A DNA stretch of 52,376 nucleotides, taken from Bacteroidaceae bacterium. GTDB taxonomy: Bacteria > Bacteroidota > Bacteroidia > Bacteroidales > Bacteroidaceae. The position numbers and the translations under genes were made by a program. Of this stretch, positions 1-52,376 are shown piece after piece. The stretch is from assembly GCA_017617635.1 (NCBI GenBank), contig JAFZVW010000036.1, positions 1 to 52,376 on the forward strand. The letters run 5' to 3'. Within the stretch, counting starts at the first letter, position 1, and each line of letters begins with the position of its first letter. The notes beneath the pieces are model-generated. The model had not been told where the DNA came from. It did not search any database and saw only the letters and a list, made by a program, of their open reading frames with translations.

Positions 1-33
1 AATATCGTTAACGGCAAAAAGGTTCTCTTCTAA
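1..33 (+). CDS. C-terminal end of a presumed secreted protein (partial)
   Basis: The first 33 bases read in frame 1 as NIVNGKKVLF followed by TAA. Short tails of the form (I/V)xNGKK(V/I)xx are common at the C-terminus of secreted or surface proteins in Prevotella-type genomes, where they end the sorting region. The stop lies 39 nt before the small peptide gene on the same strand, so the two are probably co-transcribed. Nothing can be said about the body of the protein. The call rests on ten residues and is tentative. Confidence 0.45.
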   Translation, partial: NIVNGKKVLF

Positions 34-72
34 ATCACGGCAGATAAGTTATAACTTTTAATTGTAAAAAGT

Positions 73-264
73 ATGAAAAGACAATATATAGCACCAAGCC
101 TGTTAGTTGTTAAGGTGGAGATGAATTCTGCTCTAATGCAAGGGTCTGTCCTTGTTAACGAAAATGAAATAGATTTAAATGGAGAAAATAGTGGTGATTT
201 TGGTCTTACCAGGGAAGACAATATCATCGATAACCGCGGCTCCATTTGGGATAATGCGTGGTGA
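73..264 (+). CDS. Small peptide, 63 aa, MK-x-x-(Y/F)IAP family
   Basis: A 63-residue protein starting MKRQYIAP and ending GSIWDNAW. It has no classical signal peptide, no membrane helix, and an acidic, Asn/Gly-rich middle. A relative lies at the other end of the window (52118-52306). They share the MK(R/K)x(Y/F)IAP start, a DFxLxRE(D/N)N stretch and a GS(I/V)W(D/N)...W end. Both follow the tail of a presumed secreted protein. Function is unknown; a secreted or modified peptide precursor and a small structural protein are both possible. The start is ATG at 73 after an A-rich leader, as is usual where Shine-Dalgarno sites are weak. Confidence 0.7.
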   Translation: MKRQYIAPSLLVVKVEMNSALMQGSVLVNENEIDLNGENSGDFGLTREDNIIDNRGSIWDNAW

Positions 265-312
265 ATTATGGTTCACCGTTCAGGGTTAACGGTTGACTTC
301 GACAACAACATA

Positions 313-350
313 GCAATTCCCGACTGGTATGTACCGGCCGGGAATTGTTC
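313..350 (+). terminator. Hairpin terminator after the small peptide
   Basis: The arms CAATTCCCG (314-322) and CGGGAATTG (339-347) pair perfectly. After one mismatch a further CTGG/CCGG stem closes a short loop. T-rich sequence follows on the plus strand. It lies between convergent genes and may serve both. Confidence 0.6.
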
Positions 351-363
351 ACTTTAATGTTTT

Positions 364-387
364 AACTTTTTAATCTTTTAACCTTTT
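364..387. repeat. Three-copy 8-bp repeat at the stop of the HU-like gene
   Basis: Three octamers occur in a row: AACTTTTT (364-371), AATCTTTT (372-379) and AACCTTTT (380-387). The stop codon of the minus-strand HU-like gene (387-389) abuts the array. Imperfect short tandem repeats next to stop or start codons recur in this window. Confidence 0.6.
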
Positions 388-971
388 CAGTCCATGTCGC
401 TGCCGGGGTTGCCACCGCCGCCGCCATTGTTGTCTCCGCCTTCACCGCCGGGGTTCTCTGGCGTCTCGGGGTTCTCGCCGCCGGTGCCGGGGTCAGGAGT
501 TTCACTTCCCTCGCCCTGAGGAGAGGGGTCGGGGGTGAGGCTATCTGGAGAGGGGCTGCCGCCTTCTTCGGCATCCTGTTGGCCCTCGGCGGTCGGAACC
601 TCGACGAAGCGGAATTCACGTTCGTTGTTCAGACGCGAGTTGAGTTCGACATCAGGTTCGAAGACTACGCTGATTTTTGCACCGACGCTTGTCACTTCCT
701 TCTTCTCTTTCTGGCTCTTGCCGCTCACCTTCAGCTTGAACGTACCCAGACCGTCGATGTGGACTGCGTTGCCGTTAAGCAATTCGTCGATGATGGACTG
801 TGGAAAGTCGGCAAACACGCCGTTTACTTCACCGACAGAGAAAGTTGAACCTCGAGCCATGCGCTTTGCCAGCTGCGTCTCGTTCACTGTTGATACACGT
901 GTCCACTGCGGGAAATAGATAGTGGACTTGTCCTGTGGGTTAGTACCCTTCTTTCTGATTAATGAAATCAT
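387..971 (-). CDS. HU-like DNA-binding protein with low-complexity tail
   Basis: A 194-aa protein. Residues 1-125 resemble the Bacteroidota HU-related DNA-binding proteins: an N-terminal helix pair, then a beta arm containing IDGLGTFKLKVSGKS. Residues 128-194 are a Pro/Glu/Gly/Asn-rich tail ending GGNPGSDMD. HU relatives bend DNA without strong sequence preference; this group is expanded in Bacteroides and Prevotella and its exact role is unknown. The tail contains LTPDPSPQGEG, the translation of a widespread GC-rich intergenic repeat, so a repeat seems to have been captured by the gene. The last five residues, GSDMD, are shared with the 413-aa protein at 49356-50597. A likely promoter at 1182-1189 puts a repeat array (1014-1167) in its leader. 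Confidence 0.8.
   Translation of the reverse strand: MISLIRKKGTNPQDKSTIYFPQWTRVSTVNETQLAKRMARGSTFSVGEVNGVFADFPQSIIDELLNGNAVHIDGLGTFKLKVSGKSQKEKKEVTSVGAKISVVFEPDVELNSRLNNEREFRFVEVPTAEGQQDAEEGGSPSPDSLTPDPSPQGEGSETPDPGTGGENPETPENPGGEGGDNNGGGGGNPGSDMD
508..540. repeat. GC-rich REP-like element inside the HU-like gene
   Basis: On the plus strand this segment reads ccctcgccctgaggagaggg followed by gtcgggggtgagg. Read on the minus strand it encodes TPDPSPQGEG. This is the well-known translation of a short GC-rich repeat scattered through many bacterial genomes. Its position in the low-complexity tail suggests it was inserted in frame. Confidence 0.6.
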
Positions 972-1013
972 GATACATTGTTTTTAAAAGGTTAATAAAT
1001 AGTGGTTATTTAG

Positions 1014-1167
1014 AGTCATCCGTATATCTTTTTCAGATGATGCGGATGATTTGCTCAAATGATGCGGATGATTTGCCTCGATGATGCGCATGATTTGATT
1101 GAATGATGCGCATGATTTATTCTGATGATGCTGATGGTGTATTTGAATCATATGCAATACCTGTTTT
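1014..1167. repeat. 22-bp tandem array upstream of the HU-like gene
   Basis: Five clear direct repeats start at 1036, 1058, 1080, 1102 and 1124, each exactly 22 bp apart, with core RATGATGCGSATGATTTG (the fifth has decayed). Degenerate units flank them at 1014 and 1146. The first base alternates G, A, G, A, G. Units 3 and 4 contain the palindrome ATGCGCAT. Twenty-two bp is about two helical turns, so each unit would present the same DNA face. The array lies between the likely promoter (1182-1189) and the start codon (971), so it would also be transcribed as leader RNA. It could be a cooperative operator or a structured leader. Confidence 0.85.
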
Positions 1168-1181
1168 TGCTGTTTCCGACA

Positions 1182-1189
1182 CAAATGTA
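1182..1189 (-). promoter_or_regulatory. -7 promoter box of the HU-like gene
   Basis: TACATTTG on the minus strand matches the Bacteroidota -7 consensus TAnnTTTG. No clear -33 TTG is visible at the usual spacing. Transcription from here would give a leader of about 200 nt spanning the 22-bp array. The remaining gap (1190-1365) shows nothing else I can name. Confidence 0.5.
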
Positions 1190-1365
1190 GTGGATTTGCA
1201 TATTACTCTTCACGTCTAAAGATTCTTTAACGGCACTTTAACCTATAGTAAGTTAATATTATCCAACCTTTAACACGATAGGTTAATTTTTAACATTACA
1301 TCTGTTGCCAGTCCTGCTTCCACTCCGTTTTTGGGCCGTTATCGGGGAATAAAGGAGTGAATTAT

Positions 1366-1396
1366 TTTGCTCTTTGTGGCTTTTTGATTATCTTTG
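1366..1396 (+). promoter_or_regulatory. Bacteroidota -33/-7 promoter
   Basis: TTTG (1366-1369), a 19-nt spacer and TATCTTTG (1389-1396) match the -33/-7 pattern. The predicted start of transcription lies a few bases past 1396, which excludes upstream start codons for the next gene and supports ATG at 1413 or 1416. Confidence 0.7.
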
Positions 1397-1412
1397 CGCG
1401 TCAAAGTGTAAT

Positions 1413-1778
1413 ATGATGAGGAGGCTGATTTGCATACTGCTATTGCTCGTGGTGCTGGTGTCTGAGGCTGCAGTATCTCCTGTTTCGGAGGTGCGTCGTC
1501 GCAAGCGTAACCAGAAGCCTGATACGATTGCCGTGGTGCCGGTGCAGGATGTGTCGGTCTTTTCCCGCAGGCGTATGAGTACCTCGGCATATCCGGTGCA
1601 GATGACTGTTGTAGGGCGTGCCGTTAGGGTTCAGAGTCCTGAAAACCAGGTCTTGCCGATATACACTTCGACTGGTGGCTTCTACATGGTAATGCGGCTC
1701 ACCAAGGGTACGAACTGGCTGAACGGCCTGCCCCGTGGCAGATATTTTATCAATAACCGCACGATAACGATAAACTGA
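1413..1778 (+). CDS. Small secreted protein, unknown function
   Basis: About 121 aa starting MMRRLICILLLLVVLVSEA, a clear signal peptide. A basic Arg/Lys stretch follows, then a C-terminal part VLPIYTSTGGFYMVMRL...GLPRGRYFINNRTITIN. That part resembles the short C-terminal beta sandwich with (L)PxGxYxI(N) seen at the end of type IX cargo and related surface proteins of this group. I read it as a small exported protein consisting mostly of that terminal module. The upstream in-frame extension to 1374 overlaps the promoter and is unlikely to be translated. The stop codon directly abuts a heptamer array that runs into the next gene. Confidence 0.65.
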   Translation: MMRRLICILLLLVVLVSEAAVSPVSEVRRRKRNQKPDTIAVVPVQDVSVFSRRRMSTSAYPVQMTVVGRAVRVQSPENQVLPIYTSTGGFYMVMRLTKGTNWLNGLPRGRYFINNRTITIN

Positions 1779-1806
1779 TGTACGACGGACGATGAACGAT
1801 GTACGA
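1779..1806. repeat. Four 7-bp repeats between two genes, carrying a start codon
   Basis: TGTACGA, CGGACGA, TGAACGA and TGTACGA follow directly after the TGA stop of the preceding gene. The first ATG of the N-acyltransferase (1799-1801) lies at the junction of units three and four. The same heptamer family recurs at 16208-16235 and 45190-45238. Confidence 0.75.
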
Positions 1807-2806
1807 TGAAATGATGGAAATGGAAGAGATTATACCCGAGGTTCCTGTGGAACTGATCAAGGCTGAACTGACTGAGGAGCGCAGGCTCAGGCGTACAAAC
1901 AAGAGTGGCAACGAGATTTATGTGGTAACGTGGCAGGATTCTCCCAACACGGTGCGCGAAATCGGCCGTCTGCGCGAGATTGCTTTCCGCGCGGCAGGCG
2001 GTGGTACGGGCAAGAGCCTGGACCTGGACGAGTTTGATACGTGCGACAATCCGTACAAGCAGATGATTGTGTGGGACCCCGAGGAGGAGAAGATACTGGG
2101 CGGTTACCGATATATCCTGGGCAAGGACTGGGAGATTGAGGAAAACGGTCAGCCCAGGCTCGCTACCAGCCATATGTTCCGTTTCTCGGAGCTGTTCATG
2201 AAGGACTATGCTCCATGGACGATAGAGCTGGGGCGTTCGTTCGTTACATTGGAATACCAGAGCAGCAGGCTGGGGGCAAAGGGTATCTTCGCCCTGGACA
2301 ACCTGTGGGACGGCCTGGGTGCAATAACGGTTATCGAGCCTACGGTACGCTATCTGTTCGGCAAGTTCACGATGTATCCGTCGTACGACCGTCTGAGCAG
2401 GGATATGATTCTGTATTTCCTGAACAAGCATTTTCCTGATCCGCAGCACTTGATAGAGCCTATCACCCCGATACATTACGAGAATGATCCTGCGGGGTTT
2501 GCGGATATTTTCACCGAGGATGACTTCAAGCGTGACTATCGCATACTGAACAAGGCTGTGCGTCAGCGCGGTCTTAATATCCCGCCTCTGGTCAATGCAT
2601 ACATGTCGCTTTCGCCTACGATGAAACTGTTTGGTACTGCCATCAACGATGGTTTCGGTGATGTCGAGGAGACTGGAATACTGATTGCCGTGGACGAGAT
2701 TCTGCAGGAGAAGCGTATGCGCCATATTGATACATTTGCTGCCGAGCATCCTGAACTGGTGCGGATTACCAGCGGTGCAGGCAAAATTTTCTATCCGGTG
2801 GAATGA
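1799..2806 (+). CDS. glsB: GNAT-fold N-acyltransferase, GlsB/OlsB-like
   Basis: A 335-aa protein of the PF13444-type family formerly labelled hemolysin-like. It has TNKSGNEIYVV, REIGRLREIAFRAAGGGTGK, DEFD, PYKQMIVWDPEEEKILGGYR and ELGRSFV blocks, as in Bacteroides GlsB. Known members transfer a 3-hydroxy fatty acid from acyl-ACP to the amine of glycine (GlsB) or ornithine (OlsB), the first step of glycine or ornithine lipid synthesis at the inner membrane. The usual partner GlsA (O-acyltransferase) is not adjacent here. The start is uncertain: ATG 1799 lies in a heptamer repeat, while ATG 1811 follows it (MMEMEE). The 3' end overlaps dgt by 4 nt, implying coupled translation. Substrate is inferred from family membership only. 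Confidence 0.8.
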   Translation: MYDEMMEMEEIIPEVPVELIKAELTEERRLRRTNKSGNEIYVVTWQDSPNTVREIGRLREIAFRAAGGGTGKSLDLDEFDTCDNPYKQMIVWDPEEEKILGGYRYILGKDWEIEENGQPRLATSHMFRFSELFMKDYAPWTIELGRSFVTLEYQSSRLGAKGIFALDNLWDGLGAITVIEPTVRYLFGKFTMYPSYDRLSRDMILYFLNKHFPDPQHLIEPITPIHYENDPAGFADIFTEDDFKRDYRILNKAVRQRGLNIPPLVNAYMSLSPTMKLFGTAINDGFGDVEETGILIAVDEILQEKRMRHIDTFAAEHPELVRITSGAGKIFYPVE

Positions 2807-4161
2807 TGATGCAGTGGCAGCAGCTTTTATCCAATAAGCGCCTGGGTCAGGAGAACAGGTTCCGCCGGGGGGATGACCGCACTGAATTTCAGCGTGACTA
2901 TGACCGTCTGATATTCTCTGCTCCTTTCCGTCGTCTGCAGAACAAGACTCAGGTATTTCCCCTTCCGGGCAGTATATTCGTCCACAACAGGCTGACGCAT
3001 TCGCTGGAGGTCAGCAGTGTGGGCCGTTCGCTGGGCAATGACGTGAGCCGTCTGCTGCTGGAGCGTCATCCCGAGTTGAAGGATACGCATTTCACCGAAC
3101 TTGGCAGTATAGTGAGTGCCGCCTGTCTGGCGCATGACCTGGGTAATCCTCCGTTCGGACACAGTGGCGAAAGGGCAATAGGTACGTACTTCAGCGAGGG
3201 CGACGGCAGTTTCCTGCATGGCTGGACATGTCCCGAAACGGGTGACTCGATTAGCGAGGAGCAGTGGAACGACCTGATTAACTTCGAGGGCAATGCCAAT
3301 GCGTTCCGTCTGCTTACCCATCATTTCAACGGACGCCGTCAGGGTGGATTCGTAATGACATACAGCACTCTGGCCAGTATTGTCAAATATCCTTTCAGCA
3401 GTGACCTGGCTATGAAGAAGCGCAAGTTCGGCTTCTTCCGTGCCGAGGAGGAATACTATATACGCATAGCAACAGAGCTGGGCATCAGGAAGTTTGATAG
3501 TCCAGAGGGCTCATTGCGATATGCGCGTTACCCTCTGGTGTATCTGGTCGAGGCTGCCGATGATATCTGTTACGAAATCATGGATATCGAGGATGCCCAC
3601 AAGCTGAAGATACTGACTACTGCCGAGACCAAGGAACTGCTGATGGGTTATTTTGACGCATCACAGCAGGAGCGTGTCCGTGAGAGGATGAACACTCTGG
3701 ATGATGTGAACGAGCAGATAGTCTATCTGCGTGCCTGTGTCATAAACAAGCTGGAGGCGGAGTGTGTGCGTGTCTTTGTGGAAAACGAGGAGGCTATCCT
3801 GCGGGGAGAGTTCGAGGGTTGCCTGATTGACCATATAGACCGGATTCCGCTGGAGGCTTACCGGCATTGCCAGAAGGTGAGCGTGGGCCGCATATATCAC
3901 AGCAAGGATGTCATGGATATCGAGATTGCGGGTTTCAAGGTTATCACTACGCTGACGGACCTGATGATTCAGGCTGTAACGCATACCGACCGTGCATTCT
4001 CGCAGTTGCTGATCAACCGTGTCTCGCAGCAGTACGACATCAAGGCGCCAACGCTGTACGGGAGGGTAATGGCGGTTCTGGATTATATTTCGGGAATGAC
4101 GGATGTATATGCCCTGGATATGTATCGCAAGATTAACGGTATGAGCATACCTACACTATAA
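2803..4161 (+). CDS. dgt: dGTP triphosphohydrolase (dGTPase)
   Basis: A 452-aa HD-domain protein. It cleaves dGTP to deoxyguanosine and triphosphate and helps balance dNTP pools. The metal site is visible as H66 (in [10 protein letters not shown]), H111-D112 ([17 protein letters not shown]) and a downstream [18 protein letters not shown] block. Length fits the long dgt type. It overlaps the acyltransferase by 4 nt and is followed 11 nt later by dut, so two nucleotide-sanitising enzymes share an operon. ATG 2803, 2806 and 2809 are all possible starts; the overlapping one is listed. Confidence 0.93.
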
Positions 4162-4172
4162 CGTACAGACAA

Positions 4173-4610
4173 ATGGAAAGTATCAGGATAATAAACGGCA
4201 GCCACCACGATTTGCCGAGATATGCAACTCCGCTGAGTGCAGGAATGGATTTGCGCGCCAACCTGGATGAGCCGGTAACGCTCAGGCCGCTGGAACGCAG
4301 GCTTATCCCCACGGGACTGCGCATGGCGCTTCCGGCAGGTTACGAGGCACAGGTGCGTCCGCGCAGCGGATTGGCATTGAAAAAGGGTATCACGGTGCTG
4401 AATACTCCCGGCACCATAGATGCAGACTATCGCGGTGAGATAGGTGTGATTCTCATCAATCTCAGTTCGGAGGATTTCGTCGTGGAGGACGGTGAGCGTA
4501 TTGCCCAGATGGTGATTGCCCGTCACGAGCAGCCGCAACTGGTTCAGGTTGAGACGCTGGACGAGACGGAGCGCGGCGAAGGCGGTTTCGGCCATAGTGG
4601 AGTAAAGTGA
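4173..4610 (+). CDS. dut: dUTP diphosphatase (dUTPase)
   Basis: A 145-aa trimeric dUTPase that hydrolyses dUTP to dUMP and pyrophosphate, keeping uracil out of DNA and feeding thymidylate synthesis. All five motifs are present: AGMDL (23-27), PRSGLALK (63-70), [11 protein letters not shown] (80-90, with the catalytic Asp in DADYRGE), RIAQMVI (109-115) and the C-terminal P-loop-like [10 protein letters not shown] (134-143). It lies between dgt and a TPR protein, the common order in this phylum. Confidence 0.96.
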
Positions 4611-4629
4611 TTTTCTTAGGTACGTCGGG

Positions 4630-6348
4630 ATGAAACGCAGGATATACATACTGGTAATGTTGATGCTCGGTCTGGCTGTACAGGCGCAGACCAGGATGGA
4701 CTATTTCCTGATGGAAGCGGGCAAATCCCGTATGCGTCAGGATTGGAGCCAGGCGATGATGCTGTACCGTCATGCCCTGGACATCAACCCTGACTCGCCC
4801 GAGGCGCTGTTCCAGCTCGGGCGTATGTCTTTCTATATCCGCGAGGACAGCGTTGGCGAGAATTACATGCACAGGGCCATAGACATAGACAGTACGAATA
4901 CTGCGTACATGGAATCCCTGGCTGCGATTTACCTGCGTACAAACAGGGCTGAGAAGGCGCTGCCTTTGCTTGAGAAGATGAGCGTGCTGGAGCCGCGTCG
5001 CACTGATGTGCTGTCGCATCTGGCTACTTATTACGGAGAGACGGGGCGTCTGGAGGATGCAATCAAGACGTTGGACAGATGGGAGACGCTCGAGGGCAGG
5101 ATACCGCAGCTCTCGTACGAGAAGTACAGTCTGTATAACCAGTTGGGCGACAGTGTCAGGGCTTTTGGTGAACTGGAGGCGTTGTGCAACGAGTTTCCGA
5201 GCGATATGACTCACCGTGTACGCATGGGATACCAGTACCAGCTGCATGGTAATATGAAGAAGGCCGGTCAGATTTACGACGAGGTGCGACTAAGCGAACC
5301 GCATAATCCGCAATTGCAGATAGCGATGATGGAATATTACGAGGCGCGGGGACAGAAGGAACGTGCAGATGCAATGCGCGATTCGATGATGTTTGACGTA
5401 CAGGCTGACAAGTCTCTGCGGTATGGCCTGCTGCAGAACTATATCCAGGGGCTGGAAGGTAATCCCAAGGCTGACTCGCTCGTGGCTGACAGGTTCGACA
5501 GGCTGTTTGCGATTGATTCCACCGATGTCGAGGCAATGGGCATATATGCTTCGTGGCTGGCTTATATGGAGAAACCTGATTCTGTGATATGCCCCGTTAT
5601 GCAGCGTCTGCTCAGGATTGCCCCGGATAACGAGATGGCTACGCAGTGGCTTCTGCAGTACTTTGCGCAGAAGCAGGAATATATTTCGCTTGAGGAGATA
5701 TGCCGTCGCGGTACGAATTACCATCCTGATAACCTTGCCTACCATTATTTCCTGGGAATGACGTTCTCGGAACTGGGTAAGGAGCAGGAGGCTCTGGATG
5801 CGTGGCAGAAGGGTCTGAAACTGCGCAGCCCCAGGACGTCACCGGTTCAGATATCCAACGTCTTTACTGCATCGGGCGATATGTTCTACAAGATGAACAG
5901 GATGCGCGAGTCGTTCTGTGCATACGATTCGGCATTGGTATATAACAAGGACAATATCCTGGCGCTGAACAACTATGCCTATTTCCTGTCCCTCCGCAAG
6001 GAGAACCTGGACAAGGCTGAGCAGATGAGTTACCGTACCATCAAGGCCGAGCCTGACAACATTACATATCTGGATACCTATGCGTGGATATTGTTCATGC
6101 GTGGCGAGTATGCCGAGGCAGCTCATTATATGGAGCGTGTCGTCAGTCCCGACAGTACGGAAGCGGCTCTGTTGGCAGATTCCCGCATGTCAAGTGCGCT
6201 GCTGGAGCATGCCGGCGACATTGCATGGTTCAACGGGGATACAGGCAGGGCCTGTTATCTGTGGGAACTGGCCATAAAGCGGGGCGATGACGAGGTAAGT
6301 GCCACTCTTCAGAAAAAGGCGAGGAAAAAGAAATACTTCAAGAAATAG
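4630..6348 (+). CDS. Exported TPR-repeat protein
   Basis: A 572-aa protein with an N-terminal signal peptide (MKRRIYILVMLMLGLAVQAQ) followed by tetratricopeptide repeats along nearly its whole length. Examples are the segments around residues 30-120 (ALDINPDSPEALFQLGRM), 345-395 and 425-500 (NILALNNYAYFLSLRKENLD). TPR proteins act as scaffolds. In Bacteroidota this gene sits between dut and a DUF4292 lipoprotein and EnvC, so a periplasmic role in envelope assembly or the peptidoglycan machinery is a reasonable inference. It ends with a Lys-rich tail (KKARKKKYFKK). Confidence 0.85.
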   Translation: MKRRIYILVMLMLGLAVQAQTRMDYFLMEAGKSRMRQDWSQAMMLYRHALDINPDSPEALFQLGRMSFYIREDSVGENYMHRAIDIDSTNTAYMESLAAIYLRTNRAEKALPLLEKMSVLEPRRTDVLSHLATYYGETGRLEDAIKTLDRWETLEGRIPQLSYEKYSLYNQLGDSVRAFGELEALCNEFPSDMTHRVRMGYQYQLHGNMKKAGQIYDEVRLSEPHNPQLQIAMMEYYEARGQKERADAMRDSMMFDVQADKSLRYGLLQNYIQGLEGNPKADSLVADRFDRLFAIDSTDVEAMGIYASWLAYMEKPDSVICPVMQRLLRIAPDNEMATQWLLQYFAQKQEYISLEEICRRGTNYHPDNLAYHYFLGMTFSELGKEQEALDAWQKGLKLRSPRTSPVQISNVFTASGDMFYKMNRMRESFCAYDSALVYNKDNILALNNYAYFLSLRKENLDKAEQMSYRTIKAEPDNITYLDTYAWILFMRGEYAEAAHYMERVVSPDSTEAALLADSRMSSALLEHAGDIAWFNGDTGRACYLWELAIKRGDDEVSATLQKKARKKKYFKK

Positions 6349-6351
6349 ACG

Positions 6352-7008
6352 ATGATGAAATACAGATATATTTTATTGACTGTCATAGCTGTTTTGTCCA
6401 TGATGTCGTGCTCTTCGTCCAGGAAGGCTGCACGTCAGGAGGCGCAGACAACATATGGGTGGAATACCGGCGACTGCGTGACGCAGCGTAGCAATCTGGT
6501 GCTGAAGAGCGGTAACCGCAGTGTAAGCCTGGGAGGCTCGCTTCGTATGAAACGCGATGATGTAATCCAGATGAACCTGACATACGGTTTCCTGAGTATA
6601 AACGTCGGAACCCTGGAACTGACACAGGACAGTGTGCTGTTCGTCAGCCGTATGACCAAGCAGTACACGCGCTCGTCTTACGATGAGGTTTCGCTGCTCG
6701 TAGGTAAAAGCATAACGTTCAATGATATCCAGAAGTATTTCTGGGGTGAGGCCGGTGACGGTAAGACTGCGGTCATGAGTTGGAAATACAACGGATTTAC
6801 CGATATGGGCAACGGCAGGAGGCTCCCTGCCGGACTTGAGGTCAATGTCCGGGCATCAGGCCGTTCGGCAGATGCAACCATACAGTTGTCCAATCCCAAG
6901 GAGGAGAGTGACTGGAGCCAGCGTACCAGGATAAATGAGAAGAGTTATGACCGTCTTACCCTGGAACAGGTGGCAAAGCTTCTGTTGAATATAGTAAACA
7001 AAATCTGA
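6352..7008 (+). CDS. DUF4292-type lipoprotein
   Basis: A 218-aa protein with a lipoprotein signal peptide and lipobox (MMSCSSS, Cys at residue 20). The rest is beta-rich, with NLVLKSGNRSVSLGGSLRMKRDDVIQ and repeated amphipathic strands, as in DUF4292. That family is thought to have a LolA/LolB-like fold, which would suit lipid or lipoprotein handling in the periplasm, but no member's function is settled to my knowledge. It lies 3 nt after the TPR gene and 30 nt before envC. ATG 6352 and 6355 are both possible. Confidence 0.8.
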   Translation: MMKYRYILLTVIAVLSMMSCSSSRKAARQEAQTTYGWNTGDCVTQRSNLVLKSGNRSVSLGGSLRMKRDDVIQMNLTYGFLSINVGTLELTQDSVLFVSRMTKQYTRSSYDEVSLLVGKSITFNDIQKYFWGEAGDGKTAVMSWKYNGFTDMGNGRRLPAGLEVNVRASGRSADATIQLSNPKEESDWSQRTRINEKSYDRLTLEQVAKLLLNIVNKI

Positions 7009-7038
7009 CGGGACTAATATAAAATATCTGTTTGCACG

Positions 7039-8397
7039 ATGTACACCAGGCATGTCTTCAAGCTCACTGTAATACTGCTGCTTCTCTTGCCGGCAGCTCC
7101 CTGCACTGCCCAGAACAGCAAGAAGGTAAAGGCATTGAAGGCTCAGCAGACGCAGTTGCAGAAGAACCTGAAGAAGTCACAGCAGGATCTGGCCAAGACC
7201 AAGAAGGAGGTCAAGGCCGGCCGTGAAACGCTGCATCACATCGGTGTACAGTTGGATGACCGTCTGGCGCATATCCGTAATATGGAGAACGAAATGGACA
7301 GTGTGGAAAACAATATCTCTGCACTGAACCGTGATATTGCGGAAAAGGATTCGCTGCTGCTTGAGAAGAAACGCAGGTTTGCCCGTGCGATGCGTTTTAT
7401 ACGCCAGTTCCCCAAAATCAAGTCTCCGTTGTTGTTTGTGTTGAGTGCAAAGACCTTTACACAAATGTACCGGCGTGCGCGCTATGCACGCGAGTATGCG
7501 ACATATCAGAGGGATCTGGGTATGCAGATACAGCGCAAGCAGGGTGAACTGATGGAGGCACAGAATATGCTTCTGGCTGCCAAGAGCCGCATGGCTGGTA
7601 TTATCCGCAATGTCCTTCAGGAGCGTCGCAGGCTGAATCAGGAGCAGGTTGCGCAGAAGAAGGTTGTCAGCAGCCTGGAGGAAAGGCAGAAAGGTCTGAA
7701 CTCCAAGGTTGCACAGCAGCAGAAGGAACTGAATGAACTGAACAAGAAGATAGATGCCCTGATAGCCTACGAAATCGAGCAGGCGCGTAAACGGGCATTG
7801 GAGGCGGCACGCAAGAAGGCGGCGGAGGAAGCTGCACGTAAGAAAGCCGCTGAGGAGGCAGCACGCAAGAAACAGGCGGCTTCGTCTGCCAAGCCTGCCC
7901 AGGGGAAGACTCCAGGGTCTTCGGCCTCAGGCTCTGCTAAGGCGACAGCTCCGTCATCATGGCTGACACCCGAAGAACGGCAGCTGACAGGCAGTTTCGA
8001 GGCAAACCGCGGACGTTTGCCGGTACCGATTACCGGTCCGTATATGATTGGCGGCCGATTTGGCTCATATCAGGTGTCTGGATTAAGTCATGTAACTCTT
8101 GACAACAAGGGTACCGACTATGTAGGACAGCCGGGAGCAAGGGCGCGTTGTATCTTTGACGGTGAGGTTACTGCTGTATTCCAGTTTGCCGGTACCAAGA
8201 ACATCCTGATACGTCATGGCAGTTACATTTCCGTTTACTGCAATCTGTCGTCGGTGACGGTCAGCAAGGGACAGAAAGTCCGTACACGTGACATCATAGG
8301 CACGGTGATGGAGGACGGCAACGGGCGTTGCCCGCTGCATTTCCAGCTTCGCAAGGAGACGGTCAAACTGAATCCTGAATCCTGGATTGGACGATAA
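7039..8397 (+). CDS. envC: EnvC-like murein hydrolase activator (degenerate M23)
   Basis: A 452-aa protein with a signal peptide, a long coiled coil (about 25-250), an Ala/Lys/Glu-rich helix (KKAAEEAARKKAAEEAARKK) and a C-terminal LytM/M23 domain (about 330-452). Two zinc-binding positions of active M23 enzymes are changed: the H of HxxxD is N356 (NKGTD, D360 kept), and the first H of HxH is P432 (PLH434). H393 of the RHG block is kept. This pattern matches EnvC/NlpD-type proteins, which do not cut peptidoglycan but activate amidases at the division site. It closes the dgt-dut-TPR-DUF4292 operon and converges on argE. Confidence 0.85.
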   Translation: MYTRHVFKLTVILLLLLPAAPCTAQNSKKVKALKAQQTQLQKNLKKSQQDLAKTKKEVKAGRETLHHIGVQLDDRLAHIRNMENEMDSVENNISALNRDIAEKDSLLLEKKRRFARAMRFIRQFPKIKSPLLFVLSAKTFTQMYRRARYAREYATYQRDLGMQIQRKQGELMEAQNMLLAAKSRMAGIIRNVLQERRRLNQEQVAQKKVVSSLEERQKGLNSKVAQQQKELNELNKKIDALIAYEIEQARKRALEAARKKAAEEAARKKAAEEAARKKQAASSAKPAQGKTPGSSASGSAKATAPSSWLTPEERQLTGSFEANRGRLPVPITGPYMIGGRFGSYQVSGLSHVTLDNKGTDYVGQPGARARCIFDGEVTAVFQFAGTKNILIRHGSYISVYCNLSSVTVSKGQKVRTRDIIGTVMEDGNGRCPLHFQLRKETVKLNPESWIGR

Positions 8398-8398
8398 G

Positions 8399-9463
8399 CT
8401 AAAGGTCTAAGCCGTCAAGTAGTCGGACATATATATCCAGCGCCTGGCGTATTTCACTAAGACATACGAATTCATCGGCAGAGTGGCTTCGGCAACTCTG
8501 ACCCGGACCCATTTTCATGGACGGACAGTGCAGCAGGGCCTGATCGCTAAGAGTGGGGCTGCCAAAGGGTTTGAGGTCCATCTGCATTGCCCGTTGCAGC
8601 ATAGGATGCGTTTCATCTATTCTGGATGACATCAGTCGGGTACTGCGCGGTTGCACATCGCTTTTCACGTGTGATTTAATGAAGTCCAGTATTTCCGTAT
8701 TGGAGTATAGCTCGTTGCTGCGTATGTCTGCAGTAAACGTGCACGTGTCAGGAACGACATTGTGCTGGCTTCCTGCATTTATAACCGTAACGGTCATCTT
8801 GACCGGCCCCAGTGTGGGACTTATCTTGGGGAACTGGTAGCTTCGGAGCCAGTTTATGTCGTCGATGGCATGGTAGATGGCGTTGTCTCCCTCGTCACGT
8901 GCTGCATGTCCGCTGCGCCCGTGGGCAGTGAAATCCAATACCATAAGTCCCTTTTCGGCAATTGCCGGCTGCATACCGGTTGGCTCTCCCACCAGTGCGG
9001 CATCTATATGCGGCAGCAGTGTCAGGGCGTGCCCGATTCCGTTCTTGCCACTGACTTCCTCCTCGCAGCTTGCAAGGAATATCAGGTTGTAGGACCTGTT
9101 TTTTGCCGACAGCACCCTGAATACCTGCAGTAATGTTACCAGGGACGCGCCGTCGTCGTTGCTCCCCAATCCGTATATGCGGTCATCCTCGATAGTGGCT
9201 TTATATGGGTCATATGTCCATGTATCACTCGGTTTCACCGTATCTATATGGGCATTCAGCAGCAATGTCTGACGCTCTTCGAGATAGTCACCGGCAATGG
9301 TCCAGATGTTATTGCCGTCGCGTCGTACATCCAGTCCGTAGTCATTGCGCATGACGTTTTCAAGCACGTCTGCTGCCTGCGTTTCGTTGCGACTGGTGCG
9401 TGGGGTTTCAATCAGTCTCACAAGCAGGTCTACTGCATCCTGACAGAGTAATTCGTAATTCAT
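8399..9463 (-). CDS. argE: M20-family deacylase, ArgE type
   Basis: A 354-aa M20 metallopeptidase-family enzyme. The metal ligands are visible: LLNAHIDTVKPSDTWTYDP (HxD), GLGSNDDGASL (bridging Asp), SCEEEVSG (catalytic and ligand Glu), GEPTG and a C-terminal SHSADEFV (last His). ArgE removes the acyl group of N-acetylornithine. In Bacteroidota the relatives act on N-acetyl- or N-succinylcitrulline, so the substrate is not fixed by sequence. argH, the last step of arginine synthesis, lies at 34059. The start codon at 9461-9463 lies inside a heptamer array, and a strong terminator lies 18 nt upstream. Confidence 0.85.
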   Translation of the reverse strand: MNYELLCQDAVDLLVRLIETPRTSRNETQAADVLENVMRNDYGLDVRRDGNNIWTIAGDYLEERQTLLLNAHIDTVKPSDTWTYDPYKATIEDDRIYGLGSNDDGASLVTLLQVFRVLSAKNRSYNLIFLASCEEEVSGKNGIGHALTLLPHIDAALVGEPTGMQPAIAEKGLMVLDFTAHGRSGHAARDEGDNAIYHAIDDINWLRSYQFPKISPTLGPVKMTVTVINAGSQHNVVPDTCTFTADIRSNELYSNTEILDFIKSHVKSDVQPRSTRLMSSRIDETHPMLQRAMQMDLKPFGSPTLSDQALLHCPSMKMGPGQSCRSHSADEFVCLSEIRQALDIYVRLLDGLDL

Positions 9464-9475
9464 AATTCACAATTC
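9448..9475. repeat. Four 7-bp repeats over the argE start codon
   Basis: On the plus strand GTAATTC, GTAATTC, ATAATTC and ACAATTC lie in tandem. On the minus strand these are GAATTGT, GAATTAT, GAATTAC and GAATTAC. The argE ATG and its first codons (M-N-Y-E-L) come from the repeats. A change in copy number would move the start relative to upstream signals. Confidence 0.75.
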
Positions 9476-9480
9476 TAATC

Positions 9481-9510
9481 AAAAAAAGGAGAACGGCGTG
9501 TTCTCCTTTT
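9481..9510 (-). terminator. Strong terminator between tRNA-Pro and argE
   Basis: A perfect 11-bp stem (AAAAGGAGAAC, 9484-9494; GTTCTCCTTTT, 9500-9510) has a 5-nt loop and a T-run on the minus strand. It ends the tRNA transcript and leaves only 17 nt before argE. Confidence 0.9.
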
Positions 9511-9514
9511 CAGG

Positions 9515-9587
9515 TCGGGATGACAAGACTCGAACTTGCGACCTCGCGCCCCCCAGACGTGTGCGCTACCAACTGCGCTACATCCCG
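9515..9587 (-). tRNA. tRNA-Pro (anticodon GGG)
   Basis: A 73-nt cloverleaf on the minus strand with acceptor arms CGGGATG and CATCCCG, a D-arm GCGC..AGTTGGTA..GCGC, a T-arm GCAAG-TTCGAGT-CTTGT and discriminator A. The anticodon loop is CTGGGGG, giving GGG (proline). CCA is not encoded. The anticodon stem CACGT/GCGCG has one A-C mismatch and one U-G pair. Confidence 0.93.
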
Positions 9588-9678
9588 ATTGTGTTTGCAA
9601 AGGTATGAATAAGTATGGAAAAAACAAATAAAATCCTATTTTAATTTATATTTTTTCGGGCAAAAGTACTTTTTTTGC

Positions 9679-9712
9679 TAACTTTGTGCGCAAATATACC
9701 CGTTTAACTTTG
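9679..9712 (+). promoter_or_regulatory. Two -7 boxes upstream of aroA
   Basis: TAACTTTG occurs twice, at 9679-9686 and 9705-9712. The first fits a start of transcription about 20 nt before the aroA ATG (9714). The second is too close to the ATG to serve it and may be a duplicate. Confidence 0.55.
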
Positions 9713-9713
9713 T

Positions 9714-11324
9714 ATGTCAACAATCAAAATAACAGCACCGGAGCTGAGGGAAAGACGAATCATTCTGCCTTCGAGCAAAAGCATTAGCAACCGTGTCCTG
9801 ATTATCCGTGCATTGTCGGCATTGCAAGGTGAAATTTTCAGTTACGACTGTCTGCCTGAACTGTTTAACATATCCGACTGTGACGACAGCAGGGTTGTAA
9901 TAAATGCCCTGGAGCAATTGGAGATTGAAAACGGGGAGGGAGAACCGGCAGGAAGCGATACCATAGATATTGGGGCGGCCGGAACTGCTATGCGCTTTAT
10001 GACGGCATTGCTGTCGGTATGTCCGGGTACGCATACGTTAACTGGTACTGAGCGAATGAGACACCGTCCCATCCGCCTTCTGGTTGAGGCATTGCAAAAG
10101 TTGGGTGCGGACATCCGATATGTCGGTGAGGAAGGATTTCCTCCGCTGCGCATCTCGGGAAAGGTGCTGAAAGGCGGACGTATATGTCTGGCAGGCAATG
10201 TCAGCAGTCAGTATGTAAGTGCCTTGCTGATGATCGGTCCGGTACTGCAGGATGGCCTGATACTGAAATTGACAGGCAAGGTTATAAGCCGTCCGTACAT
10301 TGATATGACTGTCGCCATAATGGCACAGTTCGGAGCACAGGTAAGCATTGCTGACGGTAAGGACAAGGCAACACTGGTACTTGAGGTGTTGCCTGGCGGT
10401 TACAAGCCAATAGAATATGTGGTGGAAAGCGATTGGAGCGCAGCATCATACTGGTACGAGATGGTATCACTTGCGACTGACGACAAGGCGAGCGTAGTGC
10501 TGCCTGGACTGATGCGCAATTCGCTGCAGGGCGACAGCCGCATAGCGGAATACTTTGAACCACTGGGAGTCAAGACCGAATATCTGTGTGACAGTGACGG
10601 CAAGCCTTTTGTGAGGCTAAGTCGCGTACCTGTCAGGCCACAGCTGCTTGTATCGACGTACATGCTGAATCTTGTCAACCAGCCTGACTTGGCACAGACA
10701 CTGGTTGTGACGTGCTGCATACTGGGAATAAAATTCAGGTTTACAGGTCTGGAAAGTCTGAAAATCAAGGAGACTGACCGTATGGCCGCCTTGTGCACCG
10801 AACTGGCGAAACTGGGATTCGAAGTTGAGGAAGAGAACGGCGACACGCTGGTGTGGAAGGGTGGACGCTGCATATCCAACAGCAAGGCGATTGATACATA
10901 CGACGATCACCGCATGGCGATGTCTTTTGCTCCTGTTGTGATGCGTACAGGCACTGTCAGTATCAATAATCCCGAGGTGGTAAGCAAGAGTTATCCGACG
11001 TTCTGGGACGACATACCCAAGGCTGATGAAAACGCTGTGGATGCTGAATGCTGCGGCATGCACGAGGTATGTGAGAAGGACAGCCTGCTGGCTGCCGTGA
11101 GCCGCGACATAGAGTACTACGAGGATGAGGAACTGGACCGTTTCCGGGGTGTGAAGAGCGACGAATACCTTCCGCCCGAAATAGAGGAGTTCCAATATAT
11201 ACTGGAAACTATGCGCGAAGACGAGGTTGCCGGCTGGATGCGGTCGCTTACCTTGCGGGGTGTGGCGCTGCCTGACGAACTCAAGGACGAAGTGCTGATG
11301 ATTATAGGGGAGCGGCGGCAATAA
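9714..11324 (+). CDS. aroA: EPSP synthase with extra C-terminal domain
   Basis: 3-phosphoshikimate 1-carboxyvinyltransferase, which makes EPSP from shikimate-3-phosphate and PEP in aromatic amino-acid synthesis. Residues 1-434 cover the enzyme: LPSSKSISNR (K22), GAAGTAMRF, RPI, SSQY, a QPDLAQ block, KETDR (353) and DDHRMAMSF. A normal enzyme would end near SYPTFWDDI (434). Here about 100 residues follow (435-536): an acidic linker, then a helical unit with EYYEDEELD, PPEIEEFQYILETM, EVAGWMRSLTLRG and LPDELKDEVLMII. I do not recognise this unit by name. It looks like a separate small protein fused to AroA. porW follows 32 nt later. Confidence 0.93.
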   Translation: MSTIKITAPELRERRIILPSSKSISNRVLIIRALSALQGEIFSYDCLPELFNISDCDDSRVVINALEQLEIENGEGEPAGSDTIDIGAAGTAMRFMTALLSVCPGTHTLTGTERMRHRPIRLLVEALQKLGADIRYVGEEGFPPLRISGKVLKGGRICLAGNVSSQYVSALLMIGPVLQDGLILKLTGKVISRPYIDMTVAIMAQFGAQVSIADGKDKATLVLEVLPGGYKPIEYVVESDWSAASYWYEMVSLATDDKASVVLPGLMRNSLQGDSRIAEYFEPLGVKTEYLCDSDGKPFVRLSRVPVRPQLLVSTYMLNLVNQPDLAQTLVVTCCILGIKFRFTGLESLKIKETDRMAALCTELAKLGFEVEEENGDTLVWKGGRCISNSKAIDTYDDHRMAMSFAPVVMRTGTVSINNPEVVSKSYPTFWDDIPKADENAVDAECCGMHEVCEKDSLLAAVSRDIEYYEDEELDRFRGVKSDEYLPPEIEEFQYILETMREDEVAGWMRSLTLRGVALPDELKDEVLMIIGERRQ

Positions 11325-11356
11325 ATGCTCCCTCGCGCACGTTATGATATAGCTGA

Positions 11357-14290
11357 ATGATGAAAAGAACGAACTACAGAATATCCGTCTGGGACAGGCT
11401 GTCCGTGATTGCCTGTCTTATTCTGCTTTTCACATTCACCGGCTGTTCCACCAAAAAGAACACTCCCCTGACGCGCTTTTACCATTCCATGACCGCACAC
11501 TACAACATTATGTACAACGGTCAGCTGGCATTCCGTGATGGAATGGAAGCGCAGGTTGACGGTCATAACGATGACTACACCTCACTGCTGCCCATGTACA
11601 TCAGTACCAACAAGAGCACTGCAGGCATAGGGCGCAGCAACTACGAAACAGCCATACTCAAGAGCGAGAAGGCCATTAAACTGCACAACATCAAGCGCAA
11701 GCCTGCAGTCAAGCCCGGCAAGAAGAAGGATCAGCAGACCAAGGACTATCTTGCACGCAAGGAATTCAACCCATATCTGTGGCGTGCATGGATGATGCTG
11801 GGGCAAAGCCAGTTCCAACAGGGCGAATTCATCGAGGCAGCGTCTACATTCAACTATACCATACGACTTTATTCAACCCAGCCCCAGGTTGCAAACCTGG
11901 CAAGAACATGGCTGGCAAAATGCTATGTGGCACTGGACTGGCCATACGATGCCGAGGATGTCCTACGCAAACTGGCCAAGGACAGCCTGGGGAATGCCGT
12001 ACAGAAGAGCTACGACAACAGCCGTACGGCATGGCTGATACAGACAGGTCAGTACAAGGAGGCTATACCCTTGCTGAAAAAGGTCATACAAAATCAGAGA
12101 GGCCATATCGCCAGAGCGCGACTTAACTACCTGCTGGGACAGTTGTGCCATCAGGTCGGCGACAACGATGCGGCCTACAAGGCACTGACCAGGGTAATCC
12201 GCGCCAATCCCCCATACGTTATGAGCCTGAACGCACAGGTGCTGCGAAGCGAGGTTACAAGCAAGGGACATACTAAGCAGACAATCAGGAAACTGCAGCG
12301 TATGGCCCGCAACCAGAACAACAAGCAGTATACCGACCAGATATACTATGCCATAGGCAATATCTATATGAACGAGGGCGACACCCTGCACAGCATATAT
12401 GCCTGGGAGAAAGGCGCCAAGGAAAGCCGGGGCGGAGCTGTCAAGGCACAGATACTCTTGCGGCTTGCCGAGGTATATTGGAATCAGGACAACTACATAG
12501 ATGCAGCCCGGTGCTACAAGGGATGCGCCGGAATCATGGACAAGGAGAAGCCAGGCTATGACATAATCCAGCAGCGCGCCCAGATGCTCGAGCCCTTGTC
12601 ACCACACCTGGAGACAATCAAGCTGCAGGACAGCCTGCAGGCACTGGCAAAACTAAGCGAGGCCGAACAAATTGCCGTCGCAGACCGTCTGATAAAGGAG
12701 CTGAAGAAGAAAGAGAAAGAAGAAGCCCGCAGAAACGGCAACCAGAACACCGTGCAGAACCAGAATGCCGGACAGGCTCCCAACACAGGCACAGCACCCA
12801 CGGCCAACCGCCCGTCGACAACCGGGCAGACCTCCAACAATACATGGTACTATTCCAACTCCAATACAGTACAGCGTGGACGCGAGATATTCCAGAGGAA
12901 GTGGGGCAGGCGACGCAACGAGGACAACTGGCGCTGGGCAGACCGCAGTGCATTCGGCAGCGGAGATACAGGTACCGGTATGTCTGATACCGGCAACACG
13001 GCAGATACGACATTCACGGATATCCCTGAAATTGACGAGAAGGAACAGGCACGCCGCGATTCGCTGGCGCGTGACCCCCACCACCGCGAATACTACCTCA
13101 ACCAGATACCCAACACCGAGGAACAGATGCAGAAGTCGCATGACCTGTTGCGCGATGCCTTGTACAATGCCGGAGTCCTGGAGCAGGACAAGGTCGGAAA
13201 CTACCCCATGGCACGCAAGACCCTGGAGAGGCTCATGCACGACTATCCCGACTTTGACAAGATGGACGACGTGTTCTACCACATGTTCCTCATCTGTGGC
13301 CGTCTTGGACTGGACCAGGACGCAGCGCTTTACCGCGACAGCATTGTGTCAGCCTACCCCGACAGCAAGCTGGCAGCCCTGCTCTCCAACCCCAACTACG
13401 ACCAGATTGCACGCGGCGGACGTCATCTCGAGGATTCGGTATACACCGCGACATACGAGGCATACAAGGAAAGCAACTATCCCGAAATTGAAAAGAACTA
13501 TCGCTTCTCGACCGAGAATTATCCCGAAGGCAAGCACCGCGCACGTTTCATGTTCATACATGCCATGGGGCAGCTTTACAGCGGCGACAGGCAAGGCTTC
13601 CTCGCCTCGCTAAAGGAACTTGTCGAGAAATATTCGGCCGAAGAGGTTGGCAAGCTCGCAGCCGAAATAATGAAAGGCGTCAGCGAAGGCCGCCTGCTAC
13701 AGGATGGTAAATGGGATACAAGCGGAATATGGGGCCTGCGTACAAATATGGCAAGTACCGACAGCACCCAGGTGGCACAACTCCGGGATACACGTATCGG
13801 CCAGTTTGCATTCGTCCTGGCCTATCCCAAGAATTCACTTGACGAGGACCAGCTCCTGTTCGAGATTGCACGCTATAACTTCACCGCTTTCCTCGTCCGC
13901 AACTTCGACCTCGAAATCAGCGACGTAGGCGGTATCAGCATGCTTGTCGTGCGCGGATTCCTCAGTTACGACGAAGTCCACGCATACGCACAGCAGCTTT
14001 ACAGCGACCAGCACATGGCCACAGTTCTTGAAGGCATCCGCACGCTGCTCATCGCCGAAGACAACCTGAAACTGCTCGGAACCCAGTTCAGTTTCGATGA
14101 CTACAAGGATTTCTACGAGGAGAAATATGCACCCCTTCAGGTACCCCAGGACCTTAGAATTGACGAAAACCAGATTATCGAACCCGTTGACGGCGAAGAC
14201 ACCGACGGCCCCGCCGGTGACGACGACAATAACGACCAAGACCAGGACGAGATCATCGTCGATGACGACGACTTCCCCTATGGTTTCTAA
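11357..14290 (+). CDS. porW: Type IX secretion lipoprotein PorW/SprE
   Basis: A 977-aa lipoprotein (lipobox FTGCSTKKN) with TPR repeats in the N-terminal two thirds, a low-complexity Asn/Thr/Gln linker around 465-560, further TPRs, and a long acidic C-terminus (DDDDFPYGF). The length, the opening KNTPLTRFYHSMTAHYNIMYNGQLAF and the domain plan match PorW/SprE. PorW links the PorKN ring to the secretion pore and is needed for type IX secretion and gliding in relatives. It is followed 12 nt later by porX, a functional partner. Confidence 0.92.
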   Translation: MMKRTNYRISVWDRLSVIACLILLFTFTGCSTKKNTPLTRFYHSMTAHYNIMYNGQLAFRDGMEAQVDGHNDDYTSLLPMYISTNKSTAGIGRSNYETAILKSEKAIKLHNIKRKPAVKPGKKKDQQTKDYLARKEFNPYLWRAWMMLGQSQFQQGEFIEAASTFNYTIRLYSTQPQVANLARTWLAKCYVALDWPYDAEDVLRKLAKDSLGNAVQKSYDNSRTAWLIQTGQYKEAIPLLKKVIQNQRGHIARARLNYLLGQLCHQVGDNDAAYKALTRVIRANPPYVMSLNAQVLRSEVTSKGHTKQTIRKLQRMARNQNNKQYTDQIYYAIGNIYMNEGDTLHSIYAWEKGAKESRGGAVKAQILLRLAEVYWNQDNYIDAARCYKGCAGIMDKEKPGYDIIQQRAQMLEPLSPHLETIKLQDSLQALAKLSEAEQIAVADRLIKELKKKEKEEARRNGNQNTVQNQNAGQAPNTGTAPTANRPSTTGQTSNNTWYYSNSNTVQRGREIFQRKWGRRRNEDNWRWADRSAFGSGDTGTGMSDTGNTADTTFTDIPEIDEKEQARRDSLARDPHHREYYLNQIPNTEEQMQKSHDLLRDALYNAGVLEQDKVGNYPMARKTLERLMHDYPDFDKMDDVFYHMFLICGRLGLDQDAALYRDSIVSAYPDSKLAALLSNPNYDQIARGGRHLEDSVYTATYEAYKESNYPEIEKNYRFSTENYPEGKHRARFMFIHAMGQLYSGDRQGFLASLKELVEKYSAEEVGKLAAEIMKGVSEGRLLQDGKWDTSGIWGLRTNMASTDSTQVAQLRDTRIGQFAFVLAYPKNSLDEDQLLFEIARYNFTAFLVRNFDLEISDVGGISMLVVRGFLSYDEVHAYAQQLYSDQHMATVLEGIRTLLIAEDNLKLLGTQFSFDDYKDFYEEKYAPLQVPQDLRIDENQIIEPVDGEDTDGPAGDDDNNDQDQDEIIVDDDDFPYGF

Positions 14291-14302
14291 AAAACTTACA
14301 CA

Positions 14303-15880
14303 ATGGCACGACTACTTTGGGTTGACGACGAGATAGACCTGCTCAAGGCTCACATCCTGTTTTTGGAAAAGAAAGGCTACGAGATAGACACCGCCACTAA
14401 CGGCTACGATGCCCTGGACCAGGTTGTAAACAGCAAATCGTCAAATAGCAAATCCTACGACCTGGTACTCCTGGACGAAAACATGCCCGGCCTCAGCGGA
14501 CTCGAAACCCTGCAGCGCATCAAGCAGATACTGCCTGCGGTTCCTGTTGTCATGGTCACCAAGAGCGAGGAGGAGAATATCATGAACCAGGCCATCGGAG
14601 CCAAGATAGCAGACTACCTGATAAAACCCGTCAATCCCACCCAGATACTCCTGTCGCTCAAGAAGAACATACATCAGCGCGAGATTGTGAGCGAAGCCAC
14701 CGATAGTGCCTACCAGCAGAACTTCGGCAAGCTCAGCATGCAAATCAACGACTCCCGCTCCATACAGGACTGGATGGAAGTCTACCGCCAGCTCGTACAA
14801 TGGGAACTCGAACTCGAGAATACCGCCAGCAGCATGAGCGAGATGCTTGCACTGCAGAAACGGGAAGCCAACAACGAGTTTGCGCGCTTCGTTCGCAAAC
14901 AGTACATGCAATGGATGGAATCACTCCTCGGCCACCGTCAGGACCAGGACCGCCCGCTTATGAGCCCCGAGGTCATGAAGAACAAGGTATTCCCACTGCT
15001 CAACAACCACCGGAAAGTATTCCTCATTGTTATCGACAATTTCCGCTGGGACCAGTGGAAGACACTCCTGCCCGAGATTAGCAGCATGTTCACCATCGAC
15101 GAGGACATGTACTGCAGCATCCTGCCCACAGCCACACAATACGCACGCAATGCAATCTTCAGCGGACTTATGCCAATCGAGATTCAGCACATGTTCCCCG
15201 AACTGTGGGTAGACGAGGACAGCGAGGAAGGCAAGAACCTGAACGAGTCACCGCTGATTGCCACCCAGCTCGAACGCTTCCGCCGCCACGACAGCTTCTC
15301 GTACCACAAGATCAACGACTCAGCAGCCGCCGACCGCCTGCTGCAGCAGTTGCCCAACATACTGCAGAACGACCTCAACGTCCTTGTGCTTAATTTCGTC
15401 GACATGCTCAGCCATGCACGCACCGAAAGCCGCATGGTGCGCGAACTGGCCGGCAACGAGGCAGCCTACCGCAGCATTACCCAAAGCTGGTTCCGCCATT
15501 CGGCCATAGCCGGACTCTTCCGCCGTCTTGCCCAGACAGACTGCACCGTCATTATAACCACCGACCACGGCAGTGTACGCTGCAACAATCCTGTAAAGGT
15601 CGTAGGCGACAAGAACGTCAATTCCAATCTTCGCTACAAACTGGGTAAGAACCTGGCATATAACCCCCGTGAAGTCTTCGAGATACGCCAGCCACAGCAG
15701 GCAGGACTCCCCAGTCCCAACCTCAGCACCGCATATATCTTTGCACAGAACCAGGATTTCTTTGCCTACCCCAACAACTACAACTACTACGTCCAGTACT
15801 ACCGCGACACATTCCAGCACGGTGGCATTTCCATGGAAGAAATGCTCATCCCCCTCATCACGCTAACCCCCAAGACCTAG
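14303..15880 (+). CDS. porX: T9SS regulator PorX (response regulator plus PglZ phosphatase domain)
   Basis: A 525-aa protein. It has an N-terminal receiver domain with acidic pocket D8-D9, phospho-acceptor D58 (LLDENMPG), T86 and K108 (DYLIKP). A helical linker and a C-terminal alkaline-phosphatase-superfamily (PglZ) domain follow, with ITTDHGS and FSGLMP blocks. PorX with the sensor PorY controls type IX secretion genes in Porphyromonas; its enzymatic domain is reported to act on nucleotide second messengers. Residues 43-51 (NSKSSNSKS) come from a short DNA repeat just before D58 and look like an insertion. Confidence 0.93.
   Translation: MARLLWVDDEIDLLKAHILFLEKKGYEIDTATNGYDALDQVVNSKSSNSKSYDLVLLDENMPGLSGLETLQRIKQILPAVPVVMVTKSEEENIMNQAIGAKIADYLIKPVNPTQILLSLKKNIHQREIVSEATDSAYQQNFGKLSMQINDSRSIQDWMEVYRQLVQWELELENTASSMSEMLALQKREANNEFARFVRKQYMQWMESLLGHRQDQDRPLMSPEVMKNKVFPLLNNHRKVFLIVIDNFRWDQWKTLLPEISSMFTIDEDMYCSILPTATQYARNAIFSGLMPIEIQHMFPELWVDEDSEEGKNLNESPLIATQLERFRRHDSFSYHKINDSAAADRLLQQLPNILQNDLNVLVLNFVDMLSHARTESRMVRELAGNEAAYRSITQSWFRHSAIAGLFRRLAQTDCTVIITTDHGSVRCNNPVKVVGDKNVNSNLRYKLGKNLAYNPREVFEIRQPQQAGLPSPNLSTAYIFAQNQDFFAYPNNYNYYVQYYRDTFQHGGISMEEMLIPLITLTPKT
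14432..14454. repeat. Short in-frame repeat in the porX receiver domain
   Basis: AGCAAATC occurs at 14432-14439 and 14447-14454, 15 nt apart. It encodes the SKSSNSKS stretch before the phospho-acceptor. A 15-nt unit keeps the frame. Confidence 0.55.
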
Positions 15881-15886
15881 TAATCC

Positions 15887-16753
15887 CTACATTGCATTCC
15901 GCAAAGCCTGAGGTGACAGACCAGTGTTTCTCCGCACCCATGTACCGAAGTGCGAAGCATTCCTGAATCCCATTCGCGAAGCAATCTGCTTGATACTGAG
16001 CGAGTGCTGGCGCAAAAGCATCTTGACCTCACGCAGCAGATGCTCGTTCACAATCTCGCCCGCAGTACATCCCGACACCTGCTTGCATACACTGGAGAAA
16101 TACTTCGGAGTGATATGCAGCCGTTTCGCGTATCCGTTTACATTGTCCACCTTGTCGCCGTCACTGTTCAGCATCTCCAGGAAACGGCACATAATCAGTT
16201 CAGCTGATGTACTATGTACGACGGACGATGTACGCATATAGCTCAGGTCCTTCATATACAGTCCCAAGGAGTGGAACAGCAGCAGTATTGCACGTGACTT
16301 GTGCTCACTGTCATCCTGAGCCAGCAGTTTTCCAATTGTATTGATGTACGATGTTATCATGTTCTGCTGCCCGGGAGTCGGTGTTGCCACACTATGGCTG
16401 CGCATCAGGGCGTATCTGGCAAAATCCAGATCCGAATCCTTCATTATCCAGTCGGCATACCTTGCCGTACAGAAAAGACCAGTAACCTGCAAGTCGATAC
16501 TCATCATCAACCCCTCGACTACGTTATTGGGATTGCATACGAATACCGAGCCCTCGTTCAAGTTGTATTTCCTGTTGTCAATGATAATTGTCGCGTGTCC
16601 GCGTTTGATCATCATAAACAGAAAACCGTCTATCAGCAACTCCTTGTCCGGGAAATCGGCAATAACCTGCATGCTGTCCACAATCACTATCTCGTCATTG
16701 CAGAAGGTATAGTCACGGTTATCACTGACTTTACTGATATTAATCGTTTTCAT
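15887..16753 (-). CDS. AraC-family transcriptional regulator
   Basis: About 288 aa. The N-terminal half is cupin-like (LNEGSVFVCNPNNV) and the C-terminal half is a double helix-turn-helix: KRLHITPKYFSSVCKQVSG and ASRMGFRNASHFGTWVRRNTG..P. It is divergent from the MFP-RND-TolC operon (start 16885) and probably its regulator. ATG 16753 is preferred over the upstream GTG because the -7 box TATCTTTG covers 16759-16766; the mRNA would then be almost leaderless. A four-unit heptamer array (16208-16235) lies within the gene, in the linker between the two halves. Confidence 0.88.
   Translation of the reverse strand: MKTINISKVSDNRDYTFCNDEIVIVDSMQVIADFPDKELLIDGFLFMMIKRGHATIIIDNRKYNLNEGSVFVCNPNNVVEGLMMSIDLQVTGLFCTARYADWIMKDSDLDFARYALMRSHSVATPTPGQQNMITSYINTIGKLLAQDDSEHKSRAILLLFHSLGLYMKDLSYMRTSSVVHSTSAELIMCRFLEMLNSDGDKVDNVNGYAKRLHITPKYFSSVCKQVSGCTAGEIVNEHLLREVKMLLRQHSLSIKQIASRMGFRNASHFGTWVRRNTGLSPQALRNAM
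16208..16235. repeat. Four 7-bp repeats inside the AraC gene
   Basis: TGTACTA, TGTACGA, CGGACGA and TGTACGC lie in tandem in the hinge region of the coding sequence. Units two and three are identical to the first two units of the array at 1779-1806. Loss or gain of one unit would shift the frame. Confidence 0.7.
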
Positions 16754-16758
16754 CAGCA

Positions 16759-16766
16759 CAAAGATA
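16759..16766 (-). promoter_or_regulatory. -7 box of the AraC gene
   Basis: TATCTTTG on the minus strand lies 5 nt before ATG 16753. The predicted start of transcription falls at or next to the start codon. Confidence 0.6.
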
Positions 16767-16852
16767 GCAACTTTATTCGCAAATCAATCATAAATAAGAG
16801 AAACAGAACATTCTTGCGCACAAATGATATTCAATAACTCCTGATTTTATCA

Positions 16853-16860
16853 TATCTTTG
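16853..16860 (+). promoter_or_regulatory. -7 box of the efflux operon
   Basis: TATCTTTG on the plus strand, 24 nt before the adaptor gene's ATG. No strong -33 box is visible, which would fit a promoter that needs an activator such as the divergent AraC protein. Confidence 0.65.
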
Positions 16861-16884
16861 CAGAAAGAATCTTAATCAAGTAAT

Positions 16885-17907
16885 ATGTACAAATCGGGTA
16901 TTTTATTTATTTCTGCAATGGCATTTCTAATGTCATCCTGCTCACAAAAGGAAAAAACACAGACTGATGTCCTGAAAGTAGAGGTTGAGATTGTAAACAG
17001 TACAAATGCAGAAAGTGGTCGCCAGTATGTAGGAGTAGTTGAAGAAAATTCGAGTGTTGCATGCAGTTTTACCGGTTCTGGTGCTATCAGCAAGGTCTGC
17101 GTGGATGAAGGCCAGCATGTAAGAAAGGGCCAGTTGGTTGCGCAACTTGACGAAACCCAGGCACGTAATATGGTTCAGGCAGCGCAGGCCAGCGCCATGC
17201 AGGCACATGATGCAAAGGAACGTCTGCGTCAGTTGCACGAAAGCAATTCTTTGCCTGATATGAAATGGGTCGAGATACAGAGCCAGGTTGAACAGGCCGA
17301 AGCTCAGTTGCAACTTGCCCGGAAACATCTGGCTGAATGTTGCATATATGCTCCAACAGATGGTGTGGTTGGCAAAAAAATGCTGGATGCAGGCGAAACG
17401 GCATTACCCAGCATGCCTGTACTTACTATACTTAATATAGATAAGGTAAAAGTCAGGATAAGCATTCCTGAAAGGGAGATTGCAAGTATCAGTACGTCTA
17501 CCGCTTCAACAATATCGGTTGATGCCTTGGGAGGCAGGACTTTTTATGGAGGGACTATAGTAAAAGGTGTCCAGGCAGATGTGCTGACTCATACTTACGA
17601 CATAAAGATAGATGTGACTAATGCTGAGGGACTGCTTTTGCCTGGCATGGTTGCCAAAGTTTACATCGATGGTGTGGGTACAAATGATGGACCACTGGTA
17701 ACTGTTCCAATAAGATGTGTGCAGCAGAGTGCCGATGGCAGACTGTTTGTGTGGACTTGTGTCAATGGGAAGGCTCATCGCCAGGATATTTCTACTGGGG
17801 AGGTGTCTGGGAATCGTATAGAGATAACGGCTGGACTGAACGTTGGCGACAAGGTGATAACGGCTGGTTATCAGAAGGTGAGCGAAGGTTCGCCTGTAAC
17901 AATATAA
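16885..17907 (+). CDS. RND efflux periplasmic adaptor (MFP) lipoprotein
   Basis: A 340-aa adaptor with lipobox MSSCSQK. It has the split biotinyl-lipoyl motif (AISKVCVDEGQHVRKGQLVAQLD and later APTDGVVGKKMLDAGE), a short alpha-helical hairpin between the halves (about 85-140) and a beta-barrel domain. The adaptor bridges the inner-membrane pump and the outer-membrane channel. It is the first gene of a three-gene operon (11 nt to the pump gene). Substrate cannot be deduced. Confidence 0.93.
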   Translation: MYKSGILFISAMAFLMSSCSQKEKTQTDVLKVEVEIVNSTNAESGRQYVGVVEENSSVACSFTGSGAISKVCVDEGQHVRKGQLVAQLDETQARNMVQAAQASAMQAHDAKERLRQLHESNSLPDMKWVEIQSQVEQAEAQLQLARKHLAECCIYAPTDGVVGKKMLDAGETALPSMPVLTILNIDKVKVRISIPEREIASISTSTASTISVDALGGRTFYGGTIVKGVQADVLTHTYDIKIDVTNAEGLLLPGMVAKVYIDGVGTNDGPLVTVPIRCVQQSADGRLFVWTCVNGKAHRQDISTGEVSGNRIEITAGLNVGDKVITAGYQKVSEGSPVTI

Positions 17908-17918
17908 TCTGAAACGAA

Positions 17919-20900
17919 ATGGCTTTCAAGAACAGTAGTTGGATTGCATGGCCAATAGAGAACTATAAAATAACGGCTTTCCTGACGGGTTTGCTGTTTG
18001 TTTTTGGCTTGTATGGCATATATATGATGCCAAAGGACGAATTTCCTCCTTTTACGATACGCCAGGGTGTTGTAATTGCTGTAATGCCAGGCGCTACTTC
18101 ACAGGAAATCGAGGAACAGGTGGCACGTCCTTTGGAGCGTTATATATTTACGTATAAGGAGGTTGACCGCTCCAAGACATATTCAACCTCCAAAAACGGG
18201 ATGTGTGTGATAATGGTGCAGTTCCAGCAGGACCAGAACAATCTGGTGCCTGTGTGGAGCAAGATAAAGCATGGAATAAATGCTTTTAAGTCGCAACTGC
18301 CGGGAAGCGTGGCTGCAGTGATTGTACAAGATGATTTTGGTGATACGTCGGCATTGCTTATTACGGTGGAAAGTGACTTGCGCTCATACCGTGAACTGCA
18401 GGGGTACAGCGATGAACTGGCCGACCGTCTACGCCGGTTGCCTAGTGTGAGCAATGTTCGGCAATTTGGAGAGAAGAAGGAGCAGATAACATTGTCTGTT
18501 GATCGCAAGCGGCTGGCTGCATACGGGATTGGTCAGATGAATCTTATACGAGCTATCGAGTCACAGGGCCTGACAACCATAAGTGGAGTAGTGAGCACTC
18601 CCAGGCAGAATATTCAGATACACATTGCGCCCACGGAAAATAGCGAGCGTGAGATAGCCGACCGTATAATATACAGTGGTGCCGATGGCAAGGTTGTGAG
18701 AGTAGGTGATGTTGCTGAAGTATCACGCGAATATGATATTTCGGACTCGTACATGATGAGCAACGGTAAACGGTGTGTATTGCTGTCATTGGAGATGTTA
18801 AAGGGGAACAACATCGTGAAATATGGCGAGGATGTGGATAGAATATTGACCAAGTTCAGTGACGATTGTCTGCCTGAAGATGTGGAAATGCGACGAATTA
18901 CAGATCAGCCTCAGGTCGTTGGTCTTTCGGTGCATGATTTTCTGCGTGACCTGATTATTTCCATGTTGATAATCATAGCGGTAATGATGGTGCTTTTCCC
19001 TTTCCGTAGTGCTGTAGTTGCTGCGCTGACCATACCGCTGTCTACATTCATAAGCATCGGAATAATGTATTCCATAGGCATAGAGTTGAACATTATCTCG
19101 TTGGCGTGTCTGATAGTGGTGTTAGGTATGATTGTGGATAATTCGATTGTTGTTATAGATGGTTATTTGGAATTTCTGGGAAAAGGAATGGGTCGAGGCA
19201 AAGCTGCGATAGATAGTGTAAGACAGTACTTCTGGCCTATGCTTCTGGCCACTGTGTGCATCTGTATGATATTCTTCCCTCTGCTTTATACCATGACTGG
19301 CGAGGCGAGGGACGTTATCGGGCTTTTCCCTATAACCATTACGATTAATTTGATGGTGAGCCTTGTGGTTGCTGCTTGTGTAATACCTGTACTGAATACG
19401 ACATTCATCCACAATGTAAATGTCAAGGTGTCGGGTAAACGGGATTTGACAGACCGTGTGCAGGCAATATATGACGAGGTATTGAACTGGAACTTTCGCA
19501 ATCCATGGAAAACGATAGCAGGAGGAGTGGCCATAACCGTAATATGCATGTGTCTGTTTCCTTTGCTGAAGATGCGTCAGTTCCCGTTTGCCGACCGTAA
19601 CCAGTTTGCCGTGGAGATATATCTGCCTGAGGGTAGTGGTCTGGATGAGGCGAGTGCCATTGCGGACAGTCTCTGCAATATTCTGGCCACGGATGAACGT
19701 GTTACTGGAACCACTACGTTCATAGGTTGTTCTTCTCCACGTTTCCATGCGAGTTATGCTCCTATAATTGCGGGGAAGAATTTTGCCCAGATTATTGTAA
19801 ATACACAGGGTATAGACGAAACTCTGGCGCTTCTTGATGAATATCAGCCAATGTATTCCAACCATTGGCCACAGGCATATGTACGATTCAAGCAGATGGA
19901 TTATCTACCTGTTCCCACATACGAGTACCGCTTCTATGGTAACAATCAGGATTCGATTCAGAAGTGTGCTGAGCAGTTGATGAAGGAAATGCGCTCGTAT
20001 GATGAGTTGGAATGGGTGCATACAGATTATGACCAACCTTCGCCACATGTCGAGGTCAGGCTTGATCCTGTAGCATCGGCACAAATGGGGATTGACAGGA
20101 CATCGTCTGAGTTGCAGTTGATGCTTCAGACAGGTAAGATGCAGGTCGGCAGTATTTGGGAGAGTGGTGACGTAGACGGGGTAAGCAAAACTTACGAGAT
20201 GCCTATAGTTCTGAAAGACCGTGCTTCGGACTCGATGAAAATATCTGATGTGGGAAATACGTATCTTTCTACTTCTACAGGTGGTTCTGTGCCTCTTCGT
20301 CAGGTGGCACGCAGAGTGCAACCTGAATGGCAGCAGACAAAGATTGTTCACCGAAACGGTGAGCGTTGCATTTCGATAACAGCCGAGAGTAAGCGTGGTG
20401 TATTTGCCTTAGGTGTGCAAAAACGTATTATTAATTATATTTCCAAAATGAATCTGCCAAAGGGTGTGCGGTCTGAGATTGGTGGTGAAACAGAGAAGGA
20501 TGCCGAGACCACACCGCAGATAATCGGAGGTATAGGGCTGTCGATTGTTATTATATTCTTTTTCCTGCTGTTTAATTTCCGAAGATTCTCGATATCGTTT
20601 ATTTGCATTGCTGCCATTGGCCTGGGAATGCCTGGGGCAATAATAGGCCTTCTATTGGTAAATAAAACATTGGGATTGACTGCAATGTTCGGCTTCATCA
20701 CGCTTATGGGTATGGTAATGCGTAACGAGATTCTTATTTTTGAGCATGCCAACGAAAAGATGGCTCAGGGCTGGTCTGCCCGCGATGCTGCATACGATGC
20801 CGGCAGGCGGCGAATGATTCCAATCTTTCTGACGACTGCGACTACGGCTGTAGGTGTCATACCGATGATTATTGCTGGTAGTTCGTTCTGGATGCCTGTG

Positions 20901-21008
20901 GGTGTTACTATATTTGCCGGAGGCATAGGCATGCTTGTACTGGTAACAACGGTTTTGCCTGTTGTGTATTGGAAAGTCTATGAAAAACCAATATCAAAAA
21001 CAAAATAA
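17919..21008 (+). CDS. RND-family efflux pump, inner-membrane subunit
   Basis: A 1029-aa AcrB/MdtB-family proton-driven pump with 12 predicted membrane helices in the usual pattern: one near the N-terminus, a large periplasmic loop, a block at about 335-540 and another at about 865-1020. PGATSQEIEEQVARPLE and the helix-4 motif LGMIVDNSIVVIDG, which contains the paired acidic residues, are visible. The C-terminal half has FGFITLMGMVMRNEILIFEH. Codon use is more A/T-rich than in the porW-porX genes upstream, consistent with a different history. Confidence 0.93.
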   Translation: MAFKNSSWIAWPIENYKITAFLTGLLFVFGLYGIYMMPKDEFPPFTIRQGVVIAVMPGATSQEIEEQVARPLERYIFTYKEVDRSKTYSTSKNGMCVIMVQFQQDQNNLVPVWSKIKHGINAFKSQLPGSVAAVIVQDDFGDTSALLITVESDLRSYRELQGYSDELADRLRRLPSVSNVRQFGEKKEQITLSVDRKRLAAYGIGQMNLIRAIESQGLTTISGVVSTPRQNIQIHIAPTENSEREIADRIIYSGADGKVVRVGDVAEVSREYDISDSYMMSNGKRCVLLSLEMLKGNNIVKYGEDVDRILTKFSDDCLPEDVEMRRITDQPQVVGLSVHDFLRDLIISMLIIIAVMMVLFPFRSAVVAALTIPLSTFISIGIMYSIGIELNIISLACLIVVLGMIVDNSIVVIDGYLEFLGKGMGRGKAAIDSVRQYFWPMLLATVCICMIFFPLLYTMTGEARDVIGLFPITITINLMVSLVVAACVIPVLNTTFIHNVNVKVSGKRDLTDRVQAIYDEVLNWNFRNPWKTIAGGVAITVICMCLFPLLKMRQFPFADRNQFAVEIYLPEGSGLDEASAIADSLCNILATDERVTGTTTFIGCSSPRFHASYAPIIAGKNFAQIIVNTQGIDETLALLDEYQPMYSNHWPQAYVRFKQMDYLPVPTYEYRFYGNNQDSIQKCAEQLMKEMRSYDELEWVHTDYDQPSPHVEVRLDPVASAQMGIDRTSSELQLMLQTGKMQVGSIWESGDVDGVSKTYEMPIVLKDRASDSMKISDVGNTYLSTSTGGSVPLRQVARRVQPEWQQTKIVHRNGERCISITAESKRGVFALGVQKRIINYISKMNLPKGVRSEIGGETEKDAETTPQIIGGIGLSIVIIFFFLLFNFRRFSISFICIAAIGLGMPGAIIGLLLVNKTLGLTAMFGFITLMGMVMRNEILIFEHANEKMAQGWSARDAAYDAGRRRMIPIFLTTATTAVGVIPMIIAGSSFWMPVGVTIFAGGIGMLVLVTTVLPVVYWKVYEKPISKTK

Positions 21009-21011
21009 AGG

Positions 21012-22283
21012 ATGAAACGGATACTCTTTATTATTATAATGCTATGCGTTGCTGTATATGGAAATGCCCAACGTATCATAAATCTTGACGAGTGTCTTAA
21101 GATGGCTCGCGAAAACAACATTACGTTGAAAAATGCTGCATTGAGCATACTTGCTGCGCGTGAGCAGAAAAGTGAGGTTTATACAAAATACTTTCCTCAG
21201 ATTCAGGCTAACGTGATGGCTATACATACATTTGGTGCTTTCATGCAGGGAGGTGATGCTATACGAACATACACTGCGGCAATATCTGCAACCATGCCAC
21301 TATATGCAGGCGGACAGATTACAACCGGCAATAAACTGGCAGAACTGAATACCGACGTGGTTTCGTTACAACGGGATATTCAGGAAAGTGATGTTCTACA
21401 GAAAGTTACTGAATGTTACTGGCAGATTGCCAAAGTGAAGTATAACTTGAATACCATTAGTGCTGCAGAAAAACAGGTTGACGAGGTGGAACGCCAGGTA
21501 GAGAATATGGTCAAGGCAGGCATTACAACCCGAAATGACCTTTTGAGAGTACAGATACGTAAGCAGGAGCTGGCATCTAATCGCCTGCAGTTAGAGAATG
21601 CACAACACATTCTACGTATGCTGCTGGCACAGCAAATAGGATGTGCAGGCGAGGATATAGATATATCTGCTACGGATACGGAAACTGTAATCAATCCAGA
21701 TGAAGTGCATGTTTCTGTATTGGATGCAGTCAATGTGCGCAATGAATTATCGTTGGCAGCCAAGGGTGTAGAAGCATCGCGTCTGCAGATTCGTCAAGAG
21801 CGCGGCAAACTGTTACCGACAATAGGTGTTGGAGTCACTGGTTTTAATTATGGTATAGGTGGATTGCCTGATGTTTTAGGATATTACGTTAAAACCAATG
21901 CAACAAATGGGCTTGCACTGGGAAGCCTGAGTGTTCCCATAACCGCATGGTGGGGCGGAACTCATGCAATCAAACGTAGGAAGATGGCCTTGCAGCAGTC
22001 GCGGAACGTATTGCAGCAGACACGCGAGCAACTGGCCATTGACATAGAAAGTGCGTGGTCCTCACTTCAGGAGAGTTACAAACAGATAGAGATTGCGCGT
22101 ACTGGGGTTGCACAGGCGGAGGAGAACCTTCGTATCTCCATGAATGCCTATCGGGTGGGTACAGAGACACTGACAAACTTGTTGGATGCGGAAACACTGA
22201 ACAGAAAAATGCAGGACGGTCTGTCGGCAGCTATAGCTGATTATCAGGTGAAGATGTCTGATTACATCAGGAAAACAAGATAG
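21012..22283 (+). CDS. TolC-family outer-membrane channel
   Basis: A 423-aa outer-membrane efflux protein with a signal peptide (MKRILFIIIMLCVAVYGNAQ), two long heptad-rich helical segments and a repeat structure typical of TolC. It starts 3 nt after the pump gene and completes the tripartite system. It converges on tsaE, with 4 nt between stops. Confidence 0.92.
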   Translation: MKRILFIIIMLCVAVYGNAQRIINLDECLKMARENNITLKNAALSILAAREQKSEVYTKYFPQIQANVMAIHTFGAFMQGGDAIRTYTAAISATMPLYAGGQITTGNKLAELNTDVVSLQRDIQESDVLQKVTECYWQIAKVKYNLNTISAAEKQVDEVERQVENMVKAGITTRNDLLRVQIRKQELASNRLQLENAQHILRMLLAQQIGCAGEDIDISATDTETVINPDEVHVSVLDAVNVRNELSLAAKGVEASRLQIRQERGKLLPTIGVGVTGFNYGIGGLPDVLGYYVKTNATNGLALGSLSVPITAWWGGTHAIKRRKMALQQSRNVLQQTREQLAIDIESAWSSLQESYKQIEIARTGVAQAEENLRISMNAYRVGTETLTNLLDAETLNRKMQDGLSAAIADYQVKMSDYIRKTR

Positions 22284-22287
22284 TTGT

Positions 22288-22719
22288 TTAGCCTATCTCG
22301 ACTAACCGGGTATCGTCGGGTTGCTGGGTTATTTTTACGGGGACTGTGTCCTGTGGCAGGTATTGCTCTACAAGTTCGGGCCATTCCATCAGGCAGAGAT
22401 TGCCGCTGTAGATGTATTCGTCGAATCCTATATCGAGGATTTCCTCGGGACGGCGTATGCGGTAGAAATCGAAGTGGTATATGGGTTGTGAGGCGAGGGC
22501 GGCAAGATGCTTGGGCAGAATGCCGGACCGGTATTCGTTGACAATTGCAAAGGTAGGGCTTGTGACGTCGTCCCTGACGCCAAGCTGCTGGCATATCGCA
22601 CGGATGAAAGTGGTCTTGCCTACTCCCATATTGCCATAGAAGGCGAACAGGCGTCTGTCGCCTATGTTGTCGACAAATGTCCGGGCTGCCTGTGTTATGT
22701 CCTGTAGTGTGAATTGCAT
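22288..22719 (-). CDS. tsaE: tRNA threonylcarbamoyladenosine synthesis ATPase TsaE
   Basis: A P-loop ATPase of about 143 aa with Walker A GNMGVGKTT, an SPTFAIVNEY block, HFDFYR and LMEWPE. TsaE works with TsaB and TsaD to place t6A at position 37 of ANN-decoding tRNAs. I start at ATG 22719 (MQFTLQDI) because the preceding 37 codons belong to the overlapping end of pssA. It is the last gene of the psd-pssA-tsaE cluster. In relatives it often lies next to porX, which here is 6 kb away across the efflux module. Confidence 0.92.
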   Translation of the reverse strand: MQFTLQDITQAARTFVDNIGDRRLFAFYGNMGVGKTTFIRAICQQLGVRDDVTSPTFAIVNEYRSGILPKHLAALASQPIYHFDFYRIRRPEEILDIGFDEYIYSGNLCLMEWPELVEQYLPQDTVPVKITQQPDDTRLVEIG

Positions 22720-23457
22720 AATGACAGGACTATGTACCATAGTATTATTGCGGCAAAGCAGCTTTCTGCGAGCAGCAGGCAGGGAAGGCAGCCTGCGAGG
22801 AAAATGTACTTGACTTTGTTGTCTGCCCAACTGAGGTTTTTGAACTTGAGGGAGAATAGTGGTATCTCGGCAACAAGCAGGAACGAGAACATGAGCATGA
22901 AGAGAAAGAGGAACACGGCATTGAACTTGGGACTTACCAGAAATGCGTGCTGGCCGAGAATGAGGCTGCCCCAGAAAAGGGCGTTGGCGGGTGTCGGGAG
23001 TCCGATGAAACTGGTCGCCTGACGTGTGTCAAGGTTGAACTTGGCAAGTCTCAAAGCCGAGAAGGCAGCCATGATGAAGGCGGTATATGGAAGGGCGTTA
23101 CGAAGTGAAAAGTGAAAAATTCATTGATGCGAGCGGCTCGGGGTACTGGACTTCCTGGAAGAGGGTGAATAGCATCATGGATGGTGCTACGCCGAATGTG
23201 ACTACGTCTGCCAACGAGTCGAGTTCCTTGCCTATGGGCGATGATACGCCAAGGGCGCGGGCGGCCATTCCGTCAAAGAAGTCAAAGACTGCTCCGAGCA
23301 GGATAAAGGCAACAGCCAGGGCATAGTGAGTCATTCTCATACGGAATGACACAGGATTATCCAGCAGGTATACCGATGCCAGCAGGGCGTTGCTAGTGGC
23401 TATGCAGCCGCAAATCAGGTTGCAGCAAGTTATGATGTTGGGAATGTGCTTTTTCAC
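22695..23457 (-). pseudogene. pssA: CDP-diacylglycerol-serine O-phosphatidyltransferase, frameshifted
   Basis: Two adjacent reading frames together make one PssA. The N-terminal piece (23457-23098, 119 aa) holds the CDP-alcohol phosphotransferase signature D-x2-DG-x2-AR-x8-G-x3-D-x3-D (DFFDGMAARALG...GKELDSLADV). The C-terminal piece (to 22695) continues ALPYTAFIMAAFSALRLAKFNLD with the remaining membrane helices. The break lies at a tandem 7-bp repeat (23105-23118). Deleting one copy joins the frames as ASMNFSLRNALPYTAF. PssA makes phosphatidylserine for the adjacent psd. Its start overlaps the psd stop (ATGA). It could be a true mutation, a phase-variable state or a base-calling error. Confidence 0.8.
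23105..23118. repeat. Two-copy 7-bp repeat at the pssA frameshift
   Basis: GTGAAAA occurs at 23105-23111 and 23112-23118, with a partial third copy on each side (GAA before, AATTC after). It lies exactly where the two halves of pssA change frame. Confidence 0.8.
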
Positions 23458-24152
23458 GATAGATTCGCAATAATTGTTTCGTTGCCGGTGGTTTTCTGTC
23501 CGAGTGTGACGTTGACCTTGGTGCCCAGTGGCAGATATACGTCCACGCGGCTGCCGAACTTGATGAAGCCCATGTGTTCGTCAATATAGCATTCCTCGCC
23601 TTCCTCCAGGTATGTGACTATGCGCCGTGCCATGGCTCCGGCAATCTGGCGTACCAGAATGTCTGTGCCTTCGGGGGTGGTGATAACAACGGTACTGCGC
23701 TCGTTTTCGGTACTGGCCTTGGGGAGCCATGCGGCCTTGAAGCGCCCGTTGTGGTGTACGACCTTGCGGACGATGCCTTCGACTGGAACCCAGTTGGCGT
23801 GTACGTTAAAAAGGCTCATGAATATGCTGACCATAATGCGGCGGTCGTGGAAGTATTCGTTCTCCTCGACTTCCTCGACGACAACGACTTTGCCGTCGGC
23901 CGGTGCTACGACTATGCGCTGTGTGTCGTCGCCTGCAAAGCGGCGTACCGGGCACTGGAAGAAATTGAGGACTACGAGGTATACTGCGACGCATACACCG
24001 AGCACGATGTAGCAGCATGTGGGGCAGAGGTGGTGGAGGAAGAAGAACATGAGTGCATTGAAGGCGGCAAGTGCCACGAATCCGGTTATGAGTGTTGTTG
24101 TGCCTTCGTGATGCAGTCGTATCTTACGTAATTTACGGAGTTTTTTTCCCAT
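23454..24152 (-). CDS. psd: Phosphatidylserine decarboxylase proenzyme
   Basis: About 232 aa of the short Psd type. Two N-terminal membrane helices precede the catalytic domain with [25 protein letters not shown] and the self-cleavage site [10 protein letters not shown], where the serine becomes the pyruvoyl group. It converts phosphatidylserine to phosphatidylethanolamine. ATG 24152 is chosen because the -7 box TATCTTTG (24174-24181) overlaps the upstream TTG start. First gene of psd-pssA-tsaE; its substrate should come from the frameshifted pssA next door. Confidence 0.93.
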
Positions 24153-24173
24153 GTGGTTGTTCTGAAATTTGGA

Positions 24174-24181
24174 CAAAGATA
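24174..24181 (-). promoter_or_regulatory. -7 box of psd-pssA-tsaE
   Basis: TATCTTTG on the minus strand, 21 nt before ATG 24152. Confidence 0.65.
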
Positions 24182-24278
24182 ATAATTATATATTAGAAAT
24201 GAGTAAAAGCGTGAGGCTTTTTTGTTGTCTGACATTAAAAAAAACATAACGTGACGAGAGGGTGTCGGATAAAAAGTG

Positions 24279-24286
24279 TATCTTTA
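24279..24286 (+). promoter_or_regulatory. Likely -7 box of dnaE
   Basis: TATCTTTA differs from TAnnTTTG only at the last base and lies 18 nt before the dnaE start. Confidence 0.45.
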
Positions 24287-24304
24287 CGCCTAAAACGGTA
24301 AGGC

Positions 24305-27300
24305 ATGGAAGATTTCATACATTTGCACGTACATACCCAGTATTCGCTGCTGGACGGACAGGCTAGCATACCTAAGCTGGTGGACAAGGCGATTGCCGAC
24401 GGTATGCGCGGAATGGCGATTACGGATCATGGCAACATGTTCGGTGTAAAGGACCTGTTTGACTATTGCAGCAAGGTGAACAAGGACCGTAAGAAGCAGG
24501 GGCTGGAGCCATTCAAACCTATATTCGGATGCGAAATGTATGTTGCCAGAGGTGGAGACAAAGGTGTCCAGACAGGCAAAGAGAACCAGTCCGGATGGCA
24601 TCTCATTGTTCTCGCCAAGAACGAAGTCGGATATCATAACCTGATAAAACTGGTAAGCCGCTCATGGGTGGACGGATTCTATATGCGTCCGCGTACAGAC
24701 CACAAGGACCTGGAGCAGTTCCACGAGGGTCTGATTATATGCAGTGCCTGTCTGGGCGGCGAGGTTCCTAAGAAGATCTTGTCGGGCGATATGGCGGAGG
24801 TCGAGAAGACGGTAAAGTGGTTCAGGGATATATGGGGCGAGGACTATTATCTGGAAATCCAGCGCCATGAGGTCAAGGACCCGCGCCAGCGTGCCAATCG
24901 CGAGACGTTTGAACTGCAGAAGAAGGTGAACCCAGTCCTGATGGAACTTTCGGCCAAATACGGAATAAAGGTTATTGCAACGAATGATTCGCACTTTGTG
25001 GACGAGGATGATGCCGAGGCGCATGACCATCTGCTGTGTCTGTCAACAAGCAAGGACCTGAACGATCCGACGCGTATGCTGTATACTAAGCAGGAATGGT
25101 TCAAGACGCGCGAGGAGATGAACGGGATATTCGGCGATGTGCCCGAGACATTGAGCAATACGATAGAGATTCTGGACAAGGTGGAGACGTACAATTTGGA
25201 TTCGGATCCTATTATGCCGTTCTTCCCCATACCCGAGGAATTCGGTACTGAGGAGCAGTGGAGGAAGAAGTTTACGCCTGAGCAGTTGTTCGAGGAATTC
25301 ACTACGGATGAGAACGGGCAGAATCCTTTGCCGCGCGAGGAGGCTGAGAAGAAGGTCGGCAAGTTGGGGGGCATTGAGCGTCTGTACCGTATCAAGTTCG
25401 AAGCAGACTATCTGGCCAAACTGGCGTACGACGGTGCTGCACGGCTATACCCTGCTCCGTTGTCTAAGGATGTGGATGACAGGATACGTTTTGAACTGCA
25501 TATCATGAAGACTATGGGTTTCCCGGGGTACTTTCTTATAGTGCAGGACTTTATCAATTCTGCACGTAAGGAACTTGACGTCTGGGTGGGTCCGGGACGT
25601 GGCTCAGCAGCGGGAAGCGTTGTGGCTTATTGTCTGGGCATTACGAAACTGGATCCGCTGAAGTACGACTTGCTGTTTGAGCGTTTCCTTAATCCTGACC
25701 GCATATCCCTGCCTGATATTGATACGGACTTTGACGATGACGGCCGCTGGAAGGTGCTGCAGTGGGTAATGAATAAGTATGGCAAGGAGAATTGCGCACA
25801 TATCATTACGTATAGTACAATGGCTACGAAAAACAGCCTGAGGGATGTGGCTCGAATCGAGAAACTGCCATTGGATCAGAGTAATGCATTGTGCAAGGCC
25901 ATACCTGACCATCTGATGTACCAGGGCAAGGAACTGAAGATGAATCTGGACAATGCCATCAAGTGTACGCCGGAACTGCAAGAGGCGGAAGCAAGTAACG
26001 ACCCTACGCTTGCAAATACGATTAAATATGCCCGTAAGCTGGAGGGAAACATCCGTGGTACTGGTATTCATGCATGTGGCTTCATCATCTGCAGGGATCC
26101 TATTTCGGACCATGTTCCGGTATCTACGGCAGATGACCCGGATATTCCGGGTGACAAGACTCAGGTTACGCAATTTGACGGCCATGTGATCGAGTCCACC
26201 GGTCTGATAAAGATGGACTTCCTGGGGTTAAAGACGTTGTCGGAGATGAAGGAGGCCTGTCGTGTAATCAAGGAGGCACATGGTGTGGATGTTGATCTGG
26301 ACAACCTGCCTCTGGATGATGAACTGACCTATCAGTTGTACCAGAAGGGTCAGACAGTAGGGACATTCCAGTTCGAGAGTGCCGGTATGCAGAAATATCT
26401 GAAGGAGTTGCACCCGACTGTTTTCGAGGACTTGATTGCCATGAATGCCTTGTACCGCCCGGGACCTATGGACTATATTCCGAGTTTCATTGCCCGCAAG
26501 AACGGCCGCGAGGAGATAAAGTACGACATTCCTGTTATGGAAAAGTACCTGAAGGATACTTACGGAATCACGGTCTATCAGGAACAGGTGATGCTGCTGA
26601 GTCGCTTGCTTGCTGACTTTACACGAGGTGAGAGTGATGCCTTGCGTAAGGCAATGGGTAAGAAGAAGAAGGATATTGTCGATGCGATGAAACCTAAGTT
26701 TATCGAGGGCGGCAAGAAGAAGGGGTATGATCCGGAGATATTGGAGAAGATTTGGGGAGACTGGGAGAAATTCGCTTCCTATGCCTTCAACAAATCTCAC
26801 GCTGCCTGCTATTCGTGGGTTTCGTACCAGACGGCTTATCTGAAGGCTCACTACCCGAGCGAATTCATGGCTGCGCTTCTGACCAGGCGAAAGGATGATA
26901 TAAAGGAAATCACGAAGCTATTGGACGAGTGCAAGGCTATGGGTATCGACGTAATGGGACCGGATGTGAACGAATCGCATTGTAACTTTGGTGTTAATGC
27001 CAAGGGTCAGATACGCTTTGGTCTGATGGCTATCAAGGGTATGGGCGAGGCTGCTGCAGAGGCTATTGTTGCCGAGCGTGAGAAGAACGGTCAGTACAAG
27101 AGCATATTTGATTTCGTACAGCGCGTTCCAATGTCTGTGGTAAAACGCAATGGACTGGAGAGCCTGGCTCTTAGTGGAGGATTTGATGCTTTCGGTAGCG
27201 AAATAACACGCGAGCAGTTTTTGGCATCCAATGCCAAGGGCGAGATATTTTTGGATACTCTGGTTCGTTTTGGCAACAGTTATCAGCAGAGTATGATGGA

Positions 27301-28060
27301 GTCTCAGTATTCGCTGTTTGGGGCGGATATGGTTGAGATTTCTACTCCGCCTATTCCCAAGGCTGCACCATGGAGTGCACTGGAACGCCTGAACCGCGAA
27401 CGTAACTTGGTAGGTATTTACCTGAGTGCACACCCCTTGGACGAGTATGCTGTAATTGTGCGCGATGTATGTACGATGCATGCTGCGGAAACCAAGGAAT
27501 TGAAAAAATTTCTGAATAGTGAGTTCTCGCTTGGCGGTATCGTCACAGGTATGCGTACGGGTATCAGTAAAAGGGGTAGTCAGTACGGGATCGTAACTAT
27601 CGAGGATTATAGTGGACAGGGCGAAATATCACTGTTCGGCGAGGATTTTGCAAAATACAGCGGCTATATGTTCGATGGTAACAGTATCTATGTAACTGGG
27701 CAGGTTATGCCTGGTCGTTATGACCCGAACCGCATACAGATGCGAATCAACAATATACAGTTCCTGCATGATGTAAAGGACAGTATAATCAAGAATCTTA
27801 CAATCAATATCAATGTCGGGAACACTGCTGCCAATGATATTGCAGAACTGGGACAGCATTTGCAGAACTGCAGTGTGAAAAGTCCGACGCCAGATCACCA
27901 GGGTGCTGAGGTAAAGATTGTCTTTTGGGATAGTTATGGGCAGGCACTTGAAACACGTCCGCGTAATATGCGTATAGATGTTACACGCAGCCTGGTTGAT
28001 TTTATTAAAAAGAATGACTCCATGGAATATACTTTAAATAGAACTGATTTACAAACATAA
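24305..28060 (+). CDS. dnaE: DNA polymerase III alpha subunit
   Basis: The 1251-aa replicative polymerase. Domains in order: PHP (HLHVHTQYSLLDG, then AITDHGNMFG), palm and fingers with GPGRGSAAGS and the catalytic PDIDTDFDDDGR (two Asp), a thumb, tandem helix-hairpin-helix near 950 and an OB fold (about 1080-1160, GIVTIEDYSGQGEISLFGEDF). Length and order are those of DnaE1 in this phylum. It is followed 13 nt later by a thioredoxin gene. Confidence 0.97.
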   Translation: MEDFIHLHVHTQYSLLDGQASIPKLVDKAIADGMRGMAITDHGNMFGVKDLFDYCSKVNKDRKKQGLEPFKPIFGCEMYVARGGDKGVQTGKENQSGWHLIVLAKNEVGYHNLIKLVSRSWVDGFYMRPRTDHKDLEQFHEGLIICSACLGGEVPKKILSGDMAEVEKTVKWFRDIWGEDYYLEIQRHEVKDPRQRANRETFELQKKVNPVLMELSAKYGIKVIATNDSHFVDEDDAEAHDHLLCLSTSKDLNDPTRMLYTKQEWFKTREEMNGIFGDVPETLSNTIEILDKVETYNLDSDPIMPFFPIPEEFGTEEQWRKKFTPEQLFEEFTTDENGQNPLPREEAEKKVGKLGGIERLYRIKFEADYLAKLAYDGAARLYPAPLSKDVDDRIRFELHIMKTMGFPGYFLIVQDFINSARKELDVWVGPGRGSAAGSVVAYCLGITKLDPLKYDLLFERFLNPDRISLPDIDTDFDDDGRWKVLQWVMNKYGKENCAHIITYSTMATKNSLRDVARIEKLPLDQSNALCKAIPDHLMYQGKELKMNLDNAIKCTPELQEAEASNDPTLANTIKYARKLEGNIRGTGIHACGFIICRDPISDHVPVSTADDPDIPGDKTQVTQFDGHVIESTGLIKMDFLGLKTLSEMKEACRVIKEAHGVDVDLDNLPLDDELTYQLYQKGQTVGTFQFESAGMQKYLKELHPTVFEDLIAMNALYRPGPMDYIPSFIARKNGREEIKYDIPVMEKYLKDTYGITVYQEQVMLLSRLLADFTRGESDALRKAMGKKKKDIVDAMKPKFIEGGKKKGYDPEILEKIWGDWEKFASYAFNKSHAACYSWVSYQTAYLKAHYPSEFMAALLTRRKDDIKEITKLLDECKAMGIDVMGPDVNESHCNFGVNAKGQIRFGLMAIKGMGEAAAEAIVAEREKNGQYKSIFDFVQRVPMSVVKRNGLESLALSGGFDAFGSEITREQFLASNAKGEIFLDTLVRFGNSYQQSMMESQYSLFGADMVEISTPPIPKAAPWSALERLNRERNLVGIYLSAHPLDEYAVIVRDVCTMHAAETKELKKFLNSEFSLGGIVTGMRTGISKRGSQYGIVTIEDYSGQGEISLFGEDFAKYSGYMFDGNSIYVTGQVMPGRYDPNRIQMRINNIQFLHDVKDSIIKNLTININVGNTAANDIAELGQHLQNCSVKSPTPDHQGAEVKIVFWDSYGQALETRPRNMRIDVTRSLVDFIKKNDSMEYTLNRTDLQT

Positions 28061-28073
28061 AAACTTTATTGCT

Positions 28074-28388
28074 ATGGCACAACACATTACAAGTGAGAAT
28101 TTTGATGCGCTTTGCAACACTGGCAAGCCGATGATTTTGGACTTTTGGGCAACTTGGTGCGGACCATGTCGCCGTATGGCTCCGATAATCGATGAAATGG
28201 CAGACGAATACGACGGCCGTGCTATTGTCGGCAAGTGTGACATCGAGGAGGACGAGGACCTGCCTATGCGCTTTGGGGTACGCAGCATACCCACTATATT
28301 GTTCATCAAGGACGGTCAGGTTGTTGACAAGCAAGTCGGCGCATGCCCCAAGTCTGCATTGCAGCAGAAACTGAATGTTCTGCTCTAA
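28074..28388 (+). CDS. trxA: Thioredoxin
   Basis: A 104-aa cytoplasmic thioredoxin with the WCGPC active site (FWATWCGPCRRMAP), a buried Asp in LDFW and the cis-proline IPTILF. It reduces disulfides, for example in ribonucleotide reductase. It lacks a signal peptide. Confidence 0.95.
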   Translation: MAQHITSENFDALCNTGKPMILDFWATWCGPCRRMAPIIDEMADEYDGRAIVGKCDIEEDEDLPMRFGVRSIPTILFIKDGQVVDKQVGACPKSALQQKLNVLL

Positions 28389-28400
28389 AAACAGGATGTT

Positions 28401-28718
28401 ATGAGTGACATTCAGATTAGTGAGGAAATGCTTTTTGCCGAGGAGGAGCATAGGACAGTACAGTATATCCGCAACTATCTGCCGCAGGAAGTCAAGGAGA
28501 AATTCAGTGAGGATGATATCTATTATTTCCTGGATGCATTCGTAGAGTATTGTGAGCAGAAGGGTATTATGGATAACGAGGACGAGGAGACTGACATCGA
28601 CATCGACGAGGCGGCACAGTTCATGTGTGACTTGGCTAAGAAAGAGAACCAAGGTGTATTTGAACCTGAAGATGTCCGCTGGGTTGTAGACGGCCAGTTG
28701 GAATTCTGGGAACAGTAG
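28401..28718 (+). CDS. Small acidic conserved protein, unknown function
   Basis: A 105-aa, strongly acidic, helical protein (MSDIQISEEMLFAEEEHRT...VDGQLEFWEQ) without signal peptide or membrane helix. I do not recognise a named domain. It lies between trx and tadA in an apparent operon; its stop is 2 nt before the tadA ATG. The acidic stretch DNEDEETDIDIDE suggests a flexible linker. Confidence 0.8.
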   Translation: MSDIQISEEMLFAEEEHRTVQYIRNYLPQEVKEKFSEDDIYYFLDAFVEYCEQKGIMDNEDEETDIDIDEAAQFMCDLAKKENQGVFEPEDVRWVVDGQLEFWEQ

Positions 28719-28720
28719 TG

Positions 28721-29152
28721 ATGGATGACCGGAAATACATGGGCATGGCACTTCAGGAGGCGCAGACAGCGCTTGATGAGGGCGAGATACCTATAGGTGC
28801 TGTAGTAGTATGTCGAGGTCAGGTCGTCGGCCGTGCTCACAATATGACCGAGCGGCTTAATGACATAACGGCACACGCGGAGATGCAAGCTATAACAGCT
28901 GCTGCAGAATATTTGGGAGGCAAATATCTGACGGACTGTACCTTGTACGTTACTGTAGAGCCGTGCATCATGTGTGCAGGTGCCATAGGGTGGGCTCAGG
29001 TTCCACGTGTGGTATATGGTTGTGGCGACCCCAAGCGCGGCTATAAGACATACGCTCCACATGCCCTGCATCCTCGCTGCGAGGCAATCGGCGGTGTTAT
29101 GGAGCATGAATGCAGGGAGATGATACAGTCATTTTTCAGGACAAAAAGATAA
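28721..29152 (+). CDS. tadA: tRNA adenosine(34) deaminase TadA-type
   Basis: A 143-aa zinc deaminase with HAEMQAI (zinc His and catalytic Glu) and PCIMCAGAI (two zinc Cys). TadA converts A34 to inosine in tRNA-Arg(ACG). Other nucleoside deaminases share the fold, but the length and the IPIGAVVVCRGQVVGRAHN block favour TadA. ATG 28721 is chosen over the overlapping GTG at 28718. The TAA stop shares a base with the next ATG. Confidence 0.88.
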   Translation: MDDRKYMGMALQEAQTALDEGEIPIGAVVVCRGQVVGRAHNMTERLNDITAHAEMQAITAAAEYLGGKYLTDCTLYVTVEPCIMCAGAIGWAQVPRVVYGCGDPKRGYKTYAPHALHPRCEAIGGVMEHECREMIQSFFRTKR

Positions 29153-29508
29153 TGGCGGCACACAACGATTTCGGAATCCAGGGCGAAGACATTGCCATTC
29201 AGCATCTGCGTACCAAAGGCTATGACATCCTGGATAAGAACTGGCGCAGCGGACACAAGGAGATTGATATTATTGCCAGAAAGGATGATACAATTGTCTT
29301 TGTCGAGGTGAAAGCCCGTGCCAACGTCTTTTATGGAAAACCTGAGGATGCTGTGGATTTTCGCAAGATGCGTAATTTGATAAATGCTGCAGATGCATAT
29401 CTGCGTCTATACATGATAGACTTACCGTGCCGGTTTGATGTCATTACTATAACCGGTACAGTACAAAGTCCATACATCTGTCATATTGAACAGGCATTCC
29501 GTCCATGA
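29152..29508 (+). CDS. YraN/UPF0102-family nuclease-like protein
   Basis: A 118-aa protein with a restriction-endonuclease-like core: GEDIAIQHLRTKGYDILDKNWRSGHKEIDIIARKDD...VFVEVKAR. The residues E (GE), D (EIDII) and ExK (EVKAR) form a PD-(D/E)xK-type site. Family members are widespread and usually lie near rnhB, lepB or, as here, housekeeping genes; their role is not firmly known. ATG 29152 overlaps the tadA stop. Codons upstream to 29110 belong to tadA. Confidence 0.88.
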   Translation: MAAHNDFGIQGEDIAIQHLRTKGYDILDKNWRSGHKEIDIIARKDDTIVFVEVKARANVFYGKPEDAVDFRKMRNLINAADAYLRLYMIDLPCRFDVITITGTVQSPYICHIEQAFRP

Positions 29509-29526
29509 AACGAATATAGGGGACTA

Positions 29527-30246
29527 ATGATTATACAGGCAGGCACGACAACCTCAACAAATGATTTTCTGCGGGATTATATACCCAAGGATGACATTAC
29601 CATTGCATGGGCACAGTTCCAGACGAATGGACGTGGACAGGGCGGAGCTTGGATAAGTGAGCCTGGGCAGAATCTGCTCTTCAGTATATTGTTGATTCCG
29701 TCGGACCTCGCAGCCAGCGACGGATTCATTCTAAGCCAGGCCAATGCACTGGCACTGAGGGATACGCTGAAGGAATACATTGATGACGTTCATATCAAAT
29801 GGCCGAACGACATATATACGCGTAATTGCAAGATAGCCGGAACACTGATAGAGAACCAATTGCAAGGAAAATATATCAGACGCAGTGTAATAGGTACAGG
29901 AATCAATGTCAATCAGAAGCATTTTCCCGAAGGACTGGCGGCACCGGTCACCAGTATTGTCCTGGAAACCGGCAAAACTGTACCACCTGAAGAAATATTG
30001 CATCGTTTTGCACAACAATTTCAGACATACTACCAATATATACAGGACGGACTATACGACTATATCCGCAAATTGTATTGCCAGTTTATCTATCTGCTTG
30101 GACAGCAACAGATGTTTGCTGACAAGGACGGCCAGTTTACAGGTACTATCCAAGGCGTGGAACCAAACGGACACCTGGTTATTCTGGATATATATGGCAA
30201 AGAGCGCCATTACGCATTCAAAGAGGTAAAAATGGTATTGAAATAG
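29527..30246 (+). CDS. birA: Biotin-[acetyl-CoA-carboxylase] ligase, class I
   Basis: A 239-aa ligase that attaches biotin to the carboxylase carrier protein through biotinyl-AMP. TSTNDFL, the nucleotide loop GRGQGG, KWPNDIY, KIAGTLIE and GTGINVN are visible. There is no N-terminal helix-turn-helix, so it is not a repressor. A C-terminal SH3-like part (GTIQGVEPNGHLVI) follows. Confidence 0.93.
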   Translation: MIIQAGTTTSTNDFLRDYIPKDDITIAWAQFQTNGRGQGGAWISEPGQNLLFSILLIPSDLAASDGFILSQANALALRDTLKEYIDDVHIKWPNDIYTRNCKIAGTLIENQLQGKYIRRSVIGTGINVNQKHFPEGLAAPVTSIVLETGKTVPPEEILHRFAQQFQTYYQYIQDGLYDYIRKLYCQFIYLLGQQQMFADKDGQFTGTIQGVEPNGHLVILDIYGKERHYAFKEVKMVLK

Positions 30247-30279
30247 AAATCAACAGATAAGAATATAAAACGATATATT

Positions 30280-30987
30280 ATGAAGTTCAAGAGAATTTTA
30301 CTGAAACTGTCAGGCGAAAGTCTGGCTGGAGAACAAAAGCAAGGCATCAATGTTGAGCGTCTTTCCCAATACGCACAGCAGATCAAGGAAATTGCCGACA
30401 TGGGTGTTCAGATAGGCATTGTTATCGGCGGTGGAAACATTTTCCGTGGTCTGACTGGTGCAGGCAAGGGGTTTGACCGTGTAAAGGGTGATCAGATGGG
30501 TATGTGCGCTACTGTCATCAATTCACTTGCCCTTAGCAGCGCTCTGGGTGCTATCGGTCAGAAGAACCGTGTCCTGACAGCTATCCGCATGGAGCCGATA
30601 GGGGAGTTCTATACTAAGTGGAAGGCAATCGAAGCAATGGAGCGCGGTGAGGTCGTCATAATGTCGGCAGGTACCGGCTCACCTTATTTTACCACAGATA
30701 CGGGCTCGTCATTGCGTGGTATTGAAATAGAGGCAGACGTTATGCTTAAGGGAACGCGCGTTGACGGGATATATACTGCTGACCCGGAAAAGGATCCGAC
30801 AGCCACCAAGTTCAACGACATTACCTATAGCGATGTTATTGCCAAGGGGTTGAAGGTCATGGATATCACAGCTACTGCTATGTGTATGCAGAATAACTTG
30901 CCAATCTATGTCTTCAATATGGATATTGCCGGTAATTTGAAAAAAGTAATAGCCGGAGAGAATATAGGTACACTTGTACATAACTGA
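30280..30987 (+). CDS. pyrH: UMP kinase
   Basis: A 235-aa bacterial UMP kinase of the amino-acid-kinase fold. FKRILLKLSGESLAG, VIGGGNIFRG, GTGSPYFTTDT and DGIYTADPEKDP are diagnostic. It makes UDP from UMP. The protease gene follows 13 nt after. Confidence 0.97.
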   Translation: MKFKRILLKLSGESLAGEQKQGINVERLSQYAQQIKEIADMGVQIGIVIGGGNIFRGLTGAGKGFDRVKGDQMGMCATVINSLALSSALGAIGQKNRVLTAIRMEPIGEFYTKWKAIEAMERGEVVIMSAGTGSPYFTTDTGSSLRGIEIEADVMLKGTRVDGIYTADPEKDPTATKFNDITYSDVIAKGLKVMDITATAMCMQNNLPIYVFNMDIAGNLKKVIAGENIGTLVHN

Positions 30988-31000
30988 AAATAAAACAAAA

Positions 31001-33439
31001 ATGAAGAGAATACTATTATTTGCTATGCTGGTGGCAACCTCCCTTGTCATGCTTGCCGTTCCAGCAAAAAGGATGAAGCATACAATCACCTTGTCTGACG
31101 GGACAAAAATCGAGGCAATGCTCATAGGCGATGAGCATGGTCACTGGTTCGTCGACAATAATGGCAATGTACTGCAACTAAGGAATGGAATTGCGTACTA
31201 TCTTTCGGCTTATGAAGTAAGTAATCTGAAAGCCGCCCGCAACCAACGTGCCAAGGCCAGCAATGTACGCCGCGTTACACGCATGCTGTCACGCCGCCCC
31301 CAACTCCGTCCGGGTGTGCGCAAAGCCTTTGGTGAGCCTACGACCATCAAGGGTCAGAAAAAAGGCCTCGTCATTCTTGTAAACTACACCGACACCAAAT
31401 TCCAGGCAGCTAATACCCAGACCGTATTCTACAATCGCTTCAACCAGGTCGGATATAATGCATCAGGATATGTGGGTTCCGTTCATGACTACTTCTACGA
31501 TCAGTCATACGGTCAGTTTGATCTTACTTTCGACGTAGTAGGACCTGTAACTGTCAGCCAGAAGCGCAGCCACTATGGCGGCAACGACGACTACGGTAAC
31601 GATATGTATCCGGCAGAAATGGTTATCGAAGCCCTTAAACTTGTCGACAGTCAGGTCAATTTTGCTGACTATGATTGGGATGGAGACGGAGAAGTTGATC
31701 AGGTATTCTGCATCTATGCCGGTCAGGGTGAAGCCTCTAGTGGCATCGAAGACTCCATCTGGCCACACGAATCCAGCCTGTCCGAAGGCAGCGAATATGA
31801 CGACGGAAGCGGTGCTCAGACACTGGACGGAGTTAAAATTGACACCTATGCAGTATCATGCGAGCTGGCCACCTCCACCACAATCGACGGCATAGGTACA
31901 GCCTGTCACGAATTCAGCCATTGTCTTGGTTATGCCGACAATTACGACACTGATTACAGTGGAGGTCCAGGCATGATGTATTGGGATTTGATGGACGGAG
32001 GCTCATACAATGGTCCTAACGACAATGGCGAAGTTCCTGCACCATATACCAGTTTCGAACGCTGGTGGGCAGGGTGGATGGAACTGACAGAGTTGGACAG
32101 TCCCTGCAAGATCTCTGGAATGAAGCCTTTGACGAGTGAGCCTGAAGCATACATTATATATAATCAGAAGAACCGTAACGAGTATTATCTGCTGGAAAAC
32201 CATCAAGAGGAAAAATGGGATTCATATACGGGAGGTCATGGTATGATGATTCTGCATGTAGACTATGACAAGAGCACATGGCAGAACAATGCCCCCAATG
32301 ACGACCCTTTACGCCAGAGAATGACTTTCTTCCCCGCAGACAACAGCTTCGGTACAAAAAATACTTTGCCTTCAGGCAACGAATACCAGTGGAGTGCCAC
32401 ATACGAGCAGATTGCTGGTGATCCATGGCCGGGAACAGGCAACAATACTTCGTTTACTGACACGACCACTCCTGCTGCAAAATTGTATAATGCAAATACG
32501 GACGGTCGTAAGTTTATGGGAAAGCCTATTGAAAATATCGAGGAGAGCAGTACCGGACTTATCTCGTTCGTTTTTGACGGAGGCGTAGTTATCCCTACTC
32601 CCAATGTTTTGGCGGCTACCGACGTAACCACCACAGGTTTCACAGCCAACTGGGGCTCGGTAGATGAAGCTGCGTCCTATAATCTGGAGGTTGTGGAACA
32701 GAGCAACAGCGGTCAGACGGAGGCAAGCTTCTCGGAAGACTTTGCCAAGGTTTCCGTTACATCCGATGGGAATACGGATGTTAGCAGCAGCCTGGATAAG
32801 TACACACACCAGTCAGGGTGGACAGGATCTAAGGTCTATCTTGCGCCTGGCGGTGTGAAATTAGGCTCTTCCAAGGGCGCAGGCTCAATAACTACTCCGC
32901 TTATCGACAAAAGCAGTGACGGGAATGTAATTGTATGTTTGAATCTGAAAAAATACAACAAAGATACTCCGTCCGTGGAAGTATCGCTGATAAACAGTTC
33001 AGGTAATGTTATCGGCACGACTCAGACATGCTCACCGGGAGAGGATGCCAAGGATTTCGAATTTGAATTTACCGGCATTACATCGGATTATGAGATCCAG
33101 ATCAAGACATCGGCTACATCTAAACGATTCTATTTGTATTCCGTACAGGTTACGGGTTCTAAGGACAAGGTCTATTCCTACAATACAACTGCCACCAGTT
33201 ATACGGTATCCGGCCTGACTGCCACAAACTACAAGTACCGTGTCCAGGCCGTCAGCGCAGAGGGTAAGTCTCAGTGGAGCGATTACCAGCAGGTTGACCT
33301 GCCAACACGCATCAGTGACATCAATGCTGGCGGTGTATATTCAGGTAACAATGTCATCTACAACATTAGCGGACAGCGTCTGAATGCCGTTCCACAACAC
33401 GGTGTTTATATCCAGAATGGACGCAGGATAGTTAAATAA
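31001..33439 (+). CDS. Secreted M6-family metalloprotease with Fn3 and sorting tail
   Basis: About 812 aa. A signal peptide starts at ATG 31001 (MKRILLFAMLVATSLVMLA). A propeptide-like region follows, then the M6 catalytic domain with HEFSHCLGYADNYD (H303, E304, H307) and DLMDGGSYNG. After about residue 520 comes a fibronectin-III half (TGFTANWGSVDEAASYNLEV), a beta domain of about 130 aa, and then the second Fn3 half (YKYRVQAVSAEGKSQWSDYQ). The tail GVYIQNGRRIVK is the short terminal form common in surface or type IX cargo of Prevotella. It probably digests host or dietary protein outside the cell. The in-frame extension to 30974 overlaps pyrH and is dropped. Confidence 0.88.
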   Translation: MKRILLFAMLVATSLVMLAVPAKRMKHTITLSDGTKIEAMLIGDEHGHWFVDNNGNVLQLRNGIAYYLSAYEVSNLKAARNQRAKASNVRRVTRMLSRRPQLRPGVRKAFGEPTTIKGQKKGLVILVNYTDTKFQAANTQTVFYNRFNQVGYNASGYVGSVHDYFYDQSYGQFDLTFDVVGPVTVSQKRSHYGGNDDYGNDMYPAEMVIEALKLVDSQVNFADYDWDGDGEVDQVFCIYAGQGEASSGIEDSIWPHESSLSEGSEYDDGSGAQTLDGVKIDTYAVSCELATSTTIDGIGTACHEFSHCLGYADNYDTDYSGGPGMMYWDLMDGGSYNGPNDNGEVPAPYTSFERWWAGWMELTELDSPCKISGMKPLTSEPEAYIIYNQKNRNEYYLLENHQEEKWDSYTGGHGMMILHVDYDKSTWQNNAPNDDPLRQRMTFFPADNSFGTKNTLPSGNEYQWSATYEQIAGDPWPGTGNNTSFTDTTTPAAKLYNANTDGRKFMGKPIENIEESSTGLISFVFDGGVVIPTPNVLAATDVTTTGFTANWGSVDEAASYNLEVVEQSNSGQTEASFSEDFAKVSVTSDGNTDVSSSLDKYTHQSGWTGSKVYLAPGGVKLGSSKGAGSITTPLIDKSSDGNVIVCLNLKKYNKDTPSVEVSLINSSGNVIGTTQTCSPGEDAKDFEFEFTGITSDYEIQIKTSATSKRFYLYSVQVTGSKDKVYSYNTTATSYTVSGLTATNYKYRVQAVSAEGKSQWSDYQQVDLPTRISDINAGGVYSGNNVIYNISGQRLNAVPQHGVYIQNGRRIVK

Positions 33440-33452
33440 GTGTAGAAAGAAG

Positions 33453-33485
33453 ATCTCCCTGAGGAATTCCTTGGGGAGATTTTTT
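33453..33485 (+). terminator. Terminator of the M6 protease gene
   Basis: The outer stem ATCTCCC/GGGAGAT (33453-33459, 33474-33480) encloses an inner GGAATTCC stretch and is followed by a run of T. It overlaps the 3' end of the convergent lipoprotein gene. Confidence 0.85.
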
Positions 33486-34062
33486 ATCTGTTTACAATAC
33501 TAAGCGTGTTTGTGGACGGAAAATAACTCACACGATAGCGAAATAATGCCCGTCCGGCCTCTCCGCTGGATACTATACCAATATTATTCAGATCATAGCT
33601 ACGTTTGCAACTGGTACAGTCGACATAACCCAGTCGTGTATATTGCATAAGAGGCGAGATGTTATAGTCATTATAGCAGTTGGGACATGTAAGGTCAAAA
33701 CATACGACCTTGGGTTCCTGTTCCAACTGTTCTGCTATACTTGGAAGGCCTACTATCAAGCCACCTAAACCAAGGACAATATTACGAGCCATAAGTTCAG
33801 GCATGAGGTATGGAGGTTCTTTTGGACCAATAGAATTAAAATGGAGTCTTTTGGCTTCACCTGCAGGATTTGTTATGGTACAGAATTCGCCCAGCGAGGT
33901 ACACGAACGGTAAAGTGTCGGAGATACGCTGAGCACATTCGAGACCACGAAACGGGCAGGAATGTTGCAATACAAGTCATAGGCAGGTCCGCATGCCTGA
34001 AACAGCACGCCTGCCGAAGACAAGGTTATAACTGCTAATGTCCTGCGCAGTGTTGATTTCAT
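33484..34062 (-). CDS. Lipoprotein with two CxxC pairs, Rieske-like C-terminus
   Basis: A 192-aa protein with lipobox (FQACGP). The C-terminal 75 residues carry CPNC (126-129) and CTSC (149-152), then SYDLNN...GEAGRALFRYRVSYFP..NTLSIVN. The spacing and the YDL...G.A...L..YRV ending resemble Rieske [2Fe-2S] domains, but the two His ligands are replaced by Cys. It may bind zinc or another cluster, or be structural. Its start overlaps the argH stop by 4 nt, so it is the last gene of the prmC-to-argH operon. Confidence 0.72.
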   Translation of the reverse strand: MKSTLRRTLAVITLSSAGVLFQACGPAYDLYCNIPARFVVSNVLSVSPTLYRSCTSLGEFCTITNPAGEAKRLHFNSIGPKEPPYLMPELMARNIVLGLGGLIVGLPSIAEQLEQEPKVVCFDLTCPNCYNDYNISPLMQYTRLGYVDCTSCKRSYDLNNIGIVSSGEAGRALFRYRVSYFPSTNTLSIVNR

Positions 34063-35390
34063 AATCCAAATGCATTTATGGCCGAATCTATCTTCTGAAA
34101 ATCAAATTCGGCAACAATCTTGTCCATCATCTGCTTGATTTCGCGGTTGCACAGATTGCCTATGCTGCCCTCGTGTGTATGATGGATTTCCTTGCATGGA
34201 GTGAATTTGCCTGCCTCGATATCCAAACCGACTTTCCGATAGGCATCACGGAACGGCATTCCGCTTGCAGCCAGTCGGTTGACCTCCTCGACGCTGAACA
34301 TCAGGTCATAGCGTGTGTCGTCCAGAATATCCGTTCGTACTTGCATCTTGTCGACAATATAGGTTGTCATTGCCAGTATGTCGCGAAGTTCCTGGAATGA
34401 CGGCAGGAATACTTCCTTGATAATCTGCAGATCGCGGAAATATCCGCTTGGCAGATTATTCATTATCATCATTATCTGCTGAGGCAGACTTTGCAGTTTA
34501 TTGCATTTGGCACGTGTCAACTCAAAGACATCGGGATTTTTCTTATGAGGCATGATGCTTGAGCCTGTAGTGCACTCCTTGGGAAGACGTATAAAGTTGA
34601 AATTCTGCGAATTGAACATACAGGCATCATAAGCCAGTTTGCTTATCGTACCTGCCACACTTGCCATAGCGAAGGCTACGTTGCGCTCGGTCTTACCACG
34701 TCCCATCTGTGCGTACACCACATTGTAATCCATCGAGTCAAAGCCCAACAGATTTGTTGTCATTGTACGGTTAAGCGGGAAACTGCTGCCATAGCCTGCT
34801 GCCGAGCCCAATGGGTTGCGGTTGGTCTGTCTCCATGCAGCCAGCAGCATTGTCATATCATCCACCAGACTCTCGGCGTATGCCCCGAACCACAATCCAA
34901 AACTACTGGGCATTGCTACCTGCAGGTGGGTGTAGCCGGGCATAAGGACCGATGCGTAACGCTCGCTTTGTTTCTGTAGTGCCTGAAACAGATCCTGTAC
35001 ATCTTGTACAAGAAGCCTCAGCTGCCGACGGGTAAAGAGCCTTAAATCAACCAGCACCTGATCGTTGCGAGAGCGTCCTGAATGTATTTTCTTGCCCATT
35101 TCGCCAAGTTTGCGTGTAAGCATGAGCTCGACTTGCGAATGAACATCCTCAATACCTTCCTCAATCAGGAAATTGCCGTCAACGGCCTGATGATAGATAT
35201 TTCGCAGTTCGGCAAGAAGGGCAGTCAGTTCGTCCTTCTCCAACAAGCCTATGCTCTGAAGCATTGTGATATGGGCCATGGAACCCAGCACGTCATCCTG
35301 TGCCAGATAGAGGTCCATTTCACGGTCACGTCCAACCGTATAGCTCTCGATTTGACTGTTTATCCCGTATCCTTTATCCCAAAGTTTCAT
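34059..35390 (-). CDS. argH: Argininosuccinate lyase
   Basis: A 443-aa member of the fumarase/aspartase superfamily, cleaving argininosuccinate to arginine and fumarate. The signature GSSIMPHKKNPD, HSGRSRNDQV and TGYTHLQ-like GYTHLQVAMP are visible. It completes arginine synthesis together with the argE-type gene at 8399. It lies in a minus-strand operon with pyrE; both pathways use carbamoyl phosphate. Confidence 0.96.
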   Translation of the reverse strand: MKLWDKGYGINSQIESYTVGRDREMDLYLAQDDVLGSMAHITMLQSIGLLEKDELTALLAELRNIYHQAVDGNFLIEEGIEDVHSQVELMLTRKLGEMGKKIHSGRSRNDQVLVDLRLFTRRQLRLLVQDVQDLFQALQKQSERYASVLMPGYTHLQVAMPSSFGLWFGAYAESLVDDMTMLLAAWRQTNRNPLGSAAGYGSSFPLNRTMTTNLLGFDSMDYNVVYAQMGRGKTERNVAFAMASVAGTISKLAYDACMFNSQNFNFIRLPKECTTGSSIMPHKKNPDVFELTRAKCNKLQSLPQQIMMIMNNLPSGYFRDLQIIKEVFLPSFQELRDILAMTTYIVDKMQVRTDILDDTRYDLMFSVEEVNRLAASGMPFRDAYRKVGLDIEAGKFTPCKEIHHTHEGSIGNLCNREIKQMMDKIVAEFDFQKIDSAINAFGL

Positions 35391-35413
35391 ACGATGTCCG
35401 TAGTGTTGTTGTC

Positions 35414-35902
35414 TTAATAGGGGAGGGCACTCAAGAACTGTGCGATACCTTCGACACCCTGCTTCAGCTTACCTTCAATCATCTTGCGGATGAAGAAGTT
35501 TAGCTCTGCCCCCAGCGTAACCTTCATACGTGACGAGGTTTCGTCTGTCGGAAGCATCTGGACCCACATAGTTACCGGTACAGGAGCTCCTTCCAGTTCC
35601 ATTTTGACGAGTTTAGGCTCTGCACGCTCCACAATACGCAGCGTAATATCTCCCAAGGGGCCTATGTGTGCCTGCATTGTGTCGGTAGTAAGTACCATTT
35701 TGCGTATGTTGTTGCGCAGTTTCTCCATCTGTTCGGGATTGGGACGCTTGTCAGCAGGCAGCTGCGAATTGAGCATTGCCTCGAAATTAGGGTCGTCAAC
35801 ACGCTGACGCAGATATTCCAGGCTGGTAAGATCAGACATGCGTGAATAAACACGCTCAACCGGTGAACCTACTGTCTTTACAGTGCTTTCGTATTTTTCC
35901 AT
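35414..35902 (-). CDS. SRPBCC-fold protein
   Basis: A 162-aa cytoplasmic protein with the helix-grip (START/polyketide-cyclase-like) pattern: KTVGSPVERVYSRMSDLTSLE at the start, a central beta sheet and a long C-terminal helix (MIEGKLKQGVEGIAQFLSALPY). The fold binds hydrophobic ligands. The gene is regularly found between pyrE and argH in Bacteroidales; ligand unknown. Confidence 0.82.
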   Translation of the reverse strand: MEKYESTVKTVGSPVERVYSRMSDLTSLEYLRQRVDDPNFEAMLNSQLPADKRPNPEQMEKLRNNIRKMVLTTDTMQAHIGPLGDITLRIVERAEPKLVKMELEGAPVPVTMWVQMLPTDETSSRMKVTLGAELNFFIRKMIEGKLKQGVEGIAQFLSALPY

Positions 35903-35917
35903 AATAGCAGTTTTTTC

Positions 35918-36550
35918 TTATCCTTGCCACTGACTCGGGTTCTTGCGCCACTCGTTCAGCAGTTCAACATCGCTTTCCTTGATATAGCCAATGCGTAATG
36001 CTTCGGCAACAACAGCCTCGTAGTTTGTGAGTGTTACAAGTTTGACCTTGGCATCAGCGAAAGCCTTTTCGGCAACATCAAATCCGTAAGTATATGATGC
36101 AACCATACCGACAACTTCACAACCATAGTTGCGTATTGCCTCGACAGCCTTAAGACTGCTTCCGCCAGTACTGATGAGATCCTCGACAACAACTACCTTG
36201 CTGCCGGGCTTCAGATCGCCCTCAATCAGGTTTTCCAGACCATGATCCTTTGGTTTTGAGCGGACATACACGAACGGAAGCGACAATGTGTCGGCAACCA
36301 TTGCCCCCTGCGGAATTGCACCTGTGGCAACGCCTGCAACAGCCTCGGCTTCGGGAAAGCGTTCCATGATGAGGCGTGCTGTTTCCAACTTGACAAATGT
36401 ACGCAAATCGGGATATGACAAAGTCTTGCGGTTATCACAATAGAATGGCGAGCGCCAACCGCTGGCCCATGTGAAAGGGTTTGTAGGCTGAAGCTTGATA
36501 GCCTTTACCTTGAGCAATTTTCCTGCAAAAATCTTCTCGAGTGTCTTCAT
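35918..36550 (-). CDS. pyrE: Orotate phosphoribosyltransferase
   Basis: A 210-aa enzyme making orotidine 5'-phosphate from orotate and PRPP. The PRPP-binding motif VVVVEDLISTGGSSL and YVRSKPKDHG are present. It acts in pyrimidine synthesis, with pyrH also in this window. Confidence 0.95.
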   Translation of the reverse strand: MKTLEKIFAGKLLKVKAIKLQPTNPFTWASGWRSPFYCDNRKTLSYPDLRTFVKLETARLIMERFPEAEAVAGVATGAIPQGAMVADTLSLPFVYVRSKPKDHGLENLIEGDLKPGSKVVVVEDLISTGGSSLKAVEAIRNYGCEVVGMVASYTYGFDVAEKAFADAKVKLVTLTNYEAVVAEALRIGYIKESDVELLNEWRKNPSQWQG

Positions 36551-36604
36551 AAGGTTTCTTGTTAATATTGCAGATGCAAATATAATGCTTTTTCCTGTAA
36601 TGTA

Positions 36605-37087
36605 TCAGTCTTCGGGCAGAAAATTATGGATTTCGCTTAATTCAAAACCACGACCGGCAGCAAAACTCATCAGCTTCATGCGCCTTGTATAAGGGTCGCC
36701 TTCAACCAGAGTTTTGTCTTTTTGGGCAATTATATGCTCCATCACCTCGCGGTACTCCTGTCCGTCAATCTGTTCAAGTCCATGCTGTATTGCACTGCCG
36801 GGAATCCCCATCCCCTGCAGCATTGCCTTAATCTTTATCCTTCCCCAATGTGAAAAGCGCAGACGGTCGATGCTGTATGCACGTGCAAAACGCTTGTCAT
36901 CAATATAGTTCTCATCATACAGCTTTTCAATAATCTTGTCTGTATCAGCCTTGCCGATACCCCATTTACACAGTTTCTGCCTAATGTCCCATGCGCAATG
37001 CTCGCTGCCGGCGCACAATTGTGCTGCCCGCCCGAAAGCTTCATCAAAGGTGAGCGACGAGGAAGCGTTTCTTCTCATACATGTCAT
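36605..37087 (-). CDS. recX: RecX-family regulator
   Basis: A 160-aa helical protein of the RecX family, which modulates RecA filaments. It shows the three-helix repeats: RAAQLCAGSEHCAWDIRQKLCKWG, then DENYIDDKRFARAYSIDRLRFSHWG and KAMLQGMGIPGSAI. Its 5' end overlaps prmC by about 40 nt; ATG 37078 is an alternative start that would lessen the overlap. recA itself is not in the window. Confidence 0.87.
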   Translation of the reverse strand: MTCMRRNASSSLTFDEAFGRAAQLCAGSEHCAWDIRQKLCKWGIGKADTDKIIEKLYDENYIDDKRFARAYSIDRLRFSHWGRIKIKAMLQGMGIPGSAIQHGLEQIDGQEYREVMEHIIAQKDKTLVEGDPYTRRMKLMSFAAGRGFELSEIHNFLPED

Positions 37088-37886
37088 TTTTTATACAAAC
37101 ATCACTGAACCCTGTTCCGGAGACCAAACGTGCGGTTTCATCAGCAAGCAGGTGGTTTGTTTCAAACAACAGCCAACCGTCGGGATTCAGGTGCTGCAGT
37201 GCATATCCGGATATGTGACGATAGAACAGCAGAGGATCGTCAGCAGGGGCGAATAGGGCGAGGTGTGGTTCATAATCCAATACATTGTGACTCATATCCT
37301 GCATCTCACTCGGCATTACGTATGGGGGATTGCTGACAATTATATCCCAGTGTTCACATGTGTCATTGGGTTGCAGGATATTATCATTGACGAAGACAAC
37401 TTCTGCTCCCAGTTTTTCAGCATTTCCCTGTGCTATTCCCAATGCCTGTGCCGATACATCCGTTGCCGTAACGCTAAACCCCTGCAGTGCCAGGCTAATT
37501 GCAATGCATCCGCTGCCTGTACCTATATCCAGTACTGTCTTAACGGGATGGCTCTGAGGGCCGTAATCCGTTCTGCCTTCCCTGAGCATAATGATTTCCT
37601 CGACCAGCCCCTGTGTTTCAGGGCGTGGTATCAGACATCCCGGGCGCACGGCGAACCTATGTCCGCAAAAGTCCGCATAGCCTAAAATATATTGGAGAGG
37701 AATATTTTTCAGCAGCTGACCGGTAATTTCTTCCAGCCGTAACTTGTCGGATTGGGAAATTTCCGTATCTTTGCCTAAAAGGATATCTGTTTGCGACAGG
37801 TTAAAACAATCTTCCATGACTGCGCGATAGAGCGCACTGCCCTCGCGCATTCCGTAATGTCGTTCCAGTTGCTGCCTGCAATCCAT
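37044..37886 (-). CDS. prmC: Release factor glutamine methyltransferase
   Basis: About 280 aa. PrmC methylates the GGQ glutamine of peptide release factors. LDIGTGSGCIAISLA (SAM binding) and SNPPYV (catalytic NPPY) are present, after an N-terminal helical domain with PLQYILG. I start at ATG 37886 because the -7 box TACATTTG (37894-37901) overlaps the upstream GTG at 37904. The predicted leader is only about 3 nt. Confidence 0.94.
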   Translation of the reverse strand: MDCRQQLERHYGMREGSALYRAVMEDCFNLSQTDILLGKDTEISQSDKLRLEEITGQLLKNIPLQYILGYADFCGHRFAVRPGCLIPRPETQGLVEEIIMLREGRTDYGPQSHPVKTVLDIGTGSGCIAISLALQGFSVTATDVSAQALGIAQGNAEKLGAEVVFVNDNILQPNDTCEHWDIIVSNPPYVMPSEMQDMSHNVLDYEPHLALFAPADDPLLFYRHISGYALQHLNPDGWLLFETNHLLADETARLVSGTGFSDVCIKNDMYEKKRFLVAHL

Positions 37887-37893
37887 AGTAGTG

Positions 37894-37901
37894 CAAATGT
37901 A
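37894..37901 (-). promoter_or_regulatory. -7 box of the prmC operon
   Basis: TACATTTG on the minus strand, 7 nt before the chosen ATG. Transcription would begin next to the start codon. Confidence 0.6.
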
Positions 37902-37943
37902 CACTTTTTTAGAATATTGTCTAACGTTTGAGGCTTAAAGTTT

Positions 37944-38981
37944 ATGAATCAGGACGAATTATTCATGAAAAGAGCCATCCAGATAGCCAGATGCGGCGAG
38001 GCTGGAACTGCACCCAATCCCATGGTCGGTGCTGTTATTGTCTGCAATGGCAGGATTATCGGCGAGGGATACCATCGCAAGTATGGAGGTCCGCATGCCG
38101 AGGTAAATGCCATCAACAGCGTACAGGATAGCAAACTTTTTAAGGAAAGTACCATATATGTCACTTTGGAGCCCTGTTCGCATTGGGGCAAGACACCCCC
38201 ATGCTGTGACCTGATAATCGACAAGGGTTTCAAGCGCGTGGTGGTAGGAATGCAGGATCCTAACCAAAAGGTAAACGGACAAGGCATAGAACGAATCCGT
38301 CAGGCAGGCATTCAGGTCGAAGTAGGTGTCCTACAGGATGAATGCGAGGCATTGAATAGCAGTTTTCTTACATTTCATCGAAGAAAACGCCCCTTTATTA
38401 CACTCAAATGGGCACAGACTTCCGATGGCATCATAGGCATTAGGAAAACAGTTCCTACCGCAGAAAAATCAAATCCCTCTGTACTGAGGATATCCACTCC
38501 GATGAACCGTATGCTGGTTCATAGATTGCGTACCAGGGCGCAGGCCATTATGGTCGGTACGGAAACAGCTCTGAACGATAATCCCGAACTGACAGCAAGA
38601 CTGTGGGACGGTCCGTCGCCTCTGCGCATTACGATTGACCGTCACGGCCGGTTGGGCAAGGATTTGAAGATGCTGACATCAGAACCCGAGACAATAGTTT
38701 ATAAAAACCAGATCCTGGGTGAAATCATGTATGATTTGCACAGGCGCGGTATTCAGCATCTGGTGGTCGAGGGCGGAAGAAAACTGTTGGAAAGCATCAT
38801 TAACGAAGGACTGTGGGATGAGGCAAGGGTGGAATACGGCAATACGGAAGCACTTAACCAGGCAGGTTCGGATGCCTGCCGTATAACATACGCTCCGATG
38901 TTAAGGACAGCCAAAATCTCCAGCGAAGCTATGATAGACGGGCATAAAGTGCTAATTTTACTTAATTCACAACCCCAATAG
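37944..38981 (+). CDS. ribD: Riboflavin synthesis deaminase/reductase RibD
   Basis: A 345-aa bifunctional enzyme acting on the GTP-derived pyrimidine in flavin synthesis. The N-terminal deaminase has HAEVNAI and PCSHWGKTPPC (zinc ligands). The C-terminal reductase (about 150-345) has GTETALNDNPELTAR and VEGGRKLL. It is divergent from prmC, as in other Bacteroidales. No FMN riboswitch is visible in the 57-nt divergent gap. Confidence 0.95.
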   Translation: MNQDELFMKRAIQIARCGEAGTAPNPMVGAVIVCNGRIIGEGYHRKYGGPHAEVNAINSVQDSKLFKESTIYVTLEPCSHWGKTPPCCDLIIDKGFKRVVVGMQDPNQKVNGQGIERIRQAGIQVEVGVLQDECEALNSSFLTFHRRKRPFITLKWAQTSDGIIGIRKTVPTAEKSNPSVLRISTPMNRMLVHRLRTRAQAIMVGTETALNDNPELTARLWDGPSPLRITIDRHGRLGKDLKMLTSEPETIVYKNQILGEIMYDLHRRGIQHLVVEGGRKLLESIINEGLWDEARVEYGNTEALNQAGSDACRITYAPMLRTAKISSEAMIDGHKVLILLNSQPQ

Positions 38982-39014
38982 CCTCATTTTTGTCTTGTTT
39001 TGAAATATTTGCTG

Positions 39015-39022
39015 TACATTTG
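39015..39022 (+). promoter_or_regulatory. -7 box upstream of the DUF6242-like gene
   Basis: TACATTTG on the plus strand. It lies inside the longest possible reading frame and so excludes its TTG start at 39000. Confidence 0.6.
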
Positions 39023-39065
39023 TAGGCCAAAAGCGCATACATATATGTACACAAACGCTAAAGTC

Positions 39066-40520
39066 ATGTATTTAAGACTCCTTGTCGGAGCATTGTTCAT
39101 AATGGCCGCATCCGTTATATGGACAGGCTGCTCGACCGACTATTACAGTGCTGACGAGGACGAATCGACAACTGCATCAAATGATGCCTGCTATATTTCC
39201 ACCTGTTATTTCGGCAATCTCAGAATACCCCACGTGGTAAAGGCATCCGACGGTGTTACCGACAGCACTTACTATACCACGTACGTTCCCGACAACAAAT
39301 ATCTGACGATTGACCAGAGAGCGCTGTCGGTTCAGAACCGTGATTCTGTTGCAAAAAACACTGATTTGTCCAAGGTTCCGATGTACATCCTGTATTCCGG
39401 AAGCTATATGGAGTGGCGCAAGAAAGATACATTCGAGGAGGACGAATGGACTGCATTCAATTCCGGCGACAGCCTGGATTTGCGTGAACCCCTGTATATG
39501 AGGGTTATCGCAGTAAACGGCGACAAACGCACATATACAGTCAAAGTCAACATACACCTGCAAGACGGTGACGAGCTGGTTTGGAACGAAATTCCGTCAC
39601 ACACAGGGCTTAGTGGCATATATCCGATGCGAATGGCTGCTACACCCGACGGCGTTATCGCCCTTATGAACGACAACGGCAGTATTGTGGCCTATACGCA
39701 TCAGGCATCCAATTCCGGCGAGTGGACAATACAGTCGTGTCCAAGCCTGCCGGACAAGACGGATGTAATGACACTTGTTGGCAACGGGAATGCTTTGTTC
39801 GTGAATACCACAGACGGCAGTATCTACAGGAGCACGGATGGCGTTCAGTGGACACTGGCGGGTACTCTGGAAGGCATAAGGCTGTTGGGTACGTCCCAGT
39901 ATTTGCTGTACGGTCTGAGGAACGGCTCCGTCATAAGTGCACGTCTTGACCTGTCAGAGTGGAATCCCGAAGACTGGACAGAGAACGGTTTGGACGATCT
40001 GAAGGACCTGCTGCCATGCGAGAATATGGCATTTGTGCACTATGCCCAGAATGAGGCGCAGCATCGTACAATCCTGATGGGCTATACCCCGGACGACGAC
40101 AATCACTTCCCCATGGATGCAATCGTATGGAGCAAGGCTTGGTCGCATTTCAACAACGAGGGCAAGGAGCAGATCATACATAACGAAAGTGCAGGGGAAT
40201 GGATGATGTATTCCCGTACATGGGATGATTTGTGGCAAATGCCTATGCTCGAGAATCTTCAGGTCGTGTACTACAACGGCAAACTGATGGCAATAGGCGG
40301 AGAGAATCCCTATAATCCCGGCAAGTGTCTCGAAGGTATCTACGAAAGTGAGGACAACGGCCTTACGTGGCGAATAACCGGCAATATCAACCTTCCAGGT
40401 AACCTGGGTACAGGCAACAGTATATGCTGGATTGTGGACAATGACAATTTCCTGTGGCTGGCTGTAGACGGCAAGATATACCGTGGCCGTCTTAACAAAC
40501 TGGGATTTGACAGGCAGTAA
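39066..40520 (+). CDS. DUF6242-like lipoprotein
   Basis: About 484 aa. ATG 39066 gives a clean lipoprotein signal (MYLRLLVGALFIMAASVIWTGCS). A beta-rich N-terminal domain follows (about 30-165), then bladed repeats with YRSTDGVQWTLAG and YESEDNGLTWRITG, the S/T-x-D-x-G-x-T-W pattern of BNR-type propellers. The arrangement matches DUF6242 proteins of Bacteroidales, whose role is unknown. ATG 39045 is an alternative start. It precedes porG by 15 nt. Confidence 0.78.
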   Translation: MYLRLLVGALFIMAASVIWTGCSTDYYSADEDESTTASNDACYISTCYFGNLRIPHVVKASDGVTDSTYYTTYVPDNKYLTIDQRALSVQNRDSVAKNTDLSKVPMYILYSGSYMEWRKKDTFEEDEWTAFNSGDSLDLREPLYMRVIAVNGDKRTYTVKVNIHLQDGDELVWNEIPSHTGLSGIYPMRMAATPDGVIALMNDNGSIVAYTHQASNSGEWTIQSCPSLPDKTDVMTLVGNGNALFVNTTDGSIYRSTDGVQWTLAGTLEGIRLLGTSQYLLYGLRNGSVISARLDLSEWNPEDWTENGLDDLKDLLPCENMAFVHYAQNEAQHRTILMGYTPDDDNHFPMDAIVWSKAWSHFNNEGKEQIIHNESAGEWMMYSRTWDDLWQMPMLENLQVVYYNGKLMAIGGENPYNPGKCLEGIYESEDNGLTWRITGNINLPGNLGTGNSICWIVDNDNFLWLAVDGKIYRGRLNKLGFDRQ

Positions 40521-40535
40521 AACTGAGAGAAAGAA

Positions 40536-41225
40536 ATGGCAAAGAGATTCCTGGGTTTTATTCTGGCTGTATTCGTCGTGATGCCTGCATGTGCCGGTGA
40601 CGATTTGGAATACAAATGGGACGTAGGCGGATCGCTGGGTCTGTGCTATTACCTGGGTGATGCCAACAGCACACCGTTGCGCGGCAGCAGCGTGATGGCA
40701 GCTATCAATTTCCGTAGGAACTTCAACCCCCGCATGGCACTCAAGACCAGTTTGTCATTTGGCCGCTACAGTGGCACGACAGAGGGACTATATCTTCCAG
40801 AAGGACCAGGTTCCACCGCACAGAGCGTTGACCTGCCGTTCAAAGGCAACGTAGTAGACCTGGGCACGCAGTTCGAACTTAACTTCTGGGGTTACGGCAT
40901 GGGACCTGGGTACAAGAAACTGTCCCGCATTACCCCATACATGCTGCTTGGCTTCGGCCTCACAATAGGCTCTACCTCGGACGGCGGTTGCTTTGGTGTG
41001 AATTTCCCCGTCGGCGGAGGCATCAAATACAAGGTAAAACCACGCCTGAACCTGGCATTCGAGTGGTCCGTACACTTCAGCACTACAGACAAGTTGGACG
41101 GTGTGAAGCTGTCGGATCCGTATTACCTCAAGAGTTCGGGTATCAAGAACAAGGATGCGTACAGCTTCTTCATGCTGTCACTATCATACGACATAAGTCC
41201 TAAACTGAGAAAATGCAACAATTAG
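40536..41225 (+). CDS. porG: Type IX secretion outer-membrane protein PorG (DUF6089-like)
   Basis: A 229-aa protein with a signal peptide and an eight-stranded outer-membrane barrel pattern: [63 protein letters not shown] and a terminal [11 protein letters not shown]. In Porphyromonas porG lies directly upstream of uppS-bamA-skp, exactly as here. PorG is the outer-membrane partner of the PorKN ring. It overlaps uppS by 13 nt. The call rests on both sequence and synteny. Confidence 0.82.
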
Positions 41226-41947
41226 ATTATAACCGCATTCCGGCTCATGTAGCCATGATTATGGACGGCAACGGCCGTTGGGCAAAAGCCAAGGGCCTGC
41301 CACGTACTGCAGGTCACGTCGAGGGTATTGCCAGGGTAAAACAGATTACCGAGGAGTCTGCACGCCTCGGCATAAAGTACCTGACTGTATATGCCTTCAG
41401 TACCGAGAACTGGAATCGCCCGATGCAAGAGGTAGAGACACTTATGAACCTCATCCTTACCAATCTGGAGGAAGAGATTTTCATAAAGAACAACGTACGT
41501 TTCCGGGTTATTGGCGATATGAGCCGACTGTCCGAAACTATCAGGAAACGCCTGCAGGATTGTATAGACCATACTGCAGCAAATACAGGCATGACTATGG
41601 TCGTAGCCCTGAGCTACAGCAGTCGCTGGGAGATTACGAATGCCGCCAGGCAGATTGCCGACGAGGTTAAGGCAGGCAAACTTAAAGCCGAGGATATCGA
41701 CGACGAATGCATCTCCCGTCACCTGACCACCGGTTTAATACCCGATCCCGACCTGCTGATACGCACAGGCGGCGAATTGCGAATCAGCAACTTCCTGCTG
41801 TGGCAGTGTGCATATACCGAATTCTACTTCACGGACGAATTCTGGCCGGACTTCAATGTGGAATCGCTGCATCGAGCCATTATTGACTATCAGCAGAGAC
41901 AGCGCCGTTTCGGCAAAACTGGAGAACAAGTAACAAATGAAGAATAA
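41213..41947 (+). CDS. uppS: Undecaprenyl diphosphate synthase
   Basis: A 244-aa cis-prenyltransferase making the C55 lipid carrier for peptidoglycan and surface glycans. [17 protein letters not shown] (catalytic Asp), STENWNRP and [15 protein letters not shown] are present. It overlaps both porG and bamA, implying coupled translation. Confidence 0.96.
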
Positions 41948-44579
41948 GATACACTATATTGTTCTTGCTGCCATCATGTGGCTGGCTGCTGCACCTCTCA
42001 TGGCGCAGTATGCCGACAAGGATACTACGGTTACAATCGACTATAGCCGTACTCCTCGCCGTGTTGCAGTCAAGCACATAACTGTCGAGGGCATACCCAA
42101 CTACGACGAAAGCCTGCTGGTACGACTGTCCGGCATTTCGGTCGGAGACTATATCTCAGTTCCCGGAGACGAGATTACGAAGGCCATCAGGCGCTATTGG
42201 AAGAACGGCCTGTTTTCCAACGTATCGGTAGCTGTTGACTCCATTGTCCGCGATTCAGCCTACCTGCACATCCATCTGGCACCGCGTCCGCGAATCTCCC
42301 AGATCAACTACAACGGGGTCCGCAAAAGCGAGAAGACCGAGCTGCAGGACAAGCTGGGTCTGCTCAAGGACAATCAGCTGACTCCAAACATGATTGACCG
42401 CGCCAAGATTCTGGCAAAGCGCTACTTCGACGAGAAAGGCTTCAAGAATGCCGAGGTAGAGATTCTCCGTCACGACGACCCCGCTGCACCAGACAAGGTT
42501 ATCGTTGACGTCAATATCGACAAGAAGGGCAAGATTGTTATCCGCAGTATCGACGTTATAGGCAATACCGTAATCAAGAACAGCAAGCTGAAGGGTGGCT
42601 GGTTCTCCAAGGGCGTCCTCAAGACCATACGCGAAAAGCGAGGCATCCGCAACTGGTTCCGCAAGCACAAGTTCATTGATGCCAAGTATCAGGAGGCAAA
42701 GACAAACCTGCAGGACTACTATGCCGAACTCGGCTACCGCGACGCCCTTATCATTGCCGATACGGTAAAGAGTGTCGGCGACAAGTATGTCGACATCAGG
42801 ATTTACGTCGAGGAAGGCCAGAAATACTATCTGCGTGACATCAACTGGGTAGGCAACACCGTTTACAATACAAACGTGCTGAGCCAGATACTCAACATGA
42901 AGAAAGGCGATGTCTACAACCAGACACTGCTGCGCAAGCGCCTTACATCCGACGACGATGCCGTGGGCAACCTGTATTACAACAACGGCTACGTCTTCTA
43001 TAATCTGGATCCTGTCGAAGTCAATATCGTAGGGGACAGCGTAGACCTGGAGATGCGCATCAGCGAAGGTCCCCAGGCCCGTATCAGCCATGTGAAGATT
43101 ACCGGTAATGACCGCGTATACGAGAATGTCGTCCGTCGCGAGTTGAGGAACAAGCCCGGCGACCTGTTCTCCAAGGAAGCCCTCGAGCGTTCGTATCGTG
43201 AAATCGGCTCTATGGGCCATTTCAACCCCGAAAGCATCAAGTACGACATTCAGCCCGACCGTGCCAACGGTACGGTAGACCTTGGATGGGGACTCGAACC
43301 CAAGAGCAACGACCAGATCGAGTTCTCACTCGGTTATGGACAGACAGGCGTAATCGGTAAAATCGGACTTAAGTTCGCCAATTTCTGTCTGGCCAACCTT
43401 TTCAAGAAAGGCGGAATGCGCCGTGGCATTATGCCACAGGGCAACGGCGAGACATTCAGTATCAGTGCCCAGACAAACGGCTCGTACTATCAGCAGTATG
43501 CCATATCATACATGAATCCGTGGTTTGGCGGCAAGCGTCCTAACACCTTCACCTTCAACGCATTCTACTACAAACAGACAGACGTAAGCGACAACTACTA
43601 CAATACCGCATACTACAACAACTACTACAACAATTACGGCTATGGCTACGGCGGTTACGGCTATGGCAACTACTACGACAACTACTACGACCCCGACAAG
43701 TACATCCAGCAGTTCGGCTTCTCGGTAGGCTGGGGTAAGCGTCTCAGATGGCCCGATGACTATTTCCAGTTCAGCATGGACCTGTCATACACCCGTTATA
43801 TGATGAAGGACTGGGCATATTTCTCGCTTATGACCAACGGAAACTGCAACGACCTGGCACTGAGGTTTATGCTCTCCCGTAATAGCACTGATAACCAGAT
43901 ATACCCCCGTCGCGGTTCGGAAATCCAGCTGTCCGTGGCACTGACTCCGCCATTCTCCCTGTGGGACGGCAAGGACTATGCAAACCTCGCCAACGATGCT
44001 ACAAGTCCCACATACCAGAAGGAAATGCAGCAGAAGTACCAGTGGATCGAGTATCATAAGTGGAAGTTCAAGGCACGCACATTCCATGCCCTCAGCAGTT
44101 CCAGCAAGTGTTTCGTATTCATGACACGTGCCGAGATAGGTCTGCTGGGACATTATAACAAGTACAAGAAATCTCCGTTCCAGACATACTACATGGGCGG
44201 TGACGGTACCACAGGCTCGGGCAGCATATACAGTACCGAGACCATAGGCCTGCGCGGTTACGACAACGGCTCCCTGACTCCAAGCGGACAGATGGGCTAT
44301 GCCTACGCACGCTTCAGTGCCGAGCTCCGCTACCCCTTCATCCTGGGAGCAAGCACCAACCTCTACGGCCTGATATTCGCCGAGGCAGGTAACGCCTGGA
44401 CGGATGTGGGCAAGTTCAATCCGTTCGACCTGAAGAAATCAATGGGTGTAGGTGCCCGCATCTACCTCCCCATGGTCGGCCTGATAGGTATTGACTGGGC
44501 ATACGGTTTCGACAAGGTACAGAACTCAATGACATACTCCGGAAGCCACTTCCACTTCATACTGGGTCAGGAATTCTAA
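41937..44579 (+). CDS. bamA: Outer-membrane assembly factor BamA
   Basis: An 880-aa Omp85 protein with a signal peptide, five POTRA domains (about 45-430) and a 16-strand barrel ending [10 protein letters not shown], with the usual terminal Phe. It inserts outer-membrane proteins. Around residues 552-590 a Tyr/Asn/Gly-rich stretch ([19 protein letters not shown]) sits in what should be an extracellular loop; other parts of the barrel look normal ([21 protein letters not shown]). Confidence 0.94.
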
Positions 44580-44637
44580 ATAGGACAATCCCTATGAGGT
44601 TTAGTAAAAACACCTTCCACGATTGCGATGCACGATA

Positions 44638-44645
44638 TACATTTG
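44638..44645 (+). promoter_or_regulatory. -7 box upstream of the first skp gene
   Basis: TACATTTG, about 30 nt before ATG 44677. It suggests the chaperone genes can be transcribed separately from bamA. Confidence 0.6.
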
Positions 44646-44676
44646 CATCAGTCGAATAAAAAAAATGTATAACACT

Positions 44677-45189
44677 ATGAAAAAGATTCTTTTTGCTTTG
44701 GTTGCCATGCTGGCAATGACAGGTACCGCCAATGCACAGAAATACGCCTTGGTCGACATGGAATATATCCTGAAGAACATTCCCGCATACGAGCGTGCAG
44801 GCGAACAGCTTAACCAAGTATCGCGCAAGTGGCAGGCCGAGGTCGATGCCCTGCAGCAGGAAGCACAGACAATGTACAAGAACTACCAGAACGAAGCCGT
44901 ATTCCTCAGTGACGAGCAGAAGGTCAAGCGCGAGGAAGCCGTTATCGCCAAGGAGAAGGAGGCAAGCGAACTGAAGAAGAAATACTTCGGTCCCGAAGGC
45001 GAGCTCTTCAAGAAGCGCGAATCCCTCATGACGCCCATACAGGACGAGATATACAATGCCATCAAGGACATTGCCGACCAGAAGGGCTACAGCATGGTTC
45101 TCGACCGTGCATCCGACAACGGCATAATATACGCCTCGCCCAAGATAGACATTTCCAACGAGGTCCTGTCCAAGCTGGGATACAATTGA
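44677..45189 (+). CDS. OmpH/Skp-family periplasmic chaperone (copy 1)
   Basis: About 170 aa with a signal peptide (MKKILFALVAMLAMTGTANAQ) and the Skp plan: a short beta start KYALVDMEYILKNIPAYE, a long Lys/Glu-rich coiled coil, then the beta return GYSMVLDRAS. Skp trimers hold unfolded outer-membrane proteins for BamA. First of three tandem copies. The start at ATG 44677 follows from the promoter and signal peptide. A seven-unit heptamer array begins right after its stop. Confidence 0.9.
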   Translation: MKKILFALVAMLAMTGTANAQKYALVDMEYILKNIPAYERAGEQLNQVSRKWQAEVDALQQEAQTMYKNYQNEAVFLSDEQKVKREEAVIAKEKEASELKKKYFGPEGELFKKRESLMTPIQDEIYNAIKDIADQKGYSMVLDRASDNGIIYASPKIDISNEVLSKLGYN

Positions 45190-45238
45190 TGTACGATGGA
45201 CAATGTACGATGTACGATGGACAATGGACGATGAACGA
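45190..45238. repeat. Seven 7-bp repeats between skp copies 1 and 2
   Basis: TGTACGA, TGGACAA, TGTACGA, TGTACGA, TGGACAA, TGGACGA and TGAACGA lie directly after the TGA stop. Consensus is TGKACRA. The array fills much of the spacer to the next gene (45270). Confidence 0.85.
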
Positions 45239-45269
45239 TTTATCTGCAATTTGATAATTTAACTATAAA

Positions 45270-45782
45270 ATGTTTAAGAAAATGAAGAAAATTCTTTTGG
45301 CCATCCTGTTGATGGCACCAATGAGCATGATGGCACAGAAGTTCGCTCATTTTGACCTGAGCCAGATTGTACCTAACATGAAGGAGTACACCACAGCTCA
45401 GAGCGAACTTGAGAACATGCAGAAGCAGTACGAGGCAGACCTCAAGCTCATGCAGGACGAACTGCAGAAGAAGAGCGAGGAGCTGCAGAAGGAAGGACCC
45501 AAACTCGTCGAGAACATCCGTGCACGCCGTGAGCAGGAACTCAACGACCTGTACCAGCGTTACCAGCAGAGCTACCAGGACAGCCAGCAGGCCCTGCAGA
45601 AGGCTACACAGGAGAAACTCGGTGCAATTACCGAGAAAGTTATGACTGCCGTCAAGAAGCTGGGCGAGGCAGGCGGATACATCTACGTTGTCGACACCAG
45701 CTCAGGTACCATTCCATTCGTAAACACAACACTCAGCACAGACATCACCGCTCAGATCAAGAAGGAAGTCGGTGTACAGTAA
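45270..45782 (+). CDS. OmpH/Skp-family periplasmic chaperone (copy 2)
   Basis: A 170-aa protein with a signal peptide and the same Skp plan (KFAHFDLSQIVPNMKEY, a Gln/Glu/Lys-rich coiled coil at about 45-130, GGYIYVVDTSSG). ATG 45282 (MKKILLAI) is an alternative start. Two tandem copies are usual in Bacteroidales; here there are three. Confidence 0.9.
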   Translation: MFKKMKKILLAILLMAPMSMMAQKFAHFDLSQIVPNMKEYTTAQSELENMQKQYEADLKLMQDELQKKSEELQKEGPKLVENIRARREQELNDLYQRYQQSYQDSQQALQKATQEKLGAITEKVMTAVKKLGEAGGYIYVVDTSSGTIPFVNTTLSTDITAQIKKEVGVQ

Positions 45783-45789
45783 TTAGGAC

Positions 45790-46329
45790 ATGATTGCAAG
45801 CAAGACATTACGCAGCATTGTCTGCATATTTTCAATCCTTGCATTCGGCATGGCAGCTCAGGCCCAGACAACTATACGTCTGGCAAGCCTGAGCCATAAT
45901 GCTGTAATGCAGCGCATGAACCAGTACCACGAGGCACAGAAGAACCTCAAGGCCCTGCGTGCACAGTACGAGGCCGAAGCCAAGCGCAGCGAGGAAGACT
46001 TCCAGCGCAAGTTCGTCGAATTCATGGACGGACAGAAAGACTTCCCCGAGACCATTCTGCTCAAGCGTCAGAACGAACTGCAGAATATGCTCGAGAGCAA
46101 CGCCAAGTTCCGTCTCAAGGTTCAGGACCTGCTCGCCAAGGCCGAGAAAGACCTTATGAACGATGTCAGGGCCGTTCTCATCGAGGCTGTTCAGGCAGTT
46201 GCTGCCGAAGAAGGCTACACCCTGGTGCTTAACACCGACGGCGACGCCGTTTCGTACATTGCCGACGGCATAGCCACCGACATCACCGACAAGGTAATGC
46301 GCAAGCTGGATATCTCTCCTGTTGACTGA
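45790..46329 (+). CDS. OmpH/Skp-family periplasmic chaperone (copy 3)
   Basis: A 179-aa protein with a signal peptide (MIASKTLRSIVCIFSILAFGMAAQAQ), a coiled coil and the beta return GYTLVLNTDGDAVSYIADG. It differs more from the other two copies (no DxxxIL-type start; instead IRLASLSHNAVMQRM), so it may have a distinct client set. The TGA stop overlaps the murI ATG. Confidence 0.88.
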   Translation: MIASKTLRSIVCIFSILAFGMAAQAQTTIRLASLSHNAVMQRMNQYHEAQKNLKALRAQYEAEAKRSEEDFQRKFVEFMDGQKDFPETILLKRQNELQNMLESNAKFRLKVQDLLAKAEKDLMNDVRAVLIEAVQAVAAEEGYTLVLNTDGDAVSYIADGIATDITDKVMRKLDISPVD

Positions 46330-47147
46330 TGTCCCCGATCGGAATCTTCGACAGCGGCTACGGCGGTCTGACCATTCTGCGCCAGATACGCAGGCTCATG
46401 CCCCGGTACGATTACGTATATCTGGGTGACAATGCCCGTGCGCCCTACGGAACACGCAGTTTCGAGGTCGTGTACGAATTCACCCTACAGGCAGTCAGGC
46501 GACTTTTCGACATGGGCTGCCCACTCGTAATCCTCGGTTGCAACACAGCATCCGCCAAGGCCCTGCGCAGCATTCAGCAGAACGACCTGCCCAAGATAGA
46601 TCCTACCAGACGCGTATTGGGCGTCATACGCCCCACTGCCGAGATCATCGGCAAAATCAGTAAAACCCGCCACGTAGGCATCTTCGCGACTCCCGGCACA
46701 ATCCGCAGCCGTACATATGATCTGGAAATTGCCAAGCTCTTTCCTGATATCCAGGTAACAGGCATTGCCTGTCCCATGTGGGTGTCACTCGTTGAAAACC
46801 GCGAATATGCAAGCCCCGGTGCCGATTATTTCGTCAAGAAACGCATCGACGACCTGCTTACCGCAGATCCCGATATCGATGCCGTGATTCTCGGCTGTAC
46901 ACACTATCCCCTGCTAATGGACAAGATACGCACATATATGCCCGGCGGAATCGAAATCATACCCCAGGGCAACTATGTTGCGCACAGTCTCCAAGACTAT
47001 TTAGCCAACCACCCCGAAATGCAGCAGCGCATCAGTCAGGGCGGTACAGCCTCGTTCTATACTACCGAATACCCCGAACAGTTCAACGAAAGCGCCTCCG
47101 TTTTCCTTGACCAGCCCGTCGAGGCACACAGGATAACCCTATCCTGA
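46329..47147 (+). CDS. murI: Glutamate racemase
   Basis: A 272-aa enzyme producing D-glutamate for peptidoglycan. The opening IGIFDSGYGGLT and the two catalytic cysteines in GCNTASA and LGCTHYPLL are present. It ends the porG-uppS-bamA-skp operon and overlaps the convergent radical SAM gene by 9 nt. Confidence 0.96.
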   Translation: MSPIGIFDSGYGGLTILRQIRRLMPRYDYVYLGDNARAPYGTRSFEVVYEFTLQAVRRLFDMGCPLVILGCNTASAKALRSIQQNDLPKIDPTRRVLGVIRPTAEIIGKISKTRHVGIFATPGTIRSRTYDLEIAKLFPDIQVTGIACPMWVSLVENREYASPGADYFVKKRIDDLLTADPDIDAVILGCTHYPLLMDKIRTYMPGGIEIIPQGNYVAHSLQDYLANHPEMQQRISQGGTASFYTTEYPEQFNESASVFLDQPVEAHRITLS

Positions 47148-48356
47148 TTCCTTCATTATATCAGCAGGCGGCAGTCCTGCATCCAGCTTTGCCTTCATCA
47201 TGTCCATATACGGTGCGACATGGGCAAAGAATGCCTTGTATCCCGGACACAGATAGTTTATTCCCGGCTCACCCTCATCCGTTTTGACAAAGCGGTTGCG
47301 CGGACATTCGCCGTGACAGGCAAATCGCCATTCGCACTGCTTGCACTTACTGGCAAGACCCTCCGTCTTCATCTTTGCAAATGCCTGCTGGCGCTCGCTG
47401 TCCATCATATCCAGGATGCTGCGGTTACGGATGTTTCCCAGTTTGTACTCGGGGAATACGAAATGGTCACAGCAATACACATCCCCGTTGTATTCCATTA
47501 CCGCTGCATGGCCGCACCAGTCGGACAATGAGCATAATCCCGGTGTGGCTCCCATCCAGTTGGCCAGTGTAGCGTCGAAAATCTGCACGAACATTTCACC
47601 GATATCCTTCTTCACCCACTCGTCGAATATCGTATTCAGGAATCTGCCCCAGGCATCAGGCGTAACACTGAACGGCGCCATGGGACAGTCCTTCTCGTCC
47701 AGCAGATGTGCCAGATGCCTGCCGTCCTCATGCCGGTTGATACGCTCAACTACCGGTGTAAACTGCAGATACCTGCATCCCGGTTGGTCACGGAAGAAAC
47801 GGTAGAATTCCAACGGTGCAGCAGCTGTGATATCATTCACCACTGCCATGGCGTTCCATTCCACCTCGTATCTGTTCAGCAGACGAATCCCCTCCATCAC
47901 CTTTGCCCAGGTAGGCTGTCCCCCGCGACGACGCCGGTAAGCGTCATGCATCCGTTCGGGCCCGTCTATGCTGATACCCACCAGCCAGCCCTCGTCATGC
48001 AGGAAGCGGCACCATTCGGGCGTAAGCAATGTGCCGTTTGTCTGCAGGCAATTGACAACTGTACGTCCTCCGGCATACTCGCGTTGCCATTTCACCACCT
48101 TTCTGTAATACTCCAGCGGACGCATCAGCGGCTCACCACCATGCCATGTGAAATTAACCTCCGTTGTATACTGGCTCTGGATATATTCACGTATATACAC
48201 CTCAGTCAGCTCGTCCGTCATTACATGCTGCACCCCCTTGGGGTACAGGTTCAGCTTCTCCAGATAATAACAGTAGTCACACGCCAGGTTGCAGTGCGCC
48301 CCGGCAGGCTTCGGCATCAGGTACAGCGGCCGCGAAAAAGGAAAGGCGGTATTCAT
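47139..48356 (-). CDS. anSME-type radical SAM/SPASM maturase
   Basis: A 405-aa protein. The radical SAM cluster motif CNLACDYC lies near the N-terminus (KPAGAHCNLACDYCYYLEK). TWHGGEP follows, and the C-terminal SPASM region has many cysteines (CSLSDWCGHAAVM, VYCCDHFVFPEYKLGN, CKQCEWRFACHGECP). This matches anaerobic sulfatase-maturating enzymes, which oxidise an active-site Cys or Ser to formylglycine. No sulfatase is in the window, so the client is elsewhere, or the enzyme acts on another peptide. Own promoter at 48379-48386. Confidence 0.88.
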   Translation of the reverse strand: MNTAFPFSRPLYLMPKPAGAHCNLACDYCYYLEKLNLYPKGVQHVMTDELTEVYIREYIQSQYTTEVNFTWHGGEPLMRPLEYYRKVVKWQREYAGGRTVVNCLQTNGTLLTPEWCRFLHDEGWLVGISIDGPERMHDAYRRRRGGQPTWAKVMEGIRLLNRYEVEWNAMAVVNDITAAAPLEFYRFFRDQPGCRYLQFTPVVERINRHEDGRHLAHLLDEKDCPMAPFSVTPDAWGRFLNTIFDEWVKKDIGEMFVQIFDATLANWMGATPGLCSLSDWCGHAAVMEYNGDVYCCDHFVFPEYKLGNIRNRSILDMMDSERQQAFAKMKTEGLASKCKQCEWRFACHGECPRNRFVKTDEGEPGINYLCPGYKAFFAHVAPYMDMMKAKLDAGLPPADIMKESG

Positions 48357-48378
48357 CGTATATAGTATATATGGTATG

Positions 48379-48386
48379 CAAATATA
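48379..48386 (-). promoter_or_regulatory. -7 box of the radical SAM gene
   Basis: TATATTTG on the minus strand, 22 nt before ATG 48356. Its -33 region overlaps the terminator of the upstream gene. Confidence 0.65.
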
Positions 48387-48392
48387 ACGAAT

Positions 48393-48431
48393 AAAAAGAA
48401 AAGCACCTCGTAACGAGATGCTTTTTCTTTT
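48393..48431 (-). terminator. Terminator of the outer-membrane protein gene
   Basis: The stem GCACCTCG/CGAGATGC (one mismatch) is extended by AAAGAAAA/TTTTTCTTT and has loop TAA. On the minus strand it ends in a T-rich run. Confidence 0.85.
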
Positions 48432-48448
48432 AGATGTGTTTATGAAAT

Positions 48449-49150
48449 TTAGAACTTAACACCAATCGTAAAGTAATGCGAAGTGTTCTTCCAGTTTGTA
48501 TCATACTCCAGAGCATAACCGAAATTAGCCTTCTCTACAAACTCCAGACCAACCCCCCATGACATAGCAAAACCATGGGTTGTGCCCCAGCCAGAAGCAA
48601 CATAAGCCCCCGCACCTGGAATAATTATGCCAACTGAGCCCTTAACTAAAGCACAGTCGTAACCCAATGCCAAACTGCTGTAACCACGACAGATCTTACC
48701 GGCACTTGTGTTCCAGAATGCAGGAGTGAAACCGCGTACACCAGCCTTGACGCCAATGGTCATATAATTGAAATTAAATGGTGCAGAGTAGTCGATGCTG
48801 AAGAAGTCAACAGCAAAGTATGGATTGTACTTCTTCTCCAGAGTGATATTCTCACCAAAACCGCCATGGCCGTAGCAGCTACCGACCTTTGTCGTAAACA
48901 TTACGCGTACACTGCTGTCGTAGTCCTGCTTTTTAGCGACTGTTGCAGTTTTCTTTGTCGTAGTTGCTGACTTCTTTGTTGCCGTTGCTGTCCTTGCAGG
49001 GGCGGCAGAGGTCTTCTTTACAGTTGTGCTCTTCTTTACAGCTGTCTTGGCAGGAGCGCTCTTGGTTTTGCTTGTAGTCTTTGACTGGGCACTTACACTC
49101 ATGGCAACAGCCATTGCCAATACTGTTACTAAAAATCTGAAGTACTTCAT
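48449..49150 (-). CDS. Outer-membrane beta-barrel protein with Lys/Thr/Ala-rich linker
   Basis: A 233-aa protein. A signal peptide (MKYFRFLVTVLAMAVAMSVSAQ) is followed by about 55 residues of only Lys, Thr, Ser, Ala, Pro and Val (TKSAPAKTAVKKSTTVKKTS), like the tail of histone H1. A C-terminal eight-strand barrel pattern follows, ending HYFTIGVKF. Such a basic linker could bind peptidoglycan, LPS or nucleic acid; no function is known to me. Its promoter (49183-49213) is preceded by a G9 tract. Confidence 0.78.
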   Translation of the reverse strand: MKYFRFLVTVLAMAVAMSVSAQSKTTSKTKSAPAKTAVKKSTTVKKTSAAPARTATATKKSATTTKKTATVAKKQDYDSSVRVMFTTKVGSCYGHGGFGENITLEKKYNPYFAVDFFSIDYSAPFNFNYMTIGVKAGVRGFTPAFWNTSAGKICRGYSSLALGYDCALVKGSVGIIIPGAGAYVASGWGTTHGFAMSWGVGLEFVEKANFGYALEYDTNWKNTSHYFTIGVKF

Positions 49151-49182
49151 AATATTTAATGTTAAAAGTTAATTTGTGATAA

Positions 49183-49213
49183 CAAATGTAAACTAATTTT
49201 TCATTCTATGCAA
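49183..49213 (-). promoter_or_regulatory. -33/-7 promoter of the outer-membrane protein gene
   Basis: TTG (49211-49213), a 20-nt spacer and TACATTTG (49183-49190) on the minus strand. A run of nine G (plus strand, 49220-49228) begins 6 nt upstream of the -33 box. Confidence 0.65.
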
Positions 49214-49219
49214 GAAAAT

Positions 49220-49228
49220 GGGGGGGGG
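49220..49228. repeat. G9 homopolymer upstream of a promoter
   Basis: Nine consecutive G on the plus strand (C on the transcribed side's non-template strand). It is the longest G/C run I noticed in the window. Confidence 0.8.
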
Positions 49229-49288
49229 TATTTAGCACAAAAGAACAATATTTGCGAAAAAAAGAACACTGTGAGATGAAAAACAGCC

Positions 49289-49310
49289 CCCTCCTGTGAT
49301 GTCAGGAGGG
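49289..49310 (-). terminator. Terminator of the 413-aa protein gene
   Basis: CCCTCCTG (49289-49296) pairs with CAGGAGGG (49303-49310), with a 6-nt loop and a T-run on the minus strand. Confidence 0.85.
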
Positions 49311-49355
49311 AGCTTAGTCATGTTACGCTGAAGCCAGCGCAGGGATCATTAATAA

Positions 49356-50597
49356 TCAGTCCATGTCTGAGCCGCCGCCCGAAGCCTGTGCAGTAATAGT
49401 GAACCATGTGCTGCCGCCACGATAAACCACCAGGCTGTGACCTGCCTCAACGTTCAGACCCGTGAACGATGCACCGTTGGCATTGTGGCTCGTGGGGTTG
49501 ATGGCATCGCCCGTGCCGTCAACCTTGGCAGTGAAGGTCACGTCATCCAGATTGCTACCGCCGACAGCCACCGTGGTGACAGGAGCCGTTGCAGTTACGC
49601 TGCCGCCTGCAATACTCTGCTGCACACCATTGATGGATGCCATGGTACTGTAGCTGGGCTGACCAGGTTCAACGCCGCCACTGCCGCCGCTGGGCGTGAT
49701 GCTGGCAGTACTGCCGTTGCCACCCTGGCTGGCATTGTTCAGGTAGTACTCCGACTCCAAGTCAATGTCAGACGTCATGTAGCTCCTCTCCATAGCCTCA
49801 GCCAGGCTGCAAAGGTCATCGCCAAAACCAGCTTCGTTGAGCACCAACTGACAATTGCTGCGGAACCACATGTCATCCTTGTTCTTCGAATGACTCTTGC
49901 GGCTGACGATGATACCGGCAGCGACAACAGTTCCGCCACGGCCAAGCACGAAGCTGAAGTGGTCCGTATCGAAATCGAAGGCCGAGAAGTTCAGTTGGTT
50001 CTTCCAGTTCGAGCATGGGAACTCACCCTGGCTGTTCACGATCTCGGTTGTCATCGGAGCACCGCTGCTGTCGGCATTGCGCGGGTTAAGCACGATGCGG
50101 GCATTGTTTACCTCGTACTTGCCATCCCGCTTCTGTACGGTCACGAACGTCAGCTGGTCACCACGCTGCAACCCCCAGGCATTGACAAAATCGGCGTATG
50201 TACGCCCCGGAGAGTTGACAATAGCCTTGTGGCCGCCTGCGGCATCGATGCTCACATGCACCTCGGGCAAGTGTCCATCTGATATAATGGCAGCGAATGG
50301 CGACCAGTTATTGCTCTCCAGCGGCATGAACTGGTAGAACTGGTTCAGGCTTTGTCCCAAGTTCTGCAGGCTTGCAGCACGCTGGCGCAGATACATCAGG
50401 TTCACCTTCATAAATTTGTTGGAAGACTTGGCACCTGGCGTAACACCCTCAAAGGAGTGATTGCAGATAGCCTTGAACATGGCGTAGGCTAAAGCTACGA
50501 CCTTTACCAATATACGCTGCAGGGTCTGTGCAGTCGTCTTGGGATTTTTTGAACGACGGCTTACTGTGCCGTCAGTCTTTAAAACAATAGTTTTCAT
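49356..50597 (-). CDS. 413-aa protein of unknown function ending GSDMD
   Basis: No signal peptide. It opens MKTIVLKTDGTVSRRSKNPK, then TAQTLQRILVKVVALAYAMF, ICNHSFEGV and RQRAASLQNLGQSLNQFYQF. This is loosely reminiscent of DUF6266-type proteins (NPxTxAQxxQR), which have no known role. A mixed alpha/beta body runs to about 285. A Gly/Ser/Asn-rich linker (NNASQGGNGSTASITPSGG) and an Ig-like beta domain (about 320-405) follow, ending ASGGGSDMD. The tail matches the HU-like protein at 387-971. The likely promoter (50890-50897) lies beyond an 11-bp periodic array, so the leader is about 285 nt. Confidence 0.7.
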   Translation of the reverse strand: MKTIVLKTDGTVSRRSKNPKTTAQTLQRILVKVVALAYAMFKAICNHSFEGVTPGAKSSNKFMKVNLMYLRQRAASLQNLGQSLNQFYQFMPLESNNWSPFAAIISDGHLPEVHVSIDAAGGHKAIVNSPGRTYADFVNAWGLQRGDQLTFVTVQKRDGKYEVNNARIVLNPRNADSSGAPMTTEIVNSQGEFPCSNWKNQLNFSAFDFDTDHFSFVLGRGGTVVAAGIIVSRKSHSKNKDDMWFRSNCQLVLNEAGFGDDLCSLAEAMERSYMTSDIDLESEYYLNNASQGGNGSTASITPSGGSGGVEPGQPSYSTMASINGVQQSIAGGSVTATAPVTTVAVGGSNLDDVTFTAKVDGTGDAINPTSHNANGASFTGLNVEAGHSLVVYRGGSTWFTITAQASGGGSDMD

Positions 50598-50659
50598 AGT
50601 TTTAATAAGTTAATTGTTTTACATCGATCATACCCTTGGATACGGTCTTGTCAGAGTTC

Positions 50660-50846
50660 CACACAGGGAGTTAGCTAGCATTTTCCTGGCGTCCCTCTAT
50701 AATTTCCCATGGAGTTCCTTAGAAGTTCTCTAGGTGTTCTCTAGGTGTAGGCTAGACATCTCCTAGAGATAACCTAGACATCATCCTGACACCATCATGA
50801 GTTTTTGTAGTCATCTGCATGACTTCTCCGTGACATCTCCGTGAGC
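50660..50846. repeat. 11-bp periodic array, about 17 units
   Basis: A tetranucleotide core recurs every 11 bp. CTAG is at 50675, 50730, 50741, 50752, 50763 and 50774, with variants CATG, TTAG, CTGG, CTAT, CCTG, GTAG and CGTG at the other expected positions from 50664 to 50840. The unit is about TYNYCTAGACA; two neighbours (50726-50736, 50737-50747) are identical. Eleven bp is one helical turn, so all cores face the same side. As 11 is not a multiple of 3, it is not coding. The rest of this gap (50598-50659, 50847-50959) holds only a promoter. Confidence 0.85.
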
Positions 50847-50889
50847 ATTACCTTCAAAGACCGCAGACCATCCAATTCGTGATCTGCCG

Positions 50890-50897
50890 CAAAGGTA
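50890..50897 (-). promoter_or_regulatory. Likely -7 box of the 413-aa gene
   Basis: TACCTTTG on the minus strand matches TAnnTTTG. It is the only good match between the upstream terminator and the gene and would place the whole 11-bp array in the leader. Confidence 0.5.
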
Positions 50898-50952
50898 AGG
50901 CGATTTTCAGGAGGCAGAAATTGAATGGAAAAGTTACGACAGGTTTGTGGAA

Positions 50953-50984
50953 ATAAAAAGTGAGGCCCCATATCGGAACCTCAC
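50953..50984 (-). terminator. Terminator of the 308-aa gene
   Basis: GTGAGGCCCC (50960-50969) pairs with GGAACCTCAC (50975-50984) through ten pairs including two G-U, with a 5-nt loop, then a T-rich run on the minus strand. Confidence 0.85.
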
Positions 50985-51019
50985 TGTATACAATATGGCG
51001 ACAAAGCTGTGCCACATTG

Positions 51020-51946
51020 CTATATCTTGAACTCATTAAGATTGTAACGCATATCCCGCAAATGCGTAAAGTACTCCGATGTGTGGAAAAAATGGCCGAT
51101 TTCGTGGAAAGCGTTCTGAAGAAAATTTTTATCTTGCTTGGGAAGGACACTGAAATCGATTTTAAGCCCGTCCTTTTTGGTGAAGTCCTCTTTGACATTC
51201 TTGTATGCCTCGGCATAGTTTGTGAATGTCCTGGAGGTAAATGTTACCTTCCAGTCTTTCAGCACTTGCTCCAGCAGGTAATTGCAGAAGGGCGTACGCG
51301 TTACATTCTTCAATATGCCTATGCGTATGAAGTAGTTATGCATCAGCAGACAGAAAGCAGGCAGTTTGTATTTCTTACCCATAATCTTGCAAGTATCCTC
51401 CTCGCCAAAGAAATGGATGATCGCCTTCATGATACAGTCTGACATGCTGACATCGTCAATGGGAGGAATGAAAAGACCTGAATCCTGCGGTGGCGTGTCA
51501 ACCTTATCACGTGCGAGCTGGCGGTTTTCGTTATACAGCCTCTCGGCGTTGCTTTTTATCCTATCCGTCAGGGTAATTATTGCAGTGTAAAGATTAGTTC
51601 TCTCAACTTCGGGCGATACTGTCAGACGGGCCTTGCGATATTTAGGGACTCTTGATAGTCTTGTGCGTCTTGGACGCGCACCTACTACTATGCGTCCCAA
51701 ATTGCCACCATGTCCACCTCCACCATGTTCGCTTGGAGCAAATAACACTGCCCCCTGCGTTTTGATCATCGACACCGTAAAACGGTCTTTGGGAATAGCT
51801 TCAATCTGACCCTTAGTCAGTTGCTGCACTACGACGGGCACATTGGGATTAGGCAGAAACGCCGTCCGTCCTGCCAGCGTCACCTTGGTCCCATGCATTC
51901 TGGAACGCGACAGCATTCCTAATGGATTTGTTCCTAATGCTTTCAT
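51020..51946 (-). CDS. 308-aa protein, unknown function
   Basis: I do not recognise this protein. It has no signal peptide. Residues 1-110 are basic and Gly/Arg-rich, with a HGGGGHGG stretch near 74-81 and ARPRRTRLSR. The rest is helical, with an aromatic-rich C-terminus (KDWKVTFTSRTFTNYAEAYKN...KKDGLKIDFSVLP). HEIGH (281-285) matches HExxH but no third metal ligand can follow in the 23 residues left. It has its own promoter and terminator. The neighbouring 413-aa gene and small peptide suggest an accessory locus of this group. Confidence 0.6.
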   Translation of the reverse strand: MKALGTNPLGMLSRSRMHGTKVTLAGRTAFLPNPNVPVVVQQLTKGQIEAIPKDRFTVSMIKTQGAVLFAPSEHGGGGHGGNLGRIVVGARPRRTRLSRVPKYRKARLTVSPEVERTNLYTAIITLTDRIKSNAERLYNENRQLARDKVDTPPQDSGLFIPPIDDVSMSDCIMKAIIHFFGEEDTCKIMGKKYKLPAFCLLMHNYFIRIGILKNVTRTPFCNYLLEQVLKDWKVTFTSRTFTNYAEAYKNVKEDFTKKDGLKIDFSVLPKQDKNFLQNAFHEIGHFFHTSEYFTHLRDMRYNLNEFKI

Positions 51947-51968
51947 ATAGCTATACGATTGATTGAAA

Positions 51969-52007
51969 TTTTGTATCGCAAAGATACAAAAATCCCGTTA
52001 AAATCAA
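51969..52007 (-). promoter_or_regulatory. Promoter with overlapping inverted repeat, 308-aa gene
   Basis: TTG (52005-52007), an 18-nt spacer and TATCTTTG (51979-51986) form a -33/-7 promoter on the minus strand. The arms TTTTGTATC (51969-51977) and GATACAAAA (51983-51991) form a perfect 9-bp inverted repeat with a 5-nt centre across the -7 box. It may be an operator. Confidence 0.7.
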
Positions 52008-52052
52008 CGTAAGCATTCGACCAACTATGGGTAATAATCCCTATATATGACA

Positions 52053-52087
52053 ACAGCAGCTACAATCGCAATGACTGTAGCTGCTGT
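52053..52087. terminator. Perfect 12-bp hairpin after small peptide 2
   Basis: ACAGCAGCTACA (52053-52064) and TGTAGCTGCTGT (52076-52087) pair perfectly around an 11-nt loop. The T-run is better on the plus strand (TTGTTTTAG), but position suggests it ends the minus-strand small peptide transcript. Confidence 0.6.
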
Positions 52088-52117
52088 ATTGTTTTAGTTA
52101 GATGATAGCTACTATAG

Positions 52118-52306
52118 TTACCACTCGTTCCAAACGGAACCGCCGCCGTTGTTTTCACGGCCTGCCAGATTGAAGTCTTCTGGATTCGTTGGTCCATCAA
52201 CGACATCCACAGATCCTGTATCACCACCGGTCATTGATGTAGCTATGATAGACTCTGCAGTTACATCCATAACCTGTGCCTCTGGTGCAATAAATATCTT
52301 TTTCAT
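52118..52306 (-). CDS. Small peptide, 62 aa, MK-x-x-(Y/F)IAP family (copy 2)
   Basis: A 62-residue relative of the peptide at 73-264. MKKIFIAPEAQ at the start, a Gly/Asp-rich middle with TGGDTGSVDVV, then PEDFNLAGRENN and GGGSVWNEW at the end. It lies 20 nt after the stop of a presumed secreted protein on the same strand. No signal peptide. Function unknown. A-rich leader (AGAAAGAAAAAACT) before ATG. Confidence 0.7.
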   Translation of the reverse strand: MKKIFIAPEAQVMDVTAESIIATSMTGGDTGSVDVVDGPTNPEDFNLAGRENNGGGSVWNEW

Positions 52307-52326
52307 AGTTTTTTCTTTCTAAATAA

Positions 52327-52376
52327 TTACTTAATTGTCTGACCGGCAACATTGTACTTGACACCATTCCTGACAA
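52327..52376 (-). CDS. C-terminal end of a presumed secreted protein (partial)
   Basis: The minus strand reads VRNGVKYNVAGQTIK and TAA (52327-52329), entering from beyond the window edge. NGxKYNxAGQxxK endings are common in exported proteins of Prevotella. The small peptide follows 20 nt later. The call rests on 15 residues. Confidence 0.5.
   Translation of the reverse strand, partial: VRNGVKYNVAGQTIK

Follow-up and report, generated by a model that had tools for sequence, protein, structure and literature searches.

An 11-bp phased array in the inferred leader of a 413-aa gene of a Bacteroidaceae bacterium and its counterparts upstream of homologous genes

In the window analysed here (the whole stretch of 52,376 nucleotides from a Bacteroidaceae bacterium, contig JAFZVW010000036.1), a phased array of 11-bp units lies behind a promoter box and before a gene encoding a protein of 413 amino acids. 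The period of this array is conserved upstream of homologous genes without conservation of the array sequence, apart from a weak common unit. In addition, whole units have been gained or lost between some close relatives, and many of the arrays have inverted halves.

The array in the window and its surroundings

The initial annotation had described about 17 units kept in an exact 11-bp period and had proposed autocorrelation and sequence shuffling as checks. Over positions 50660-50846, self-identity reaches 0.557, 0.515, 0.474, 0.483 and 0.462 at lags 11, 22, 33, 44 and 55, while all other lags between 2 and 59 stay at 0.18-0.29 (background about 0.25), so that peaks are found at multiples of 11 bp only. 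The sum over the first four multiples (2.03) was never approached by 2000 dinucleotide-preserving shuffles (1.016 +/- 0.069, maximum 1.31) and, computed on a 10-base grid, is the top value of the window, the runner-up being a 22-bp array (Table 1). The exact period is thereby confirmed: written as 16 rows of 11 from position 50673, the array keeps its core in a single column. The description of these cores as being of the CTAG/CATG type holds in part. Indeed, the six CTAG and three CATG of the array all share a single phase modulo 11, and the six CTAG are drawn from 11 in the whole 52-kb window, but these tetramers form the core of only part of the array, CCTG, CGTG, TTAG, CTAT and GTAG being found at other units. 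Tandem Repeats Finder detects the array only as short fragments. It does not have the organisation of a CRISPR array, as its units abut without spacers and drift in sequence. Its edges could be set at 50675-50847 by a copy of 91% identity elsewhere in the genome. A further feature, absent from the initial annotation, is the dyad of the array, whose halves are imperfectly complementary; it scores 13.2, whereas none of 30 unit-order shuffles exceeded 11.7.

Table 1. Coordinates of the features in the window and of the distal arrays at five homologous loci (the latter numbered within the locus)
Feature	Positions	Strand	Remarks
11-bp periodic array, about 16 units	50672-50847	-	within the inferred leader; dyad centred at 50753.5
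Bacteroidota-type -7 box TACCTTTG	50890-50897	-	from sequence; at -33, TTTC instead of exact TTTG
Inferred 5' leader, 286 nt, containing the array	50598-50883	-	inferred from the -7 box
413-aa gene downstream of the array	49356-50597	-	no family found
308-aa gene directly upstream, same direction	51020-51946	-	no Pfam or NCBIfam match
Second phased array, period 22 (2 x 11)	1007-1151	-	TAnnTTTG box on one side, HU-related gene (387-971, minus strand) on the other
Distal array, L143	4780-5082		
Distal array, L148	4828-5142		
Distal array, L142	4720-4939		
Distal array, L147	4856-4951		
Distal array, L138	4816-4903		

On the minus strand, the -7 box is followed by the array and then by the start codon of the 413-aa gene, 74 bp beyond the array end, and the array was thus correctly placed between a likely promoter and this gene. 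TAnnTTTG is the Bacteroides -7 consensus and, judging from the box, transcription would start near 50883. A coding explanation of the array was rejected because 11 is not divisible by 3 and stops occur in all three leader frames. The 413-aa protein has no match in Pfam, NCBIfam or PHROGs and no PDB match better than E 0.058; its predicted structure, of low confidence (mean pLDDT 63), consists of two N-terminal helices, a mixed middle part and a C-terminal beta domain. The product of the 308-aa gene gave weak PHROGs matches only (best E 0.0075), to entries of unknown function. Among the eight neighbouring proteins encoded at 41937-51946, Pfam recognised no DNA-binding family, and those of 413, 308 and 233 aa matched no Pfam family at all. 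The neighbours of the 413-aa gene vary among species. A plasmid origin of this gene was rejected, as a plasmid collection gave no match, and so was a phage origin, the one distant match (25%) belonging to an unannotated phage record, of which 6,955 bases were retrieved and contain no array.

Arrays upstream of homologous genes

A DNA search with the window array gave matches in its own genome only (two further ones, at 91% and, for a partial match, 69%) and none in 60 relatives. The 413-aa protein was matched in 17 of 139 genus genomes, the own genome included, and 56 homologue loci (named genomes, 14-sequence alignment) were collected from MAGs of ruminant Prevotellaceae, Bacteroidaceae, Bacteroidales and Prevotella. 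With L172 omitted for its partial match, 55 of these were scanned over 500 nt upstream of the match, an array being called at z 6 for a period of 11 or 22 bp. This threshold was passed by 48 loci, of which L146 was set aside with 68 N among its 560 bases. An array is thus present in 47 of 54 usable upstream regions, which are not independent, several being from a single genome and many sharing common ancestry. The best period is 11 in 46 of them and 22 in one (L144), and periods 7-10 and 12-21 never rise above z 4.9. Upstream regions of other genes, taken at 31 loci picked among the array-bearing ones, reached z 6 in 2 of 190 cases, both at 22; heptads are commoner there (12 at period 7). Given this choice of loci, the arrays detected at all 31 of them carry no weight of their own. 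The initial annotation had argued that period is kept better than sequence, and had named homologous loci lacking any 11-bp period as evidence to the contrary. The arrays found here, whose letters differ, give good support to the argument and extend it across species. In two of the relatives (G030 and G033), for instance, an 11-bp array of other letters precedes the 413-aa homologue, though the DNA search had found nothing there.

The seven misses are L138 (z 5.2), L142, L143, L147, L148, L167 (z 5.6) and L171. Five of them carry an 11- or 22-bp array some 0.9-1.1 kb further upstream (Table 1), and the one inspected among these five, that of L143, precedes the preceding gene. At another locus, L117, pieces of a group II intron (Rfam; 48-155 and 689-766) were observed upstream of the 413-aa homologue.

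For the anatomy of the arrays, 51 of the 56 loci were taken on (without L142, L146, L147, L171 and L172) and L138, L143, L148 and L149 were then dropped. The resulting 47 arrays, which we grouped into 30 orthologues and 17 paralogues, differ from the 47 of the period scan by including L167 (sub-threshold in the scan) and leaving out L149 (above threshold). As these arrays were excised by lag-11 similarity, the observation that 11 is the best of lags 8-14 in 47 of 47 is partly circular, and the period claim therefore rests on the scan of whole upstream regions. As in the window, a box stands shortly upstream of most arrays: among 46 of the 51 loci (L138, L143, L148, L156 and L163 being left out), TAnnTTTG occurs within 100 nt upstream exactly in 38 and with at most one mismatch in 44, against 5% exact in random windows. 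In paralogues this box begins 9-18 nt before the array, which places the array start at about the transcription start, whereas for orthologues whose box is exact the corresponding distance is 26-81 nt. From the array end to the start codon, 44-57 nt were measured in 13 of 18 orthologues and 73-138 nt in the other five.

The pooled orthologue unit, A A C T C [ACT] [AT] [AG] T N G, holds 6.58 bits (30 arrays; 2.86-2.98 in five column-permuted controls), and the first-half unit of the paralogues, CTCYARTWCAT, 4.18 bits (17 arrays; 2.89-3.06 column-permuted). These values show a weak unit common to the arrays, of about AASTC-N5-G. When the orthologue matrix is run along the arrays, it reads sense throughout in 26 of 30 orthologues, sense and then antisense in 15 of 17 paralogues, and sense throughout in the remaining two. 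A gapless dyad beating all 30 unit-order shuffles was obtained in 22 of 52 arrays, that of the window among them, and dyad arms span up to 96 positions in L048 and 78 in L040, two arrays described below.

Close relatives illustrate how the arrays change. L124 and L126 are separated by a single mismatch and a single 11-nt gap, and L140 and L141 by three mismatches and two 11-nt gaps. Among similar leaders, with array and flank gaps pooled, 51 of 244 gaps measure 11, 22, 33 or 44 nt (33 are of 11 and 15 of 22), 63 are of 1 nt, and the rest are mixed, many of them short. The 91% copy of the window array resembles it within the array edges only, and is flanked by genes that we take, by eye, to be CCA-transferase-like and leucine-rich-repeat-like. 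No array is present at the site of this copy in G067, whose 413-aa protein is the closest among the relatives, and the CCA-like gene of G117 adjoins a 413-aa homologue that has a different array.

Arrays elsewhere in the bacterial family

The window locus is not unique and represents one of a class of arrays. In a wider scan (threshold z 7, period 11 or 22), the own genome contained 20.9 arrays per Mb (431 kb), a biased rate as its contigs were partly chosen after hits. Two genus samples gave 55.5 per Mb (378 kb, 13 genomes) and 41.0 per Mb (391 kb, 17 genomes, with 8 of 20 stretches on contigs known from earlier hits but away from those hits), and other genera of the family 30.2 per Mb (763 kb, 27 genomes, 18 genera, some contigs being drawn from an earlier list). 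At the same threshold, no array was found in 325 kb from other families of the order (13 genomes; one weak 22-bp array at z 6.5) and none at 11 or 22 in shuffled sequences.

Considering all periods, the own, genus and family samples contain 145 arrays, of which 69 have a period of 22 (61) or 11 (8, five of them in the own genome). The remainder includes 27 heptads, 12 arrays of period 21 (some of which look coding), 7 of 9, 4 of 12 and 3 of 10. The 22-bp arrays are unrelated in sequence and often dyad-symmetric. Across all 61, arms match better within than between units (0.62 versus 0.575, p 6e-5, with the axis fitted on the same data). Concerning location, among the 69 with a period of 11 or 22, 12 fall in naive ORFs, 5 at edges and 52 elsewhere, the latter between convergent (20), tandem (20) or divergent (12) genes, compared with 20, 55 and 26% for random intergenic positions. 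A promoter link of the non-leader arrays was rejected, with 6 of 89 against 5.9-10.5% at random positions, the 89 including the array of the window, whose called segment ends too far from the box to count.

Several arrays were observed individually. In L048 (18591-18934), a 344-bp array in 11-bp register with a dyad centre lies directly behind an AbiEi/AbiEii-like gene pair (Pfam). In L040 (6240-6408), an 11-bp array with a dyad separates convergent genes, its inner arms pairing perfectly around a short centre. The 11-bp array of L170 (5094-5183) ends in a TATCTTTG box and is located upstream of a promoter, not in a leader. Short arrays of the own genome in L022 and L028 share, by eye, a common sequence in inverse orientation, one of them ending beside an apparent tRNA gene. 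Two HU-related genes of the genome have 22-bp arrays upstream, one at 1007-1151 of the window and one seen in L007 and L043, which are one locus. Heptad arrays of differing sequence are frequent in the genus, often near gene ends, and two occur in the window (45188-45239 and 1761-1810). Finally, two period-10 arrays of the genus (L237, 7484, with CCTAGG-like cores, and L235, 1089) show that no strict 11-bp rule applies beyond the leaders.

Possible readings of the array

Our tentative preference is for DNA sites, along which a protein would oligomerise in 11-bp steps and tune transcription. The sites would be double-stranded, one per 11 bp, and the protein would bind side by side at this fixed step on an array beginning at, or tens of bp past, the inferred transcription start. 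Since the array follows that start and ends, in most measured orthologues, shortly before the start codon, such a filament would regulate the 413-aa gene by blocking or tuning either initiation or early elongation. The initial annotation had left the choice between a protein filament on one DNA face and a repeated RNA element. Of these, DNA sites fit better: in 15 of the 17 paralogues the unit turns from sense to antisense, which a double-stranded site permits, the arms show no excess of G.U pairs, and folds are equal on both strands. The single face is doubtful: an 11-bp step kept over 344 bp, as in L048, would rotate by more than one turn on relaxed DNA of 10.5 bp. Helical phasing on relaxed DNA is accordingly not the whole reason, and protein contacts or an underwound helix may fix the step. 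Several observations speak against DNA sites. None of the eight scanned neighbours belongs to a recognised DNA-binding family, and the position of the arrays, always past the start, suits an RNA function equally. The unit is weak, the orthologue arrays are related by descent, and 30 of 52 arrays have no dyad beyond that of shuffles. The letters vary so strongly that a single protein of fixed specificity would need to be very tolerant. Only about a fifth of the leader gaps (51 of 244) are multiples of 11 nt, those of 1 nt being more numerous, and L048 and L040 lie between convergent genes with no promoter box near.

An element of the leader RNA, consisting either of 11-nt sites in tandem or of a hairpin in which each A-form turn takes up one unit, and acting through an RNA-binding protein or on translation, seems unlikely to us. 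The arrays do lie within the inferred leader, with their end at a similar distance from the start codon in 13 of 18 cases, and dinucleotide shuffles of the window array fold less well than the array itself (z -2.86 for the + strand and -1.93 for the sense strand); against column-permuted versions, the sense z is below -1 for 9 of the 30 orthologues and 14 of the 17 paralogues. However, the mean fold z against such versions is the same on both strands (-0.71 and -0.80 in orthologues, -2.29 and -2.27 in paralogues). In the dyad arms of arrays scoring at least 12, moreover, 654 Watson-Crick pairs, 37 G.U, 77 A.C and 225 other mismatches were counted on the strand read, related arrays and two arrays of arbitrary strand included, and fewer G.U than A.C is the opposite of the trace that selection for an RNA helix would be expected to leave. 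An RNA hairpin was rejected for this want of wobble excess and of any difference between strands. The inverted halves also make sequence recognition on a single strand unlikely. A closing stem noticed by eye (CGGTCTT/AAGACCG in the window) was rejected as well, own flanks pairing like swapped ones (p 0.20, 5000 permutations, 31 leaders). No Rfam family matched the arrays of 12 scanned loci at gathering score, and positions 50400-51100 of the window gave only a sub-threshold mir-331 on the + strand (24.4 bits, E 0.022, the gathering score being 80). A mutational by-product is about equally improbable. Slippage or recombination would homogenise the units, quasipalindrome template switching would create the dyads, and 11 bp would come from the founding repeats or the enzymes. 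Whole units that come and go between some relatives, the arms of L048 and L040, which match best adjoining the centre, and the other periods among the 145 arrays, 10 and 12 in the sampled genus included, are consistent with this, but 69 of these arrays have period 11 or 22, and arrays recur behind the promoter box of one gene family, where the period is 11 or (once in 47) 22 and never 10 or 12, despite differing letters.

Still less likely is an element of curvature or supercoiling, in which phased repeats bend, 11 bp suits underwound DNA and only phase counts. Such a role would be in line with the periodicity of about 11 bp that bacterial genomes display and that two articles link to supercoiling, as an A/T periodicity strong in intergenic DNA (PMC4132750, PMC516772). 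The period is common to both cases, but there it is a statistical AA/TT signal, whereas here whole 11-mers repeat (lag-11 identity 0.56). In a wedge-angle model, the arrays are modestly more curved than their column-permuted versions (mean quantile 0.32 in 30 orthologues and 0.28 in 17 paralogues), an excess that suits curvature as well and to that extent weighs against DNA sites. Yet just 1 of the 30 orthologues and 7 of the 17 paralogues rank in the most curved tenth, the model has about 10.65 bp per turn, so that 11 is not its optimum, and a common unit motif exists. We consider it very improbable that the array itself is a mobile or recombinogenic unit: the 91% copy, confined to the array edges at a site that is array-free in G067, and the differing neighbours of the 413-aa gene argue for it, but this copy is the only one apart from the partial match at 69%.

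Known systems offer partial parallels to the arrays. REP/BIME and MITE elements are dispersed intergenic units with dyads, sometimes in tandem, each of one sequence family; the arrays described here have in common a period and often a symmetry, not a sequence, and that of the window has only two further matches in its genome. In the leader RNA bound by TRAP, tandem triplets follow each other at a step of about 5 nt; regular repeats in a 5' leader are common to both, whereas here the step is 11, halves are inverted and no RNA-level signal was found. A likeness also exists to parC of R1, the site of the ribbon-helix-helix protein ParR, where tandem direct repeats of about 11 bp stand at a promoter as they do here. 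According to parts of PMC9426499, ParR needs at least two of these 11-bp repeats, the DNA wraps around it, and repeat sequences vary between systems. Unlike parC, our array is on a chromosomal contig of a MAG and is one of several per genome with unrelated letters, and many of the arrays have inverted halves. Pfam found no parM (actin-like) or parR (ribbon-helix-helix) product among the eight neighbouring proteins, three of which have no Pfam family and could include an unrecognised one. By analogy, the protein that we tentatively propose would work on the array like ParR on parC, without our claiming membership of that system. In the open-access literature on repeats of Prevotella, Bacteroides, Bacteroidales and Bacteroidetes, judged by titles and the start of abstracts and, for PMC5771137, by part of the text, no description of such arrays was found, nor any paper on DUF6266.

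The dispersed 22-bp arrays may belong to the same class as the leader arrays. We further suggest, as a rather doubtful extension, that the bacterial family may use a sequence-free DNA code (a pitch of 11 or 22 bp plus a dyad, the letters being free) read by a putative oligomeric nucleoid-like protein, with the leader arrays as its regulatory and the dispersed 22-bp arrays as its structural version. An element whose period and not sequence is conserved escapes alignment, as the empty DNA search in 60 relatives illustrates. If its cause is mutational, a process that prefers an 11-bp step before one gene family needs an explanation of its own; if a protein reads pitch and symmetry, the lineage has an undescribed regulatory or DNA-organising system, and the array may be a landing strip for a regulatory protein before one gene family of rumen Prevotella-like bacteria.
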